60,984 nucleotides of DNA from Bacillota bacterium. GTDB taxonomy: Bacteria > Bacillota > Bacilli > Alicyclobacillales > SLC66. The notes below the pieces were generated by a model, which was given only the letters and a program-made list of their open reading frames with translations, searched no databases and was not told the DNA's origin. Positions 1 through 60,984 of the stretch are shown here, one piece after another. The translations under genes and the position numbers were made by a program. The number at the start of each line of letters is the position of its first letter. The first letter of the stretch is position 1. The DNA is taken from the NCBI GenBank assembly GCA_021793015.1, contig JAJYTO010000003.1, positions 1-60,984 of the forward strand, in the 5' to 3' direction.

Positions 1-1
1 G

Positions 2-790
2 CATATGGATGGTCTGCGGCGGATTGTCAAATTCGTTCATCAACAGGGAGTCAAAATAGGCGTCCAACTGGCTCATGCGGGGCGTAAGGGCGATGTGCCG
101 ACGCCGATCCTGGCTCCCTCCGCGATCAGATTCAGCGATCACTACCAGACGCCGCAGGAAATGTCCCGCGAGCACCGGGAAGAAGTGCTCACCGCGTTTC
201 GCGCCGCTGCGCAGCGGGCGGTCGCTTGCGGCTTTGATATCATAGAGATTCATATGGCGCATGGTTATCTGCTGCATCAGTTTCTTTCTCCGCTCTCCAA
301 TCAACGCGAGGATGAGTTTGGCGGATCGCCGCACAATCGGACCCGCTTTCCGCTGCAGGTGATTGACGCCGTCAAAGAGGCGACGGCGGATCGGGTGCCG
401 GTCGGTATTCGGGTGTCTGCCACCGATTACGTCGCAGGCGGTTACAATGAGGAGGATATGGCGCAATTTTGCAAGGTGTTTGTCGATCACGGCATCGATG
501 TGATCGATGTCAGTTCCGGCGGCAACGCTCCCGCAGCTCCAGCGGCGTATCCAGGCTATCAGGTTCCATTTGCCAGTTTGATCAAGCGTGCGGTTTCTGT
601 GCCCGTGATCGCCGTGGGGATGCTTGACGATCCGCTGTTGGCGGAGCATGTTGTGCGCAGCGGAGAAGCTGACGCGGTCGCGATTGCCCGCGGCTTTCTC
701 CGCGACAAACACTGGGGTCATTCGGCCGCCAGAACGCTCCGTATTGCGCCCCGCGTACCCAAATCCTATGAGCGCGCCTATTTGTCATAA
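2..790 (+). CDS. namA: NADH:flavin oxidoreductase (Old Yellow Enzyme, YqjM/NamA type), 5' truncated
   Basis: This is the C-terminal roughly 260 residues of an FMN-dependent ene-reductase of the Old Yellow Enzyme family; the start lies beyond the window edge. The fold's TIM-barrel signatures are visible: QLAHAGRK, then EIHMAHGYLLHQFLSPLSN, which carries the two histidines that bind the substrate carbonyl, then IRVSATDY, DVSSGG and the phosphate-binding VGMLDDP and AIARGFLRD segments. The C-terminus ends in SYERAY, as in YqjM. The family reduces activated C=C bonds of enones and similar electrophiles with NAD(P)H in the cytosol. It precedes bshC by about 50 bp on the same strand, so the two may be cotranscribed. 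The family is certain; the physiological substrate is not predictable. Confidence 0.92.
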   Translation, partial: HMDGLRRIVKFVHQQGVKIGVQLAHAGRKGDVPTPILAPSAIRFSDHYQTPQEMSREHREEVLTAFRAAAQRAVACGFDIIEIHMAHGYLLHQFLSPLSNQREDEFGGSPHNRTRFPLQVIDAVKEATADRVPVGIRVSATDYVAGGYNEEDMAQFCKVFVDHGIDVIDVSSGGNAPAAPAAYPGYQVPFASLIKRAVSVPVIAVGMLDDPLLAEHVVRSGEADAVAIARGFLRDKHWGHSAARTLRIAPRVPKSYERAYLS

Positions 791-838
791 ACTCGAACGG
801 TTTATTTGACGGACATTTGACGTGAGGAGTAAACGGCA

Positions 839-2524
839 ATGGATATCTGGCAAGTGGAGAAGGCGACGGGGAATCCACTCACGGACGCCTATCTGTCGGG
901 TGATCCGAAGGTGCGATGTCGCTATGAATACATGGCCGCCGATCAGGCCGATATGGTGCGGCGAGCGGCGCAGGTTGAAGCTCAATTTGACCATGAGAGA
1001 CGGACAAAACTGACAGCGGCGCTGCGCTCGTACGCAGCTTCGGTCACAGGGTTGCGGCCCGGCGTCGAAACGTTGTTGCAAAAATTGGCTGATCCGCGCT
1101 CTGTTGTGGTTGTCACCGGGCAACAGGCGGGGCTGTTTACCGGGCCTCTCTATACGCTGTACAAGGCCATGTCCACAGTTGCCTTTGCCCGCCGCTATGA
1201 AGCTCTGTTGCAGCGCCCTGTCGTGCCAGTGTTCTGGGCTGCGACGGAGGATCACGATTTCGATGAAGTGGCTTCCGCTTTTTTCGTATCGGCTTCCGGT
1301 TCGCTGGAAAGAGCCCAACTTTGGGAACGTCCGGTCGGTCGTGCTCCGGTCGGTGAGCACGCCGTCGGAGACGAGGAACTGAACCGCCTGATGACGCTGC
1401 TGGCGACTCGTTTGCCTGATGGTATGTATAAGCAGGAAGTCCTCGATACTATCTATCGCGCCTATCATGAAACGGACAATATGGGAGACGCCTTCAATCA
1501 CCTGCTGTGCGCATGGCTTGGAGAGCTTCCCATCTTGACCATGAACCCTGTGCGCCCTGAATTGCGCTCTCTGGTGCGCGACGCTTTCGCAACTGTGCTT
1601 CATGATCCGAAACGGTTTCGCGACGCCGCTCTTGCCGGGGCAAAGGCCGTGCGGGATCTCGGTTATGAACCTCAGGTGGATGTGCAGCCCGTTCACTCAC
1701 TCCTTTATCTCGTCGAGGGCGGGAGGCGCCTCGCCCTGAATTTTAGCGAGGATCACGAGGGCTCATTTCTGCTTCGCGATTCCGACATAACGATCACCAA
1801 GTCGGAGCTTCTCGACCGGCTGCAGCAGAGCCCCGAGGATTTTTCGTCAGGGGTTCTCTTCCGGCCCGTGGTGCAGGACCACCTGCTGCCCGTTCTGGCC
1901 TATGTCGGCGGACCTGCGGAAATCGCCTATCATGGCATGGCCAAGGAGGTGTTCGCAGCCAGCGGAAGGACCATTCCGCCCCTGTTGCTGCGCGAGCGTG
2001 TGACCGTCATTCCGCGCAACGTGCAGAGCGCGCTCCGCCGTCTTGAAGTATCTCTGGAAGACGCCCTTGACAGGGATCTTTTGCCGGAATTGCTGGTGCG
2101 GTCGCTGCGGCCCGCCCCAGACGAAGTGATCGGGCGGATGACCGACGCGATGCGGCAGACGTTGGCCGAAGCCAATCCCTATTTCACGGTGATCGACCCG
2201 GCGCTGGAGACGGCGATGGATAAGACGTCGCGGACGATCGAGCAGGCGTTCGTCCGGCTCCAGTTTCGCACCTCCACGGCCCTCATGCGACAGCAGAACG
2301 ATGTGGTCCAGGCGGCGCACACCCTTTCCGTATGGTTGCGGCCGAAGGATACGGACCAGGAACGGGTTCTTACGCCGCTGTCCGTGATCGCCAAATACGG
2401 GTCAGGTTGGCTGTCCAAACTCTGCGATCGGACTTTGTGCTCGGGCCGTCACATGACATTCGTCAACCTTGCCGACACCGCCGAACCAGGGGCGCATGAG
2501 CGGGGCAGAGACATCCATGTCTGA
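839..2524 (+). CDS. bshC: Putative cysteine ligase BshC (bacillithiol biosynthesis)
   Basis: This 561-residue cytosolic protein is the last enzyme of bacillithiol synthesis, thought to add cysteine to GlcN-malate. The family core VVTGQQAGLFTGPLYTLYK is at about residues 90-108, followed by FWAATEDHDFDE and later KYG near the end. It is slightly longer than the B. subtilis protein (539 residues). The last ~17 residues look unrelated to the family, because the stop codon falls in a family C repeat tail (TGAGTTTTGCGAAGC) that begins here. An insertion there may have replaced the original C-terminus. A GAGGAG ribosome site sits 11 bp before the ATG. Its position just upstream of mraZ is conserved in Bacilli. 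Confidence 0.93.
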   Translation: MDIWQVEKATGNPLTDAYLSGDPKVRCRYEYMAADQADMVRRAAQVEAQFDHERRTKLTAALRSYAASVTGLRPGVETLLQKLADPRSVVVVTGQQAGLFTGPLYTLYKAMSTVAFARRYEALLQRPVVPVFWAATEDHDFDEVASAFFVSASGSLERAQLWERPVGRAPVGEHAVGDEELNRLMTLLATRLPDGMYKQEVLDTIYRAYHETDNMGDAFNHLLCAWLGELPILTMNPVRPELRSLVRDAFATVLHDPKRFRDAALAGAKAVRDLGYEPQVDVQPVHSLLYLVEGGRRLALNFSEDHEGSFLLRDSDITITKSELLDRLQQSPEDFSSGVLFRPVVQDHLLPVLAYVGGPAEIAYHGMAKEVFAASGRTIPPLLLRERVTVIPRNVQSALRRLEVSLEDALDRDLLPELLVRSLRPAPDEVIGRMTDAMRQTLAEANPYFTVIDPALETAMDKTSRTIEQAFVRLQFRTSTALMRQQNDVVQAAHTLSVWLRPKDTDQERVLTPLSVIAKYGSGWLSKLCDRTLCSGRHMTFVNLADTAEPGAHERGRDIHV

Positions 2525-2702
2525 GTTTTGCGAAGCAAAAATCTCGATCGCCGCGCCGTCAGCAGGTTGGAAATGGGCACTGCGAGGCTTGCTTTTCGCA
2601 GGTGCAAGGCCTGCTCGGGTCGGAGTCATGTATTATGCCCGTCGCGAGTTGTGCGACAGCGGTGGACTCCCGCCAGGACGGATCATCGATTTTCCGGCAT
2701 AG
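2522..2702 (+). repeat. Family C palindromic repeat, degenerate copy C1
   Basis: This copy starts with the shared edge CTGAGTTTTGCGAAGC and carries the left arm GGAGTCATGTATTATGCCC followed by GTCGCGAGTTGTGCGAC. The matching right arm is missing, leaving only GGACTCC before the usual tail CGGATCATCGATTTTCCGG. It looks like a full palindrome that has lost most of its right arm by deletion. The copy abuts, and supplies the stop codon of, bshC. Confidence 0.7.
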
Positions 2703-2761
2703 ACTGTCATGGCACTTCGCGCCACCATCAGTGAATGAAAATGGCGCCGCGAAGTCTTTCA

Positions 2762-2900
2762 TGGATGCAAGGCCTGCTCGGGGAGGAGACATATATTGCG
2801 CCCGTCGCGAGTTCAGCGACAGCGGTGTCTGAGCAGGGGCGCAATATATGTCTCCGACCGGCAGGGACCGTCCTATTTTCCGGGATAGACTGCCATGCTG
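2762..2900 (+). repeat. Family C palindromic repeat, full copy C2
   Basis: The arms GGAGACATATATTGCGCCC (2785-2803) and GGGCGCAATATATGTCTCC (2837-2855) are perfect inverted repeats. A second small stem GTCGC/GCGAC lies inside at 2804-2820. Outside are CCTGCTC and an inner-side GAGCAGG that could pair alternatively. The tail is ACCGGCAGGGACCGTCC. Related copies lie at 45463-45648, 52036-52118 and 53189-53385, and a fragment at 20380-20401. Confidence 0.85.
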
Positions 2901-2989
2901 CTTCGCAGCACCAACAACCGGGAAGAAAATTCGCCTGCGGCGATTTTCCGGCATAGAGCGGCGGTGGTTTGATAATCGACTCGCCGAAC

Positions 2990-3028
2990 AAAAATCTTGC
3001 CGTCCCTTTGTGGACAGGCAGGATTTTT
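2990..3028 (+). terminator. Intrinsic terminator between bshC and mraZ
   Basis: The imperfect inverted repeat AAAAATCTTGCCGTCC/GGACAGGCAGGATTTTT with loop CTTTGT is followed by a T-rich stretch. It would separate bshC and the repeats from the mraZ promoter region. The A-rich left arm could let it work on the other strand as well. Confidence 0.7.
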
Positions 3029-3056
3029 GTTTATTTACGCGAATATAGCTATCAAT

Positions 3057-3082
3057 GTGGTGCGAAGTGGAGCAAAGTGGGG
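3057..3082 (+). promoter_or_regulatory. Triple GTGG box, probable MraZ operator
   Basis: Three direct repeats GTGGTG (3057), GTGGAG (3067) and GTGGGG (3077) are spaced exactly 10 bp apart, one helical turn. They lie about 30 bp before the mraZ start. MraZ proteins are known to bind arrays of such G-rich direct repeats in the promoter of their own dcw operon. A weak possible promoter lies just upstream (TTGTTT at 3027, TATCAA at 3050, 17-bp spacer). The operator assignment rests on spacing and position. Confidence 0.7.
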
Positions 3083-3112
3083 TAAAATGCAGGGCGGGTG
3101 GAGGGATGGCGC

Positions 3113-3544
3113 GTGTTCATGGGCGAATATCAGCACAGCCTGGACGATAAGGCGCGCCTCACCATTCCCGCAAAATTCCGCGAGGAACTGGGATCTTCTT
3201 TTGTCATCACAAGAGGTCTCGACCAGTGTCTGTTCGCGTACCCCCGCAAAGATTGGGAAGCGCTTGAAGCGAAGCTGCGAGCGATGCCTCTGGCTCGCCA
3301 GGACGCGCGGCAATTCATGCGCTTCTTCTTCAGCGGTGCTGCAGAATCGGAGCTTGACAAGCAGGGCAGGGTGCTGCTGCCGGCAAATCTGCGCGAATAC
3401 GCGCAGATGACTCGCGACTGTGTTGTCATTGGCGTCGGGGGAAGGGTTGAGATTTGGGACGCTGAAATGTGGAAAACATATTCCGCGGGCGCTGCGGAGT
3501 CGTTCAGCGATCTCGCCAGCGGTTTGGTGGATCTTGATCTATAG
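3113..3544 (+). CDS. mraZ: MraZ, transcriptional regulator of the dcw cluster
   Basis: This 143-residue protein is the same length as B. subtilis MraZ. It has two SpoVT/AbrB-like halves, each with the DKxxR pattern: LDDKARLTIPAKF near residue 10 and LDKQGRVLLPANLR near residue 85. I chose the GTG at 3113 because it gives the conserved MFMGEYQH N-terminus and lies 7 bp after GGAGGG; an upstream GTG at 3098 adds five non-conserved residues. MraZ forms oligomeric rings that bind repeated boxes upstream of its own gene, and such boxes are present here. It heads the cell-division operon. Confidence 0.95.
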   Translation: MFMGEYQHSLDDKARLTIPAKFREELGSSFVITRGLDQCLFAYPRKDWEALEAKLRAMPLARQDARQFMRFFFSGAAESELDKQGRVLLPANLREYAQMTRDCVVIGVGGRVEIWDAEMWKTYSAGAAESFSDLASGLVDLDL

Positions 3545-3589
3545 CGGCGCTTCAGCCCATGGCGACACTGCAACCTGGAGGTAAGCGAC

Positions 3590-4534
3590 GTGAATGAATC
3601 GGAGTTTGTCCATCAACCCGTGCTCTTGCGACAGGCGGTCGAGGCGCTGCGACCACAGAACGGCGGCGTATATGTGGACGGCACGCTGGGTGCGGGAGGC
3701 CATACCAGGGCTTTGCTGGACGCCTCGAAACCCGCTGGCCGCGTCATCGCGTTTGATCAGGATCGTCATGCCATCGCGAACGCTGAACGTTGGCGCAAGG
3801 AGTATGGGGACCGCCTGCTTTTGATCCATGACAATTTTAGAACCGTGCAAACGCGTCTGGCAGCCATGGGGATAAAAACAGTCGACGGCATGGTGTTCGA
3901 CCTGGGCGTTTCTTCTCCGCAGTTGGATGAAGCGGAACGCGGTTTCTCATACAACAATGACGCACTTCTCGACATGCGCATGGATCATCGCCAGGACCGG
4001 TCGGCGGCCACTCTGCTAGGTTCACTCTCCGAACGGGAACTTACGGTCATGTTGCGACAGTACGGCGAGGAGAAGTGGGCGTCTCGCATCGCGTCATTTA
4101 TCGTGAGCGAACGGGCAAACCGCGCCATCACGACGACAGGGCAACTGGTGGATCTGATCAAGGCGGCTGTGCCCGCCGCCGCGCGCAGGACGGGACCGCA
4201 TCCCGCGAAACGCGTGTTCCAAGCATTGCGCATTGCGGTCAACGACGAACTGGGAGCGCTTGAGGAGCTGCTGGAACAGATTCCGGCATGTCTGCGCGGA
4301 TCTGCGAGAGCGGCCGTCATCACCTTTCATTCGCTGGAGGATCGTTTGGTGAAGCAGCGGTTCGCGCTGCATGCGCGCGACTGCGTCTGTCCGCCCAAGG
4401 CGCCTCGATGCACCTGCGGTCATCGGGCCACCATGCGGGTGATTACGCGCAAACCGATACTTCCCGATGAGCGGGAACTCGCGGACAATGCAAGAGCTCG
4501 ATCAGCGAAACTGCGGGTTGCGGAACGTTTGTAA
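3590..4534 (+). CDS. rsmH: 16S rRNA (cytosine1402-N4)-methyltransferase RsmH
   Basis: This 314-residue SAM-dependent enzyme methylates N4 of C1402 in the ribosomal P site. The SAM-binding motif VDGTLGAGGHT is at residues 24-34, followed by FDLGVSSPQLD and a helical insertion domain. The C-terminal ITFHSLEDRLVKQRF and the cysteine-containing CVCPPKAPRCTCG segments are typical of the family. The GTG start follows CTGGAGG by about 9 bp. It sits second in the dcw cluster, as in most Bacillota. Confidence 0.96.
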   Translation: MNESEFVHQPVLLRQAVEALRPQNGGVYVDGTLGAGGHTRALLDASKPAGRVIAFDQDRHAIANAERWRKEYGDRLLLIHDNFRTVQTRLAAMGIKTVDGMVFDLGVSSPQLDEAERGFSYNNDALLDMRMDHRQDRSAATLLGSLSERELTVMLRQYGEEKWASRIASFIVSERANRAITTTGQLVDLIKAAVPAAARRTGPHPAKRVFQALRIAVNDELGALEELLEQIPACLRGSARAAVITFHSLEDRLVKQRFALHARDCVCPPKAPRCTCGHRATMRVITRKPILPDERELADNARARSAKLRVAERL

Positions 4535-4596
4535 ACACAGTGCAGGCAAGTCATAGCAGTGCATCTATGATAACGAGTATAGGAGAGATTTCGACT

Positions 4597-4989
4597 ATGG
4601 TCTCCATCGATTCGATGCAGGATGATAGAACGCGAAGAGCGCCGCAGTCCTCGTTTGTGCCTGTTTCCGGGCGGATTTCTGAGAGCAGCGCGCCAAGAAC
4701 GCGCTCGGTGGCGGATGCGCAGACGAGGAACCGGCTTGGCCTGATCGCATCTTTGCTCTTTTGCGCGGCTGTCGCCGTCTTCGTGGTGAGCGGGTACGCG
4801 GGTCTCGTCGCCCAGAACTACAACATCCAGGCGCTCAAGGTGTCCCTGTCCCATCAAGTGGCGCGTGACGCCGCCCTGCAGTCCACGGTATATGATCTGT
4901 CATCGCCGACGCGCATTCTGCACATGGCGGAAAGCGTGCTGAAAATGCAACCGGCAACGCCAGTGCAGGTGAGGACGGGCGGGCCTTGA
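4597..4989 (+). CDS. ftsL: Cell division protein FtsL
   Basis: This is a short bitopic membrane protein of about 130 residues. It has a basic cytoplasmic tail, one membrane span (roughly LGLIASLLFCAAVAVFVVSGYAG) and an extracellular coiled-coil stretch in which FtsL pairs with DivIC/DivIB. FtsL sequences are poorly conserved, so the call relies on topology, size and the fixed position between rsmH and pbpB. The ATG at 4597 has AGGAGAG 10 bp upstream; longer frames from 4540 lack such a site. Its TGA overlaps the TTG start of the next gene, suggesting translational coupling. Confidence 0.85.
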   Translation: MVSIDSMQDDRTRRAPQSSFVPVSGRISESSAPRTRSVADAQTRNRLGLIASLLFCAAVAVFVVSGYAGLVAQNYNIQALKVSLSHQVARDAALQSTVYDLSSPTRILHMAESVLKMQPATPVQVRTGGP

Positions 4990-7154
4990 AGAACGGTCGC
5001 ACGGTCATCCGCGCCTACTTGATCAGAGGCTCATTTATCGCACTCTTTATGGTCGTGCTTGGCCGAGTTGGATACGTCCAGTCTCAGGACGCCTTTTTGC
5101 GCGGTAAAGAACAGCGGCAATGGCTCAACGAAGAGACTCTCATGCCCATGCGCGGACCTATTTACGACGCCAATGGGGATAAACTGGCGTTCTCCATGCC
5201 GGCGTACGATCTCGATCTGTATTTGCCTGGGATTCAGGCGGCGGGCGGCAAGAAGCTGCAGGCGGCCGCTGATGGACTGGCTTCGATCACGGGCGCGCCG
5301 CCGTCTTTCATGATGCAACAGTTGAGTCGTTCGCAGGTCCCCTGGCTGCGGCAGTATCCCTATATGGTCCATATGCCTCTTGCCGCCGCAGAGCGGGTGC
5401 TGGCGCTGTTCAACAGACTCGGATTGGCCAATGACATAAACCCTTATAAGACATATACACGTGTATATCCAGATGGTTCCTTCGCCGCCCATGTGGTGGG
5501 TTTTGTCGCCCATACGGGCGCGGGGACCGCAGGCGCGGAAACAGGGGCCGCAGGCATTGAGTTGCAATACAATCACTATCTGGCGGGTACGCCTGGACAG
5601 GTGCAGTTCATGCAGGACAACCTGGGCAATCCATTGCCGTTTCGGACAGTCGTCACAAAGCCGGTGCAAAATGGCGACAGCGTGTATCTGACCATTGACG
5701 CGGCGATCCAACACTATGCGGAGGAGGCGCTGGCGAACATACAGCGCCGCTTCACTCCCGCGCACGCCGCCATCATGGTGGCGGACCCCAACACGGGTGC
5801 GATTCTGGCCATGGCCGCTTTGCCGAATTTCAATCCCGGACAGTACTGGACCTATCCCGCCGCAACTCTGGACACGAACTGGGCGATCTCCGATCCGTTT
5901 GAACCGGGCTCCACTTTTAAGGTTGTCACTCTCACGGGTGCGCTTGCGTCGCATTCGATCAAACTGAATCAGACTTACATGTCCGGTGTGGACTATGTGA
6001 ACGGGGTGCCGATCAGGGACTGGAATCTGTGGGGCTGGGGCCGCATCACCTATCGCATGGCCATGATCTACTCCAGCAATACTGGCTTTATCCACATCGG
6101 TCAGGCCGAAGGCGTGCACACACTCTATAAGTATATCCATCTCTTTGGCATGGATCGGCCTACGGGCATCGATTTGCCGGGAGAAGGCACATCGCTGCTC
6201 TTTAATCCGCAGCACCTGAATCCGGTCGATTTTGCGACCATGACGTTTGGACAGGGTCTCGCCGTGACGCCGATCCAACAGTTGGCGGAAGTCGGAGCGG
6301 TGGCCAATGGCGGACATCTCATGACCCCTTATATCGTACAGAAGGTCGTGGCGCCTGACGGGCGTATCGTCTATTACAGACAACCGCACATCGTGAGGCG
6401 TGTGGCTCCCGTCTCCATCATGAATGAAATGACCAATATCATGGTTCAGGACGTCAACCAGGATCCTGCTCTCATGGCGTATGTTCCCGGTTACAATGTG
6501 GCGGGAAAAACGGGCACTGCCCAGATCCCGAAGCCGGGAGGGGGATACGCGCCGCACAAGTACAATCTCTCGTTTGTCGGTTTTGTACCGGCCCATCACC
6601 CCGCGCTGGAGATTTTCGTCACTGTCAATGAACCGCACAACGCCATCCAGTATGGCAATGACGTGGCGTCTCCGGCCGCGAAATTCGTGCTGCAAAAATC
6701 GCTTTCCTATCTGCGCATCCCGCCCCACGGGCGGGCGCAGGCAAATCCGGCCGCGTCCCTGGCGACCGCTGCGTATACGACGATTCCCGATGTTCGCGGG
6801 CTCAGCGTAAAGAGCGCTGCGCAGGCGCTAAGGCGCGCCGGTCTGTCCGTGAGGGCGATCGACGCGACGGGAACCGTCGTACGGGAATGGCCGCAACCCG
6901 GCGCACAGGTGGTTTCCGGCACGGAGGTGGTGATCGCCACCTCCGCGTCGATGTCTCTGTCTGGAAAGGTGCGGATACCGAATCTGAGAGGGATGTCGAT
7001 GATCGAGGCAGTGAGTGTTTGTTCGCTGCTGGGCCTTCAGATCGATCCAAAGGGCGATGGGTACGTCGTGGGGCAGAGCATTCCTTCTGGACAGGAGGCG
7101 CCTCTGGGGGCGACCGTGACCGTCCGCTTCGCGCCGAGACCGGCCGTGAACTAG
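4986..7154 (+). CDS. pbpB: Class B penicillin-binding protein 2B, septal transpeptidase
   Basis: This 722-residue membrane-anchored transpeptidase makes septal peptidoglycan with SpoVE/FtsW-type glycosyltransferases. It has one N-terminal span (about 11-31), a pedestal domain starting RGPIYDANG, and a transpeptidase domain with the SxxK serine in GSTFK (S309-K312), SSN (363-365) and KTGT (508-511). Two C-terminal PASTA domains follow (about 598-655 and 662-722). The two PASTA domains distinguish it from the following spoVD-like paralogue, which has one. The TTG start overlaps ftsL by 4 bp. Its TAG stop lies in a CTAG that begins repeat copy A1. Confidence 0.93.
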   Translation: MKNGRTVIRAYLIRGSFIALFMVVLGRVGYVQSQDAFLRGKEQRQWLNEETLMPMRGPIYDANGDKLAFSMPAYDLDLYLPGIQAAGGKKLQAAADGLASITGAPPSFMMQQLSRSQVPWLRQYPYMVHMPLAAAERVLALFNRLGLANDINPYKTYTRVYPDGSFAAHVVGFVAHTGAGTAGAETGAAGIELQYNHYLAGTPGQVQFMQDNLGNPLPFRTVVTKPVQNGDSVYLTIDAAIQHYAEEALANIQRRFTPAHAAIMVADPNTGAILAMAALPNFNPGQYWTYPAATLDTNWAISDPFEPGSTFKVVTLTGALASHSIKLNQTYMSGVDYVNGVPIRDWNLWGWGRITYRMAMIYSSNTGFIHIGQAEGVHTLYKYIHLFGMDRPTGIDLPGEGTSLLFNPQHLNPVDFATMTFGQGLAVTPIQQLAEVGAVANGGHLMTPYIVQKVVAPDGRIVYYRQPHIVRRVAPVSIMNEMTNIMVQDVNQDPALMAYVPGYNVAGKTGTAQIPKPGGGYAPHKYNLSFVGFVPAHHPALEIFVTVNEPHNAIQYGNDVASPAAKFVLQKSLSYLRIPPHGRAQANPAASLATAAYTTIPDVRGLSVKSAAQALRRAGLSVRAIDATGTVVREWPQPGAQVVSGTEVVIATSASMSLSGKVRIPNLRGMSMIEAVSVCSLLGLQIDPKGDGYVVGQSIPSGQEAPLGATVTVRFAPRPAVN

Positions 7155-7193
7155 GGGACATGCGATAAAGTCCGCGGTTTATCACATGTCCCC
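7154..7193 (+). repeat. Family A repeat, internally deleted copy A1
   Basis: Only the outer arms of family A remain: GGGGACATGCGATAAA and TTTATCACATGTCCCC around an 8-base centre GTCCGCGG. CTA flanks the left side and TAG the right, so the element is bounded by CTAG on both sides. The full copies are 122 bp with two further stems inside. It overlaps the pbpB stop codon and could also act as a hairpin between the two penicillin-binding protein genes. Confidence 0.85.
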
Positions 7194-7297
7194 TAGTGTG
7201 TGGCTGCTCTGCTGCGTCTGGAGAGGCACGTCTACTTGATCTGCGGTTCGCATAAATTTTGAGGGACGAGACTGACGAACCTGTGAGGAGAGTCCTG

Positions 7298-9250
7298 ATG
7301 CGAATCACGCAGACGAAAATCCGTAGACGTATCTTTTTGGTGCTGTTGGCGTTTGCCTGCGCGGCGTCGATTCTCGTCGGCAGACTGGTCCACATCCAGG
7401 TGCTGGCAGCGGGCGACTACATGGCCAAGGCAGGGGATCTGATTCGGCGTGACATTCCTTTGCCTGCCGTGCGCGGCGCCATTCTCGATTCCCATGGCAA
7501 TGCGCTCGTCTATACCGCCAGCGCGGCCACCATCATTGCGGTGCCTCGCCAAATCAAGGACAAAGCGCGGACTGCGGAACTCCTGTGGAAGGTGATTGGC
7601 GGCAGTCGAGAGGGGATTCTGAAGCTGATCAGCAAGCGAACTCTCATGGTGTATATCAGACCGCGCGGACGGCGGTTGGATGAAGCGAAGACAAGAGCGA
7701 TCAGAGCCATGAAACTGCCAGGCATCTATTTGACCGAAGAGGGCAGGCGCACGTATCCCTACGGCGACATGGCGGCCCAGGTGTTGGGAGTGACAGGCGG
7801 CGAAGGGCAGGGCCTGAGCGGTATCGAGCTCGCCTTTAACGCAGAACTGAAGGGGAAATCCGGAGCGCTGCAGTTCGTCTCCAACGCGCGGGGCGAAGAG
7901 ATTCCCGGAACGAACGATGAATATATCGCGCCCACTCCCGGCCTTAACGTGGAATTGACCATCGATCGGCAAATCCAGCAGTTTGCCGATCGGGAAATCC
8001 AAAACGTGGTCGCCAAATACAATCCGGAGCGAGTGACGATGATCGTAGCCGATCCGCAAACAGGGCATATTCTGGCGATGGCCAATTATCCCACATTCAA
8101 TCCGGCAAACTGGAGACAGGTGCCCCAGGAGACGTACAATCGAAATCTCGCCATTTGGCAGACGTTTGAACCGGGGTCAACCTTCAAAATCGTCACCCTG
8201 GCAGCGGCCCTGCAGGAACATACGGTCAGTCTCACGGACCGTTTTTACGATCCCGGCTACTATGAAGTGGCAGGGCATAAGCTTCGCTGTTGGAAAGCGG
8301 GAGGGCACGGTTCGCAATCGTACCTAAATGTCGTGGAGAATTCTTGCAATCCAGGGTTTATCCAACTCGGGCAGAGTCTCGGCAAAACCCGGCTGTTCCA
8401 GTACATTCGGGCTTTCGGCTTCGGCGCAAAGACGGGTATCACCCTGCCGGGAGAGGCGAAGGGCATCCTCTTTAGCCCGCAGCGCGTCGGCCCGCTGGAA
8501 CTGGCAACCACTTCATTTGGGCAAGGGGTTTCAGTCACCCCCATTCAACAGGTGATGGCCATGGGCGCGATTGCGAACGGCGGCGTGCTGATGAAGCCGC
8601 AAATCGTCAAAGCGTACATGAATCCGGTGACCGACAAGGTGGTTCAGGCGTTTTCTCCGGCTCAAGTTCGCCGAGTGCTGTCGCCGGAGGTGGCGACGCA
8701 GGTGCGCGGCGCCCTGGAGAGCGTTGTCGCGCAAGGTACGGGCGGCCACGCCTTTCGCGAAGGGTATCGCATCGCAGGCAAGACCGGAACCGCGCAGGTA
8801 GTGGTCAATGGCCACTATTCTGGTACGCATTACATCGTATCTTTTATCGGCATGGCGCCTGCGAACAATCCGAAACTGGTCGCCTATGTCGCGATTGACT
8901 ATCCAAAACCAAAAGGCGCCCCCGTTTTTGGCGGCGTGATCGCCGCTCCCGTCGTCGGCAATGTGCTGGCAGACAGTCTGCAATACCTGGGAGTCAAACC
9001 GTCTGTCCAGGGGATCGCCAAGAAATATCGGTATGGCATCGACCCCATTTTGACCACGGTGCCGAATCTCTCTGGACGATCGTACCAGGACGCGGCGCGG
9101 TCCGTGATTCAGAGCGGCGCCATTTTGCGGTTGGTCGTGGTGGGTCATGGGCCCTATGTCGTGGCGCAGGCGCCGGCGGCTGGAGCCAAGGTGGAACAGG
9201 GCAGCGTGATCCGGCTGCATTTGGGACCGGCGCCCGGCGCGTCAGGTTGA
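7298..9250 (+). CDS. spoVD: SpoVD-like class B penicillin-binding protein
   Basis: This 650-residue class B transpeptidase has one membrane span (about 10-30), a pedestal domain (VRGAILDSHGNAL), SxxK in GSTFK (S294-K297), SCN (349-351) and KTGT (495-498). A single C-terminal PASTA domain covers about 589-648. One PASTA domain and position after pbpB match SpoVD, which makes spore cortex peptidoglycan at the forespore outer membrane. I chose the ATG at 7298 because GTGAGGAG lies 7 bp upstream; a TTG at 7259 would add 13 unconserved residues. It could instead serve vegetative elongation, but context favours sporulation. Confidence 0.9.
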   Translation: MRITQTKIRRRIFLVLLAFACAASILVGRLVHIQVLAAGDYMAKAGDLIRRDIPLPAVRGAILDSHGNALVYTASAATIIAVPRQIKDKARTAELLWKVIGGSREGILKLISKRTLMVYIRPRGRRLDEAKTRAIRAMKLPGIYLTEEGRRTYPYGDMAAQVLGVTGGEGQGLSGIELAFNAELKGKSGALQFVSNARGEEIPGTNDEYIAPTPGLNVELTIDRQIQQFADREIQNVVAKYNPERVTMIVADPQTGHILAMANYPTFNPANWRQVPQETYNRNLAIWQTFEPGSTFKIVTLAAALQEHTVSLTDRFYDPGYYEVAGHKLRCWKAGGHGSQSYLNVVENSCNPGFIQLGQSLGKTRLFQYIRAFGFGAKTGITLPGEAKGILFSPQRVGPLELATTSFGQGVSVTPIQQVMAMGAIANGGVLMKPQIVKAYMNPVTDKVVQAFSPAQVRRVLSPEVATQVRGALESVVAQGTGGHAFREGYRIAGKTGTAQVVVNGHYSGTHYIVSFIGMAPANNPKLVAYVAIDYPKPKGAPVFGGVIAAPVVGNVLADSLQYLGVKPSVQGIAKKYRYGIDPILTTVPNLSGRSYQDAARSVIQSGAILRLVVVGHGPYVVAQAPAAGAKVEQGSVIRLHLGPAPGASG

Positions 9251-9308
9251 CACTGGGAATCCGTTCACCTAGAGTGATTGAAGAGAGCTTGGGAAGGACG
9301 GACAGACA

Positions 9309-10793
9309 ATGCTATTGAAAGACATGATCGAGCCGATCGTCCTGAAGACTGTGCATGGTTCACAGGATATCGAGATTTCAGCGGTCAGCGACGATTCGCG
9401 GAAGATTGAAGCGGGGTCCCTGTTTGTCGCGTACCGCGGGGAACATGATGACGGCCATTCGTTTGCGCAGGCCGCCGTCGCCGCCGGAGCGGTTGCCGTC
9501 ATGGTGGAGGAATTGTGCGATGTGCCGTGCACCCAGGTTGTCGTGCCGTCCGTCAGGCGTGTGGCGCCCTATGTCGCCCACGCGGCCGCCGGATTTCCCG
9601 CCCGCGCGATGACGATGATCGGCGTAACGGGGACCAATGGCAAGACCACGACCACGATGCTCATCGAGCAGATTCTGCAGACATACGGCAAGACGACCGG
9701 TCTGATCGGTACGATAGAACAGCGGACGAGCAGAGGCGATCTGCGGGGTTCCCAGATGACAACGCCGGAAGCGGTGGAACTTGCGCGAGTCCTGCGGGAA
9801 ATGCGCGAACTGGACACGGAGTATGTCGTGATGGAGGTTTCGTCGCACGCCCTGAGTCTGGCGCGGGTGGCGGGCATCCCGTACCGAATTGCGGCTTTCA
9901 CCAACCTGACTCAGGATCACCTGGATTTCCACGGGAGCATGGAGGCGTATGGGCAGGCGAAAGGCAAACTGTTCTCGCGACTAGGCAATGATTTTCTGCC
10001 GAGCGTGGACGGATTTCTCCCCGTCGCCGTACTCAATGCGGACGATCCCTGGAGCGCCGCGTACGCGGGCGATACGGCGCAGCAGGTCGTCACATACGGG
10101 CTCGCACAGACTGCGGATGTCCGCGCCGACGACGTGAGCATAACGGCGGACGGCGCGTCGTTTCAGTTGCGCAGCTTTGCGGGCGACGCGCCCGTCCGCC
10201 TGCAGATGACGGGTCGATTCAGCGTGTACAATGCGCTCTGCGCCGCGGCGTCGACGCTTGCGCTCGGAGTGCCGCTGTCCGTGATCAAGACGGCCCTGGA
10301 GCGGGTCGCCGGCGTTCCCGGTCGTTTTGAACGGGTTTTCGCCGGCCAGCCCTATACGATTCTGGTCGACTATTCGCACACTCCCGACAGCCTGGAAAAT
10401 GCGCTGACAACAATCCGCGAGTTCTGCGCCGGACGGGTACTCACGGTGGTCGGGTGCGGCGGTGACAGAGACCGCAAAAAACGTCCACTCATGGCGCAAA
10501 TAGCGCTCAAATACAGCGATTTTACCGTGCTCACCTCGGACAATCCGCGCACGGAAGATCCGGACCGCATCCTCGATGACATGGAGGCGGGTATTGCGGA
10601 CGCGCCCGGGCAGACGTACACCCGCGAGACGTTGCGCGCAGAGGGCATCCGCGCCGCTCTGGCGCGGGCCCGCGCAGACGATGTCGTGCTGATCGCCGGC
10701 AAGGGTCATGAAACGTACCAGATCATCGGCGTCACCAAACATGATTTTGACGATCGCGTCGTTGCGACAGAGATCGTGCGGGGGCAACGGTGA
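9309..10793 (+). CDS. murE: UDP-MurNAc-tripeptide synthetase MurE (meso-DAP adding)
   Basis: This 494-residue ATP-dependent cytosolic ligase adds the third stem-peptide residue to UDP-MurNAc-L-Ala-D-Glu. The P-loop GVTGTNGKTTTTM is near residue 100, and the central-domain EVSSHAL and TNLTQDHLDFH motifs are present. The C-terminal TSDNPRTEDP contains DNPR, the signature for meso-diaminopimelate rather than lysine, so the cell wall is predicted to be DAP type. Its TGA overlaps the murF GTG by 4 bp. Confidence 0.96.
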   Translation: MLLKDMIEPIVLKTVHGSQDIEISAVSDDSRKIEAGSLFVAYRGEHDDGHSFAQAAVAAGAVAVMVEELCDVPCTQVVVPSVRRVAPYVAHAAAGFPARAMTMIGVTGTNGKTTTTMLIEQILQTYGKTTGLIGTIEQRTSRGDLRGSQMTTPEAVELARVLREMRELDTEYVVMEVSSHALSLARVAGIPYRIAAFTNLTQDHLDFHGSMEAYGQAKGKLFSRLGNDFLPSVDGFLPVAVLNADDPWSAAYAGDTAQQVVTYGLAQTADVRADDVSITADGASFQLRSFAGDAPVRLQMTGRFSVYNALCAAASTLALGVPLSVIKTALERVAGVPGRFERVFAGQPYTILVDYSHTPDSLENALTTIREFCAGRVLTVVGCGGDRDRKKRPLMAQIALKYSDFTVLTSDNPRTEDPDRILDDMEAGIADAPGQTYTRETLRAEGIRAALARARADDVVLIAGKGHETYQIIGVTKHDFDDRVVATEIVRGQR

Positions 10794-12169
10794 TCCGCGC
10801 GCGGCTCGCGACCGTGGCATTATGGCTCGGCGCGCAGGGGGTCGCACTGGACACGGAACTGCGCGGGGTGACCACGGATTCGCGGGTCGCGGCGCCGGGT
10901 CAGCTGTTCATACCCCTTGTTGGCGAGCGGTTTGACGGCCATCAGTTTGTCCGCTCCGCCATGGCGCAGGGGGCGGCAGGATTTCTATGGGAGCGGGAGA
11001 GACCGCTTCCGCTGGATCTGGCCGCCCTGCCGCATCTGCTTGTCAGGGATACGCAAACGGCGCTTCAGGATTTGGCGCGCGCCTATCGGCGCACGCTGGA
11101 CGTACGGGTGATCGGCGTTACCGGCAGCAATGGCAAGACATCGACCAAGGATCTGATCGCACAGGTTCTTGCAACCGCCTTGCGGACGCACAAGACTGCC
11201 GGTTCCATGAATAATGAGATTGGCTTGCCGTTGACGCTTCTGACCTTGCCCGAGAACACGGAAATCGTCGTTCTCGAAATGGGGATGAGAGGGCCGGGGG
11301 AGATTGCCGCCTTGGCGGGCATCGCCCGTGTGGACATTGGTGTGATCACACTGATCGGAGACGCCCACATTGGCAGGCTGGGTTCGCGCGCCGCGATCGC
11401 GAAGGCCAAATGGGAGTTGATCGAAGCGCTCGGCGGCGGCGGCGTTGCGGTCATTCCCGCCGATGAACCCTTGCTGGACGCTCTCGCGGCGCCGGCCGGC
11501 GTTAAGGTGGTGCGTTTTGGCGAGGGTCCCCGCGCCGACTGGCGGTTGCACGACTACAAGGCCGTTGCGGGAGGCAGTGAGTTTCGGGTGCTGCCTCCCG
11601 ATGTGTCCGTGTCGCTGCCGGTCGCCGGTCGCCATCAGGCGGGCAACGCCCTGTGCGCGATGGCCGTTGCGGGCATTGTGGGAATGGACATGCGCCGCGC
11701 CGCAAATGCCCTTGCCTCGGCGTCGCTATCCAAGATGCGCATGGAGACATTGCAGCCCCATCCGCTGTTGACTGTCGTCAATGACGCCTACAACGCCTCG
11801 CCGTCCTCGATGTACGCCGCTCTTGAGGTGCTGCGGGACATGCAGGTCGATTGCCGGATCGCCGTGTTGGGCGATATGCTGGAACTCGGTCAGGAGTCGG
11901 AACGACTGCACCGGGAAGTGGGGCGGTCACTCCGGAAGTTTGCCATTGACGCCTTGCTGGGCGTCGGCGAATACGCTCGCTTTTACCTCGAAGGCGCCGA
12001 CGGACTCGTCCGCGCCGAACTGGCGCCGACGGCAACTGCAAGGGCTGACGAGCTGCACGCCTGGGTTGCGGGCGAACTGGCATCCGGCCGACGCACGGCG
12101 GTGCTTCTCAAGGGCTCGCGCAAGATGGGCCTGGAGGCGCTCTTGCCGGGGCTCGAACGATGGGGTTGA
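10790..12169 (+). CDS. murF: UDP-MurNAc-tripeptide:D-Ala-D-Ala ligase MurF
   Basis: This 459-residue Mur ligase adds D-Ala-D-Ala to complete the cytosolic pentapeptide precursor. The P-loop GVTGSNGKTSTKD is at about residues 107-119, followed by the family motif EMGMRGPGEIA. The C-terminal domain carries NDAYNASPSSM and VLGDMLELGQ. It overlaps murE by 4 bp and is therefore probably translationally coupled. B. subtilis lacks murF at this spot, while many other Bacillota have it here between murE and mraY. Confidence 0.96.
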   Translation: MIRARLATVALWLGAQGVALDTELRGVTTDSRVAAPGQLFIPLVGERFDGHQFVRSAMAQGAAGFLWERERPLPLDLAALPHLLVRDTQTALQDLARAYRRTLDVRVIGVTGSNGKTSTKDLIAQVLATALRTHKTAGSMNNEIGLPLTLLTLPENTEIVVLEMGMRGPGEIAALAGIARVDIGVITLIGDAHIGRLGSRAAIAKAKWELIEALGGGGVAVIPADEPLLDALAAPAGVKVVRFGEGPRADWRLHDYKAVAGGSEFRVLPPDVSVSLPVAGRHQAGNALCAMAVAGIVGMDMRRAANALASASLSKMRMETLQPHPLLTVVNDAYNASPSSMYAALEVLRDMQVDCRIAVLGDMLELGQESERLHREVGRSLRKFAIDALLGVGEYARFYLEGADGLVRAELAPTATARADELHAWVAGELASGRRTAVLLKGSRKMGLEALLPGLERWG

Positions 12170-12207
12170 GTCCGGCTGGATATTTAAAGTAGTGGGGAGA
12201 GAGACCA

Positions 12208-13164
12208 ATGGACGTGCAGTCGCTTTCTTTCATCTTGGGCGTCTCGTTTGCGATTGTACTGCTCTTGGGACCCATCGCAATCCCGTTGCTTCACCGTTTC
12301 CGATTTGGACAGGCCATTCGCGCGGAAGGTCCGGCGCGTCATCAGCAAAAATCGGGTACGCCGACGATGGGCGGGGTTCTCGTCATTCTTAGCGTGGCGT
12401 TCACAGCCTGGCGGTTCTCGAGTTCGCCGACAATTGGGATACTGGTGTTCGTCATGGTGGCGTTTGGATTGATTGGTTTGCTTGACGACGCCATCAAGGT
12501 CGTGCGCAGACGCAATCTGGGTCTCACCGCCAGGCAGAAGCTCGTGGCCCAGGTCGTTGTGGTGGTCGTTTTTTATGTCACGCTGTATTTGCGGGGCTGG
12601 CACTTCGAACTGCTCATGCCGGGGACCGGCTATCCATTGCAGTTGGGCGTTTTCTACCTGCCGTTTCTGGCCTTTTTTATGATTGGAACGGCCAACGCCG
12701 TCAATATAACCGATGGACTCGATGGACTTGCGGCAGGAACCACAGCCATCGCCTTTGCCGCCTTTTCCGCCATGGCCTGGTGGGAGAGCCAGTGGAATGT
12801 TTCGGCGTTCGCGATGGCTGCGGTGGGCGCTCTGATCGGATTTTTGGTCTTCAACCGCCATCCGGCCAAGGTGTTCATGGGCGACACGGGGTCGCTGGCG
12901 CTTGGCGGGTCTCTCGCCGCCATTGCGGTGCTCACACGTTCAGAGATCTGGCTTGCGCTTGTGGGTGGTATATTTGTTATCGAGGCATTATCTGTGATTA
13001 TTCAGGTTTTCTCTTTTCAGACGTTCGGCCGCAGAGTGTTTCGGATGAGTCCGCTCCATCACCACTTTGAATTGGTTGGATGGTCGGAGTGGCGCGTGGT
13101 TACAACATTTTGGCTGACCGGATTGGCGCTGTCGGTGGTTGCCCTATACTTATACATACGGTAG
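12208..13164 (+). CDS. mraY: Phospho-MurNAc-pentapeptide transferase MraY
   Basis: This 318-residue polytopic enzyme transfers phospho-MurNAc-pentapeptide to undecaprenyl phosphate, making lipid I at the inner face of the membrane. Conserved landmarks are HQQKSGTPTMGG near residue 50, the aspartate pair in LLDDAIKV, NITDGLDGLAAG, FMGDTGSLALGG and the histidine cluster SPLHHHFEL. About ten membrane segments are apparent. A GGGGAGAGAG site precedes the ATG. It is 39 bp from murF in the operon. Confidence 0.96.
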   Translation: MDVQSLSFILGVSFAIVLLLGPIAIPLLHRFRFGQAIRAEGPARHQQKSGTPTMGGVLVILSVAFTAWRFSSSPTIGILVFVMVAFGLIGLLDDAIKVVRRRNLGLTARQKLVAQVVVVVVFYVTLYLRGWHFELLMPGTGYPLQLGVFYLPFLAFFMIGTANAVNITDGLDGLAAGTTAIAFAAFSAMAWWESQWNVSAFAMAAVGALIGFLVFNRHPAKVFMGDTGSLALGGSLAAIAVLTRSEIWLALVGGIFVIEALSVIIQVFSFQTFGRRVFRMSPLHHHFELVGWSEWRVVTTFWLTGLALSVVALYLYIR

Positions 13165-13202
13165 GCCGGGATGATGGTCATGGACCAGATGAGGTGATCA
13201 AG

Positions 13203-14561
13203 TTGCAGTATTCAGGAAAGTCGGTGCTGGTTCTGGGACTGGCCCGCAGCGGCGCTGCGGTTGCCCAATTGTTGCAACTGCTCGGAGCGCGGGTTACGGT
13301 CAACGATGCGAGTCCGCGCGATCGCGTGGATGCGGATGCAGAGGCGCTGGAAGCGAAGGGGATCACGGTGATCACCGGTGGACACCCCCCGGAACTCGCG
13401 GATGGCTGTGACCTGATCGTAAAAAACCCGGGCATTCCCTATGATCGACCGATCATCATGCGAGCGTTGGCTCGCGGTGTGCCAGTGATCACGGAGGTGG
13501 AGGTCGCCGCCCAGGTGACCGCCGCAGCGATCATTGGCATCACCGGGTCCAACGGAAAGACAACGACCACAACGCTTGTCGGTCAGATGTTGCGCGCGGC
13601 CGGCGTACCGGCCACTGTGGCCGGCAATATCGGCACGCCGCTTTCGGCAGTCGCTCTGGACATGCCTGCCGATCGCTTTCTCGTGGCGGAACTTTCCAGT
13701 TTTCAACTCCAGGGAACCGTCTCTCTGCGACCGAAGATTGCCGCGCTGCTCAACATCTATCCAGCGCATCTCGATTATCATGGGACGCTCGACAGGTATA
13801 TCGATGCGAAAAAGAAGCTGTTTTCCAATCAGACGCAAAGTGACATCGCCATTCTCAACGGCGATCAGGAGATCGTCGCCAATCTGGCCCCGGAATTCGT
13901 CGCGCAAGTGTGGTTTGTCAGCACATGCCGGCGCGTGTCGCCAGGCGCTTACCTGCAGGACGGCGCGCTCATGCTGGAGGGGCCTGGGATGCGGGGCGCG
14001 TCGCCGCTCATGGACGTTAGAGAGATCGCGCTGCGCGGCGAGCACAATGTGCAAAATGCGTTGTTCGCTTCCGCGATTGCGTTCGCGGCGGGTGCGTCCC
14101 CACAGGCGATTGCCGCGACATTGCGAGAATTTACCGGGGTCGAGCATCGCATGGAATTCGTGCGTCAGGTTGGCGGCGTATCGTTTGTCAACGATTCAAA
14201 GGCGACCAATCCCCAGGCGACCATCAAGACGATCACATCGTTCACGGAACCGGTCATCGCCATTTTGGGGGGATTGGATCGCGGCGACGATCTGTCCGCG
14301 CTGCTTCCGGTCGCCGCGAACCGACTCAAAGCAGTGCTGGCAATCGGCGAATCCGGGCCGCGCATGATTGAGATGGCCCTGCTCGCCGGAGTGCCGGCGG
14401 CGCTTGCCGTGAGTTCCCTGCCTGAGGCTGTTCGCGAAGCTGCAGCGCTGGCGGAGCCGGGCGATGTTGTGCTCCTGTCGCCGGCTGCGGCGAGTTGGGA
14501 CATGTTTGCGTCTTTTGAGGAGCGCGGGCGAATCTTCAAAGAGGCGGTGCATATGCTGTAG
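13203..14561 (+). CDS. murD: UDP-MurNAc-L-alanine:D-glutamate ligase MurD
   Basis: This 452-residue Mur ligase adds D-glutamate to UDP-MurNAc-L-Ala. The N-terminal Rossmann motif VLGLARSGAAV begins at about residue 9, the P-loop is GITGSNGKTTTT, and later come LSSFQL and VNDSKATNP followed by GGLDRG. I chose the TTG at 13203 because it gives the conserved start MQYSGKSVLVLG with AGGTGA 5 bp before it, and the same length as B. subtilis MurD (451). The frame stays open upstream into mraY, but that extension is not conserved. Confidence 0.94.
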   Translation: MQYSGKSVLVLGLARSGAAVAQLLQLLGARVTVNDASPRDRVDADAEALEAKGITVITGGHPPELADGCDLIVKNPGIPYDRPIIMRALARGVPVITEVEVAAQVTAAAIIGITGSNGKTTTTTLVGQMLRAAGVPATVAGNIGTPLSAVALDMPADRFLVAELSSFQLQGTVSLRPKIAALLNIYPAHLDYHGTLDRYIDAKKKLFSNQTQSDIAILNGDQEIVANLAPEFVAQVWFVSTCRRVSPGAYLQDGALMLEGPGMRGASPLMDVREIALRGEHNVQNALFASAIAFAAGASPQAIAATLREFTGVEHRMEFVRQVGGVSFVNDSKATNPQATIKTITSFTEPVIAILGGLDRGDDLSALLPVAANRLKAVLAIGESGPRMIEMALLAGVPAALAVSSLPEAVREAAALAEPGDVVLLSPAAASWDMFASFEERGRIFKEAVHML

Positions 14562-14592
14562 CATGGACGAGTACCTGGTGGGGGGCTTTGTC

Positions 14593-15690
14593 GTGCAAAA
14601 ACAGCAACCGGCCGATCTGATGATACCGCTTGTGACCGTATGTCTTCTGGCGCTGGGGGTCATGATGGTCCACAGTGCGAGCACCGTATTGTCACAGGAG
14701 CATTTTCACGACGCTTTTTTTTATGTCAAACGCCAGCTTCTCTGGGCGGGATTGGGTTTGTTGCTGATGCAGGCCGTGAGCAGGATCGATTATCGAATAT
14801 TCGCCAAATACGCCCGGGAGATCATGCTGTTGTGCGTGCTGTTTTTGGGCCTCGTGCTGATCCCACACGTGGGCCAGGTGCGGGGCGGTTCGCGCGCCTG
14901 GCTGGGGATCGGAACGTTCGGCATACAGCCGTCTGAATTCGCCAAGTTTGGTCTGATCATCTTCTATAGCTGGTTGTTAAGCAGGAACCCCGATCGTATG
15001 CTATCCTTTAGACGCGGTCTCGCGCCGCCGCTTCTCATGATGACGCTGGTGATCGGTCTGATTATGCTGGAGCCTGACCTTGGACAGAGCGCGGTGATCG
15101 CAGGCGCAACCATGCTGATGATCTTTGTGGCGGGTGCGCGCACGCGGCACTTGCTGGCCATGGCAGGAACCGGTCTTGTCGCTTTTGCGGCGCTGATCGC
15201 GTCCGCGCCGTATCGCCTGGAGCGGATTACATCGTTTATGAATCCCTGGAAGTATCGCAGCGGAATCGGGTATCACATCATCATGTCGCTGATCGCTCTC
15301 GGACAGGGCGCGCTTCTGGGCGTGGGGCTGGGACACAGTACGCAAAAGCATTTTTACTTGCCGGAACCGCAGACAGACTTTATATTTGCGATATTGGCGG
15401 AGGAATTGGGTTTTGTCGGGGCGGCCGCGGCGATTCTGTTGTTTTCTGTGCTGATCTGGCGCGGACTTCGCACCGCGATGCGGGCGCCGGACCGCTTCGG
15501 CAGCTTTCTTGCAGCCGGGTTGACCGGTGTCATCGCGGTTCAGGTGTTCATCAACATCGGGGTGGTGATCGGTCTGCTGCCAGTGACGGGGATCACGTTG
15601 CCCTTCATCAGCTACGGTGGCTCGTCCCTGACACTGATGTTGACGGCTGTGGGCATTCTCATGAATATATCCCGATACGCCCATTATTAG
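14593..15690 (+). CDS. spoVE: SEDS-family peptidoglycan polymerase SpoVE/FtsW
   Basis: This ~365-residue, ten-span SEDS glycosyltransferase polymerises lipid II and partners class B penicillin-binding proteins such as the two upstream. Signatures are KRQLLWAGLG, GGSRAWLGIG, QPSEFAKFG, the catalytic-aspartate region MLEPDLGQSAV, the long extracellular loop with YHIIMSLIALGQG, EELGFVG and LPFISYGGSSL near the end. The GTG at 14593 follows GGTGGGGGG by 6 bp and gives B. subtilis SpoVE length (366); an ATG at 14563 is possible. Position between murD and murG matches spoVE, but a vegetative FtsW role cannot be excluded. Confidence 0.92.
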   Translation: MQKQQPADLMIPLVTVCLLALGVMMVHSASTVLSQEHFHDAFFYVKRQLLWAGLGLLLMQAVSRIDYRIFAKYAREIMLLCVLFLGLVLIPHVGQVRGGSRAWLGIGTFGIQPSEFAKFGLIIFYSWLLSRNPDRMLSFRRGLAPPLLMMTLVIGLIMLEPDLGQSAVIAGATMLMIFVAGARTRHLLAMAGTGLVAFAALIASAPYRLERITSFMNPWKYRSGIGYHIIMSLIALGQGALLGVGLGHSTQKHFYLPEPQTDFIFAILAEELGFVGAAAAILLFSVLIWRGLRTAMRAPDRFGSFLAAGLTGVIAVQVFINIGVVIGLLPVTGITLPFISYGGSSLTLMLTAVGILMNISRYAHY

Positions 15691-15745
15691 GCTGGCGGAA
15701 TGTTTCGACGGCCATGTTGACAAGAGAGGGAGACGGCGACACAAG

Positions 15746-16864
15746 ATGCGGGTTGTGCTTACAGGGGGCGGCACCGGAGGACATATCTATCCGGCGCTGG
15801 CAATCGGACGTTATCTCCGGGAACGGTATCCCGGGGCCGAGGTCCTCTATGTCGGAACGAAACAGGGCCTGGAGAGCGAACTCGTGCCAAGGGCAGGGTT
15901 TGCGTACGAGTTCATCGAGGTTCAGGGGCTAAAACGGTCGCTGTCCCTGCAAGCTGTCAAGACAGCCTGGCTGGCCATTGCGAGTACGTGGACTGCCCGC
16001 CGCGTATTACGGCGATTTCGTCCGCAACTTGTGATTGGCACGGGCGGGTATGTGGTGGCGCCCGTGGTGTTCGCTGCGTATTCGCTGCGCATTCCCGCCG
16101 CCATTCTGGAAATGGACGTGTATGCGGGATTGGCCAACCGCATGGCGAGCAGAGTGGCGGATACGGTGATGTTGTCCATGGAGGCAGGCAAGGATTCCTT
16201 TCGGCACGCCAAACGCATCGTCGTCACGGGCAATCCGCGCGCTTCCGAGGTGACGCGCATGGCCCCGGACGATGTGACCGCCACGATCGCCAGTCTTGGC
16301 GTCGATCGCAGGCGCCCGCTCGTGGTGATCACCAGCGGCAGTCGCGGGGCGGCGCCCATCAACGACGCGACATTCGCATGGCTGTCAGGCAAAGAGGACA
16401 TGGACTATCAGGTTGTGTGGGTCACGGGGCAAACCCACTATGAACAGATTTCGAGTCGCACCGCGAACCTTCAGGAAAGGCTCGGGTCGAACGTGAAGAT
16501 CGTTCCGTTCTATCACGATATGCCGAGTCTCCTGTCGCTCGCGGCGCTGGTGATCAGCCGCGCGGGAGGCACCACCCTGGCTGAGGTCACGGCGTTGGGC
16601 GTTCCCGCCGTGCTCATTCCTTCGCCGTACGTGACGCACCGGCATCAGGACTACAATGCGGCGGCGCTCGTGAACGCGGGGGCGGCCAAACTCGTCGATG
16701 AAGCGCAGTTGAACGGCGATTCGTTGAAACGGATGGCAGAGCAGTTGATCCATAATCGTTTCGTGCTCGAAGAGATGCGGCAGGCGAGCCTGCGGCTGGG
16801 GAAACCGGATGCGCTGACACGCATTGGCGCTGAAATCGAGCGGTTGACAACGCAGGGATCCTGA
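15746..16864 (+). CDS. murG: UDP-GlcNAc:lipid I N-acetylglucosaminyltransferase MurG
   Basis: This 372-residue GT28 glycosyltransferase adds GlcNAc to lipid I to give lipid II on the cytosolic membrane face. The first glycine-rich loop GGGTGGHIYPALA is at residues 7-19, GTGGYVVAP is near 95, and the C-terminal UDP-GlcNAc site includes ISRAGGTTLAEVTALG followed by AVLIPSPYVTHRHQDYNA. A GAGAGGGAGA site lies upstream of the ATG. Length and motifs are normal for the family. Confidence 0.96.
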   Translation: MRVVLTGGGTGGHIYPALAIGRYLRERYPGAEVLYVGTKQGLESELVPRAGFAYEFIEVQGLKRSLSLQAVKTAWLAIASTWTARRVLRRFRPQLVIGTGGYVVAPVVFAAYSLRIPAAILEMDVYAGLANRMASRVADTVMLSMEAGKDSFRHAKRIVVTGNPRASEVTRMAPDDVTATIASLGVDRRRPLVVITSGSRGAAPINDATFAWLSGKEDMDYQVVWVTGQTHYEQISSRTANLQERLGSNVKIVPFYHDMPSLLSLAALVISRAGGTTLAEVTALGVPAVLIPSPYVTHRHQDYNAAALVNAGAAKLVDEAQLNGDSLKRMAEQLIHNRFVLEEMRQASLRLGKPDALTRIGAEIERLTTQGS

Positions 16865-16918
16865 ACGCCCGCGTCGGACGGGAAGCGACGAGGACCGACG
16901 CTTGGCGCCTGCGGGCGT
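16865..16918 (+). other. Imperfect hairpin downstream of murG
   Basis: ACGCCCGC (16865) pairs with GCGGGCGT (16911), enclosing GTCGG/CCGAC. No T-run follows, so it is not a standard intrinsic terminator. It may shield the murG mRNA end or attenuate into murB. I see nothing else in the remaining 240 bases up to murB. Confidence 0.4.
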
Positions 16919-17156
16919 CGGGGGCTGGCGAGGACCGGCGGGAGTCTGCGCCTGTGTGTAACGGAGCTTGGGAGCATCGGGGGTCAACAGGAATTGATGG
17001 ACGGGCGACGCCCATAGGCGAGTGTCACCAAGCAGCCGCCCTTACATATGATGATGTACGTCAGCGGACAGCGCCGATCGGTCAGACGACGCGCTCTGCG
17101 CTCTGCGGCCGAGTTGCCGCTTTCGCGGGCGACCGCGGCGCGGAAAGGGGCAAGGT

Positions 17157-18083
17157 GTGGGTATGAATCGGCAGTCTCTGCAGTCGCTCTTCGCAGGCGT
17201 CGCGCAACGCGTCCTTTTTGATGAACCGCTGGCCCGACATACGACATGGCGTATCGGCGGACCTGCGGATGTACTGGTCATTCCGGATACGCTGACGGAG
17301 ATGAAGGCGGCGCTTGCCACTGCGAAACGGCATGAGTTGCCGGTATTTGTCCTGGGCCGGGGCAGCAACCTGCTTGTGAAGGACGGCGGCATGCGGGGAG
17401 TTGTCCTGAAACTGGGTGACGGCTTCGCGGCGGTCGAAACGTCCGGATGCTCTCTGACCGCGCTGGCGGGACGGACGATCATATCCGCTGCCAATATAGC
17501 CATTCGCAGCGGCCTCTCCGGATTGGAATTTGCTTCTTTGATTCCGGGAACGGTGGGCGGCGCCGTCACGATGAACGCTGGCGCTTACGGGGGCGAGATC
17601 AAGGATGTGTTGGCAAAGGCCACGGTGATCAATCGCTCTGGAGAGGTCATGGAAGTGCTGCCGCAGGAATTCGCGTTCGCATATCGCCGCAGCGCCGTCG
17701 AGGAAAAGGGCCTGGTGGTGGTGGAGGCGACATTTGCCCTCAAGGCCGGCGATCGTGCGCAAATGCTGGAGCGCGTCCGCGCATGGAGCGAGCGCAGGGC
17801 GGCAACCCAACCTCTGTCAATGCCGAATTGCGGGAGCGTGTTTCGAAACCCCGCCGGCGATTTTTCCGCGCGTTTGATTGAAGCTGCAGGGTTGAAAGGT
17901 CATCGTATCGGGAACGCGATGATCTCTGATCTCCACGCCAATTTTATCGTGAACCTGGGCCAAGCCCAGGCGACCGACGCGCTGGCGCTCATGAACCTGG
18001 CGCAGACTGCGGTGTGGGAGCGGTTCGGCGTCAAGCTGGAACCGGAAGTGCGAGTGGTAGGGGAGGACGAGGCGCGGAGGTGA
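17157..18083 (+). CDS. murB: UDP-N-acetylenolpyruvoylglucosamine reductase MurB
   Basis: This ~308-residue FAD flavoenzyme reduces UDP-GlcNAc-enolpyruvate to UDP-MurNAc with NADPH. FAD-binding motifs HTTWRIGGPADVL and GRGSNLLVKDGG come first, then SLIPGTVGGAVTMNAGAYGG. YRRS and the catalytic serine in PNCGSVFRNP follow, with the C-terminal GNAMISDLHANFIVN. The absence of an extra loop suggests a type II MurB. GTG 17157 follows AAAGGGG; ATG 17163 with AAGGTG is an equally possible start. It precedes murA, the enzyme supplying its substrate. Confidence 0.95.
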   Translation: MGMNRQSLQSLFAGVAQRVLFDEPLARHTTWRIGGPADVLVIPDTLTEMKAALATAKRHELPVFVLGRGSNLLVKDGGMRGVVLKLGDGFAAVETSGCSLTALAGRTIISAANIAIRSGLSGLEFASLIPGTVGGAVTMNAGAYGGEIKDVLAKATVINRSGEVMEVLPQEFAFAYRRSAVEEKGLVVVEATFALKAGDRAQMLERVRAWSERRAATQPLSMPNCGSVFRNPAGDFSARLIEAAGLKGHRIGNAMISDLHANFIVNLGQAQATDALALMNLAQTAVWERFGVKLEPEVRVVGEDEARR

Positions 18084-18088
18084 CAAAC

Positions 18089-19378
18089 GTGGAGCGTTTG
18101 GTCATTGAAGGCGGTGAGCGTCTCACTGGTTCGATACGGGTACATGGGTCAAAGAATATTGCCCTGCCAATTCTGGCGGCGGTGGTTATGGCTGATGGCG
18201 AAACCGTTGTGCACGATGTGCCGAATCTGGACGACATCCATGTCATGCTGGACATATTGCGCTCACTGGGCGCCCGCGTGACCTATGACAAGGGGAATGT
18301 GACTGTGGATCCTCGCACGATCCACACGACGGACGTGCCCGAGCATTTGATGCGGCTCATGCGCTCGTCGATTTTCTTGATGGGCCCCCTGCTCGGCCGG
18401 TTTGGGTCCGTACGGGTCTCCAAACCGGGCGGCTGTACGATTGGATCCCGCCCGATCGACTTCCATCTGAAGGGGTTGGAACTACTGGGCGCGGAGATCA
18501 TCGATCGGCACGGGTTTATCGAATGCCGGGCGGATCGCTTGCATGGCGCCACGATCTTTCTTGACTACCCAAGCGTCGGCGCGACAGAGAATCTGATGAT
18601 GGCAGCCGCGCTGGCGGACGGGGAGACGGTCATCGGCAATGCGGCGCGGGAACCAGAGATCCGGGACTTGGCGGCATTTCTTGTGAAACTGGGCGCGCGG
18701 GTGCGCGGCGCCGGGGAAGACACGATCACGATTGAAGGTGTGCCGCGCCTGGCCAGTTGTGAATTCGCGGTGTCGCCGGATCGCGTTGTGGCAGGCACGC
18801 TGCTGCTGGGGGCTGCGATGACTAGGGGGAATGTGCAGTTGCGCAACGTGCGGGCCGCGGACCTGACGGCTGTTATCACCAAATTGCGCGAAACAGGTGT
18901 GCAGGTCACTGTTTCGCATGATATACTGGATGTCAAACGCACGGGCGCATTGCGGGCTGTGGATCGTATCCAGACCGCTCCCTTTCCCGGCTTTCCGACG
19001 GATCTGCAGGCTCCTTTCATGTCTCTGCTGACGCTGGCGAGCGGAATCAGCGTCATTTCAGAGACGGTGTTTGAGGATCGCTTTCAACACGTCAGTGAAC
19101 TTCAGCGGATGGGTGCGTCGATCAAGGTTGATCTGCGTTCCGCTTTTGTACGGGGGGTAAAGGAACTGTCGGGGGCGGTGGTCGAGGCCACCGATCTGCG
19201 CGCCGGTGCGGCGCTGGTGCTGGCCGGACTGGCGGCGGAAGGCACGACGGTGGTTGAGCGGATTCACCATATCGATCGCGGTTATGAGGCGCTGGAATTG
19301 CAACTGCGCGGTCTGGGAGCCCGTATCGCCAGAGAGAGAGATGCATTGCGACGGATCGTGAAAAAGGCGGACGCCTAG
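18089..19378 (+). CDS. murA: UDP-GlcNAc 1-carboxyvinyltransferase MurA
   Basis: This 429-residue enzyme transfers enolpyruvate from PEP to UDP-GlcNAc, the first committed step of peptidoglycan synthesis and the target of fosfomycin. Landmarks are [12 protein letters not shown] near residue 20, [11 protein letters not shown], the catalytic cysteine in [11 protein letters not shown] near 113, and later [16 protein letters not shown] and RFQHVSEL. The GTG at 18089 lies 5 bp after a strong GGAGGTGA; the longer frame from 18014 is not conserved. It follows murB by 5 bp. Its TAG stop is the CTAG at the left edge of repeat copy A2. Confidence 0.95.
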
Positions 19379-19499
19379 AGGACATGTGATAAAGTTCGCG
19401 CAGCAGGCGTTATGATCCCACATATAGTGTTTGAGGCTTTAATCAAACACTATATGTACCGCACCGCGCCTGCCAAATTTCGGTTTATCACATGTCCCC
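19378..19499 (+). repeat. Family A 122-bp nested palindrome, copy A2
   Basis: The outer arms are GAGGACATGTGATAAA and TTTATCACATGTCCCC. A middle pair GCAGGCG/CGCCTGC and an inner hairpin CATATAGTGTTTGA/TCAAACACTATATG with loop GGCTTTAA follow. The length is exactly 122 bp, as in copies A3, A4 and A5. CTA flanks it on the left and TAG on the right. It separates murA from divIB and overlaps the murA stop codon. Confidence 0.92.
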
Positions 19500-19602
19500 T
19501 AGTCGCATGAAGCTTGTCTCTATGTTGGGGTGCAGGTCTTATGCGCTGTACCCCATTTTTCCCTGCGAAGAGGTCCGCCGTTGAAGGGAGTCAAGTCTTG
19601 AC

Positions 19603-20355
19603 GTGGCCGAAAGGGCGCCCGCTGATCATAGACGAAGGATCACATATACAGTGAGCATCTTGATATTTTTCATGCTGGTTTTGTTTGCGGTCTATATTCG
19701 TTCACCGCTTGCGACGGTCAAGACCGTTCGTGTGACCGGAGCCCCAGACATTGCGGCCGCATTATTGATCCGCGACACCGGGATACAGGCTGGACAGAAT
19801 CTGTTTAAGGTGCCGATCGCGGCAGCGGAGCATCGTTTGCTGGCGGACTTCCCGCTGTTGCGAAGCGCGCGCATCGAGCGCAATTTTTTCCGTCGGTCTG
19901 TGACCATCGTCGTGGCAGAGCGCTCTGTGGCGGGCTTGCTGGAGGCAAACGGGGGCTTTTACACGGTGCTGACTGACGGAATGGTTTTGGAAAATAACAC
20001 CACAGGCATTGGCGTAAGCAAACCGATTCTGTCTACATCGCAACCATTGTCCATCAGTTTGGGCAGCAAGCTGCAAAATCCCGGACTGCTCGCGGTCTGT
20101 CGGCAACTGCCGGGCGTGCCTCTGGCAGAGGTGGCTCAACTCTCGGAACTGCATGTGGAACCAATGAACGGCCAACTCGGCATTCTGGCGTTTACGCGCG
20201 ACGGCTTTGAGATTCGCATGCCGATCGGTCATATTCGCGCTTCGCTGGCTCTCTACGACGCGATTCGGCGCAAACTGGCGCTGATGCATGTGGGACCCGG
20301 CCTGGTGGACCTGATTTCGAGCAAAAACGGAGTGTACAAGCCGTATCGCAAATAG
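19603..20355 (+). CDS. divIB: Cell division protein DivIB/FtsQ
   Basis: This 250-residue bitopic membrane protein stabilises the FtsL-DivIC pair at the septum. It has a short basic cytoplasmic start, one membrane span (about 17-33), a POTRA domain (VKTVRVTGAPDIAAALL... around 38-105) and a DivIB/FtsQ beta domain. GTG 19603 is preceded by AAGGGAG at 12 bp, which is a little far; a GTG at 19650 inside the span is less likely. The order murB-murA-divIB is typical of sporeformers. Confidence 0.88.
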   Translation: MAERAPADHRRRITYTVSILIFFMLVLFAVYIRSPLATVKTVRVTGAPDIAAALLIRDTGIQAGQNLFKVPIAAAEHRLLADFPLLRSARIERNFFRRSVTIVVAERSVAGLLEANGGFYTVLTDGMVLENNTTGIGVSKPILSTSQPLSISLGSKLQNPGLLAVCRQLPGVPLAEVAQLSELHVEPMNGQLGILAFTRDGFEIRMPIGHIRASLALYDAIRRKLALMHVGPGLVDLISSKNGVYKPYRK

Positions 20356-20379
20356 ACCCGCACGCTCCGTTCTGACCCG

Positions 20380-20401
20380 CCAGGGACGATCGATTTTCCG
20401 G
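20380..20401 (+). repeat. Family C tail fragment (C6)
   Basis: CAGGGACGATCGATTTTCCG matches the right-hand tail of family C copies C1 and C5. No palindrome arms are present, so this is either a remnant or an independently used end. It lies just before the ribosome site of the first DUF881 gene. Confidence 0.55.
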
Positions 20402-20420
20402 AAAGAGGAGGGTTCGGGAC

Positions 20421-21173
20421 GTGAAAGAATCGCCGCGCACCGCGACGAATGCGCCTCTCCGCAGACGGGTTGTCGGCTCGTGGACCATTGTCGCAGCGGT
20501 ATTTGGCCTGATGGTGTCCGTGCAGTATCACGATGTGGCGCTGGGCGGCGCCGCCATATGGTCGGCATTGCCTGATGTCTCCAGCGTGAGCGCGCGTCTC
20601 GCGGCGGTCGACAACGTAAACCAGGCGCTGCGAAGACGGGAAAGCGGCGTCATGCGCAACATACTGGCGCTGCAGTCGGACGCCCTTCGGCGGGGAGGCG
20701 CGACGGCTCTTGTGGAACGCCAATTGCATGCGGCGCGGGTGTTGGCGGGAACAGTGGCGCTCACAGGCCCCGGCGTTGTCGTCACCATCTCGGACGGTCG
20801 CATGAGCGGCCCTGACCTTGCGCAGTTTCTCACCCATGACTGGGATCTGCGTTCGGTGGTGAATGAACTGTTTGTCGCCGGCGCGGACGCTGTGTCCATC
20901 AATTCGGCGCGCATCACGGCGCAAACCGGCGTGTACTGCATCGGGCCCGTGGTGCGCGTGGGGAATATGCGTCTGGGCCCGCCCTTTGTCATTCGCGCGA
21001 TCGGCGACAGTTCTGTGCTGGCGGCCGCCCTCAACCTGCCTGGCGGAGTGCTCGACGCGCTGCGCGGCGCAAACCGGGGTCTGCATGTGACGAGGCCGCA
21101 GCAGAAGCGGCGCATTCGGGTCCCCGCCTACGAACCCGCGCTTTTTGCGCAGACCGGGGAGGCGTTGCCATGA
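20421..21173 (+). CDS. DUF881 family membrane protein (YlxW-like)
   Basis: This 250-residue protein has one N-terminal membrane span (about 20-40), a helical stretch and a C-terminal DUF881 domain. The domain carries TGPGVVVTISDG, NELFVAGADAVSIN and VRVGNMRLGPPFVIRAIG. DUF881 proteins lie between divIB and sbp in many sporulating Bacillota; their biochemical role is unknown, probably envelope or division related. The GTG follows AGAGGAGGG. The end overlaps the next DUF881 gene by ATGA, so the pair is likely translated together. Confidence 0.88.
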   Translation: MKESPRTATNAPLRRRVVGSWTIVAAVFGLMVSVQYHDVALGGAAIWSALPDVSSVSARLAAVDNVNQALRRRESGVMRNILALQSDALRRGGATALVERQLHAARVLAGTVALTGPGVVVTISDGRMSGPDLAQFLTHDWDLRSVVNELFVAGADAVSINSARITAQTGVYCIGPVVRVGNMRLGPPFVIRAIGDSSVLAAALNLPGGVLDALRGANRGLHVTRPQQKRRIRVPAYEPALFAQTGEALP

Positions 21174-21907
21174 CGCCTGTCTCCCTGAAAGCGTTGTTTG
21201 GCGTGAGCGTGACGCTCGGAATTTTGCTGGGGTTGGAATTTCACGTTGACCGCACCCCCGCAGTACAGGCGTACACCTCGTATCTGTCGCAGAGTGAGGC
21301 TCTGAACGCGGCTTTAGCCAGAACTGGCGTGTTGACGCGCGCGCTGGCCGCGGGCGATGCCCAACTGCATGCGCTGGAGGAGGTGTCCGGACACGCCAGG
21401 GTTGGTTTAGTTGATTTGCGCCGGGAACTTGTCCATCTGGAGAAACAGGCGGGCTTAACGCCGCTTTCCGGGCCCGGCGTCCGCATCCGCATCGCCTTTG
21501 ACCCCAAGTTGCCGACCATTGCCGGGCTGACCTCCGTGGATGAGGCGACCCAACTGCAGATGGTTGTCGGCGCGCTTCAGGCGGCCGGCGCGCAGGCTGT
21601 CGCCATCAACGGACAGCGGCTTGTCGCCACATCCAGCATCCGGTCCGTGCATGGGCTCTCGGCGAGCGCCGATCCATTTTCCGGCGTTGTGCAGGTGAAT
21701 GGGCAACCCGTTCTTGCGCCATACGAGATCGCTGCGATCGGTGCACCCGATCGATTGGCCGCGATCTTGACTGCGGAGGCGCTCGGGCAGCAGTTCAACA
21801 TCCTGGAGCAATCCTTTGCCGTCTCCCTGTTTCGCAGGGGCCCAATCACCGTGCCAGCATACACGGGGCCGTTGCCTGGCAAGTACGCTACGGAGGTAGG
21901 TATGTGA
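21170..21907 (+). CDS. DUF881 family membrane protein (YlxX-like)
   Basis: This second DUF881 protein (245 residues) is a diverged tandem paralogue of its neighbour. It has a membrane span at about 5-21, a predicted coiled coil near 60-95 (VDLRRELVHLEKQ), then LSGPGVRIRIAFD and GALQAAGAQAVAINGQRL. Like the first copy it should sit in the membrane with the domain outside. The ATG overlaps the preceding stop by 4 bp, and sbp follows 1 bp after its stop. Confidence 0.88.
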   Translation: MTPVSLKALFGVSVTLGILLGLEFHVDRTPAVQAYTSYLSQSEALNAALARTGVLTRALAAGDAQLHALEEVSGHARVGLVDLRRELVHLEKQAGLTPLSGPGVRIRIAFDPKLPTIAGLTSVDEATQLQMVVGALQAAGAQAVAINGQRLVATSSIRSVHGLSASADPFSGVVQVNGQPVLAPYEIAAIGAPDRLAAILTAEALGQQFNILEQSFAVSLFRRGPITVPAYTGPLPGKYATEVGM

Positions 21908-21908
21908 G

Positions 21909-22268
21909 ATGAGAATGGCGATTGTGCCGGTGCTTGGATTGTTGGTTGGCCTGGCTGTCGGAATGGCGGTCAATGTTCGCCTGCCGATTCAGTATGCGGC
22001 CTATCTGTCGGTGGCGATTCTGGCCGCTCTGGACACCGTGTTTGGCGGCGTCAATGCCGGATTGCAGCAGCGGTTTGATCCGCGCGTGTTCCTGACGGGT
22101 TTTTTCTCCAATACGCTGCTCGCCGCCGCTTTGGCGTTCATCGGCTCGCTGCTTGGCGTCGATCTCACATTGGCCGCCGTGGTTGCCTTCGGCGTTCGGA
22201 TTTTTAATAATCTGGCGGCCATTCGTCATCAGGTTTTGCAGCGTAAAAAAATCCCTTCCCAACAGTAG
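21909..22268 (+). CDS. sbp: Small basic protein Sbp (DUF1290)
   Basis: This 119-residue polytopic membrane protein has about four hydrophobic segments and a basic C-terminus (RHQVLQRKK). Motifs GLAVGMAVNVRLP, YLSVAILAALDTVFGG and RIFNNLAAIR are conserved in the family. It is found upstream of ftsA in sporeformers and its function is unknown. Its arrangement directly after two DUF881 genes repeats the B. subtilis ylxW-ylxX-sbp order. Confidence 0.9.
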   Translation: MRMAIVPVLGLLVGLAVGMAVNVRLPIQYAAYLSVAILAALDTVFGGVNAGLQQRFDPRVFLTGFFSNTLLAAALAFIGSLLGVDLTLAAVVAFGVRIFNNLAAIRHQVLQRKKIPSQQ

Positions 22269-22347
22269 ACACTTTCATGCTAAGATAGATTGGTATATGT
22301 ATAGAGACGGTTTCTGGGAAGTTGATTGGAGAAGGGAGTGCCACTCC

Positions 22348-23574
22348 TTGACCAAGGGAGATATCATTGTCGGATTGGACATTGGAACCTCGACAGTCCG
22401 TGCGATCATCGGAGAGCTTGACGGATTGAATGTCAATATTATCGGGGTTGGTACGGCAAAGAGCGATGGGATAAAAAAAGGGGCTATCGTCGACATCGAC
22501 AAGACGGTGACGGCGATCCGGGCGGCAGTGGACCATGCAGAGCGCATGGTGGGCATATCGATTGGGGCCGCTTACGTCGGGGTGTCGGGCAGTCATATCT
22601 CCCTGCAACCCAGTCATGGCATCGTGGCGGTTTCCGCAGTCGATCGGGAGATTGGCGATGAGGATGTGGAAAGGGTCCTCGCAGCGGCCCGTGTGATCAA
22701 TTTGCCTACGGAACGGGAGATCGTGGATGTTGTGCCCCGTGAATTCACGGTCGACGGGCTGCAGGAGGTGACCGATCCCCGGGGCATGATCGGAGTGCGC
22801 CTCGAGGTTGATACATACGTCGTTACGGGTTCGCGCACGGTCCTGCATAATCTCTTGCGGTGCGTGGAGCGGGCGGATATCGAGGTGGCCGGAACGGTTC
22901 TCATGCCGCTTGCCGCAGCCGGGATGGTGCTCACCAATGATGAGAGGAAACTCGGTGTGGTGCTTGTCGACGTCGGCGCAGGATCGACGACGATTTCGGT
23001 GTTTGAACGCGGTACATTGGAACGTTTTGCGGTCATTCCCGTCGGCGGCGACAGCGTGACGAGCGATATCACCGTCGGTCTGCAAACGGGCACGGACGCT
23101 GCGGAAGCGGCCAAGTGCCGGCACGGCGTCGCGCAGGTTTCCTCAGCGCGTGAAGAGGAGAAATTCAAGGTATCGCGAATAGGTAGTAGTATGGATCGGG
23201 AGTGTACAGCGGTCGAACTCGCGTATATTATTGAGCCTCGTGTGCAGGAGATCTTCTCTTTGGTCCGGGGCGAGGTGGAACGGATGGGGTACCCGAGGGG
23301 GCTGCCAAGCGGTTACGTGCTGTCCGGGGGATCGATGCTGCTCAGAGGGGCCGACAGACTGGCGGAACAGGAACTGGGTGGACCGGTTCGCATAGCGATT
23401 CCCGATTATGTGGGTGTGCGCGATCCATCCTATGTGGGCTGTGTCGGGATGATCAAGTATGTGTCCAGATATTACCAAAAACAGGCGGTCGCGGCAACCT
23501 CACAACCAAGGCGGTCCAAACGCGGCGTGAGCATTCTGCAGAAGATCAAGAATTGGTTTCAAGACTTCATCTAG
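22348..23574 (+). CDS. ftsA: Cell division protein FtsA
   Basis: This 408-residue actin-like ATPase tethers FtsZ to the membrane. Phosphate loop 1 [19 protein letters not shown] starts near residue 6, the SHS2 1C domain follows with [10 protein letters not shown], and phosphate loop 2 is [15 protein letters not shown]. The adenosine motif [13 protein letters not shown] comes next, and the C-terminal amphipathic helix ends [10 protein letters not shown]. The TTG at 22348 follows GAAGGGAG by 9 bp; the open frame before it has no homology. FtsZ lies 46 bp downstream. Confidence 0.94.
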
Positions 23575-23620
23575 TTGTATATTTCGTGCGTGTCATATAG
23601 GGCGTCAAGGAGGACGTGTG

Positions 23621-24697
23621 ATGTTGGAGTTCGATTTTGAACTGGATTCGCTGGCGCATATCAAGGTCATCGGCGTGGGCGGAGGCGGGTGCAACGCGGT
23701 GAACCGAATGATCGAGTCGGGCGTCCGCAATGTGGATTTTATCACGGTTAACACGGATGCGCAGGCTCTTCATCTCTCAAAAGCGCCCGATCGCATTCAG
23801 ATCGGCGAAAAACTGACTCGCGGTCTTGGCGCAGGGGCCAACCCGGACATAGGCAAACGAGCTGCTGAAGAGAGCCGGGAAGCGGTCATGAACGCCTTGC
23901 GGGGCGCCGACATGGTGTTTGTTACGGCAGGCATGGGCGGGGGGACAGGAACGGGGGCCGCGCCGGTGATCGCGGAGATCGCGAAAGAACTGGGCGCCCT
24001 GACCGTGGGAGTCGTGACAAAACCATTTACTTTTGAGGGTCGCCGCCGCTTGACGCAGGCGGAGAACGGCATCTCCGCGCTGAAAGAGAAAGTGGATACG
24101 CTCATCGTCATCCCGAATGACCGACTGCTGGAAATCGTCGAGAAAAATACGCCGATGCTGGATGCTTTTCGCGAAGCGGATAATGTGCTCCGCCAGGGTG
24201 TGTCGGGAATCTCTGACCTGATCGCGGAAGCTGGGTTGATCAACGTTGACTTTGCCGATGTGAAAACGATCATGACCGAACGCGGGTCCGCTCTCATGGG
24301 CATAGGCGTGGCGAGCGGCGAGAAGCGGGCGGCGGAGGCTGCTCAAAAAGCCATTCGCAGCCCATTGTTGGAAACATCCATCGACGGCGCCCGCGGTGTC
24401 TTGATTCAGGTTGCCGGGGGGGAAAATCTTACGTTGTTCGAGGTGACCGAAGCCGCCGATATCGTGGCTGAGGCTGCCGATGCGGAAGTGAATCTGATCT
24501 TTGGCGCTGTGATCAAGCCCGATCTTAAGGACGAACTGATCGTTACTGTGATTGCCACGGGTTTTGAGCACCGTCCAAGCACCGCTGCGCCAAAGCCCAT
24601 TCTGCGCAAACCGGAGGGCCAGTCGGGACCGCCTGTGTCCAGTGACAATCTGGAGATCCCGGCTTTTTTGCGCAATCGACAAAATCCCCGTTCATAG
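23621..24697 (+). CDS. ftsZ: Cell division protein FtsZ
   Basis: This 358-residue tubulin-like GTPase forms the Z ring. The N-terminal [17 protein letters not shown], the tubulin signature [14 protein letters not shown] near residue 106, the synergy loop [12 protein letters not shown] region and VIATGF are all present. The C-terminal conserved peptide is [12 protein letters not shown]-like ([13 protein letters not shown]), which binds FtsA and SepF. An AAGGAGG site lies 7 bp before the ATG; a GTG directly before it adds one residue. It is the last gene of the dcw block. Confidence 0.97.
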
Positions 24698-24776
24698 ACG
24701 CGTCGTTGTGTATGCGGGGCGTCGCGCGCAGTTCTCCCCGCACGGCGAGTTGCGCAGACGCCTGAAAAGGACGTGT

Positions 24777-24824
24777 GGACAAGAATCCGCCTGGACCCCG
24801 AATGGTCCGGGCGGATTCTTGTCC
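24777..24824 (+). terminator. Long GC-rich hairpin after ftsZ, probable terminator
   Basis: A 21-bp stem runs from GGACAAGAATCCGCC through GGACC, with loop CCGAAT and the matching right arm ending in GGCGGATTCTTGTCC. Only one G-T wobble is present. No T-run follows, so it may block RNA decay or work as a weak or bidirectional terminator at the end of the ftsA-ftsZ transcript. Confidence 0.6.
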
Positions 24825-24956
24825 TGCAGGGGGCTGCGCCGGGAGCGTCGGACGTCCGCTTCAACGCGCGTAACTGGGCAGCGCGATGCATTCGTGGGCG
24901 GCAGCGGAGCGCCTGGTGTCACCTCCAACGAGAGCAGCCTACTGTTTTATGAGGTT

Positions 24957-25099
24957 GTTCAAAAAGGGGTCAGAACTCCCTGGCGCATTGCTGCGTCAGC
25001 GCCAAGAATGCTCCCTCACGTACCCAAAACGTACGCTCGGTCCGCATTCTTGGCTCGCTTCCTTGCACTGCGCGGGGCTTACCTGACCCCTTTTTGAAC
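24957..25099 (-). repeat. Family B nested palindrome, intact copy B1
   Basis: The outer arms are GTTCAAAAAGGGGTCAG and CTGACCCCTTTTTGAAC. Inside, GCCAAGAATGC and GCATTCTTGGC pair, and ACGTAC with GTACGT form the tip. The length is 143 bp. Copy B2 at 43335-43601 has the same sequence in the opposite orientation but carries a family A element inside. With the ftsZ hairpin and the spoIIG promoter it accounts for most of the ftsZ-spoIIGA gap. Confidence 0.88.
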
Positions 25100-25143
25100 A
25101 GGCACTTTTATGTCGATTCTTTTCTTGTTGACAGGGGCAAGTT

Positions 25144-25176
25144 CTGACAAACTTCGCAATACACATGTACTATACT
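25144..25176 (+). promoter_or_regulatory. Candidate spoIIG promoter with long spacer
   Basis: CTGACA at 25144 and TATACT at 25171 are 21 bp apart. In B. subtilis the Spo0A-activated spoIIG promoter has an unusually long 22-bp spacer, so this spacing and location fit that architecture. TGTCGAT at 25112 resembles a Spo0A box (TGTCGAA) with one mismatch. Start of transcription would be near 25183, before the AGGGGG ribosome site. Confidence 0.45.
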
Positions 25177-25205
25177 GTGGGCACTCACCCGCAGGGGGTT
25201 CTCAT

Positions 25206-26228
25206 GTGGTCGTCTACGTGGATGTTGCATTTGCTGTCAATCTTTGCGTCGATGCCTGTCTGCTGCTGATCACGGCTTCTTTGTTGCGCCATCGCATTTC
25301 GATGCGCAGGGCCATCGCTGCGGCGAGCGTGGGATCACTGTATGCGGTGGCCACATTATTTCCCGGCGTCGGGTGGCTGCGGGCGTTTCTGTGGAAATGG
25401 CTTTGTTCGCTGGTCATGGTGAATATCGCGTTCTCCGTTCGAATAGTGTCGCGGTATAGCTACTCTCGGCTGCTGCGCATGGCCAGATTGACGGCGGCGT
25501 TTTACGCCGTCACCTTCGCCGCTGCGGGTGCGGCCTATGGATTGGATAGCCTGTTTGCGCCGCGGTCGTCCGCATTTTCCGGTCTGATGTTGATTCATGG
25601 ACAGATTGCCTGGTGGACTGGCATGTCCACTCTTGGACTGGTGATTGGACTGCCGACGGCGCTGATGACAGTTCGCGCGCTGTGGGGGTATGCGGTGCAG
25701 CGCAGGCGCGACAGCGGACAAATGGTCGTCATGCGCCTGTCGGTGGGGGAACGGTGCGTTGAGGTGAGAGCGTTGCTTGATACGGGCAATACGCTCGTCG
25801 ATCCGGTAACACGAATACCGGTGGCGGTGGCGCAGGCCGATCGGGTTGCGGAACTGCTTCCCGCCGGGTTGGCTTCCGCCATTTCGCGCTGGCAAGATCC
25901 GTTGCAGGCGCTGTATGGCCAGAGCGCCAATCTGGAACAGTTTGCGAGTCGCATCAGCATCGTGCCCTATCGTGGCGTGGGTGGACACGGCGGGCATCTG
26001 CTGGCGTTTCGACCTGACGAAGCCGTGGCGCTTCAGGATACTGGCGCAGTGTCCCTGAAACCCATTCTGATCGCAGTGCAACTGCACCAGCTCTCCAGGG
26101 GAGATGAGTACGACTGCATCCTGCCCGCCAGCGTCGCGACTTTACTCGTAGAAGGGGGAGAGAGCAGTGTTGATGCCGATTCGCATACGCCTTCAGGTGA
26201 GGCTACTCGTTCTTCGCATTCTGCTTAG
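25206..26228 (+). CDS. spoIIGA: Sporulation sigma-E factor-processing peptidase SpoIIGA
   Basis: This ~340-residue membrane-embedded aspartic protease sits in the sporulation septum and cleaves pro-sigma E in the mother cell. Five N-terminal membrane segments cover about the first 160 residues. The protease half holds the active-site DTGN in [13 protein letters not shown] near residue 191. The GTG at 25206 gives [13 protein letters not shown], matching the family start, and lies 7 bp after AGGGGG. The 3' end overlaps sigE by about 60 bp, so substrate and protease are coexpressed. Confidence 0.93.
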
Positions 26229-26895
26229 ACTGGGCGCTGGTCCTGATTCGATCCACTATGTCGGCGGGAGCGAGGCTTTGCCGCCTCCACTGACGCGCGA
26301 GGAAGAAGAATTTTTGCTGGAGCGGCTGCCTGGCGGCGATGAGGCCGTCCGGTCGCTGCTTATTGAACGCAACTTGCGCCTGGTCGTATACATCGCGCGC
26401 AAATTCGAAAACACGGGGATCAATATCGAGGACCTGGTGTCCATTGGAACGATTGGGCTGATCAAGGCTGTCAACACGTTTGACACCGAAAAGAAAATCA
26501 AACTCGCCACCTATGCGTCTCGCTGTATCGAAAATGAGATTTTGATGTTTCTGCGCAGAAACAATAAAATCAGGGTGGAAGTTTCGTTTGATGAGCCGCT
26601 CAATGTGGACTGGGACGGCAATGAATTGTTGCTGTCAGACGTCCTGGGAACGGAAGGCGACACCATTTATAAGGACATTGAGGAAGAAGTTGACCGAACT
26701 CTGCTCTACGGAGCTCTCGACAAACTGACGGAACGGGAACGCAGAATCATGGAACTGCGTTTTGGTTTGATTGGTGAAAAGGAAATGACGCAAAAAGATG
26801 TCGCAGATCTGCTGGGCATCTCACAGTCTTACATTTCGCGGCTGGAAAAACGCATCATCAAGCGTTTGCGCAAAGAATTCAACAAGATGATATAG
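26167..26895 (+). CDS. sigE: RNA polymerase sporulation sigma factor SigE (pro-sigma E)
   Basis: This 242-residue sigma-70 family protein controls early mother-cell gene expression. An amphipathic basic pro-sequence of about 27 residues precedes [18 protein letters not shown], matching the region where SpoIIGA cleaves in B. subtilis. Region 2 ([27 protein letters not shown]) and region 4 ([20 protein letters not shown]) are intact. Possible starts GTG 26167, TTG 26170 and ATG 26173 all follow AAGGGGGAG. It is cotranscribed with spoIIGA. Confidence 0.96.
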
Positions 26896-26897
26896 CT

Positions 26898-26926
26898 GCA
26901 TAATTCTCCCTCCCCAGGACATACTG
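26898..26926 (+). promoter_or_regulatory. Sigma-F/sigma-G type promoter before sigG
   Basis: GCATA at 26898 and CATACTG at 26920 are separated by 17 bp. This matches the forespore sigma consensus (GHATR, about 17-18 bp, CATWHTA) except for the last base. It would start about 35 bp before the sigG TTG and fits the known sigma-F and autogenous sigma-G control of sigG. Confidence 0.55.
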
Positions 26927-26967
26927 GTACACGAATTGAACCGGAATGGTGCCGTGGGGGGAAGACC

Positions 26968-27744
26968 TTGAAGCGCAATAAAGTCGAGATTTGCGGTGTC
27001 AATACATCCCAGCTTCCCGTTTTAACCAATGCGGAGATGAGAGACCTGTTTACGCGCCTGCAGTCTGGAGAGACGGCTGCGCGCGAGAAACTTGTGAACG
27101 GCAACCTGCGCCTGGTCCTGTCCGTGATACAGCGTTTCAACAACCGGGGGGAATACGTCGACGACCTGTTTCAAGTAGGCTGCATCGGACTCATGAAGGC
27201 CATTGATAATTTTGACCTTAGCCAAAACGTGAAATTCTCCACTTACGCTGTTCCCATGATCATCGGCGAGATCAGGCGTTATCTGCGCGACAACAACCCG
27301 ATTCGCGTGAGTCGATCACTGCGGGACATCGCCTATAAAGCGCTGCAAATACGTGATAGTTTGACGAGTCAAAATCTGCGTGAGCCGACCATCGCGGAAA
27401 TCTCGCAGGCCATGGAGGTCGCCAAGGAAGAAGTCGTGTTTGCCCTTGACGCCATTCAGGATCCCGTCTCGCTGTTTGAACCCATTTATCATGATGGGGG
27501 GGATCCGATCTATGTCATGGATCAGATCAGCGACGAGCAAAATCAGGACAGCACCTGGATCGAGGGCATCGCGATCAAGGAAGCCATGAGAAGGCTGTCT
27601 GATCGCGAGAAACGGATTTTGTCGATGCGATTTTTCGAGGGTAAGACACAGATGGAAGTGGCCGATGAGATCGGCATCTCGCAAGCGCAGGTATCCCGCC
27701 TGGAGAAAGCCGCCATCGTGCACATGCAAAAGTACATCAAATAG
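26968..27744 (+). CDS. sigG: RNA polymerase forespore sigma factor SigG
   Basis: This 258-residue sigma factor drives late forespore genes. The N-terminus MKRNKVEICGVNTSQLPVL is typical and includes the segment bound by anti-sigma factors. Region 2 has NLRLVLSVIQRF and IGLMKAIDNFDL, region 3 SRSLRDIAYKAL, and region 4 the HTH MEVADEIGISQAQVSRLEK. The TTG start lies after GTGGGGGGAAG. It follows sigE by 72 bp with its own forespore-type promoter between, as in B. subtilis. Confidence 0.96.
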   Translation: MKRNKVEICGVNTSQLPVLTNAEMRDLFTRLQSGETAAREKLVNGNLRLVLSVIQRFNNRGEYVDDLFQVGCIGLMKAIDNFDLSQNVKFSTYAVPMIIGEIRRYLRDNNPIRVSRSLRDIAYKALQIRDSLTSQNLREPTIAEISQAMEVAKEEVVFALDAIQDPVSLFEPIYHDGGDPIYVMDQISDEQNQDSTWIEGIAIKEAMRRLSDREKRILSMRFFEGKTQMEVADEIGISQAQVSRLEKAAIVHMQKYIK

Positions 27745-27864
27745 ATCCCCGCAAATAGATCCCCGCGTGGGGGAAGAAGTCAACCGTCAAGACTTGCCGC
27801 TCGCTGTCATAGGCTAGAGAGAGTGCAGCCGCTGCGGTTGCCGCCGAAAACGGGGCGATGGCGA

Positions 27865-28164
27865 ATGAGGGCTTCAGAACTGCAGGCCAAAGACGTGATC
27901 AACATTGTGGATGGAAGAAAACTGGGCGCCATCGGGGATCTTGACATCGATCTGGAGAGTGGTCTCTTGCGGGCGATGATCATTCCTGGCGAGAGCAGAT
28001 TCTTTGGGTTGCTTGCGAGCGGGGAGGAGGTTGTGATTCCCTGGACGCAGATCGTGAAAATCGGATCGGATGTGGTGTTGGTGGACATGCGCCAGGACGG
28101 CGGAGCATCCGGTTCGACCTATCTCGCCGGGAGCCGCGCCAGCGGACAGTCCAGCGGGTACTGA
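27865..28164 (+). CDS. YlmC/YmxH family PRC-barrel sporulation protein
   Basis: This 99-residue protein has a PRC-barrel fold from residue 1 to about 80: MRASELQAKDVINI, DGRKLGAIGDLDID and VIPWTQIVKIGSDVVLVDM. The family is linked to sporulation and lies after sigG in many Bacilli; its function is unknown. The ATG at 27865 gives the conserved start, although the ribosome site GGGGCGATGG is modest. Upstream, CATAGGCTA (27808) resembles a mother-cell sigma-E/K -10 element, but this is weak evidence. A GC hairpin with T6 overlaps its stop. Confidence 0.85.
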   Translation: MRASELQAKDVINIVDGRKLGAIGDLDIDLESGLLRAMIIPGESRFFGLLASGEEVVIPWTQIVKIGSDVVLVDMRQDGGASGSTYLAGSRASGQSSGY

Positions 28165-28184
28165 CCGGGCGACCGGTCTTTTTT
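28163..28184 (+). terminator. Intrinsic terminator after ymxH
   Basis: GACCGG and CCGGTC form a 6-bp GC stem with the stable GCGA tetraloop, followed directly by six T residues. It overlaps the TGA of the YmxH-like gene and isolates it from pgeF. Confidence 0.8.
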
Positions 28185-28234
28185 GCGGCGATTTTGTGGT
28201 AGGATGTAGGTGTCACGGTACGGAGGTGCGGTGC

Positions 28235-29038
28235 TTGGCACAGTGGCTTAGCGTGGGCAAATGGTTGGGTGTAAACGTTGCCGCCGGCTTTTCCGGCCGT
28301 CGCGGCGGTGTGAGCAGGGGCGCTTTTGAATCGCTCAATGTGGGTCTGCACGTGCCCGATCGGCCGACGGATGTATGGAGCAACCGCGCGCTTGTGGCCG
28401 ATCGCCTGCCCGTCGACCCCGCGCACATCACATATGCGCAGCAGGTGCATGGAAAGGCGGTTGCAGTCGTTGATCGCCAGCTCGGAGGGCGCGGCGCTTT
28501 CGATCATGGCGATGCGTTGCCCGGCGTCGACGCCATGGTCACACGGGAGCGCGCGATTGCGCTGGCGGTGCTCACGGCCGACTGCGCGCCGCTCCTCTTG
28601 GCCGACTCCCGCAGTTCGGTGGTTGCCGTCGCCCATGCGGGGTGGCGAGGGGCAACGGAGGGTGTGGTGACGGCAACGATTCGGGCCATGGAAGAGCTCG
28701 GCGCACAGCCCGAGCGCATCAGGGCGGTGATCGGGCCGACGATTCGCGGGTGCTGCTACGAGGTGGGCCAGCCCGTGATCAGGGCCGTGAAGTCTGCGTA
28801 TCGCCGCTTTTCCAGTGGCGCAAAGGCGCCTGAGCTAGTCCGGTCCGCAGGTTCCATGGGCGCGGTCATGCTTGATTTGCCCACGCTTTGCATCCATGAG
28901 CTGGCTTCGCTCGGCGTCCATCCGGACCACGTCCTGGACACAAGCGTCTGCACCAGTTGCATGGGCGGATACTTTTCGCATCGACGCGACAATGGCGTGA
29001 CCGGTCGCCAGGGTGGATTCATCTGTCTAAAGGAGTGA
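28235..29038 (+). CDS. pgeF: PgeF/YlmD family multicopper-laccase-fold purine nucleoside enzyme
   Basis: This ~267-residue protein belongs to the YfiH/DUF152 family, whose members phosphorolyse or deaminate purine nucleosides or, in PgeF, hydrolyse misincorporated peptidoglycan residues. The zinc-binding set is intact: QVHG near residue 70, TADCAPLLLAD, VAHAGWRGA and GPTIRGCCYEVG. TTG 28235 follows GGAGGTG by 6 bp; an upstream frame to 28070 is unconserved. It is placed as B. subtilis ylmD between ymxH and ylmE. Substrate is uncertain; a cell-wall editing role would fit the neighbourhood. Confidence 0.9.
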   Translation: MAQWLSVGKWLGVNVAAGFSGRRGGVSRGAFESLNVGLHVPDRPTDVWSNRALVADRLPVDPAHITYAQQVHGKAVAVVDRQLGGRGAFDHGDALPGVDAMVTRERAIALAVLTADCAPLLLADSRSSVVAVAHAGWRGATEGVVTATIRAMEELGAQPERIRAVIGPTIRGCCYEVGQPVIRAVKSAYRRFSSGAKAPELVRSAGSMGAVMLDLPTLCIHELASLGVHPDHVLDTSVCTSCMGGYFSHRRDNGVTGRQGGFICLKE

Positions 29039-29048
29039 TTCCGATCAC

Positions 29049-29756
29049 GTGCAGTGGACTGATGCGGATTACAGACGGCAGGTTCGTGAACGTTTGGCCA
29101 TGATCTCGCAGCGGATCAGGAAGGCGCAGGACAAAGCAGGCCGCTGTCATGACGCGGTGCGTCTGATCGCGGTCACGAAGTATGTGGACGTCGAGCGGGT
29201 GCGGGCGCTTCGGGCGGAGGGGCTGGAAGACTTCGGCGAGAATCGGTGGCAGTCCGCCAGCGTCAAGGTGGAGGCGTTGCCGGAGGCCGCATGGCATTTT
29301 ATCGGACCGTTGCAACGCAACAAAGTGATGGCGGTGGTGCGCCATTTTCGCTGGATTCACAGCGTCGACCGCCCGCGGCTGGCCGATGAGATTGGGCGAG
29401 CCGCGAGGGAACTGGGCACACCTGTGGCGGTGCTCCTGCAGGTGAACGTATCCGGCGAACAGCAGAAATCGGGAGTTGCGCCGGATTCGGCTCTCGATCT
29501 GCTGCGGCACTGCACGACGCAGTCTGGCCTCGCGGTGAGAGGTCTGATGGCCATCGGCCGCCAGGTGGACGATCCCGAGGATGCGCGCCAGGATTTTGCA
29601 GCGTTGCGGCTGTTGCGGGACCGCCTGCGGACGGCGAGCGGATTGTCGCTTCCGGAACTGTCCATGGGGATGTCGGGCGACTTTGACATTGCGGTGGAAG
29701 AGGGAGCGACCATGGTGCGCGTGGGCCGCCTGCTGGTTGCGCCCGAAGCGTGGTAA
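29049..29756 (+). CDS. ylmE: YggS/YlmE family PLP homeostasis protein
   Basis: This 235-residue TIM-barrel protein binds pyridoxal phosphate without known catalysis and balances PLP and amino-acid pools. The PLP lysine is in LIAVTKYVDV near residue 42. FGENRWQ, WHFIGPLQRNK, VNVSGEQQKSG, LMAIG and the phosphate-binding LSMGMSGDFDIAVEEGATMVRVGR follow. The GTG start is preceded by AAGGAGTGA. It sits 10 bp after pgeF and ahead of sepF, the order found in B. subtilis. The following 270 bases contain small inverted repeats but no gene I recognise. Confidence 0.94.
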   Translation: MQWTDADYRRQVRERLAMISQRIRKAQDKAGRCHDAVRLIAVTKYVDVERVRALRAEGLEDFGENRWQSASVKVEALPEAAWHFIGPLQRNKVMAVVRHFRWIHSVDRPRLADEIGRAARELGTPVAVLLQVNVSGEQQKSGVAPDSALDLLRHCTTQSGLAVRGLMAIGRQVDDPEDARQDFAALRLLRDRLRTASGLSLPELSMGMSGDFDIAVEEGATMVRVGRLLVAPEAW

Positions 29757-30026
29757 AAAGGTTCGCTCTTGCGACAGTTTGGTGAGTTGGCGTCATACGT
29801 GGGCAACCGGACGCCGCAACCACGCTTGGTGACGCTATACGTGGTGTATTCGCGCCAAACTCGCCCAAGGATCAAGAGGTTTCTGATCCAGGGATCCCGG
29901 TTGTTCTGATAATACTTCACACGGACATATAACGCGCGGCTTCGGCGCTTGATCACCCCCTTTCCGAACGCGCAGTAATAGTGTATCTTAAAGGTTGATA
30001 GATTCATCAAGAGGGGATGTGATTTC

Positions 30027-30452
30027 ATGTTTGACCGCGTCATGCACCTCCTGGGGCTGGGCGACGACGAAGGGGAAGAAGAGGCCCTGATTGAAGACAA
30101 CGCCTATGAACCCGAGACGGAACCCGTCGTCCCCGGACGTCGCGGTACAGTGGTCAATTTGCACACGCAAAAGCAAGTGCGCGTGATTCTCGCGGAGCCC
30201 GGTTCTTACGACGACGCCCAGATGATCGCCGACCATCTGAAAGCGCATCGGTCTGTCATTGTCAATTTGCATCGCGCGCCCTACGATCAGGCGCTGCGGG
30301 TCGTCGATTTTATGAGCGGGTGCGTGTACTCCCTTGGTGGAAGCATGCAGAAACTGGGGCATCACATCTTTCTCTGTGCGCCTGAGAACGTGGATATTCA
30401 AGGCACGATGAGCGAATATTTAGCAGGTGAAGGCAGAGCGCACTTGAGGTGA
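30027..30452 (+). CDS. sepF: Cell division protein SepF
   Basis: This 141-residue protein anchors FtsZ bundles to the membrane and shapes the septum. An N-terminal amphipathic helix (MFDRVMHLLGL) is followed by an acidic linker and the SepF domain with VRVILAEPGSYDDAQMIADHL, SVIVNLHRAPYDQALRVVDFMSG and FLCAPENVDI. The ribosome site is GAGGGGATGTG. Gene order sepF-ylmG-ylmH-divIVA is conserved in Bacilli and places a second set of FtsZ partners downstream of ftsZ. Confidence 0.95.
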   Translation: MFDRVMHLLGLGDDEGEEEALIEDNAYEPETEPVVPGRRGTVVNLHTQKQVRVILAEPGSYDDAQMIADHLKAHRSVIVNLHRAPYDQALRVVDFMSGCVYSLGGSMQKLGHHIFLCAPENVDIQGTMSEYLAGEGRAHLR

Positions 30453-30456
30453 CGAT

Positions 30457-30744
30457 TTGATCGGTCAATTTGTTTTGTGGGTCATGAATCTATACTGGTA
30501 CTGCATCTTGGCGCGCATGCTGATCGGATGGTTTCCGGACGTCGCGTCGATGGGCATTGGACGCGCCATCATTCGTGTGACAGAACCGTATCTCTCTTTG
30601 TTTCGCCGGTTTATCCCTCCGGTGAGAATTGGCGGCGGCTATCTGGACCTATCGCTCATCGTCGCCGTGATCGCGTATTATTTTGCGGAAAACGGATTGC
30701 TGTGGGTGTTGGAATATATTCTGCAATTGTTTGGCTTATCGTAG
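30457..30744 (+). CDS. ylmG: YggT/YlmG family membrane protein
   Basis: This 95-residue protein has two hydrophobic segments (about 3-22 and 63-92) flanking the conserved RMLIGWFP, RVTEPYLSLFRRFIPP and LDLSLIVA motifs of the YggT family. Its molecular role is unknown; homologues affect osmotic tolerance in bacteria and chloroplast nucleoid partition in plants. The TTG start lies just 4 bp after GAGGTGA, which overlaps the sepF stop, suggesting coupled translation. Confidence 0.9.
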   Translation: MIGQFVLWVMNLYWYCILARMLIGWFPDVASMGIGRAIIRVTEPYLSLFRRFIPPVRIGGGYLDLSLIVAVIAYYFAENGLLWVLEYILQLFGLS

Positions 30745-30780
30745 GAGCGGACACGGGGACAAAGGCAGGTTTGACCATAC

Positions 30781-31566
30781 ATGCGCGATGAAGCGAGGGT
30801 TCACTTTCGGCCGTCCGAACAGATCCTCGCCAAACGATTCGAAGAGTGGGCCGCGCGGGCGCGAACCACGGGGCAAGTGGCGGCGACTGATTTTCTGACG
30901 CCTCGCGAGGCCGCGATCGGCATGGCTGTCGCCGCTTCAGAAGGAGTTTTATGGCGTACATACGGCGGGTACGGAGACGCGGAACGGGTCTGTGGCTGTT
31001 TTCACGAGGCGCACGGGCGCAGTCCGCAGGACAGCGATTTTGCGATCGCCTGCCTGAGGGTCGAACCCGCGGCCGGCAATCCACCGCCGGGCCACGGGGA
31101 CTATCTCGGATCGTTGCTCGGCCAGGGCGTCAAACGGGATCGCATAGGCGATATCGCATTTGCCGCGTCGGGCGGGGTCTATGTATTTTGCAAGACAGCC
31201 ATTGCGCCCGTCCTTCTGGGAAGCTGGGAGCGGGCGGGCCGCACGCCGATTCGGGCCGACCTCGTTTCGAACGACGAGATCGCGGGGATTGCGCCTCCCG
31301 TTTTGATTGAACGGGTCGTAACGATGCAGAGCTTGCGTTTGGATGCGTTTGTGGCGCATGCGTATGGTCTGTCGAGAACAAAAGCCCTGGCGCCCATCAG
31401 GTCAGGGGACGTACAGTTGAATTTTGCCGTCTGCACCGATCCAGCGGAAGAAATCGAGGTTGGCGATATCGTGTCGCTCAGGGGCAAGGGACGGGCGCGC
31501 GTTCTTCTCGTGCAGGGGCAGTCGCGCAGCGGGCGCACATTTGTCCGCATAGGCCGTTATACCTGA
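30781..31566 (+). CDS. ylmH: S4 domain RNA-binding protein YlmH
   Basis: This 261-residue protein has an N-terminal helical region, a central ribosome-associated fold (LTPREAAIGMAVAAS, CLRVEP, GDYLGSLLGQGVKRDRIGDI) and a C-terminal S4 domain (LRLDAFVAHAYGLSRTKALA, IRSGDVQLN, VGDIVSLRGKGRARV). YlmH proteins bind ribosomal particles or tRNA and have been tied to ribosome quality control in B. subtilis. It overlaps no neighbour and lies between ylmG and divIVA in the conserved order. Confidence 0.93.
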   Translation: MRDEARVHFRPSEQILAKRFEEWAARARTTGQVAATDFLTPREAAIGMAVAASEGVLWRTYGGYGDAERVCGCFHEAHGRSPQDSDFAIACLRVEPAAGNPPPGHGDYLGSLLGQGVKRDRIGDIAFAASGGVYVFCKTAIAPVLLGSWERAGRTPIRADLVSNDEIAGIAPPVLIERVVTMQSLRLDAFVAHAYGLSRTKALAPIRSGDVQLNFAVCTDPAEEIEVGDIVSLRGKGRARVLLVQGQSRSGRTFVRIGRYT

Positions 31567-31660
31567 TGATGAAAATAGAGGAATTTGGTCATGGCATGTC
31601 GAATATGTGGCTAAAGTTGACCGTTAGGTTGCCAGATTTATAGTAGGAGGTAGACCCATC

Positions 31661-32134
31661 GTGCCTTTGACCCCCCTTGATATTCACAACAAAGAGTTTA
31701 AACGGTCTTTGCGCGGCTATAACGAAGACGAGGTGAACGACTTTCTCGACAGGGTCATCAAAGATTATGAGGCGTTGATCCGGCAACACAAGGAACTTGA
31801 GGAAAAGTATTCACAGATGGAAGAGCAGGTCAAAAACTTCCGGATGATGGAGGACTCTCTCGGAAAATCCATCATGCTGGCGCAGGAGACCTCTGAGGAG
31901 TTGAAGCAAAACGCCCGCAAGGAAGCGCAGCTCGTGGTGCGCGAAGCGGAGAAGAACGCGGACCGGATCGTCCAGGACGCTTTGAACAAGGCGCGCAAAA
32001 CAGCCATGGAACTTGATGAGGTAAAGAAACAGGCCGCAGTGTTCAGAGCGCGCTTCCACTCGCTCATGCAGGCGCAGATGGAATTGCTCAAATCCACGGA
32101 GTGGGACGAACTGACGGAAGCGCGGGTGGAATAG
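31661..32134 (+). CDS. divIVA: DivIVA, cell pole and septum scaffold protein
   Basis: This 157-residue coiled-coil protein senses negative membrane curvature. The N-terminal domain holds LTPLDIHNKEFKRSLRGYNEDEVNDFLDR, including the membrane-inserting and crossed-loop region. A coiled coil covers about 32-65 and a second, tetramerising coiled coil about 75-150. The GTG start is 11 bp after AGGAGGT. In sporeformers DivIVA places Min proteins and anchors the chromosome at the pole during sporulation. It ends the division gene series. Confidence 0.95.
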   Translation: MPLTPLDIHNKEFKRSLRGYNEDEVNDFLDRVIKDYEALIRQHKELEEKYSQMEEQVKNFRMMEDSLGKSIMLAQETSEELKQNARKEAQLVVREAEKNADRIVQDALNKARKTAMELDEVKKQAAVFRARFHSLMQAQMELLKSTEWDELTEARVE

Positions 32135-32296
32135 ACTGCGAACAATGAACGCTGCGAGGTGAAATGAGCAATGACGCAATCAAAGACTTCGCTTCGAAAA
32201 GTACAATCCCATTCAGAGCGTATACGTTCGCAAGCATCGGTGCATACTGCTTCGCATATTCCTTATGGCAGGGAGTTTGTGGGCGGTGATAGAAAC

Positions 32297-32497
32297 GTGA
32301 AATTTCAGGTCATTCTCACGCCGGATGAAAGCGGGGGGTTCGTTGTGGAATGTCCTGCAATTCCGGGTTGCTTTTCAGAGGGCGATACGGAGGAAGAAGC
32401 GTTGGAGAACATCAAAGAGGCCATTGCAGGGTGTTTGGAAGCGCGTCGCGGGTTAAACATGCCACTCACCGCAGAAGTGCGTGAAGTGGAGGTATGA
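32297..32497 (+). CDS. hicB: HicB-type antitoxin
   Basis: This 66-residue partial-RNase-H-fold antitoxin of the HicB family starts MKFQVILTPDESGGFVVECP and continues with IPGCFSEGDTEEEALENIKEAI. No DNA-binding domain is attached, so autoregulation would need another factor or HicAB oligomers. GTG 32297 follows GGCGGTGAT; the frame upstream to 32171 lacks homology. HicA follows 1 bp after its stop. Just upstream, a 41-codon frame (32164-32289) is unrecognised. Confidence 0.88.
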   Translation: MKFQVILTPDESGGFVVECPAIPGCFSEGDTEEEALENIKEAIAGCLEARRGLNMPLTAEVREVEV

Positions 32498-32498
32498 T

Positions 32499-32732
32499 AT
32501 GTCTGACTTGCCGTGCGTATCAGGCAAGACAATGGTTCGCCTCTTGGAGTCTTTGGGATGGCGAGTGATTCGTATTCAGGGCTCTCATCATATTCTCCAT
32601 AAAGCCGGAGTCGGTGTTCCGTTCCCTGTACCGGTTCACGGTAATCAAGATGTCAAAATTGGAACCCTGCGAAGGATTTTAAAACAGGCGGGATTAACGG
32701 ATGAAGAATTCATATCGGCGCTTGAGAAGTGA
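32499..32732 (+). CDS. hicA: HicA-type mRNA interferase toxin
   Basis: This 77-residue double-stranded RNA-binding-fold toxin cleaves mRNA on the ribosome or free RNA when not held by HicB. The family motif with its catalytic histidine appears as RIQGSHHILHK near residues 25-35. FPVPVHGNQDVKIGTLRRILKQAGLT then forms the rest of the fold. GGAGGT lies 5 bp before the ATG, within the hicB end. The antitoxin-first order differs from E. coli hicAB but is common in other bacteria. Confidence 0.9.
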   Translation: MSDLPCVSGKTMVRLLESLGWRVIRIQGSHHILHKAGVGVPFPVPVHGNQDVKIGTLRRILKQAGLTDEEFISALEK

Positions 32733-32741
32733 CGTTGGGGC

Positions 32742-32770
32742 TTGCGATCAGACCGGTTTTCGTGTACTGT
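32742..32770 (+). promoter_or_regulatory. Weak candidate promoter for the ileS T-box transcript
   Basis: TTGCGA at 32742 and TACTGT at 32765 are 17 bp apart, placing a start near 32777, just where the T-box leader begins. The elements match the sigma-A consensus only partly. Confidence 0.3.
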
Positions 32771-32771
32771 A

Positions 32772-33057
32772 GGCACAAGTGCAAGATTGTGGTCGATGAT
32801 AGGAACAGTAGCACGGCGCGAACTGCAAAGAGAACTTGGGTGAGGTGAGAGCCAAGTCAGCGGCTGCCGTGTGAAGATCGTCCTGGAGACGCGAAGCGAA
32901 CGCCGACTTGAACAGGTTGGTCAGTAACTGTGCCGGATCACGCCCGTTAGAGCGTCGCCAATGAGGCGAAGTGGAAGTGTTGTCTTTCCTGCTTCGTGAA
33001 TTAGGGTGGTACCTCGCGACTTCGGTCTGCGCCCCTATGGGGATGCGGGCTTTTTTG
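32772..33057 (+). promoter_or_regulatory. T-box riboswitch leader for isoleucyl-tRNA synthetase
   Basis: The leader has Stem I features, including AACAGTAGCA and the GGTGAGA and AAAGAGA internal-loop motifs. A specifier-like GAAG-ATC-G places the isoleucine codon ATC at 32877-32879. The universal T-box AGGGTGGTACCTCGCG lies at 33003-33018, whose TGGT bulge would pair with the NCCA end of uncharged tRNA whose discriminator is A, as in tRNA-Ile. When isoleucyl-tRNA is uncharged it stabilises the antiterminator and ileS is read. The product of the gene directly behind confirms the amino acid. Exact stem borders were judged by eye. Confidence 0.93.
33028..33056 (+). terminator. T-box terminator hairpin
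   Basis: CTGCGCCCC and GGGGATGCGGG form the competing terminator stem followed by six T residues. Its left arm is exclusive with the T-box antiterminator at 33003-33018. Confidence 0.85.
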
Positions 33058-33091
33058 TTTTATGGGTGAACGTACATGTGGAGGAATGACG

Positions 33092-35863
33092 ATGGAATAC
33101 GACAAAACCTTAAATCTCATGCACACGGACTTTCCGATGCGCGGCAATCTACCCTTGCGGGAACCTGAAATACTGGACAAATGGCGTGCACTTGATCTCT
33201 ATGACCTGGTGCAGCAAAGCAAGAAGGGAAAACCCAAATTCATCCTGCACGACGGGCCGCCGTATGCAAACGGCGACGCGCATCTTGGTCATGCGCTGAA
33301 TAAAATCATCAAGGACATCATTGTCAAGTCGCGCTCCATGGATGGGTATGACGCGCCGTATGTGCCCGGCTGGGACACGCACGGGCTGCCGATTGAAAAC
33401 GCGATTATCAAGGCTCAAAAGCTGAATCGCCACGACGTTGGCATCGTGGCGTTCCGGCAGGCGTGCGCCGATTACGCGCGGGACTACATCGAACTGCAGA
33501 AGCGGCAGTTCCAGCGCTTCGGCGCACGGGGAGACTTTGACCATCCGTATGTGACCATGGATCCCTCGTACGAGGCGGCCCAGGTGCGCGTGTTCGGCGT
33601 GATGGCGGAACGGGGATACATCTACAAGGGACGCAAACCCGTCTACTGGTGTCCGTCGTGCGAAACGGCGCTCGCAGAAGCGGAGATTGAGTATGAGAAC
33701 CGGGTGTCCCCCTCAATCTACGTCGCCTTTGCGTTGCGCAGCGGCGGCTCCATACTTCCCGACGACGCCGAGATCGTGATCTGGACCACGACCCCATGGA
33801 CGATTCCGGCCAATGTGGCCATCGCACTTGGCCCCAACTTTGACTATGCGCTGATCGCAGTGGCAGGGCGCAAGCTGCTCGTCGCCCAGGCGCTCGTCGC
33901 CCAGGTGCTGAACGAACTCGGGTGGCAGGATGAGCCCATGCGCGTCATCAGTACGCATAAAGGGGTGGAGTTGGAGCGGCTGGTCGCCAAACATCCTCTG
34001 TATGACCGCGATTCGCTGGTGGTTATGGGAGAGCACGTCACGCTCGACGCGGGCACCGGCGCCGTGCATACGGCGACGGGTCACGGCATGGACGATTACC
34101 AGATCGGACTGCGCTATGGGCTCCCGATCTTCGCCCCCATTGATGACCGTGGACACTTTACGGAAGAAGGAGCGCCTTTCACCGGCCTGTTTTATGCGAA
34201 GGCGAATGCGGCGATCATGGCGGCGCTGGCGGATCAGGGCGCGCTGCTCGCCAATCATAAGCTTGAACATCAGTATCCGCACTGTTGGCGTTGCAAGAAT
34301 CCCGTTATTTACAGGGCCACAGAACAATGGTTCGCGTCCATTGAAGCGTTTCGGGACAATATTCTCCAGGAAATTGAACGGGTCGACTGGGCAATCCCCT
34401 GGGGCAAGATCAGGCTTCACAACATGGTCGCGGACAGGGCGGACTGGTGTATCTCCAGGCAGCGTTCGTGGGGGGTTCCCATCCCCGTCTTTTACTGTGA
34501 ATCATGCGAAGCGCCGCTGTTGACCCGCGCGTCGGTAGAGCATGTGGCAGAGCTCTTTGCGGAGCACGGCTCGCAGGCGTGGTTCGCAAAAACCGCGGCG
34601 GAACTGGCGCCGCCGGATGCTGTGTGCGCGTGCGGAGGCGCAGAGTGGCGCAAGGAGACGGACATCATGGACGTCTGGTTTGATTCCGGTTCCAGCCATA
34701 TGGCTGTGCTTTGGCAGCGTTCCGAGTTGTCATGGCCGGCTGATCTCTATGTGGAGGGGTCCGATCAGTACAGGGGCTGGTTCAATTCCTCATTGTCCAC
34801 GGCGGTCGCCGTGACGGGGCAGGCGCCGTATCGGCAAGTGCTGTCGCACGGATTTATCGTGGATGGAGAAGGACGCAAGATGTCAAAGAGCCTCGGCAAC
34901 GGCATTGATCCGCTGGAGGTCATCGATCAGTTGGGCGCCGATATTCTGCGATTGTGGGTGTCCTCCGTCGATTACCGCGCGGACGTGCGCATCTCCAATT
35001 CGATACTGAAACAGGTGTCGGAAGTGTACCGCAAGATGCGCAACACGTTTCGTTTCCTGCTCGGCAATCTGTCTGATTTCGCGGAGGCGGACCGGGTGCC
35101 CTATGATGACTTGCGCGACATTGACCATTTTCTGTTGGATCGGCTGGCGCGGCTGCAGCAAAAGTGCATGGAGGCGTACAGGGCTTACGAGTTTCATGTG
35201 GTCTACCAGGCGGTGCAAAATTTTTGCGCCAGCGACCTGTCCAGTTTCTATCTCGATGTGGCCAAGGACGCGCTGTACGTAGAGCGGGCCAATTCACGGG
35301 TGCGTCGCGCCACGCAGACCGTCATGCATGAGTGCCTGCACGCGCTGCTTGGCCTGATCGCGCCCATTCTGACGTTTACCGCCGAAGAGATCTGGAGTTA
35401 CTGTTCCGACGCGCAGTTGCCGACGGTGCAACTGTCCGAGTGGCGGAAGCTCCCGGAGTCGTACAGACGCGACGACCTTGCCCAGTCCTGGGACCGGATT
35501 CTGCATGTCCGGAACCTCGTCTTGCAGGCGCTCGAAACCGCCCGTCAGGACAAGCGCATCGGGCAGTCGCTGGGCGCCCGCGTGGAATTGTACGGGCTCA
35601 TGGACAGCGGTGTGGGGCCGCTCTCCACTGAACAGTGGAAAGAACTGCTGATCGTGTCTGACGTTCAGCTGCAAGGAAGCGCGAAGAAAGCTCCGGCGGA
35701 CGCCTTCCGCTTTGAGGCGTTGGCGGTCGCGGTCGCAGCCGCAGAGGGACAGAAGTGCGAGCGCTGCTGGCACACCAGGGAGGATGTCGGGCGTGACGCC
35801 GACTATCCGGAAGTTTGCGGGCGCTGTGCGCCCATCCTGGCGGAATTGGAATTGGAGGCGTGA
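33092..35863 (+). CDS. ileS: Isoleucyl-tRNA synthetase
   Basis: This 923-residue class I synthetase is close to the B. subtilis length (921). The HIGH-type motif is HLGH in PPYANGDAHLGHALNK near residue 65, the editing domain has WTTTPWTIPANVA and GTGAVHTATGHGMDDY, and the KMSKS loop is in GRKMSKSLGN near 600. The C-terminal zinc ribbon uses CERCWH and CGRC. The ATG at 33092 has GGAGG 7 bp upstream; ATGs at 33062 and 33086 are less well placed. Transcription is controlled by the T-box directly upstream. Confidence 0.97.
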   Translation: MEYDKTLNLMHTDFPMRGNLPLREPEILDKWRALDLYDLVQQSKKGKPKFILHDGPPYANGDAHLGHALNKIIKDIIVKSRSMDGYDAPYVPGWDTHGLPIENAIIKAQKLNRHDVGIVAFRQACADYARDYIELQKRQFQRFGARGDFDHPYVTMDPSYEAAQVRVFGVMAERGYIYKGRKPVYWCPSCETALAEAEIEYENRVSPSIYVAFALRSGGSILPDDAEIVIWTTTPWTIPANVAIALGPNFDYALIAVAGRKLLVAQALVAQVLNELGWQDEPMRVISTHKGVELERLVAKHPLYDRDSLVVMGEHVTLDAGTGAVHTATGHGMDDYQIGLRYGLPIFAPIDDRGHFTEEGAPFTGLFYAKANAAIMAALADQGALLANHKLEHQYPHCWRCKNPVIYRATEQWFASIEAFRDNILQEIERVDWAIPWGKIRLHNMVADRADWCISRQRSWGVPIPVFYCESCEAPLLTRASVEHVAELFAEHGSQAWFAKTAAELAPPDAVCACGGAEWRKETDIMDVWFDSGSSHMAVLWQRSELSWPADLYVEGSDQYRGWFNSSLSTAVAVTGQAPYRQVLSHGFIVDGEGRKMSKSLGNGIDPLEVIDQLGADILRLWVSSVDYRADVRISNSILKQVSEVYRKMRNTFRFLLGNLSDFAEADRVPYDDLRDIDHFLLDRLARLQQKCMEAYRAYEFHVVYQAVQNFCASDLSSFYLDVAKDALYVERANSRVRRATQTVMHECLHALLGLIAPILTFTAEEIWSYCSDAQLPTVQLSEWRKLPESYRRDDLAQSWDRILHVRNLVLQALETARQDKRIGQSLGARVELYGLMDSGVGPLSTEQWKELLIVSDVQLQGSAKKAPADAFRFEALAVAVAAAEGQKCERCWHTREDVGRDADYPEVCGRCAPILAELELEA

Positions 35864-35893
35864 CGGCAATTTGCCGTCGACAGCGCGGAGAGA

Positions 35894-35930
35894 GGGTGCA
35901 CCGCAGGAGCAACAAGCGGCGCCCTTTTTT
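35894..35930 (+). terminator. Intrinsic terminator after ileS
   Basis: GGGTGCACCGC and GCGGCGCCC pair, with a two-base bulge and one G-T, around a loop AGGAGCAACAA. Six T residues follow. It lies between ileS and a convergent small gene. Confidence 0.75.
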
Positions 35931-36106
35931 CATACCAGACGTGCGACGACAAGCATCAGAAGTCCGAGGAGACCCAGAGCGAAGAAATAGGGGGTGAAGG
36001 TGAGATCGTAGTTAAAGAGCTGCTTCACGACGAAGCTGCTGACCACTTCAATGCCGCCGATCCAAATGAGTACCGTCGCGGCAGAGCGGACCAGGTGGTT
36101 GCGCAA
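35930..36106 (-). CDS. Hypothetical small membrane protein, two predicted spans
   Basis: A minus-strand frame of about 58 residues has a short basic start (RNHLVRS) and two hydrophobic segments (AATVLIWIGGIEVVSSFVV and YFFALGLLGLLMLVVARLV). A small polar loop with KQLFNYDLTFTP separates them. I chose TTG 36106 because AGGAG lies about 10 bp upstream; a TTG at 36115 is too close to that site. It is convergent with ileS and I do not recognise a family. Hydrophobic pattern and ribosome site make a real gene likely but not certain. Confidence 0.55.
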   Translation of the reverse strand: MRNHLVRSAATVLIWIGGIEVVSSFVVKQLFNYDLTFTPYFFALGLLGLLMLVVARLV

Positions 36107-36293
36107 TGAATACAACTCCTTTCTTCCTTACATCACTATCCCATGGATCCTTTTCCCCCACAATGGGGGACCGCCGGCGCGTGTTGAACATCCTTTGACA
36201 GTTGCATCCGGCCATTCGATGGTTGTTCGTATAGACGGTATTCCTGTGGGAATCCTACTCTTGGAATTTGCTGTCTGAGAGTGGTGAGGATCA

Positions 36294-36593
36294 TTGCAAG
36301 CGGATCGACCGCGCACAGAATCGCGCACTGTCGAGAGACTGAGCGACTACTTTGAACGGGTCAATTTTGGCGCCTATGTGCAACTTCTGCAGCAACCCAG
36401 GAGGCTCATCTGGCTGAACTTTGTCGGCGGCCTGGCGCGCGGAGTGGGGATCGGTCTCGGGTTTACACTGTTGGCCGCCCTGTTGATTGTCATCATGCAA
36501 AAATTGTCGGTATGGAATTTGCCGGTCATTGGGACGTACATCGCGGATGTGGTGCGCATCGTTCAGGCGCAACTGCATACGCCAACGATGTAG
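36294..36593 (+). CDS. DUF5665-like small membrane protein
   Basis: This 99-residue protein has a charged N-terminal half (VERLSDYFERVNFGAYVQLLQQPRRLIWLNFVGG) and a hydrophobic segment near 50-70 (IGLGFTLLAALLIVIMQKL). A conserved end WNLPVIGTYIADVVRIVQ follows. It resembles the DUF5665 family of Bacillota, whose function is unknown. The TTG start follows GGTGAGGA. It precedes the DksA/TraR-like gene by about 30 bp, and such small membrane proteins often sit between ileS and lspA in sporeformers. Confidence 0.7.
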   Translation: MQADRPRTESRTVERLSDYFERVNFGAYVQLLQQPRRLIWLNFVGGLARGVGIGLGFTLLAALLIVIMQKLSVWNLPVIGTYIADVVRIVQAQLHTPTM

Positions 36594-36624
36594 TCCTATT
36601 GTTTGCCAAAAGGGGAGGCGGAAG

Positions 36625-37248
36625 ATGGATGCATCATGGATCAGAGCGCGGCGCTCGCTGATCAGGGAGCGCGAAGAACTTCAGGACAGGTTGCGCGAAA
36701 CTCACCGCTATGGGTTGAATGATGCGATGAATGACGCGGCGGGTGAACTGTCCGGATACGATCAGCACCCCGCTGATTTGGGATCAGAGATGTTTGAGCG
36801 CGCCAGGAATCTGGCGCTGGGCGATCATGACTTGTTGCGCTTGGAGGCGATCGAACAGGCTTTGCGTCGCTGGGATGAGGGCGTCTATGGGCGATGCGCG
36901 CGTTGCGGGGAAATGATCGGACGGCCCAGGCTGGAAGCGGAACCGGCGGCCACTCTGTGCATGAGATGCGCAAACGGACAGCAGCAGGAGATGCAGAGTC
37001 GTGATCGACCGGTTGAGGAGGAAGTACTGCGGTCTCCTGTCGAGCGTACGAATGGGAATGATCGCGATGACAGCGGATTTGACGGGGAAGACGCGTGGCA
37101 GGTGGTGGCGCGCATGAACGCCAGGAGGGATCCCGATTCTCCCCGCGACGGGGAATTGTTCGCCGACGGATCAGGCAATGTGGATCCTGATGTGGATTCT
37201 ATTGAACAAATATCAAATCAAGAGTATAAATCGCAGTTGCCCGATTAA
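36625..37248 (+). CDS. TraR/DksA-type zinc finger protein (YteA/YlyA-like)
   Basis: This 207-residue protein has an N-terminal helical hairpin (RARRSLIREREELQDRLRE, then ERARNLALGDHDLLRLEAIEQAL) and a C4 zinc finger. The zinc ligands are CARCGEMIGRPRLEAEP followed by CMRC near residues 92-118. An acidic, low-complexity C-terminal tail holds ANGQQQEM and DGEDAWQVVARMNA. These proteins act like DksA on RNA polymerase or are spore-associated in Bacillus. The ATG at 36625 has GGGGAGGCGG before it. It lies upstream of lspA, as ylyA does in B. subtilis. Confidence 0.86.
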   Translation: MDASWIRARRSLIREREELQDRLRETHRYGLNDAMNDAAGELSGYDQHPADLGSEMFERARNLALGDHDLLRLEAIEQALRRWDEGVYGRCARCGEMIGRPRLEAEPAATLCMRCANGQQQEMQSRDRPVEEEVLRSPVERTNGNDRDDSGFDGEDAWQVVARMNARRDPDSPRDGELFADGSGNVDPDVDSIEQISNQEYKSQLPD

Positions 37249-37266
37249 CACCCATGCCCCTGCGGG

Positions 37267-37320
37267 GCGCAGGATTATCATGAAAATGGCCGAACGGCTA
37301 TTTTCATGATAATCTTGCGT
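37267..37320 (+). terminator. Near-perfect 54-bp palindrome between dksA-like gene and lspA
   Basis: The core arms GATTATCATGAAAATGGCCG (37273-37292) and CGGCTATTTTCATGATAATC (37295-37314) have one G-T wobble and a two-base loop. Pairing extends outward to 26 base pairs. No clear T-run follows. It may stop transcription of the upstream gene, or be a protein-binding palindrome. Confidence 0.5.
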
Positions 37321-37380
37321 TCGCTTGTTGACGGCGAGGCCCTCATGGTACGATGGACGAGCATGTGAGGGGGCGGGCTG

Positions 37381-37902
37381 TTGGTCTATGTGGTAGCGTT
37401 CATCGTGGCGGGCCTGGATCAGGCCATCAAGTGGCTGGTTACGACACACATGGCGTTAAACTCCGCGGTGCCGATCTGGCCCGGCGTTCTGGAACTGCTG
37501 TATGTGCAAAACAGGGGAGCCGCGTTCAGTATCCTGCTGAACCAGAGAGTGCTGCTGACCGTGGTCGCCTTTCTCGTGATCGGTGTGATCATCTACGCCG
37601 ACAGGCGGTACGCCCGCGGCAAACGAGGATTGCAGGCGGCCCTCGGCATGTTGCTGGGAGGGGCTCTCGGCAATCTGATCGACCGCATCCGCTTGGGGTA
37701 TGTGGTCGACTATGTGTACATAAAGATCATCCATTACCCAGTATTCAATCTGGCGGACAGCAGCATTGTGCTCTCGGTGGTGTATCTCGTTTATAGAGCA
37801 TGGCGCGCGCGCGATACGGTCCTTGCGAAGGATGCGGGGGGCGGACTGGCGGACGGAGACAGATTAGCGCCAGGCCCAGAGGAGGCAGACGATGCCAAAT
37901 AG
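37381..37902 (+). CDS. lspA: Lipoprotein signal peptidase LspA
   Basis: This 173-residue polytopic aspartic protease cleaves prolipoprotein signal peptides after lipid modification. It has four membrane spans, ALDQ-type start in GLDQAIKWLV, NRGAAFSIL, the first catalytic aspartate in GGALGNLIDRIRLGYVVDY near residue 102, and the second in FNLADSSI near 125. A hydrophilic tail of ~30 residues is longer than usual. The TTG start follows GAGGGGGC. Its end overlaps rluD by 11 bp. Confidence 0.94.
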   Translation: MVYVVAFIVAGLDQAIKWLVTTHMALNSAVPIWPGVLELLYVQNRGAAFSILLNQRVLLTVVAFLVIGVIIYADRRYARGKRGLQAALGMLLGGALGNLIDRIRLGYVVDYVYIKIIHYPVFNLADSSIVLSVVYLVYRAWRARDTVLAKDAGGGLADGDRLAPGPEEADDAK

Positions 37903-38962
37903 CGGGATGGACGAAGAGGACAAAGCCGGTGCGGTCAGCGAGGGCGGCGCGAGCGACGAAGGCAGCGGGATGGACGCGGGCGCCGAGACTGCGGAAATGG
38001 ACGAGGGCGCCGAGACTGATGAGGACGGCGGTGCGTTCACTGCTCCCGCCATGGAGCGCTTTACGGCGGAAACGGACGGCGAGCGCGTGGACCGGTACAT
38101 GGCGGCGGTGGGCGCTTGGTCGCGCGCGTCTGTGCAGCGTCTCATCGCGGAGGGGTGCGTGACCGTGGACGGTCACGCGGTGCGGGCGAGCGCCAGATTG
38201 CGCGTGGGACAGGCCATATGCGTGACGGTGCCGGACCCTGAATCGATTGACGTCGCCCCCGAGGATATTCCACTGGATATTCGTTTTGAAGACGACGATC
38301 TGATCGTGGTCAATAAACCGCGCGGCATGGTTGTGCATCCCTCTCCAGGGCATGCGCGCGGTACGCTGGTCGGCGCGCTGCTTGGCCACATCGGCGGTCT
38401 GTCGAGCATTGGAGGAGCCCTGCGGCCGGGAATTGTCCATCGAATCGACAAGGATACCAGCGGTCTGCTTGTGGTTGCCAAAACGGACCTCGCGCACCTC
38501 TCCCTGTCGGAACAACTGCGAGAGCACACGGTAACGCGCATCTATGAAGCGATCGTCCATGGGAACGTCGGGCCGGATCGCGGGCAGATCGACGCGCCGA
38601 TCGGCCGCGACCCGCACAAACGGCAACAGATGACCGTCGTGCCGCAAGGATCGGGACGCGCGGCCGTAACACACTTTCAGGTGCTTGAGCGTCTGCCGAA
38701 TTTCAGCTATGTGGAACTCCGGCTGGAAACCGGAAGGACTCATCAAATTCGTGTTCATATGTCTTATATCGGCCATCCGGTCGCGGGCGACCCGCTATAT
38801 GCGACGCGGGATCCATTGCGCCTCAGGGGTCAGGCGCTGCACGCCCGGACACTGGGATTTACGCATCCGCGAACGCTTGCGCGCCTGACCTTCCACTCTG
38901 ATCCGCCCGACGTTTTTACACATGCGCTCGCGGAGTTGAGGCGCTTGGCGCAAAGTATCTGA
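37892..38962 (+). CDS. rluD: RluD-type 23S rRNA pseudouridine synthase with acidic N-terminal extension
   Basis: This 356-residue enzyme isomerises uridines in helix 69 or related sites of 23S rRNA. An S4 domain lies at about 60-115 (ERVDRYMAAV, RLIAEGCVTVDG). The catalytic domain contains VVNKPRGMVVHPSPGH and the active-site aspartate in HRIDKDTSGLLVVAKT near 190, then LETGRTHQIRVHM. The first ~50 residues are very acidic and hold an imperfect duplication (MDAGAETAEMDEGAETDED), not usual for the family. GAGGAGG precedes the ATG. In B. subtilis the next genes would be pyrR-pyrP-pyrB. Confidence 0.93.
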   Translation: MPNSGMDEEDKAGAVSEGGASDEGSGMDAGAETAEMDEGAETDEDGGAFTAPAMERFTAETDGERVDRYMAAVGAWSRASVQRLIAEGCVTVDGHAVRASARLRVGQAICVTVPDPESIDVAPEDIPLDIRFEDDDLIVVNKPRGMVVHPSPGHARGTLVGALLGHIGGLSSIGGALRPGIVHRIDKDTSGLLVVAKTDLAHLSLSEQLREHTVTRIYEAIVHGNVGPDRGQIDAPIGRDPHKRQQMTVVPQGSGRAAVTHFQVLERLPNFSYVELRLETGRTHQIRVHMSYIGHPVAGDPLYATRDPLRLRGQALHARTLGFTHPRTLARLTFHSDPPDVFTHALAELRRLAQSI

Positions 38963-39033
38963 AAGTCGGCGCGCACAGGCAACGCACATGCAGAACACAC
39001 ATGCAGACCCAGCGAGTCGAACAATCGTCGCAT

Positions 39034-39053
39034 CCCCTTTTTGAACAACCTCT
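39034..39053 (+). repeat. Family B end fragment (B3)
   Basis: CCCCTTTTTGAACAACCTCT is identical to the right end of copy B2 (43588-43607). Only one end is present here, between rluD and the convergent EAL gene. Confidence 0.6.
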
Positions 39054-39094
39054 ATGGGGATCTGCGTCGCCACTGAACGCTGTCCGGATGTCAT

Positions 39095-40270
39095 CTAAGG
39101 GCTTAATGTATCGTCATATGCGTCCATGGTATCGGCGAGATCCAGGAGCCAGCGCTTGCGGAACAGACTTAGCCGCGGCAAGGCCGCGCCGTTGTCGTCA
39201 TGCACGCGATGATACGCCTGAAAATAGTAGTTATACAACATCACGTACCAGGCGGGGGAAATGCCCGCATGCCGATGCTCCCAGCCCAATTGCCTCGCGC
39301 GTTCGCGAACCACCGGATCGCGAGGGTCATGAATGAGGTTCGCCCCATACGAGTGAAGGAGGGCTTTGAGACGGTCGACCGGCGTTTTGCGCCACCGCCC
39401 GTCTGGAAGGGAATCGTCCAGGAGGGGATTGACGATGGAAAAAAAGACCGGGCGCAGAAGCGCCAACCCTTCCCGGCAAACGACCCATTCGTCTTGATCG
39501 CGGGGGGACCAGTTGAGCAACGCTCGATACGGACTGTCCCTGCGGTCGTCCACTGCTTGTGGGAGGATGCGCGCGGCCTGATGGACAAGGCCGTGATGCG
39601 GAGCCGCTTGCGGTCTGCCCAGATAATACCCTTGACCGTAATCAACGCCGAGCGACTGCAATGCGGCCAATTCCTCCGCGGTCTCAATACCTTCAGCAAG
39701 AAGACGCACGTTTTTATCGTGCCAGAGGGCAACCACGCTGTGGAGTACATCGTACCGGAACGGGTCCCCATCAACTCCCGCGATCATCCCGCGATCCAAC
39801 TTCAGAATATCCGGGTGCACGGTAATGGCCATGTCCAGTGACGCATATCCAGATCCATAATCGTCCAGGACAATTGGATGTCCCTGGGCCCGCCATTGAT
39901 CAATGATCTTCAGGGCGGGGGAGTGCCGAGCAATGGGGGCGCGCTCGGAAATCTCCAGGGCGACGCGCGCGGGGGACAAATCGTATTGGAGGAGATAGAG
40001 CGGCAACTGTTCGAACGCCACATCGACGTTGAGAAACAAGGATTGCCCTTCAGGCAACGTATTGGCGAGGGCGGCCAATCCCAATTGGCGGCATCGCGCC
40101 TCCAGGGCCGAAGCACGTCCAAGCCTGCGAGCCTTGGCAAAGATTTTGTCCGGAGTCTCCCAGTCCGATCCGACCGGCCCCCGGATCAAGGCCTCGTGAC
40201 CGAGCACGGATCCGGTGTTGAGATTCACAATCGGTTGTAACGCAACCCACAACTCGTCCAGGAACGCCAT
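39095..40270 (-). CDS. EAL-domain c-di-GMP phosphodiesterase with C-terminal globin-like sensor domain
   Basis: This 391-residue soluble protein has an EAL domain at about 1-235 and a helical C-terminal domain at about 255-391. The EAL catalytic set looks complete: E26 in HEALIRG, N81, E107, D136-D137 in DDYGSG, K157, E193 in LAEGIET and Q213. The C-terminal part resembles globin-coupled sensors: helix VDRLKALLHSYG, then W330-E-H332 with the pattern H..AGISPAWY, matching the proximal-histidine region of HemAT-type globins. It probably hydrolyses c-di-GMP under heme-ligand control. ATG 40270 has GAGGTG 6 bp upstream. The globin call is inference from a motif. It lies 105 bp downstream of a GGDEF gene on the same strand. 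Confidence 0.78.
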   Translation of the reverse strand: MAFLDELWVALQPIVNLNTGSVLGHEALIRGPVGSDWETPDKIFAKARRLGRASALEARCRQLGLAALANTLPEGQSLFLNVDVAFEQLPLYLLQYDLSPARVALEISERAPIARHSPALKIIDQWRAQGHPIVLDDYGSGYASLDMAITVHPDILKLDRGMIAGVDGDPFRYDVLHSVVALWHDKNVRLLAEGIETAEELAALQSLGVDYGQGYYLGRPQAAPHHGLVHQAARILPQAVDDRRDSPYRALLNWSPRDQDEWVVCREGLALLRPVFFSIVNPLLDDSLPDGRWRKTPVDRLKALLHSYGANLIHDPRDPVVRERARQLGWEHRHAGISPAWYVMLYNYYFQAYHRVHDDNGAALPRLSLFRKRWLLDLADTMDAYDDTLSP

Positions 40271-40375
40271 GTTGGCACCTCGATGTTCTAGAGTCACCCT
40301 CTGTTTCCCATCCATCCTCGATACTCGATTTCCTTCTATGTCACGTCTTCGAACAGAACACGATCAGATCGGGGG

Positions 40376-42775
40376 TTACCCAAGATTCGAAGACTCCCAT
40401 GACAGAAATGCCGTGACGACCGCAGGATCGAATGCGGTGGCGGCCTGTCGGCTGATCCATTCGCGGGCCTCGTCAACCGTTCGGTCGGGGTTATGGCGAC
40501 GAAATCGGAAAAATGCGTCTACGACAGCGAGAATACGTGATTCCACGGGAATTTCCAGGCCCCGCATGCGGCGGGGTCCAGAACCGTCCCAACGCTCTTG
40601 GAATGCGCCGACGCAGGCGGCCACATCCTGCAGAGCGGGAAATGCGCGGAGCAGATCCTCCGTGATTTCCGAAGTTCCAACACTGGAGGGATCGTTCCAG
40701 TGTAGGTGGCCGTCGGATCGACGGAGACGAACGCCATTTCCCATGCCGGCCGGGTCGAAGTTCCAGTCAGAGTGGCCGTCGGGGGAGTTGGAGTCGCGCC
40801 CGGCAAGCCTGCCATAGTCGTGGAGAAGTGCGCCCAACCATAGCGCGTCCTGTTGGCCGTCCGGCACGTTCATGGCTTGAGCGAGACGCCGAGCCATTTG
40901 CGCCATGTCCAGGGTATGGCCGTCCGGATAGCCGAGCCTGCTGTCGAGCAGGGCGGCAAGCACGGCAGAGGTGTCCGGGCTGTTATCCTCGCGCAAGGCT
41001 GCCAGCAGGGTGTAGAAGGTGGCGTAACAAAGCTGTTCGCGTCCCTGTTTCTTGGCCTGATACAGCGCCCAATCGGCGGCCCGAAAAAGCACGCGAGCGT
41101 CGGCGCCCATCGCCGGGTAGAGGGCGGCGCCCGCTGACAGGGTCAAGTCGCGCCCGAGGCGCGTCTGTGTCTGGGCGATGATGGCTGAGGTTGCGGACGG
41201 ATCGCGTTCGTCAATCAGGAGGGCAAATTCATCGCCGCCAATGCGAAAGGCCCGTCCCCGCCCTTCACAGGCGGATTCCAGGGCGCTCGCGACCTGCTTG
41301 AGCGCGCGGTCTCCGGCAGCATGTCCTTCCATATCATTGATGGACTTTAAATAGTCCAAATCCGCCAACACCAATTGGAATGGCGACGGGTTGATCGGGT
41401 ATAGCGGCATCCGTTGGGCCAGCATAGATTCAAACAGACGGCGATTGCCGAGGTTCGTGAGACCGTCTGTAACGGCCTGGTTTCGCGTTTCGCGGAACAA
41501 CAGGATTGTCGTCCACAGGGTTTCGGCCTGGATGACCGTCAGGTCGACAAGTTCCTGGTCGATCGCGATTCCAGCCTGTTGGTGGTCGCGAAGGATGACC
41601 AGGACACTGCGCCCCGCCTGATATGGGCGCCAGGGAACCAGGAGCGCATCCCCGCGGGGATAATCCGCCGTGGGACCGATCCGGGTGGAACTGGCCAGGG
41701 GCAGAACCTGTCGAATGGGATCGGGAGTCCGGTCAACGTCCCAAGGCACCCTACCCCACCGATCATGTTCCTCGCCCGTGTCCATGTCCAACGACACGCA
41801 CCCCTGAGCGCTTAACGTCTCCAAGATGGACTGCTTAATCTCGGCGACGGCGTTTTCATTGTCCCACATTTTCAAGGTGTGTTGAGTGGATTGCAACACC
41901 TTTTCAACGGTTGACGCATATTGCCGGAGCGTCTCGGTCCGCGCTTCGATGACCCGATCTTGGTCGTCTCTGGTCTGCCGCAACTCGGTCAGGGTATCCC
42001 TGATGGAGGTGCGCATGGTGTCGAGCGCTTGGCGGATCAAGTCATGCTCCCGGATCCAGGATGGTGCCAAGGGAACGTTGAAATCGCCCTGCGATGTGGA
42101 CGTGAGCACGCGGATCAGCCGCCGGGTCGCGGCGCGAATCGCGCTGGCGCCCCCCAGTATGACAGCGATCACGGCGCCCTGGAAGAGGAGCCCTAGCAAG
42201 CGGTTGCTGGCTGCCCGAGCCACGACTCGGTTTGCGATCGTGATCGTTTGGGCATTGACGGTGTTCTCCAACCGAGACAGCGATTCTTTGAGGGCGGCGG
42301 TGGCCGCAGCATTTTGTACATCCTGCAGAATCAGGGCTTGTCGGTAGCGATGCGCGGTCATGGCGATTTCGACTTGGCTGGCATAGTGCTGGTACACTGT
42401 CCACTGGTGTTCGATCGCCTGCAGTTGCAGGCGCAATCTCGGGTCCGGAGCAAGCGCAAAGGCTTGGCGATAGGTTTGCGCAAAGGCCCGGGCATCGGCC
42501 AGGGCGGCGCGCCGTGTGGCCTGCCGAAGCGCGGAGGGCGCCTCCGCGTCGAGTCCGACAGCCATGTTTAACGTGCTGTCATAGTTGGCAAAGTCGCTGT
42601 TGAGCCGCATGGCCGCGACGCGATACGGGTCGACCGTGTGGATTAAATAGACCAGTTGTGAATAGTCTTGCCATGATATGTTCCAAAAGACGCCCAGATC
42701 GATCAGAATCAATGCCACCACGAACAAAACCCCGGTCTGGAGGGAAAACGTTGGGAGACCATGATGCCGTTTCAT
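40376..42775 (-). CDS. Membrane GGDEF diguanylate cyclase with degenerate HD-GYP-like domain
   Basis: This 799-residue protein has two membrane spans (about 16-34 and 192-212) flanking a helical extracellular sensor. A HAMP-like region and coiled coil (to about 300) and a GAF-like region (about 310-430) follow. The GGDEF domain has an intact GGDEF at 513-517 and DLDYLKSIND, without an RxxD inhibitory site. The final ~190 residues resemble HD-GYP, with HD at 652-653 and ERWDGSGPRRMRGLEIP instead of GYP. An insertion contains two similar segments, SPDGHSDWNF and SDGHLHWND. ATG 42775 follows AAGGAG. It likely makes c-di-GMP opposite the EAL neighbour. Confidence 0.85.
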   Translation of the reverse strand: MKRHHGLPTFSLQTGVLFVVALILIDLGVFWNISWQDYSQLVYLIHTVDPYRVAAMRLNSDFANYDSTLNMAVGLDAEAPSALRQATRRAALADARAFAQTYRQAFALAPDPRLRLQLQAIEHQWTVYQHYASQVEIAMTAHRYRQALILQDVQNAAATAALKESLSRLENTVNAQTITIANRVVARAASNRLLGLLFQGAVIAVILGGASAIRAATRRLIRVLTSTSQGDFNVPLAPSWIREHDLIRQALDTMRTSIRDTLTELRQTRDDQDRVIEARTETLRQYASTVEKVLQSTQHTLKMWDNENAVAEIKQSILETLSAQGCVSLDMDTGEEHDRWGRVPWDVDRTPDPIRQVLPLASSTRIGPTADYPRGDALLVPWRPYQAGRSVLVILRDHQQAGIAIDQELVDLTVIQAETLWTTILLFRETRNQAVTDGLTNLGNRRLFESMLAQRMPLYPINPSPFQLVLADLDYLKSINDMEGHAAGDRALKQVASALESACEGRGRAFRIGGDEFALLIDERDPSATSAIIAQTQTRLGRDLTLSAGAALYPAMGADARVLFRAADWALYQAKKQGREQLCYATFYTLLAALREDNSPDTSAVLAALLDSRLGYPDGHTLDMAQMARRLAQAMNVPDGQQDALWLGALLHDYGRLAGRDSNSPDGHSDWNFDPAGMGNGVRLRRSDGHLHWNDPSSVGTSEITEDLLRAFPALQDVAACVGAFQERWDGSGPRRMRGLEIPVESRILAVVDAFFRFRRHNPDRTVDEAREWISRQAATAFDPAVVTAFLSWESSNLG

Positions 42776-42792
42776 GAGATCACTCCTTTCTC

Positions 42793-42914
42793 GGGGACAT
42801 GTGATAAAGTCCGCAGAGCAGGCGCTATGATCCCACATATCGTGTTTGAGGCTTTAATCAAACACGATATGTACTGCAGTGCGCCTGCCGAAATTTGGTT
42901 TATCACATGTCCCC
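42793..42914 (+). repeat. Family A 122-bp nested palindrome, copy A3
   Basis: The arms GGGGACATGTGATAAA/TTTATCACATGTCCCC enclose GCAGGCG/CGCCTGC and the inner hairpin CATATCGTGTTTGA/TCAAACACGATATG with loop GGCTTTAA. Relative to A2 an A-T pair in the inner stem is C-G here, changed on both sides. It lies directly upstream of the GGDEF gene, covering where its promoter would be expected. Confidence 0.92.
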
Positions 42915-43334
42915 CGTTTGTGCTGCAGAACAGCTCTCACTGGAATGATCACCCGCATCCTGTCTCTTCACGCCCGTGATGGGAATCCTGGCGTTGCAAT
43001 TCCTTTATCGGAAATACATAGGATCTGAACCGGGTTTGCGGTTTTCTTCTATTGCATATTCGACACAAAGCGACAACCTCCTTGTGCGGCGAAAAGTAAT
43101 AGGTTTTAAATAGCGACTATTCGGGATATTTTGCGGACCGCTCGGAGATCACACCTTGCTCCGTGGTTCGACATGGACCGCCGTCTCCTTCACCGCCATG
43201 ACGCAAAACCATTCTTGATTGCTGTCGGGTTGATTGTGGTGGCCGACTTCGTGAAGCAGACACGGACTACGAAGTTTTTTTATCAACGAGATGGCGGCGA
43301 CCACTCGTTTCCTGTAGACTCACGGTAAGAGCCT
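42915..43334. other. Intergenic stretch without recognised gene
   Basis: About 420 bases between the A3 repeat and the B2 repeat. The composition is more AT-rich than the neighbours. It holds AATAGTCGCTATT-type symmetry near 43110 and one exact Spo0A-box heptamer TTCGACA at 43059, which is short enough to be chance. A plus-strand frame at 43131-43328 (65 codons) has no ribosome site or family resemblance, and I do not call it. Confidence 0.5.
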
Positions 43335-43601
43335 GTTCAAAAAGGGGTCAGGTAAGACCCGCGCAGTGCAAGGAAGCGAGCCAAGAATGCGGACCGAGCG
43401 TACGTTCCCGGTACGTGAGGGAGCATTCCAGGGGAGCAGTGATAAAGTCCTCGATGCAGGCGCAGTGATTCCAGATATAGCGTCCGAGGCTTTAGTCGGA
43501 CGCTATATGCACCGCTTCGCGCCTGCCCTACTTTGGGTTATCACTGCTCCCCTTGGCGCTGACGTGGCAATGCGCCGGGGAGTTCTGACCCCTTTTTGAA
43601 C
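43335..43601 (+). repeat. Family B nested palindrome interrupted by a family A element (copy B2)
   Basis: The outer arms GTTCAAAAAGGGGTCAG and CTGACCCCTTTTTGAAC match intact copy B1. The inner GCCAAGAATGC and ACGTAC elements are present up to GAGCATTC. There a 122-bp family A unit plus two bases (CA) interrupts the sequence, after which TTGGCGCTGAC resumes. Total 267 bp equals 143 + 122 + 2, so the insertion history is readable. Confidence 0.9.
43431..43552 (+). repeat. Family A 122-bp element, subfamily with GGGGAGCAGTGATAA arms, copy A4
   Basis: The arms GGGGAGCAGTGATAA and TTATCACTGCTCCCC enclose GCAGGCG/CGCCTGC and the inner hairpin ATATAGCGTCCGA/TCGGACGCTATAT with loop GGCTTTAG. It is inserted in family B copy B2. 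Almost the same sequence occurs inverted at 48633-48754. Confidence 0.92.
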
Positions 43602-43633
43602 AACCTCTGTAAGAAGCGCGAGGAGGTGGGGCG

Positions 43634-45424
43634 ATGGGCGTAACGGTGCGCGCGGCGATGAAGGTGGGCGGACTGCGGCGCTGCCGTGTGGTGGCGGGCG
43701 AAGCGGGACTTGATCGCTCCATTGAGTATGTCACCGTTATGGAAGTGCCGGATGTCGTGCGCTGGTTGAAGGGCAAGGATTTTTTGTTGACGAGCCTGTA
43801 TGCGATCAAGGATGACGCGGTGGCGCAGGAACAATTGATTGGACAGTTGGCCGCCGTCGGATCGGCCGCGATCGCGATCAAGACGCATCGTTTTTTGACG
43901 GAGGTTCCGGAAGGGATCCTGCGGGCTGCGCGCGAACTGGACTTCCCGGTGATTGAGATCGATGCGGACGTGTCGTACATAGACATCCTGACGCCGCTCA
44001 TGAGCCGTATCCTGGACGAGGGAAGCGCGGAACGGGAGAGTCTGGAGCCTTACCTCAAGTGGCTGACAGAGGTGGCGCTGGAGGGCCAGGGAGTGTCGGC
44101 GATGCTCGATGCAATCGATCGAATCGTCGAAAATCCGGTGACGCTTGAGACTGATTTGCCGCTTGAAGCGGGCCGCCCATCCGTGTTTCCGATTCCACTG
44201 TCGGTGGAACAGCGGGCGGCGCTTCGCAAGGCGAAGCATCCGTTGCGGATGACGCGCAGAAAACGCGAGGGCGGCGACACACCTTGTCTGGTGGCGCCGC
44301 TCGTGTTGCGGCGCGAGGTGCGGGGTTATTTGACGTGCTGGCAAGTGGGGCGGCCGCTGCGCGAGACGGATCTGAATGTGCTGGAGCGCGCGTTGCCGCT
44401 GCTTGCGCTTGAGGTCTTGAAGTTGCAGGCGGAGATTGACGTCGCGCAAAAGTACCAGAGCGACTTTCTTGCCGATATTCTGCTCGGTCACCCGGTGCCG
44501 ACAGGTGAATTGGCGGAGAAGTCGCGGATATTCGGGTGGAATTTTCATCGCACGTATCAGATCGCAGTCTTTGACGTGGATGATTTTGCTCGCGTGACGG
44601 CCGAATTCGCGGGCGACGAGGTGCGTATTCAAGAATTCAAGCGAACGCTGCTGCGCTTTGTGGAACGGGCGGCGCGGGCGACGCTTGCGGAGACGATCGT
44701 ATCTGCGCGCAGCGATGAGATCGTGCTGCTGTGGCCCCTGCAGGAAGCGGCGCCCTCCATGGGCATGGGCGCACAGGGTCATGCGCTGTCGGAGGCGTCG
44801 GCGGAAGTGGATTCCGACAATACGCCTGCTCGCGCAGATTTGTCTGCAGACGTGGATGCCGCTGCAGGCGGCGGGTTTGCAGCGTTGCCTGAGGAGGCGG
44901 AGGTGAGCGCGCTCGCCGAGCGGATCAATACGGCTGTTCGCCAGGAGTTCGCGGGTGTGACGCTGACCGCCGGGGTTGCGCGCCCTTATCGCGGCGTGGC
45001 GGGCATCGCGGCCGGTTACCAGGAAGCGGTGCGCGCGATCGCTCTTGGCCGTCCGGCGCGCGGCCGGGACGCGGTGATCCGCTTTGCCGATCTCGGCGTC
45101 TATCGCATCCTCAGTCCACGCGCCGACGAGCGCGAATGGGCTGCATTTTATGCGGAGACGATCGGACCGTTGCGCCGTTATGACAAGGAGCGGGGCGCAC
45201 GGCTGGTTGAGACGTTGGCGGCGTATTTTGCCTGCGACTACAACCTGACCGTTACGGCAGAAACACTCTACATCCATGTGAACACATTGAAATACAGGCT
45301 GCAACGGATTGAAGAGTTGACCGAGTGTCTGATCGGCAGCGCGGAGGGGCGGCTCAAGCTGCACATTGGCCTTAAGCTCGATGCTCTCTCAGTACACGTC
45401 GATGGTCTCTCGGCATTCTCCTGA
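43634..45424 (+). CDS. PucR family transcriptional regulator
   Basis: This 596-residue regulator has three parts: an N-terminal PucR domain (about 1-125; RRCRVVAGEAGLDRSIEYV, VMEVPDVVRWLKGKDFLLTS), a central CdaR/GGDEF-like region, and a C-terminal PucR-type HTH near 535-580 (LAAYFACDYNLTVTAETLYIHVNTLKYRLQRIEEL). PucR proteins respond to metabolites of purine or related nitrogen-source catabolism. A low-complexity insert lies at about 375-425 (MGMGAQGHALSEASAEVDSD). ATG follows GAGGAGG. It precedes the transporter, carbamoylase and second PyrK-PyrD genes on the same strand and probably controls them. Confidence 0.9.
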   Translation: MGVTVRAAMKVGGLRRCRVVAGEAGLDRSIEYVTVMEVPDVVRWLKGKDFLLTSLYAIKDDAVAQEQLIGQLAAVGSAAIAIKTHRFLTEVPEGILRAARELDFPVIEIDADVSYIDILTPLMSRILDEGSAERESLEPYLKWLTEVALEGQGVSAMLDAIDRIVENPVTLETDLPLEAGRPSVFPIPLSVEQRAALRKAKHPLRMTRRKREGGDTPCLVAPLVLRREVRGYLTCWQVGRPLRETDLNVLERALPLLALEVLKLQAEIDVAQKYQSDFLADILLGHPVPTGELAEKSRIFGWNFHRTYQIAVFDVDDFARVTAEFAGDEVRIQEFKRTLLRFVERAARATLAETIVSARSDEIVLLWPLQEAAPSMGMGAQGHALSEASAEVDSDNTPARADLSADVDAAAGGGFAALPEEAEVSALAERINTAVRQEFAGVTLTAGVARPYRGVAGIAAGYQEAVRAIALGRPARGRDAVIRFADLGVYRILSPRADEREWAAFYAETIGPLRRYDKERGARLVETLAAYFACDYNLTVTAETLYIHVNTLKYRLQRIEELTECLIGSAEGRLKLHIGLKLDALSVHVDGLSAFS

Positions 45425-45462
45425 AAATTATCCCTCGACAATGTTGACCTTTTCTGCCCTGT

Positions 45463-45648
45463 CCCGAAGAATATGATGGTCCCTGCCGGTCGGAGACATA
45501 TATTGCACCCCTGCTCAGACAGCGCTGTCGCTAAACTCGCGACGGGCGCAATATATGTCTCCTCCCCGAGCGGGCCTTGCATCCGTGCAAAATATGATGG
45601 TCTCTGCCTGTCAGGACGATGAGATTTTGCTTCGCAAAACTCAGGCAT
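45463..45648 (-). repeat. Family C palindromic repeat, copy C3
   Basis: The arms GGAGACATATATTGCACCC (45492-45510) and GGGCGCAATATATGTCTCC (45544-45562) pair with one G-T. The outer edges GCAGGGACC and GCTTCGCAAAACTCAG match those of the other copies in reverse. It occupies the gap between the PucR and transporter genes. The rest of that gap (to 45931) holds no gene I can support, only a TATAAT at 45879 without a good -35. Confidence 0.85.
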
Positions 45649-45931
45649 GCCGCTGCCGCTCAGACAGCCGCGGCCTAAAGGCCGCTAATACTTGCTGCAG
45701 CGCCATGGGCTGCCATTTGCTCCCGGCGAGTTCTTGTCCGGTCATCACAGTCAGGAAGAGAGACGCTTTCCTTCGCGTGGCGGCGTTTCTGGGCGAATCT
45801 GAGGCGTTTGTTAAATGGGACAAATTGAGTCGAATAATTATGGTGTTTATCGACAAGTGCAAGAGTGGGCGAAGCGGTTATAATGGTGAAGCGCAATTAT
45901 TTGAATAGTCTTTAGAATGGGGGGAGTTTTC

Positions 45932-47176
45932 ATGGCCAAAATGGCCTTGGAGAAGGCGGGCGCCGATGGTGAAGGTCTCACCCTGTCGCGCTACCAGTGG
46001 CGGGCGTTGTGGGCGTCGACGGCTGGGTATGCCATGGATGGACTGGATTTGATGGTGATTTCGTACGTCATGGTGGCGCTCATCAAGGCGTTTCACTTGA
46101 CGCCGTCGCAAGCAGGCGGGATTGCGACGATCACGCTGATGGGCGCCGTGCTCGGCGGATATGTGTTTGGCATCCTGGCGGATCGTTATGGGCGCGTACG
46201 CACGTTTTCCTACAGTATTTTGATCTTCGCTGTGTTTACGGGTCTGACGGCGCTTTCGCCAAATCTCGCCTGGTTGAATATCACGCGCTTTTTGGCCGGG
46301 ATTGGCCTTGGCGGCGAGTTTGGCATCGGCATGACGCTCGTCACCGAGGCCTGGCCGCGCGCGTATCGGTCACGGGGCACGGCGATTGTGGCGGTTGGCT
46401 TTCAGCTTGGCATGGTCGTCGCGCTGCTCGCGTCGATGTGGCTGGTGCCGATTTTCGGTTGGCGGGGAGCGTTTGTCTTCGGTGCGTTGCCGGCGCTGTT
46501 TGCTTGGTGGGTTCGCCGCAATCTGGATGAACCGGCCCTGTGGACCGCCGCCCGCGATAGTGGACGGGCGCACGGCATACCGCTCAAGCACCTGTTTTCA
46601 TCGCCGCGGATCACGGCGACGACCATTGGGCTGACGATTATGACGAGTGTTCAGAATTTTGGCTTCTACGGGATCATGGTCTGGCTCCCGACCATGCTTG
46701 CAAAGCAACTCGGGTTCTCATTCAATCAATCGCTGACGTGGACGATGGTGACGATCTTCGGAATGATTATCGGTATTGTCGTGTTTGGCACATTCGCAGA
46801 CCGCATGGGTAGGCGGCCGGCGTATATCACCTTTCAGATTGGCGCCGCAGTGATCGTCTGGATCTTCTTTCAGCAGACAGCGCCCGTGGCGCTGTTATTG
46901 CTCGGCGCCGTTATGGGATTCTTCGTCAATGGGATGATGGGCGGCTATGGCGCCATTCTCGCTGAGCATTATCCGACAGAGGCGCGGTCGACCGCGGAAA
47001 ACTTCATCTTTAACACAGGTCGCGCGGTCGGCGGGTTCGGTCCTTTTGTGATCGGAACGCTCGCCCTGACACAGTCGCTCAGTTCGGCGCTCGGCTTTCT
47101 GTCGGCGATCTACCTGTTGGCGGCGCTCGCGATGCTCTTCCTCGTGCCGGAGACGAAGGGCAAGGCGCTGGCTTAG
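45932..47176 (+). CDS. MFS transporter, metabolite:H+ symporter type
   Basis: This 414-residue, twelve-span major facilitator protein has the family signature GILADRYGRVRTF between spans 2 and 3 and again GTFADRMGRRPAY in the second half. GFQLGMVVALLASMW and GLGGEFGIGMTLVTEAWP resemble the aromatic acid:H+ symporter and shikimate groups. The substrate cannot be read from sequence; an organic anion such as orotate or an ureide fits the neighbours. ATG 45932 lies 6 bp after GGGGGGAG. It is followed by the carbamoylase gene after ~150 bp. Confidence 0.9.
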   Translation: MAKMALEKAGADGEGLTLSRYQWRALWASTAGYAMDGLDLMVISYVMVALIKAFHLTPSQAGGIATITLMGAVLGGYVFGILADRYGRVRTFSYSILIFAVFTGLTALSPNLAWLNITRFLAGIGLGGEFGIGMTLVTEAWPRAYRSRGTAIVAVGFQLGMVVALLASMWLVPIFGWRGAFVFGALPALFAWWVRRNLDEPALWTAARDSGRAHGIPLKHLFSSPRITATTIGLTIMTSVQNFGFYGIMVWLPTMLAKQLGFSFNQSLTWTMVTIFGMIIGIVVFGTFADRMGRRPAYITFQIGAAVIVWIFFQQTAPVALLLLGAVMGFFVNGMMGGYGAILAEHYPTEARSTAENFIFNTGRAVGGFGPFVIGTLALTQSLSSALGFLSAIYLLAALAMLFLVPETKGKALA

Positions 47177-47329
47177 ATCGGGTTGCGGCATTTCGTCCAG
47201 TTCAACAATAGAATGGCAATTGTATTGGCTATTCCGATGTATCGGCGCAGACCGATGCGTGGTACATTCGTGGCACGGCGGCCTTGCGGGCGATCGCGGG
47301 GCCGCAGTGCATTCGGAGGGGGATGCAGC

Positions 47330-48586
47330 GTGTCTAAAGCCGTTCGGGATACTGGTTATCGCAACACCCTGCTTACGTTGATTGATAAATTTGCGCAGAT
47401 TGGCCGCGGTTCGAACGGAGCAGGTGTTACACGACTGGCGTACAGTGCGAGTGACTGGCGGGCGCGAGAGCAATTTTTGGCGCTCTGCCACGCTGAGGGG
47501 ATGACTGCACGTCTGGATGCAGCGGGAAATGTCGTGGCGCGGCGCCTGGGGCGCAAGCCGGATTTGCCGGCGGTGGCGGTAGGGTCGCACCTAGATACAG
47601 TGAAAGACGGCGGTCGCCTGGATGGGGCGCTTGGCGCCTTGGCGGCTCTCGAAGTCGTGCGCCGGCTGAATCGCGAAGGGGTTGCGACGGATCGGTCAAT
47701 TGAAGTGATTGCGTTTGCCGGTGAGGAGTCGACGCGTTTTTCGCTGGCGACCATCGGCAGCCGTGCGATGGCTGGTTTGCTTGACGTCGCTGCGGCCGGC
47801 GCGCTGAGAGATGAACAGGGGATGACGCTCGCGGACGCGGCCAGGGCGCGCGGGCTGCGTTTCGCAGACTTTCCCATGGCGCGACGCAGGCAGGATGAAT
47901 TCGCAGCCTTCGTAGAACTGCATATCGAACAGGGGCCGACGCTTGAAGCGGTTGGCGCCGAGATTGGTCTCGTGACGGCGATTGCGGCGGCGACGCGTTA
48001 CCGGGTCGTGATCGACGGTGTGGCTGGCCACTCGGGCACGACGGGGATGGGCATGCGCCGCGATGCGCTCGCGGCGGCTGCGCAAGTGGTGCTGCTTGTG
48101 GAGCGGCTGGCAGGCGAAGAGGGGCGCGCCGACACGGGGACGGTGGGCGTGCTGCATTTATGGCCGGGCAGTCCCAATACGATTCCGTCACGGGTTGAAC
48201 TCATCGCCGAATTCCGCGCGGCGGACCTGACGCAAAAGAGGGATCTCAGTGTTCTCTGGCAGCGTCGGCTGCAAGGAATTGCGCGCGACCGGGGGGTGCG
48301 AATTCAGGCTGACACCTTGTCGGATGACACGCCGGTGGCGCTTCCGGACACGGTTCGAAGCGCAGCGCGCGAGGCCTGCGAGGCGGGTGGGTATGAGTAT
48401 CGCGAGATGGTCAGCGGTGCGGCGCACGACTGCATGAACATGGCGACATTGTGTCCGGCGGGGCTGATCTTCATTCCGTCCGTGGGCGGTGTCAGCCATC
48501 ATCCGGATGAGGAGTCCCGGGAGGAACACCTGTTGGCGGGTGTGGATGTGCTGTACCGTACTGTCACCCATTTGGCTGGCGCTTAG
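47330..48586 (+). CDS. M20-family Zn hydrolase, N-carbamoyl-L-amino acid or allantoate amidohydrolase type
   Basis: This 418-residue metallo-amidase belongs to the HyuC/AllC/beta-ureidopropionase group, which hydrolyses carbamoyl groups to ammonia and CO2. The two-metal set is intact: H87 in GSHLDTV, D98 in GGRLDGALG, E132-E133 in AGEES, H198 in ELHIEQGP and H390-391 in GGVSHHPDE. SGAAHDCMNMA near 362 matches the substrate-binding SGAGHDA of the family. GTG 47330 lies 8 bp after GGAGGGGG. In context N-carbamoyl-L-aspartate (ureidosuccinate) is a plausible substrate; allantoate is an alternative. Confidence 0.88.
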   Translation: MSKAVRDTGYRNTLLTLIDKFAQIGRGSNGAGVTRLAYSASDWRAREQFLALCHAEGMTARLDAAGNVVARRLGRKPDLPAVAVGSHLDTVKDGGRLDGALGALAALEVVRRLNREGVATDRSIEVIAFAGEESTRFSLATIGSRAMAGLLDVAAAGALRDEQGMTLADAARARGLRFADFPMARRRQDEFAAFVELHIEQGPTLEAVGAEIGLVTAIAAATRYRVVIDGVAGHSGTTGMGMRRDALAAAAQVVLLVERLAGEEGRADTGTVGVLHLWPGSPNTIPSRVELIAEFRAADLTQKRDLSVLWQRRLQGIARDRGVRIQADTLSDDTPVALPDTVRSAAREACEAGGYEYREMVSGAAHDCMNMATLCPAGLIFIPSVGGVSHHPDEESREEHLLAGVDVLYRTVTHLAGA

Positions 48587-48632
48587 TCGCGGGAAGCGCG
48601 GTGTCAGGCGCTCGGGGCGGCGGGGGAGACTA

Positions 48633-48754
48633 GGGGAGCAGTGATAATCCAAATCAGGGCAGGCGCGAAGCGGTGCATCCAGCGTCCGACTAAAGCCCCG
48701 GACGCTGGATCTGGAGTCACTGCGCCTGCATCGAGGACTTTATCACTGCTCCCC
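48633..48754 (-). repeat. Family A 122-bp element, copy A5 (inverted relative to A4)
   Basis: In reverse it reads GGGGAGCAGTGATAAAG, GCAGGCG, the inner hairpin ATCCAGCGTCCG/CGGACGCTGGAT with loop GGCTTTAG, then CGCCTGC and TTATCACTGCTCCCC. Compared with A4, two base pairs of the inner stem are swapped with both sides changed. CTAG flanks the left edge. It separates the carbamoylase gene from the PyrK-like gene. Confidence 0.92.
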
Positions 48755-48847
48755 TGGGGATGAAGCGCTTGGCCGCGTGAGACGCACGTTGTGCGCGCCT
48801 GGCCGCAGAAAGCGCGGCGACGCGAAGCGGATGGAGGTGTGGGAGCG

Positions 48848-49813
48848 GTGGGTACGGCCCGGTCGATGGACGATGTGAGAAAAGCGGCTATGCGTGAACT
48901 GCCGGAGCGGGCAGTGAACGGATCCGAGCCGTCTGCGACAGGCGGAACGGGCGAAGAAGCGAGTGTGTCGGACAGGTCGGCTGTGTTAGGTGCGCCGGGT
49001 GAGCCAATTGCTGCGGGTGAGTCTCTGGCGCAGATTGGCAGTGTGCTGTTTAACCGGCAGGTAAGTGCGCGGTATTGGCATCTGGCAGTGTCTGCGTCCA
49101 CGGCTGCGGTCGCGTGCACGCCTGGTCAGTTCTTCTATCTGCGTTGCGGCGACGACGGGGAACCGCTGTTGCGGCGGCCGATGAGTGTCTATCAGATACA
49201 CGGAGAGCGTGGGGAGCTGCACTTCCTGTATGCCGCCAAAGGGGCGGGAACAACGCGTCTGGCCCAGTTGCTGACGGGAGACAGTCTCGATATGGTGGGC
49301 CCGCTCGGCCATGGCTTCACGCTCGATCCAGTCTGGCGCGGTGTGCTGCTGGTGGCGCGCGGTGTCGGTCTCGCGACTCTCGGTCCCGTTGCGGCCGCCG
49401 CAAACCGTATGGGCATCCGTGTGACCGCAGTGCTCAGTGCGCAGACGGAGCGCGATGTGCTGTCTGAGTCTTATATGCGCTCCTGTGGCGCCCGCACCCT
49501 GGTCGTGACAGATGACGCCGGAACGAGCGGCGTGCCGGCCATGCGTGAACTCGTGGCCGGCATTTTGGCCAGTGAACCGATCGATGCCCTGTTTACATGC
49601 GGATCGCAGCGACTGACTGCATTGTTGCAGGAGATGGCGGCCGAACGGGGATTGCCGGGGCAAGCGGCGCTGGAGGAACCGATGGGGTGCGGTCTCGGCG
49701 TCTGTTACTGCTGCGTGCGCCCCATTGCGCGCAAGGAAGGAATCGAACAGTTGCGCGTCTGTCGAGACGGCCCGGTATTTCCGCTCGCCGAGGTGATCAC
49801 GCGGCGAAGTTGA
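48848..49813 (+). CDS. PyrK-like electron transfer subunit, second copy
   Basis: This ~321-residue FNR-type protein has an N-terminal unconserved stretch of about 60 residues, then an FAD beta-barrel (LLRRPMSVYQ) and a nucleotide-binding domain with VARGVGLATLGPVA in place of the GGGVGVPPL seen in the operon copy. The C-terminal [2Fe-2S] site is GCGLGVCYCCVRP with a later CRDGPVF. It should pass electrons between NAD(H) and the PyrD next door. Start codon is uncertain: GTG 48848 lies 10 bp after GGAGG, but the N-terminus could begin later. The altered NAD motif may mean a different partner. Confidence 0.82.
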   Translation: MGTARSMDDVRKAAMRELPERAVNGSEPSATGGTGEEASVSDRSAVLGAPGEPIAAGESLAQIGSVLFNRQVSARYWHLAVSASTAAVACTPGQFFYLRCGDDGEPLLRRPMSVYQIHGERGELHFLYAAKGAGTTRLAQLLTGDSLDMVGPLGHGFTLDPVWRGVLLVARGVGLATLGPVAAAANRMGIRVTAVLSAQTERDVLSESYMRSCGARTLVVTDDAGTSGVPAMRELVAGILASEPIDALFTCGSQRLTALLQEMAAERGLPGQAALEEPMGCGLGVCYCCVRPIARKEGIEQLRVCRDGPVFPLAEVITRRS

Positions 49814-49871
49814 GTGCATCGCCGAGTCAAAGCGATCACACGGCGAAGTGAAGATTGGTGGTGGAAAGAAT

Positions 49872-50777
49872 TTGGTGGATATGCGAGTGGCCGTAGGGGG
49901 TCTCATGCTGCAAAATCCCGTGATGCCTGCGTCGGGAACGTTTGGTGAAGAGATGGCGCAGGTGATCGACTTGAATGCACTGGGCGCGCTCGTGACCAAG
50001 AGCGTGACACCGCTTCCACGTACGGGCAACCGTTCGCCGCGGGTGGCGGAGACGATGGCGGGCATGCTCAATTCCGTCGGAATTCAAGGCAAAGGCATCA
50101 CCGCATTTGTGCGCGATACGGTTCCATTTTACCGCGAATTTCAAAGTCCGCTCGTTGTGAGCGTTTCGGCGGACACGGCGGATGAATTTGCGGACCTGGC
50201 CTCCAGCGCGACAGTGCCTGGGGTTGCGGCGCTCGAAGTGAACATCTCCTGTCCAAATCTGGAGGATGACGGCCGTTCGTACGCGATGGATCCGGTGCAG
50301 ACGAGACGCGTTATGGAAAAGGTGCGGGCAGCGACGCGCTTGCCCCTTTGGGCCAAGCTCACGCCAAACACGGGCGCGCTGGCAGAGGTGGCCCAGGCGG
50401 CGGAAGCGGCGGGTGCGGATGCGCTGGTCGTGGCCAACACCATTCTTGCGATGGCGATCGATGTGGAAACAAAAAAGCCAAAGATCGGGAATGTGATGGG
50501 CGGATTGTCCGGTCCGGCGATCAAGCCGATCATTGTGCGCATGGTCTACCAGACGGCGCGCGCGGTGCGTATCCCGATCATCGGGTGTGGAGGCGTTGCC
50601 AGCGGGAATGACGCCCTGGAATACCTGCTCGCCGGGGCGTCGGCCGTGCAAGTAGGCACGTACAATTTTGTGCAGCCAACCGCGATGCCGACCATCATCG
50701 CCGAGATCGAGGAGTACGCAGAACGCCATGGCGTCAGACGTATCGCGGATTTGATCGGCGCGGCGCAGCAGAGGTAG
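49872..50777 (+). CDS. Dihydroorotate dehydrogenase class 1B-like, second copy
   Basis: This ~301-residue FMN TIM-barrel enzyme has the class 1B landmarks [32 protein letters not shown], the catalytic cysteine in VNISCPNLEDDG and GCGGVASGNDALEYLLAGASAVQVGT. It pairs with the preceding PyrK-like gene. With NAD the complex can run either way: making orotate, or reducing orotate as in anaerobic catabolism. It is clearly diverged from the pyr-operon PyrD (59798-60742). Start is uncertain: TTG 49872 after GGTGGTGGAAAG, or ATG 49881 at the first conserved residues. Confidence 0.88.
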   Translation: MVDMRVAVGGLMLQNPVMPASGTFGEEMAQVIDLNALGALVTKSVTPLPRTGNRSPRVAETMAGMLNSVGIQGKGITAFVRDTVPFYREFQSPLVVSVSADTADEFADLASSATVPGVAALEVNISCPNLEDDGRSYAMDPVQTRRVMEKVRAATRLPLWAKLTPNTGALAEVAQAAEAAGADALVVANTILAMAIDVETKKPKIGNVMGGLSGPAIKPIIVRMVYQTARAVRIPIIGCGGVASGNDALEYLLAGASAVQVGTYNFVQPTAMPTIIAEIEEYAERHGVRRIADLIGAAQQR

Positions 50778-50803
50778 CGCTAGCGCTGTGTCGGTTGAAA
50801 AGA

Positions 50804-51736
50804 TCAGCGGCAGCGCGCGGGTTGAAAGAAGTCCGGGAACTCTGCGGCGAGCTTGAAAGGATCTTCAGTGATGAAGGCGCATGCGCGTTTGCGCTTCAAA
50901 TCGTCGAGCGCTGCAAAGTGGCGGAGTATGATTGCGCCGCTCTCTCGCAGGAGTTGTCGTGTCCACTGCTCCGGGGAGTCAAAATAAAGTGCAATCTCGT
51001 CGCGCGTGAATTCTGTGATGAGTCCCAATTGGGCCGCCTCTCGCACCACTGTCGCGTCAAATTGAATCGGCGTCAGGATGCGCACACCTGCATCCTCAAG
51101 CTTGTTTGCCCCTTCAGTCGCGCGCACCGCGACCGTGAGCGTTTCGTCGCACACCGCTTCCAGACGGCGAAGCGTCGGCAGCCAGCAGCGAAAGTAGCTG
51201 GCCGCTGTGTTGACGATGTCCGACACATGCAACACACGCGTCCCTGTGGGCATATCCTCCAACGGGCGTCCTTTTTCGTCAACGAGTTGCTGACCGCCGT
51301 CCTTGAACAGGAACAGGTGGGGTAACTTGAGCGCGCGGGCCAGTGGAATGGAGAAGAACCAGTCGCGGCGTTCACCCCCGGAGACCACCGCGGGGCTGCT
51401 CGCTTCAAGGGCGCCGTAAAAGTCGGTGAGCAACGCCATGGCTTCCTGGTAGCGGGTGTCGCGTTCGAGTTCGCCGTCGATGATTGACCAGATGGCGGTC
51501 GCCTTGGCCGCGCGATCGACATCGGTCGCAAGCAGTGCGGTGATGCGAGTCAGCAGATCGCCGACGGAAGGTCCGACTAGATTCTCGACATTGATGTAAA
51601 ATGGTCCGGGGCGGCCAGATGTATACCAGAAAGGAAGGTCAAGCGAATCCTTCCGCACGCGGATGGCTTCGGACTCAATAAGTCGCTGAAGCAAACGGTT
51701 GCGGACGTCGTTCGGGGTAACGCGAGCGGTGTTCAT
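50804..51736 (-). CDS. Orotate phosphoribosyltransferase-like protein with altered PRPP loop
   Basis: This 310-residue protein shows the PRTase type I layout: an OPRT-like FWYTSGRPGPFYINVENLVG near residues 36-55, a middle VVSGGERRDWFFSIPLARAL, and VLHVSDIVNTAASYF where OPRTs have the PRPP loop (VVDDVxTTGxS). The usual DD and TTG are replaced by SD and NTA, so catalysis is doubtful. It is longer than PyrE (about 210). It is convergent with pyrD2 and divergent from pyrB with its own promoter. It may be a diverged OPRT or a regulator that senses orotate or PRPP; the function is unproven. Confidence 0.6.
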   Translation of the reverse strand: MNTARVTPNDVRNRLLQRLIESEAIRVRKDSLDLPFWYTSGRPGPFYINVENLVGPSVGDLLTRITALLATDVDRAAKATAIWSIIDGELERDTRYQEAMALLTDFYGALEASSPAVVSGGERRDWFFSIPLARALKLPHLFLFKDGGQQLVDEKGRPLEDMPTGTRVLHVSDIVNTAASYFRCWLPTLRRLEAVCDETLTVAVRATEGANKLEDAGVRILTPIQFDATVVREAAQLGLITEFTRDEIALYFDSPEQWTRQLLRESGAIILRHFAALDDLKRKRACAFITEDPFKLAAEFPDFFQPARCR

Positions 51737-51784
51737 CTAGGAAATAACCCCTGTCAAGTCGCATGGTTTTTGATTGCCTTCTAT

Positions 51785-51813
51785 TGTATAGCAGAGCATG
51801 CGTCACTTTGCAA
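51785..51813 (-). promoter_or_regulatory. Sigma-A promoter for the phosphoribosyltransferase-like gene
   Basis: On the minus strand TTGCAA (51813-51808) and TATACA (51790-51785) are 17 bp apart, followed by AT-rich sequence. The start would be near 51778, about 40 bp before the ATG. It is divergent from the pyr promoter, whose -10 is 160 bp away. Confidence 0.6.
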
Positions 51814-51951
51814 GGCATGTCTTGGCTAATCTGGGATTGCGGCGCATTGATGGCTGTCTGGGAACTCAATCGTATGTTCGGTGAGAACTTGCGGCGTTTG
51901 TATCCCGAAAAATGCAGTTTCGACTCCGCATACAGCTCTTGCGCTGTTGTA

Positions 51952-51960
51952 TGCTATAAT
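51952..51960 (+). promoter_or_regulatory. Extended -10 promoter of the pyr operon
   Basis: TGCTATAAT is a perfect extended -10 element. No good -35 lies at the normal distance, as is usual for this class. Transcription would start near 51967, leaving a ~200-nt leader before the upstream reading frame at 52169. The leader shows neither a PyrR-binding loop nor a T-run terminator. Confidence 0.65.
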
Positions 51961-52035
51961 GCGATGGATCGTGGTACACTTCGCTCCGAGCTGATGTCAG
52001 CCGGGGCTGTCGGTGTGCGGCTGATGCCGAAACCT

Positions 52036-52118
52036 TCCGGAAAATAAGACGGTCGCTGCCGGTCGGAGTCATAGATTGCGCCCCTGCGGAATCCAGCGCT
52101 TCGCAAAACTCAGGCATG
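52036..52118 (-). repeat. Family C partial copy C4 in the pyr leader
   Basis: GCCGGTCGGAGTCATAGATTGCGCCCCTG and the edge GCTTCGCAAAACTCAGGCATG match family C in reverse orientation, but the second palindrome arm is missing. It lies between the pyr promoter and the leader reading frame, so any pyr transcript includes it. Confidence 0.7.
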
Positions 52119-52168
52119 GCAGTCTATCTCAGTCTGCGCTGTCGACGTCGGACAAGGAGGGAACGGTC

Positions 52169-52243
52169 ATGACGACAACCGACAAAACAGCGGGCGGGCG
52201 CTGTCCGGCGCAGCAAACATGTACAGGAGGGTTGCCAGCGTGA
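52169..52243 (+). CDS. 24-codon leader peptide reading frame upstream of pyrB
   Basis: An ATG at 52169 lies 8 bp after a perfect AAGGAGG (52154-52160). The predicted 24-residue product begins MTTTDKTAGG and contains Cys12 and Cys18. Its TGA (52241-52243) overlaps the pyrB GTG (52240-52242) by two bases, and the pyrB ribosome site AGGAGGG lies inside its codons. Translation of pyrB is therefore probably coupled to that of this peptide. Such a leader is reminiscent in position, not sequence, of the enterobacterial pyrBI leader. It has no homologue that I recognise. Confidence 0.6.
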   Translation: MTTTDKTAGGRCPAQQTCTGGLPA

Positions 52244-53178
52244 AGCATGTGATCAGCGCCAGGCATTTTACTGATAAAGACATACTCGGCTTGATTGAGA
52301 CGGCGATCCAGATGGAACAGATAAAGAAGCGGCGCAACGGCCGCGATTTGACCGGCCGCATCATGGGAGCGCTCTTTTTTGAACCGTCCACAAGAACAAG
52401 GCTGTCCTTTGAAAGCGCGATGCTGAGACTCGGCGGGCAGGTCATCAGCACTGAGAATGCGCGGGAGTTTTCATCGGCCGTCAAAGGCGAGACATTGGAA
52501 GACACCATTCGCGTCGTCGAGGGGTACGTGGATGTGATCGTCCTGCGCCACCACGAAATTGGCGCCGCCGCGAGAGCCGCGCGCGTCAGCGCCGTTCCGG
52601 TCATTTCCGCAGGGGACGGCGCGGGAGAACATCCTACACAGGCCCTGCTCGATATGTTCACCATCGCGCGCGAGCTGTCGCGCCTGGATGGCTTGACAAT
52701 CGCGCTGGTGGGAGATCTGATGTACGGCCGGACGGTGCATTCACTCGTCTACATGCTCAGTCAGTTTCCCGGCATGCATTTCCTGTGCGTGTCGCCTTCG
52801 ACAACCCCGTTGCCTCGCGACGTGGCTGATTTTGCAGCGGCGCGCGGAGCGTCCGTGCAGATAGAGAACGACCTCGGCCGGGCGGCAGAGGCTGCCGATG
52901 TGATCTATCAAACACGGGTGCAAAAAGAGCGATTTCATTCTATGGAAGACTATGAGGCCGTCAAGGGCCAATATATCATCGACGAACATATTTTGTCTCG
53001 CATGAATGAGAAAGCGATCATCATGCATCCGCTGCCGCGCGCGGGAGAAATCGCGCCGATTGTTGACGCAGATCCCAGGGCCGCCTATTTCCGGCAGTCT
53101 CATTACGGCGTGCCCGTGCGCATGGCTTTGCTCGCCCGCTGCCTGGAAAACGACGCACAGTCTGCCGGATCAAAGTAG
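52240..53178 (+). CDS. pyrB: Aspartate carbamoyltransferase catalytic chain
   Basis: This ~312-residue enzyme condenses carbamoyl phosphate and aspartate to N-carbamoyl-L-aspartate, the first committed step of UMP synthesis. The carbamoyl-phosphate loop FFEPSTRTRLSFE is near residues 47-58, HPTQALLD near 125, and the aspartate loop MHPLPR near 255. GTG 52240 is preferred (AGGAGGG 9 bp upstream, conserved MKHVIS start); ATG 52219 would add seven residues. No regulatory chain pyrI is present. The start overlaps the leader frame stop. Confidence 0.95.
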   Translation: MKHVISARHFTDKDILGLIETAIQMEQIKKRRNGRDLTGRIMGALFFEPSTRTRLSFESAMLRLGGQVISTENAREFSSAVKGETLEDTIRVVEGYVDVIVLRHHEIGAAARAARVSAVPVISAGDGAGEHPTQALLDMFTIARELSRLDGLTIALVGDLMYGRTVHSLVYMLSQFPGMHFLCVSPSTTPLPRDVADFAAARGASVQIENDLGRAAEAADVIYQTRVQKERFHSMEDYEAVKGQYIIDEHILSRMNEKAIIMHPLPRAGEIAPIVDADPRAAYFRQSHYGVPVRMALLARCLENDAQSAGSK

Positions 53179-53188
53179 ACTCCCGCGC

Positions 53189-53385
53189 CTGAGTTTTGCG
53201 AAGCAAGCTCTCACTGCTGCGCGGCACCACTGAAGGAGCAAGCACCTGCGTCGTTCTTCAGGGTTGCAGAGCCCGCTTGGGTCGGAATCATATACCGTGC
53301 CCGTCGCGAGTTTGGCGCAGACATGTTCGAGCAGGGGCACAGTATATGATTCCGACCGGCAGGGACGATCCATTTTCGGGACAGC
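53189..53385 (+). repeat. Family C palindromic repeat, full copy C5, inside the pyr operon
   Basis: The arms TCGGAATCATATACCGTGCCC (53282-53302) and GGGCACAGTATATGATTCCGA (53335-53355) pair with one G-T. Relative to C2 several stem pairs differ on both arms. The left edge is CTGAGTTTTGCGAAGC and the tail is CCGGCAGGGACGATCCATTTTCGGG. It fills the gap between pyrB and pyrC, where it would form a strong RNA hairpin in the operon mRNA. Confidence 0.87.
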
Positions 53386-53445
53386 GTCCTTCTCTAATGA
53401 TAGAGCGTAGGATGACAAAGACAAAGGTGAAACGGAGGGTGAATC

Positions 53446-54720
53446 ATGGGTCGATTATTGAAGGGCGGCCAGGTGGTGGATCCGGTCGCAGGTTCTATCG
53501 CAAGCCTGGATGTCTTGCTGGAAGGGAACATGGTGGCCGCCATGGGCGCTGATCTGGCGCACACGGATCATGAAGTGGTCGAGGTGGCCGGACTGTATGT
53601 GCTGCCGGGGTTGATCGACCCGCATGTGCATCTGCGCGAGCCCGGCCAAACGCACAAAGAGACGATCGCCACCGGCGCGATGGCCGCGGCTGCGGGCGGA
53701 TTCACGCAGATCTGCTGCATGCCCAACACCACTCCCGTCGCGGACGAGGAACAGACGGTGCGCTTCATCCGCGAGGAGGCGCAGCGCTGCGGGTATGCCG
53801 CGGTTCACCCGATAGCCGCCGTCACCAAAGGACTGCGCGGCAATGAACTCACCGATTTCAGCGCCTTGCGGCGCGCTGGCGCTGTCGGATTTTCTGACGA
53901 TGGCAAGGGTGTGCAATCGGCGGCGATGATGCGCCGGGCGCTGCTGGCCGCCAAGGCGCTGTCCATGCCGATCGCGGTGCATGCGGAAGATGAGACGCTC
54001 TCGGCGGGAGGCCACGTGCACGCCGGCGAGGCGGCAGAGCGGCTGGGACTGCGCGGCATACCCAGCAGCGCAGAGACAGTCATGATCGCGCGCGATATCA
54101 TCCTGGCTGAAGAGACCGGCGCGCACGTGCACATGTGCCACGTCAGTCCCGAGGAGGCGGTGGCGGCGATCCGTGCGGGGCAGCGGCGCGGCGTGCGCGT
54201 CACGGCCGAAGTCACGCCGCACCATCTGCTGCTGACAGACGCGGAACTGGAAACCTGGGGCGCGCTTGCCAAAGTGAATCCGCCGTTGCGCGCAGAGCGC
54301 GATCGCCAGGCGTGCATACGGGGCCTGCTGGACGGTACTCTGACCATGATCGCCACCGATCACGCTCCCCACACGGAGCAGGAAAAGGCGCGCGCGATCG
54401 CCGACGCGCCGTTTGGCTTTGTGGGACTGGAAACCAGTTTTGCGCTCCTCTTCACAGCGTTTGTCGCAAGCGGCGTCATGCCGCTGCCGGAACTCGTCAG
54501 GCTGATGTCCACCGCACCGGCCAGGGCGTTCGGGTTGCGCGGGGGACAGATCAGGGTCGGGGAACCGGCCGACATCACGGTGATCGATCCGCGGCAGACA
54601 AGGGTGGTCAACCCTGCGGAATTTCGGTCCAAAGGCCGCAATACGCCGTTTGCGGGGAGGGTGCTTGCGGGATGGCCCATACTCACCATTCATGCGGGCC
54701 GCACTGTGTTTGCAAGCTGA
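53446..54720 (+). CDS. pyrC: Dihydroorotase PyrC (class I)
   Basis: This 424-residue zinc amidohydrolase closes N-carbamoyl-aspartate to dihydroorotate. Metal ligands H60 and H62 are in LIDPHVHLREPGQ, followed by CMPNTTPVAD, GFSDDGKGVQ, AVHAEDE, HVHMCHVS and IATDHAPHTEQEK. A GGAGGGTGA site precedes the ATG. It lies 267 bp after pyrB because of repeat C5. It could also supply the ring-opening step if orotate is degraded. Confidence 0.95.
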   Translation: MGRLLKGGQVVDPVAGSIASLDVLLEGNMVAAMGADLAHTDHEVVEVAGLYVLPGLIDPHVHLREPGQTHKETIATGAMAAAAGGFTQICCMPNTTPVADEEQTVRFIREEAQRCGYAAVHPIAAVTKGLRGNELTDFSALRRAGAVGFSDDGKGVQSAAMMRRALLAAKALSMPIAVHAEDETLSAGGHVHAGEAAERLGLRGIPSSAETVMIARDIILAEETGAHVHMCHVSPEEAVAAIRAGQRRGVRVTAEVTPHHLLLTDAELETWGALAKVNPPLRAERDRQACIRGLLDGTLTMIATDHAPHTEQEKARAIADAPFGFVGLETSFALLFTAFVASGVMPLPELVRLMSTAPARAFGLRGGQIRVGEPADITVIDPRQTRVVNPAEFRSKGRNTPFAGRVLAGWPILTIHAGRTVFAS

Positions 54721-54738
54721 CCGGAAAGGGTGAACTGG

Positions 54739-55839
54739 ATGAAGGCCAAGCTGATTCTCGAAGACGGCACAGTGTTTGTCGGTGAGCATTTTGGGGCGAG
54801 CGGTGAAGCGCTGGGCGAAGTTGTGTTTAACACGGGAATGACCGGCTATCAGGAAATCCTGACCGACCCGTCGTATTATGGACAAATTGTGACGCTGACA
54901 TATCCGCTGGTCGGCAATTACGGCTGTACAGTCGATGACATCGAGTCGACCAAGCCGCATGTTCGCGGTTTCGTCGTCCGGGAATATGCGCAGTTTCCAA
55001 GCCATTACCGCAGTCAGTTCTCACTCCACGACTATCTGCTGCGCGAGCGGATCGTGGCCATCGCGGGCGTCGACACCCGCAAACTGACTAGAATTCTGCG
55101 GGTGCACGGCACGATGAGCGGCATGATCACAACATTTGATACGGGGGAAAGCGAACTGCTTGACCGCGTGCGCGCCTATGAACGCGCGCGCGACCAGGTG
55201 AAGCAGGTGACCACTCGACAGGCGTATCGCATGCCGGGCGAGGGATTGCGCGTGGTGTTGCTCGATTTTGGAACGAAGATGGGCATCCTGCGCTCACTGC
55301 GCGCGCGCGGTTGCGATGTGGTTGTCCTTCCTGCCCACGCCTCCCGTGAGGAGATCCTGTCCTGGCGGCCGCTGGGAATCATGATGTCGAATGGTCCGGG
55401 GGATCCCGCCGATCTGATGGACATCGTCGATACAGTGCGGTCGTTGATCGGCCAGGTGCCGATCTTCGGAGTCTGCATGGGTCACCAGGTGCTGTCTCTG
55501 GCTTGCGGCGCACAGACCGAGAAACTGTGCTTTGGCCATCGGGGAGCGAATCATCCCGTGAAGGATTTGCGCACCGGGCGCGTCTGCATGACCTCGCAAA
55601 ATCATGGCTACGTGGTCAGGGAAGGCTCACTGTCCGGCACCGAACTGGAACTGACGCACATCAACCAAAATGACGGAACTGTCGAAGGCGTGAGGCATCG
55701 CCGTGAACTCGCCTATTCCGTGCAGTATCATCCCGAAGCCCATCCGGGTCCCGATGACAGCGATTATTTGTTTGACGAGTTTATCACGGATATCAAGCGG
55801 TTTTGGAAAGGGGACGGCGCACATGCCCAAGCGCACTGA
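54739..55839 (+). CDS. carA: Carbamoyl-phosphate synthase small (glutaminase) subunit
   Basis: This 366-residue subunit frees ammonia from glutamine and channels it to CarB. The N-terminal domain has [31 protein letters not shown] and SYAGQ-type contacts. The class I amidotransferase domain carries the catalytic cysteine in [13 protein letters not shown] near 246, with HPEAHPGP completing the triad. ATG 54739 follows GAAAGGGTGA; a GTG at 54730 adds three residues. It overlaps carB by 17 bp. Confidence 0.95.
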
Positions 55840-58800
55840 CATTGCGACGATCCTGGTCATCGGTTCGGGTCCCATCGTGATTGGCCAGGCGGCCGAATTT
55901 GACTACGCGGGCACACAGGCGTGCCATGCGCTGCGCGAAGAAGGTCTGCGGGTCGTGCTCGTGAACTCCAATCCTGCAACCATCATGACGGATCCGGAGA
56001 CGGCTGATCGCGTCTATATCGAGCCCCTGACCACGGAATTTCTTGCCCAGATCATTCGTCAGGAACGTCCGGATGGACTGCTTGCCACGCTCGGCGGCCA
56101 AACCGGGCTGAATCTGGCTGTGTCGTTGGCGGAAGCCGGCGTGCTGGCGCAAGAGGGCGTTGAACTGCTGGGAACCCCGCTGGCGTCGATCAAACGCGCG
56201 GAAGACCGGGAACTTTTCCGGACGCTGATGGGAGAGTTGGGTGAACCGGTACCCGAAAGCGCCATCGTGACATCGCTCGAAGAAGCCGGGGCATTCGCCG
56301 CTCTCGTGGGTCTCCCGGTGATCGTCAGACCCGCGTATACGCTAGGCGGAACGGGCGGCGGCATCGCTCACACCGATGAAGAGTTCACTTCAATCGTCCG
56401 GCTGGGGTTGACGCTGTCGCCCATCCGCCAGGTGCTGATTGAACGCAGCATCGCCGGATTCAAGGAAATCGAGTATGAGGTGATGCGGGATCGCGCTGAC
56501 AATTGCATCGTTATTTGCAATATGGAAAATTTCGATCCTGTCGGCGTCCATACCGGCGACAGCATCGTCGTCGCGCCGAGCCAGACCCTGACCGACCATG
56601 AGTACCAGATGTTGCGCGCCGCCAGTCTGCGAATCATCCGGGCGCTGGGCATCGAAGGGGGATGCAACATTCAGTTTGCGCTGGATCCTGACAGCGCGCA
56701 GTATTATGTGATCGAAGTCAACCCGCGGGTCAGCCGGTCGAGCGCGTTGGCGTCCAAAGCCACCGGGTATCCGATCGCCAAAGTGGCGGCCAAAATCGCG
56801 CTTGGGTACACCCTGGACGAAATCATGAATCCCATTACGGAACAGACGTACGCCTGTTTTGAGCCTGCCTTGGACTATGTGGTGACAAAGATCCCGCGCT
56901 GGCCGTTCGACAAATTTGCGAGCGCGGAGCGCCGTCTCGGTACGCAGATGAAAGCGACCGGCGAAGTGATGGCGCTTGGCCGCACATGGGAAGAGTCGCT
57001 CATGAAAGCCGTGCGGTCCCTGGAGATCGGCATGTCGTCTCTGGAGTTGCCGGGGCTGCGCGAGGCCGCTGCCGATGACCTGTGGCGCAGGGCCGCGCAC
57101 CCGGACGACGAGCGCCTGTTTGTGCTGTACGAACTGATTCGGCGCGCCGCGTCCCTGGCCGATCTTGCGGCGCAAACCGGCGTGGACCGGTTTTTCCTCG
57201 CCAAGCTGAGCCGCATCGAAGAGATCGCGCGCGACCTGCGCGAAGGGCTGACCGATGAACGGCTGTATACGGCCAAGCGCGCGGGGTTTGCGGATGAGTA
57301 CATCGCAACGCTGACGCGCATGCCGGAGCGCCAGATCAGGGTGTGGCGCGAACGCCTGAATCTCTATCCCGTATACAAAATGGTGGATACGTGCGCGGCG
57401 GAATTTGCGGCGCAGACGCCCTATTACTATTCGACATATGAAGAAGAGGACGAAGTCCAGGACTCGGCAGCGCAAAAGGTTGTGGTCCTCGGGTCAGGGC
57501 CGATCCGCATCGGCCAGGGCATCGAATTTGACTATTGCTCGGTGCACGCCGCCCTGGCGCTCCGAGCGCACGGGTACGAAGCGATTGTCATCAACAACAA
57601 TCCGGAAACGGTGTCGACCGATTTCAACATGTCGAGCAGGCTCTACTTTGAGCCATTGCACATGGAAGACGTGATGCACGTCATCGAACGCGAACAGCCG
57701 CAAGGCGTGATCGTTCAGTTTGGCGGCCAGACAGCCATCGATTTGGCTGAACCGCTCGCGCGGCGCGGCGTGAAGATTCTGGGCACGGCGGTGGAGGATA
57801 TCGACCGCGCGGAGAATCGGGAAAAATTTGACGCGCTTCTGGCGGCGCTGGACATCAGACGGCCTGCAGGAAAGGCGGTTACCGGGTTGCAGGAGGCGCT
57901 TCTGGCGGCGCGGGAGTTGCGCTTTCCCGTGTTGGTGCGGCCTTCCTACGTGCTGGGCGGGCGCGCCATGCAGATCGTCTACTCGGAACAGGAACTGACG
58001 GAGTATATTCGCGAGGCGGTGCAGGTGTCGCGCGAACATCCCGTGCTGATCGACCGCTACCTGACCGGCGTCGAGGTGGAGGTGGACGCGGTCTCCGACG
58101 GAGAAACCGTCGTCATTCCGGGCATTATGGAGCATGTGGAGCGGGCCGGCGTGCACTCAGGGGACTCGATGGCTGTGTATCCCGCCCAGTCGCTCGGCGT
58201 CGAACTCCAGGACAGGATCATCGCCAATACCGTGGCGATCGCTCACGGGCTGAATGTCCGCGGACTCCTGAATATTCAGTTCGTCATACACGAAGGGCGC
58301 GTCCATGTGCTGGAGGTCAATCCCCGTTCGTCGCGGACGGTTCCTTTCCTCAGCAAGGTGACGGGCGTGCCCATGGTGGACTTGGCCATGAAGGCGGTGC
58401 TGGGCGAGCGGTTGTCCGATCTTGGCTGGCGCACGGGACTGGTTCCTGCGCGGGGGCAGGTTGCCGTCAAAGTGCCCGTATTCTCTTTCGCCAAACTGCG
58501 CGAAGTGGACGTTACGCTCGGGCCTGAGATGAAGTCGACAGGCGAAGTCATGGGAACGGACGATACGCTTGGCAAGGCGTTGTACAAGGGCATGCTGGCC
58601 GCGGGGTTTCGTTTCCCCAGTCACGGCGCGATTATTGCGACCATCGCGGACAAGGACAAGGAGGAAGCCCTCCCCATTTTGCGCGGGCTGTCGCAACTGG
58701 GCTACCATCTGTTTGCCACGGACGGCACAGCGCAATTTCTGGAGCGCTATGGGATCCGATCCACGACCGTCAACAAAATATCGCAGGGCGGCCCATCGCT

Positions 58801-59035
58801 GCTTGACATCATGCGGCGCGGGGAAGCGATCATGGTGATCAATACGCTGACCAGAGGCCGCGCGCCTGAGCGCGACGGATTTCGCATCCGCCGCGAGGCG
58901 GTCGAGCTTGCGATCCCTTGCCTGACTTCGCTGGACACGGCGCGAGCGGTGTATGAGGTGCTGGGAACCCTGCGCTTTGCCACCAGGCCGATCGAACAAA
59001 GCCGGTTGAGGGGTGAGCATCATGCCGACCGTTGA
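55823..59035 (+). CDS. carB: Carbamoyl-phosphate synthase large subunit
   Basis: This 1070-residue enzyme makes carbamoyl phosphate from bicarbonate, ammonia and two ATP. It has two homologous ATP-grasp halves, starting at [17 protein letters not shown] near residue 15 and at [17 protein letters not shown] near 555, each with [11 protein letters not shown]- or [11 protein letters not shown]-type loops. An oligomerisation domain joins them, and a C-terminal MGS-like allosteric domain starts near 940 ([19 protein letters not shown]). The ATG at 55823 lies inside the carA end. Confidence 0.96.
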
Positions 59036-59801
59036 GGTCTATGCGCACGAGACGCTCGGCAAAGATCTGCACGCGCTGACGTTTGCCTCGCCCATTGATC
59101 TGCGCGCGAATCACTGTCAGCCAGGGCAGTTTTTGCACATTCGCGTCTCACGGTCGTTCGATTTTCTGCTCCGGCGTCCGCTGTCCCTATGCGACGCCGA
59201 TGTGGAGCACAATCGTCTGACCGTCGTGTATCGGGTTTCGGGCGAGGGAACCAGGCGGCTGGCCGCCCGCAAACCGGGCGACCTGATCGACGTGCTGGGA
59301 CCGCTTGGCCAGGGGTTTCCAATCCACGACATGGACCGCCGGGCGCTGCTCATCGGAGGTGGAGTCGGTGTGCCGCCCCTGCTTGAACTCGCCAAACAGT
59401 TGCGGGCTTCCGGAAAGTCGGTGCAGACCGTCGTGGGGTTTCAGACCGCCGGGCAGTTGATGTTGATCGAGGAACTGGCGGTGTACGGCGAGGTGGCGGT
59501 CATGACGGATGACGGGTCCGCCGGAGAACGCGGACGGGTTACGGCTGCGCTCACGGCGGAACTGTGCGCGGATGCGGACAGGTATTATGCGTGCGGACCG
59601 AGCGTCATGCTGAGGGCGGTGCAGGAAGAGATGAGCGGCAAAGGAGTGCCGGGATACCTGTCGCTGGAGGAGCGCATGGGCTGCGGCATCGGCATTTGCG
59701 TGGGCTGCGTGCACCCTGTTCTTCGCGGCGGAAAGCTGGCAAACGCCAAGACGTGCCGGGATGGCCCCGTGTTTGATGCGCAGGAGGTGGTGTTTCCGTG
59801 A
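59022..59801 (+). CDS. pyrK: Dihydroorotate dehydrogenase B electron transfer subunit PyrK
   Basis: This 259-residue FAD/[2Fe-2S] protein oxidises the flavin of PyrD and passes electrons to NAD+. [10 protein letters not shown] near residue 50 binds [16 protein letters not shown] near 113 belongs to the NAD domain, and the cluster ligands are in [13 protein letters not shown] with CRDGPVF. ATG 59022 follows GAGGGGTGA. It overlaps carB by 14 bp, and its own stop overlaps the pyrD GTG by 4 bp, so the heterodimer is translated as a coupled pair. Confidence 0.95.
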
Positions 59802-60742
59802 ATGGTTCACAGGGGGATGTCGACCTCTCTGTCAGTCTGCTGTCCCTGCACCTGAAAAATCCTGTCATGCCTGCGTCGGGGTGTTTCTCCTTTGGGAAGG
59901 AAGCCGCGTCCTTCTACGACCTGAACGTGCTCGGCGCCATCGTCGTCAAGGCGACTACACTGGAGGAACGCCTCGGCAATCCCACACCGCGCGTGGCGGA
60001 GACGGCCGCAGGCATGCTGAACGCGATCGGACTGCAGAATCCCGGCGTACAGCGAGTCATGGCAGAGGAACTCCCCGGTCTGCGCCGGTATCCGTCAGTG
60101 CCCGTGATTGTAAATGTGGCTGGCACCGCGGTCGAGGATTACGTCGCCGTCGTCAAGGCGCTCTCGACCAGTCCCGATGTGAGCGCCATCGAACTCAATA
60201 TCTCGTGTCCCAACGTCAAGTGCGGCGGCATCCAGTTTGGCAGTGACCCACGGTTGGCCGCGGCGATGGTGCGGGCGGTCAAAACCGTCGCCACGCGTCC
60301 GGTGATCGTGAAACTGTCGCCCAATGTCACGGATATCGTGGAGATGGCTGTCGCCTGTGAAGAGGCGGGCGCGGACGCACTCACCCTGATCAATACGGTG
60401 ATCGGCATGAAGATTGATCTTGAACAGCGCAGGCCGTTGCTCGCAAACGGCAGCGGGGGCCTGTCCGGACCCGCCATAAAACCGATCGCCATTCGCATGG
60501 TGTATGAGGTATCCCGGTATGTCAACATTCCGGTCATTGGCGTTGGGGGGATCATGACGGGCGCGGACGCGATCGAATTTCTGCTGGCGGGGGCGACCGC
60601 AGTGCAGGTGGGAACCGCCAATTTTGTCGATCCGCTGGCCTGTCCGCGAATCATCGACGAGACTAGGGAGTGGTGCGTCCAGCACGGCGTTCGATCCATC
60701 CGTGAACTCATTGGGGTCTCATGGCGCGCCAATGGGCGGTGA
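59798..60742 (+). CDS. pyrD: Dihydroorotate dehydrogenase catalytic subunit PyrD (class 1B)
   Basis: This 314-residue FMN enzyme oxidises dihydroorotate to orotate with PyrK. The barrel signatures [40 protein letters not shown], the catalytic cysteine in [12 protein letters not shown] and [26 protein letters not shown] are canonical. The motifs are closer to the standard biosynthetic enzyme than those of the copy at 49872. pyrF follows about 25 bp downstream. Confidence 0.96.
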
Positions 60743-60767
60743 ACCTTGTCGCAGGGAGGAAAACGAT

Positions 60768-60984
60768 ATGCAAAGTGGCCATGGACCGCGCGCCGTACCG
60801 CCCGTCTATGTGGCGCTTGACTTTCCCACGGCGCGACAGGCCCGCGAACTGGCGGCCCGGCTTGGCGACCAGGGAACGCACTATAAGGTGGGTTTGCAGT
60901 TATTTCTCGAAGCGGGACGGCCCTTTGTCGAAGAATTGGTGAACAGCGGCAAAGACGTGTTTCTCGATCTGAAGTTGCACGATA
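60768..60984 (+). CDS. pyrF: Orotidine-5'-phosphate decarboxylase, 3' truncated
   Basis: The first 72 codons of PyrF are present before the window ends. VYVALDFPTARQARELA is the substrate-binding beta-1 region, YKVGLQLFLEAG follows, and VFLDLKLHD contains the lysine-aspartate catalytic pair at the very edge. AGGGAGGA lies 8 bp before the ATG. It completes the order pyrB-pyrC-carA-carB-pyrK-pyrD-pyrF; whether pyrE follows cannot be seen. Confidence 0.93.
   Translation, partial: MQSGHGPRAVPPVYVALDFPTARQARELAARLGDQGTHYKVGLQLFLEAGRPFVEELVNSGKDVFLDLKLHD

Follow-up and report, generated by a model that had tools for sequence, protein, structure and literature searches.

A terminal-inverted-repeat MITE nested within another MITE and probably mobilised with it as a unit

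IS630/Tc1-mariner enzymes duplicate TA upon insertion, and IS630 itself reportedly prefers the TA within CTAG, at least in what is related of the 1991 work of Tenzen and Ohtsubo. In an in vitro assay, ISY100, a member of the IS630 family, gave TA duplications in 34/39 cases and AA/TT duplications in 2/39, with the other 3 lopsided (PMC2170065). Target duplications have been described for 40% of the 90 copies of MITEAba12 (PMC6382973), and the TIMEs and TIME-COMPs, which are Tn3-derived MITEs, are associated with 5-bp A/T-rich direct repeats such as TATAA and TAATA (PMC13367494). REPINs, a further class of small repeat, depend on an associated RAYT gene (PMC3116915).

The stretch of DNA analysed here, referred to as the window, is 60,984 nucleotides long and constitutes contig C232 of a 3.82 Mb draft genome of 321 contigs, with positions 43335-43601 occupied by a 267-bp composite of a 143-bp palindromic repeat (family B) and 124 bp of a second repeat (family A). 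In our assessment A and B are very probably both terminal-inverted-repeat MITEs, with A having become nested once in B and the composite having then moved as a unit. We regard the pair as a new instance of ordinary nesting between transposons and not as a novel single-strand mode of transposition, and a conventional, testable mechanism replaces the single-strand one suggested earlier. A close parallel among bacterial MITEs is MITEAba12 (PMC6382973), of about 110-120 bp, which likewise has terminal inverted repeats, no gene, and duplications at a minority of copies (40% of 90, compared with 46% for A and 47% for B). The duplications of MITEAba12 are however 9 bp long, and IS elements sharing its ends are known as its partners, whereas the duplications of A and B have other lengths and no such partners were found for them. 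B also resembles the TIMEs and TIME-COMPs (PMC13367494) in its 5-bp A/T-rich repeats and in the movement of extra DNA with its ends, a likeness that lies in the duplications, the ends of B (GAGGTTGTTCAAAAAGGGG) not being shown to be of Tn3 type; furthermore, the cargo of B sits inside one MITE, and that of a TIME-COMP between two.

The intact B copy at 24957-25099 can be aligned over its full length with the interrupted copy at 43335-43601, which lies in the opposite orientation and differs by an internal block of 124 bp (267 minus 143). The junctions read GAGCATTC-CA-(122 bp)-TTGGCG in the filled copy and GAGCATTC-TTGGCG in intact B, and the first-pass annotation had described both the nesting and these junctions correctly. 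As a putative mobile unit the composite spans 43329..43607 on the + strand, running from GAGCCTGTTCAAAAAGGGG to CCCCTTTTTGAACAACCTC of B with A inside. Within the host B element, the left part (43329..43427, +) is 96% identical to positions 25006-25099 of intact B on the other strand, and the right part, which includes a terminal inverted repeat, occupies 43556..43607 (+). Adjoining A are CCAG (43428..43431, +), with CA at its centre, which we read as the diverged left copy of the target duplication of A, and CTTG (43552..43555, +), the right copy, identical to the single CTTG present in intact B; CNNG flanks are likewise seen at other A copies. A measures 122 bp when counted from GGGG to CCCC (43431..43552, +); should its duplication span 4 bp, the length would be 120 bp (43432-43551, +). 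It has perfect 16-nt inverted ends, with the left terminal inverted repeat (GGGGAGCAGTGATAA, 43431..43445, +), recurrent in many copies, and the right (TTATCACTGCTCCCC, 43538..43552, +) forming a perfect inverted pair, and an internal hairpin (ATATAGCGTCCGA/TCGGACGCTATAT, 43475..43508, +) that is absent from short A derivatives of 38-72 bp. The predicted folding of both repeats is far stronger than that of shuffled controls (A z -8.4, with 0/200 shuffles as good; B z -7.8), and an Rfam search of the window matched no known RNA.

Short direct repeats are evident around family B. Exact 5-bp A/T-rich repeats flank 16 of 34 B copies, composite or not, against 2.2 expected, with a maximum of 8 exact pairs obtained in 10,000 shuffles. 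The intact B element (24950..25105, -) lies between two copies of TTTTA (24945-24949 and 25106-25110), and four of the six complete composites of the home genome have exact duplications (TTAAA, TTATA, TTTTA, and CTTTA). The remaining two comprise the window copy, bordered by GGTAA on the left (43324..43328) and TGTAA on the right (43608..43612) with one mismatch between them, and one copy without a match. The features of a DDE-type MITE, terminal inverted repeats (GAGSYTGTTCAAAAAGGGG ends) and a duplication of constant 5-bp length, are thus both found in B. No B occurs in the plasmid collection searched, and both ends are missing from the viral contigs. Minimal B derivatives of about 50 bp, with little beyond the two ends, were observed at loci L130 2419, L087 2120, and L216.

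The composite is itself a dispersed repeat, with seven copies of 96-100% identity in the home genome (on C232, C137, C259, C175, C278, and C279, and truncated in C56) and further partial copies at contig ends, this number being a lower bound, as are all copy numbers of A, B, and the composite, because repeats break the assembly. Copies of A, B, or the composite lie at the broken ends of contigs C56, C198, C207, C218, C252, and C294 of the same genome (G000). One further composite is present on a 33,102-bp contig of a sister genome, G001, and this recurrence of the 267-bp form indicates that the nesting is not due to chance. In every composite A is preceded by CCAG and followed by CTTG, although the right junction of the G001 copy has gained or kept an additional base, and this common junction points to a single insertion of A followed by spread of the composite. 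In a diverged, old copy of 233 bp (C301:24304) the left junction is CCAG, as in the composites, and the right is TTTG. A tree of A copies places the A of the composites within one subgroup (support 92/79), the sequences being too short to resolve its origin.

Comparison of empty and filled sites in relatives, which the first-pass annotation had proposed as a check, showed the orthologous site of the window to be empty in both sister genomes, G001 and G002, with the target present once (CACGGTAAGAA). The sisters read ...GACTCACGGTAAGAAACGCC..., and the corresponding window sequence is ...CACGGTAA-GAGCC...CCTC-TGTAAGAAG. No composite was found in the home genome at the location of the G001 composite. 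Since the window site is empty in the sisters and is bordered by a duplication of ~5 bp, A and B would have arrived there together, without B awaiting A. The proposed order of events, with B present before A, is therefore upheld for the ancestor of the composite and fails at the window site itself. Nesting, duplications, empty sites, and movement as a unit are all borne out by comparison of the sequences themselves, on which the composite appears to have arisen once, elsewhere, and to have later moved as a unit, with the window copy evidently arriving as a finished composite after the split from the sister species. The empty sister sites in this way date its arrival at the window locus.

Turning to family A, alignment of 79 copies reveals flanks of the form C-NN-G, most commonly CTAG. 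Identical tetranucleotides flank 36 of the 79 copies against 23.6 expected, and non-palindromic direct pairs (CAAG/CAAG, CTGG/CTGG, and CCAG/CCAG) number 11 against 2.3 expected, with no excess of inverted pairs. Once six rows with a shifted register are excluded, 42 of 73 copies are concordant at the central dinucleotide (28.2 expected, p<5e-5), 30 of these being TA and 9 AA. Concordant dinucleotides other than TA number 12, against 2.9 expected, and the discordant pairs are mostly TA with TG or CA, equivalent to single transitions. For one A copy the filled site, CTGG...CTAG, can be set against an empty one, CTAG, in G001. These alignments indicate that A duplicates its target, which is centred on C-NN-G and is usually CTAG, over two central bases or more; lengths of 2 bp and 4 bp are indistinguishable here, as the outer C and G are almost invariant. 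The absence of an obvious target duplication, on which the single-strand suggestion had leaned, holds as a literal reading of the window copy, but across the family (73-79 copies) the flanks are repeated above chance, and even at the nested copy the step from an empty CTTG to a filled CCAG...CTTG constitutes an imperfect duplication. Transposition chemistry should accordingly not be read from one junction without family-wide comparison.

A has the terminal inverted repeats, lack of coding capacity, and many dispersed copies of a MITE, with exact matches to the ends of one subtype alone numbering about 46 in forward and 44 in reverse orientation across the genome, and its direct target duplication upon insertion is that of a DDE-type MITE. 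Further copies lie in the window. That at 42794..42913 (+) is found at the same place in G002, the site being empty in G001 (CTCG/CCCG compared with CACG), and that at 48634..48753 (-), with flanks of CCAG/CTAG in A orientation, belongs to the same subtype as the A of the composite, to which it is 93% identical. The copy at 19379..19498 (+) and a short derivative without the central part at 7155..7192 (+) are both flanked by CTAG/CTAG.

The length and target of A are fixed, without laboratory work, by an identical net gain of exactly 124 bp in three independent A-in-B nests, each at a CNNG (122+2 or 120+4). The window type, B1, measures 267 bp compared with 143 bp, with target CTTG and flanks CCAG/CTTG. 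In B2 (ends GAGGTTGTCCGAAAAGGGTCGAG) the filled form is 271 bp and the intact form 147 bp when both are measured alike, the target is CTCG, and the flanks are CTAG/CTCG; three complete copies lie in differing places (L095 2962-3230, L101 12841-13108, and L103 2652-2920, on C101, C130, and C137), and one is cut by the end of contig C161. The B3 nest is 280 bp in the home genome (L032/L120, C248:8250 region) compared with intact copies of 156 bp in G001 (L211, L212, and L217), which have CGAG where the nest has flanks CTAG/CAAG. The duplication of A is imperfect in all three, one flank being the CNNG of the host repeat, or one base off, and the other CTAG or CCAG. The simplest reading is later mutation, perhaps together with insertion into host copies that already had CTAG. 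It is very unlikely that the imperfection is mechanistic and not decay, with A having carried a few bases of its donor site in the style of coupling sequences; such insertion would be unusual for a MITE.

Inverted ends together with duplications of constant length suggest double-strand, DDE-type transposition for both families. Among known families, IS630/Tc1-mariner seems to best fit the target of A, which resembles the IS630/ISY100 pattern (PMC2170065) in the apparent duplication of TA, the preference for TA in CTAG (IS630), and the occasional AA/TT, although AA/TT targets are commoner in A (9/42 concordant) than in the ISY100 assay (2/39) and a C-terminal motif scan of the loci examined yielded no transposase of IS630 type between A ends. 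The sequence searched (about 1.1 Mb in the case of A, from an assembly that is incomplete and breaks at repeats) likewise contained no autonomous element ending in A or B termini, and we therefore infer both transposases and their classes. Additionally, no pairs of B ends 0.7-3 kb apart around a transposase were found in seven genomes. Searches with DDE_Tnp_1 and DUF772 for autonomous partners returned IS1182 and IS1634-like elements (only the latter named by eye), with ends that match neither A nor B.

Mobilisation of A by the resident IS1182-family transposases, in place of an IS630-type enzyme, is possible but doubtful. The genome holds two IS1182-family genes (NF033551, 468 and 456 bits, cut-off 270), all five observable ends of these elements abut CTAG, the preferred site of A, and two of the ends have CTAG in common with an A copy (L117 6904, and L018 about 93-111). 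The CTAG target is however all that is common to the two, as the IS1182 ends, GAGTCTGTCCGACG, are unlike those of A (GGGGACATGTGATAAA or GGGGAGCAGTGATAA), and the IS1182 flanks are solely palindromic CTAG, at which a target duplication of their own is not established. Single-strand transposition by an HUH/Y1 enzyme, in which A would either derive from IS200/IS605 or be a REPIN mobilised by a RAYT, was the mechanism suggested by the first-pass annotation, and we now consider it highly improbable. REPINs and RAYTs (PMC3116915; TnpA-REP, PMC8266576) do resemble A in that both are hairpin-forming inverted doublets and mostly extragenic; singlet A ends and short doublets exist, and there are thirteen Y1_Tnp genes in the genome, one with an A copy about 140 bp upstream. 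That copy nevertheless has its own CTAG/CTAG flanks, no A ends occur at the other 12 of the 13 loci, and the Y1 genes scanned (three sequence groups), which lack A or B ends of their own, are of IS200 type, with 119-153 bits to NF033573 and 22-36 bits to the REP-associated model, for which the cut-off is 80. Direct duplication of the flanks of A, non-palindromic pairs included, also differs from the IS200/IS605 pattern of a fixed motif 5' of the left end only and no target duplication. Furthermore, unlike a REPIN, A is a unit of about 122 bp with a variable middle and with target duplications, and no RAYT gene is flanked by A or linked to A or B.

The joint movement of A and B has a rival in the proposal that the composites all stem from a single duplicated segment, or that homologous recombination or gene conversion spread them, which we find barely credible. 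The composites and intact B copies do have polymorphisms in common (positions 20 and 79-82), which suggests some gene conversion or recurrent mutation. The outer flanks of the composites are however unrelated between copies and carry separate 5-bp duplications, and it is these duplications, together with the empty sister sites and their single target, that led us to reject an origin of the composites by segmental duplication or by recombination.

For the preferred reading, that of one MITE nested in another, the events may be outlined as follows. A would insert at C-NN-G, mostly at TA in CTAG and less often at AA/TT, duplicating at least the two central bases, and B would insert at, and duplicate, 5-bp A/T-rich sites. 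In a single ancestral event A would have entered a B copy at a CTTG within its inner stem, with the resulting duplication later diverging to CCAG/CTTG. As the terminal repeats of B remained intact, the transposase of B could have kept mobilising the enlarged unit, giving rise to one copy in a sister species and no fewer than seven in the home genome, all of the latter complete or almost so, with the window copy landing ready-made just upstream of a PucR-type gene after the sister species had split off. The pair would be a clean case of a MITE that absorbs another MITE and keeps moving.

At 43608-43634 the window composite is shortly followed by the start (43634) of this PucR-type regulator gene, whose expression may have changed as a result. 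Another dispersed repeat is present in the window at 45460-45650, and both G001 and G002 hold many copies of it. Yet another repeat family (...GCAAGTTGCCGTATAAAAA) lies in or beside the A-tract of B ends, producing three-level nests at L132 13851, L007, L008, L113, L116 2061, and L122.
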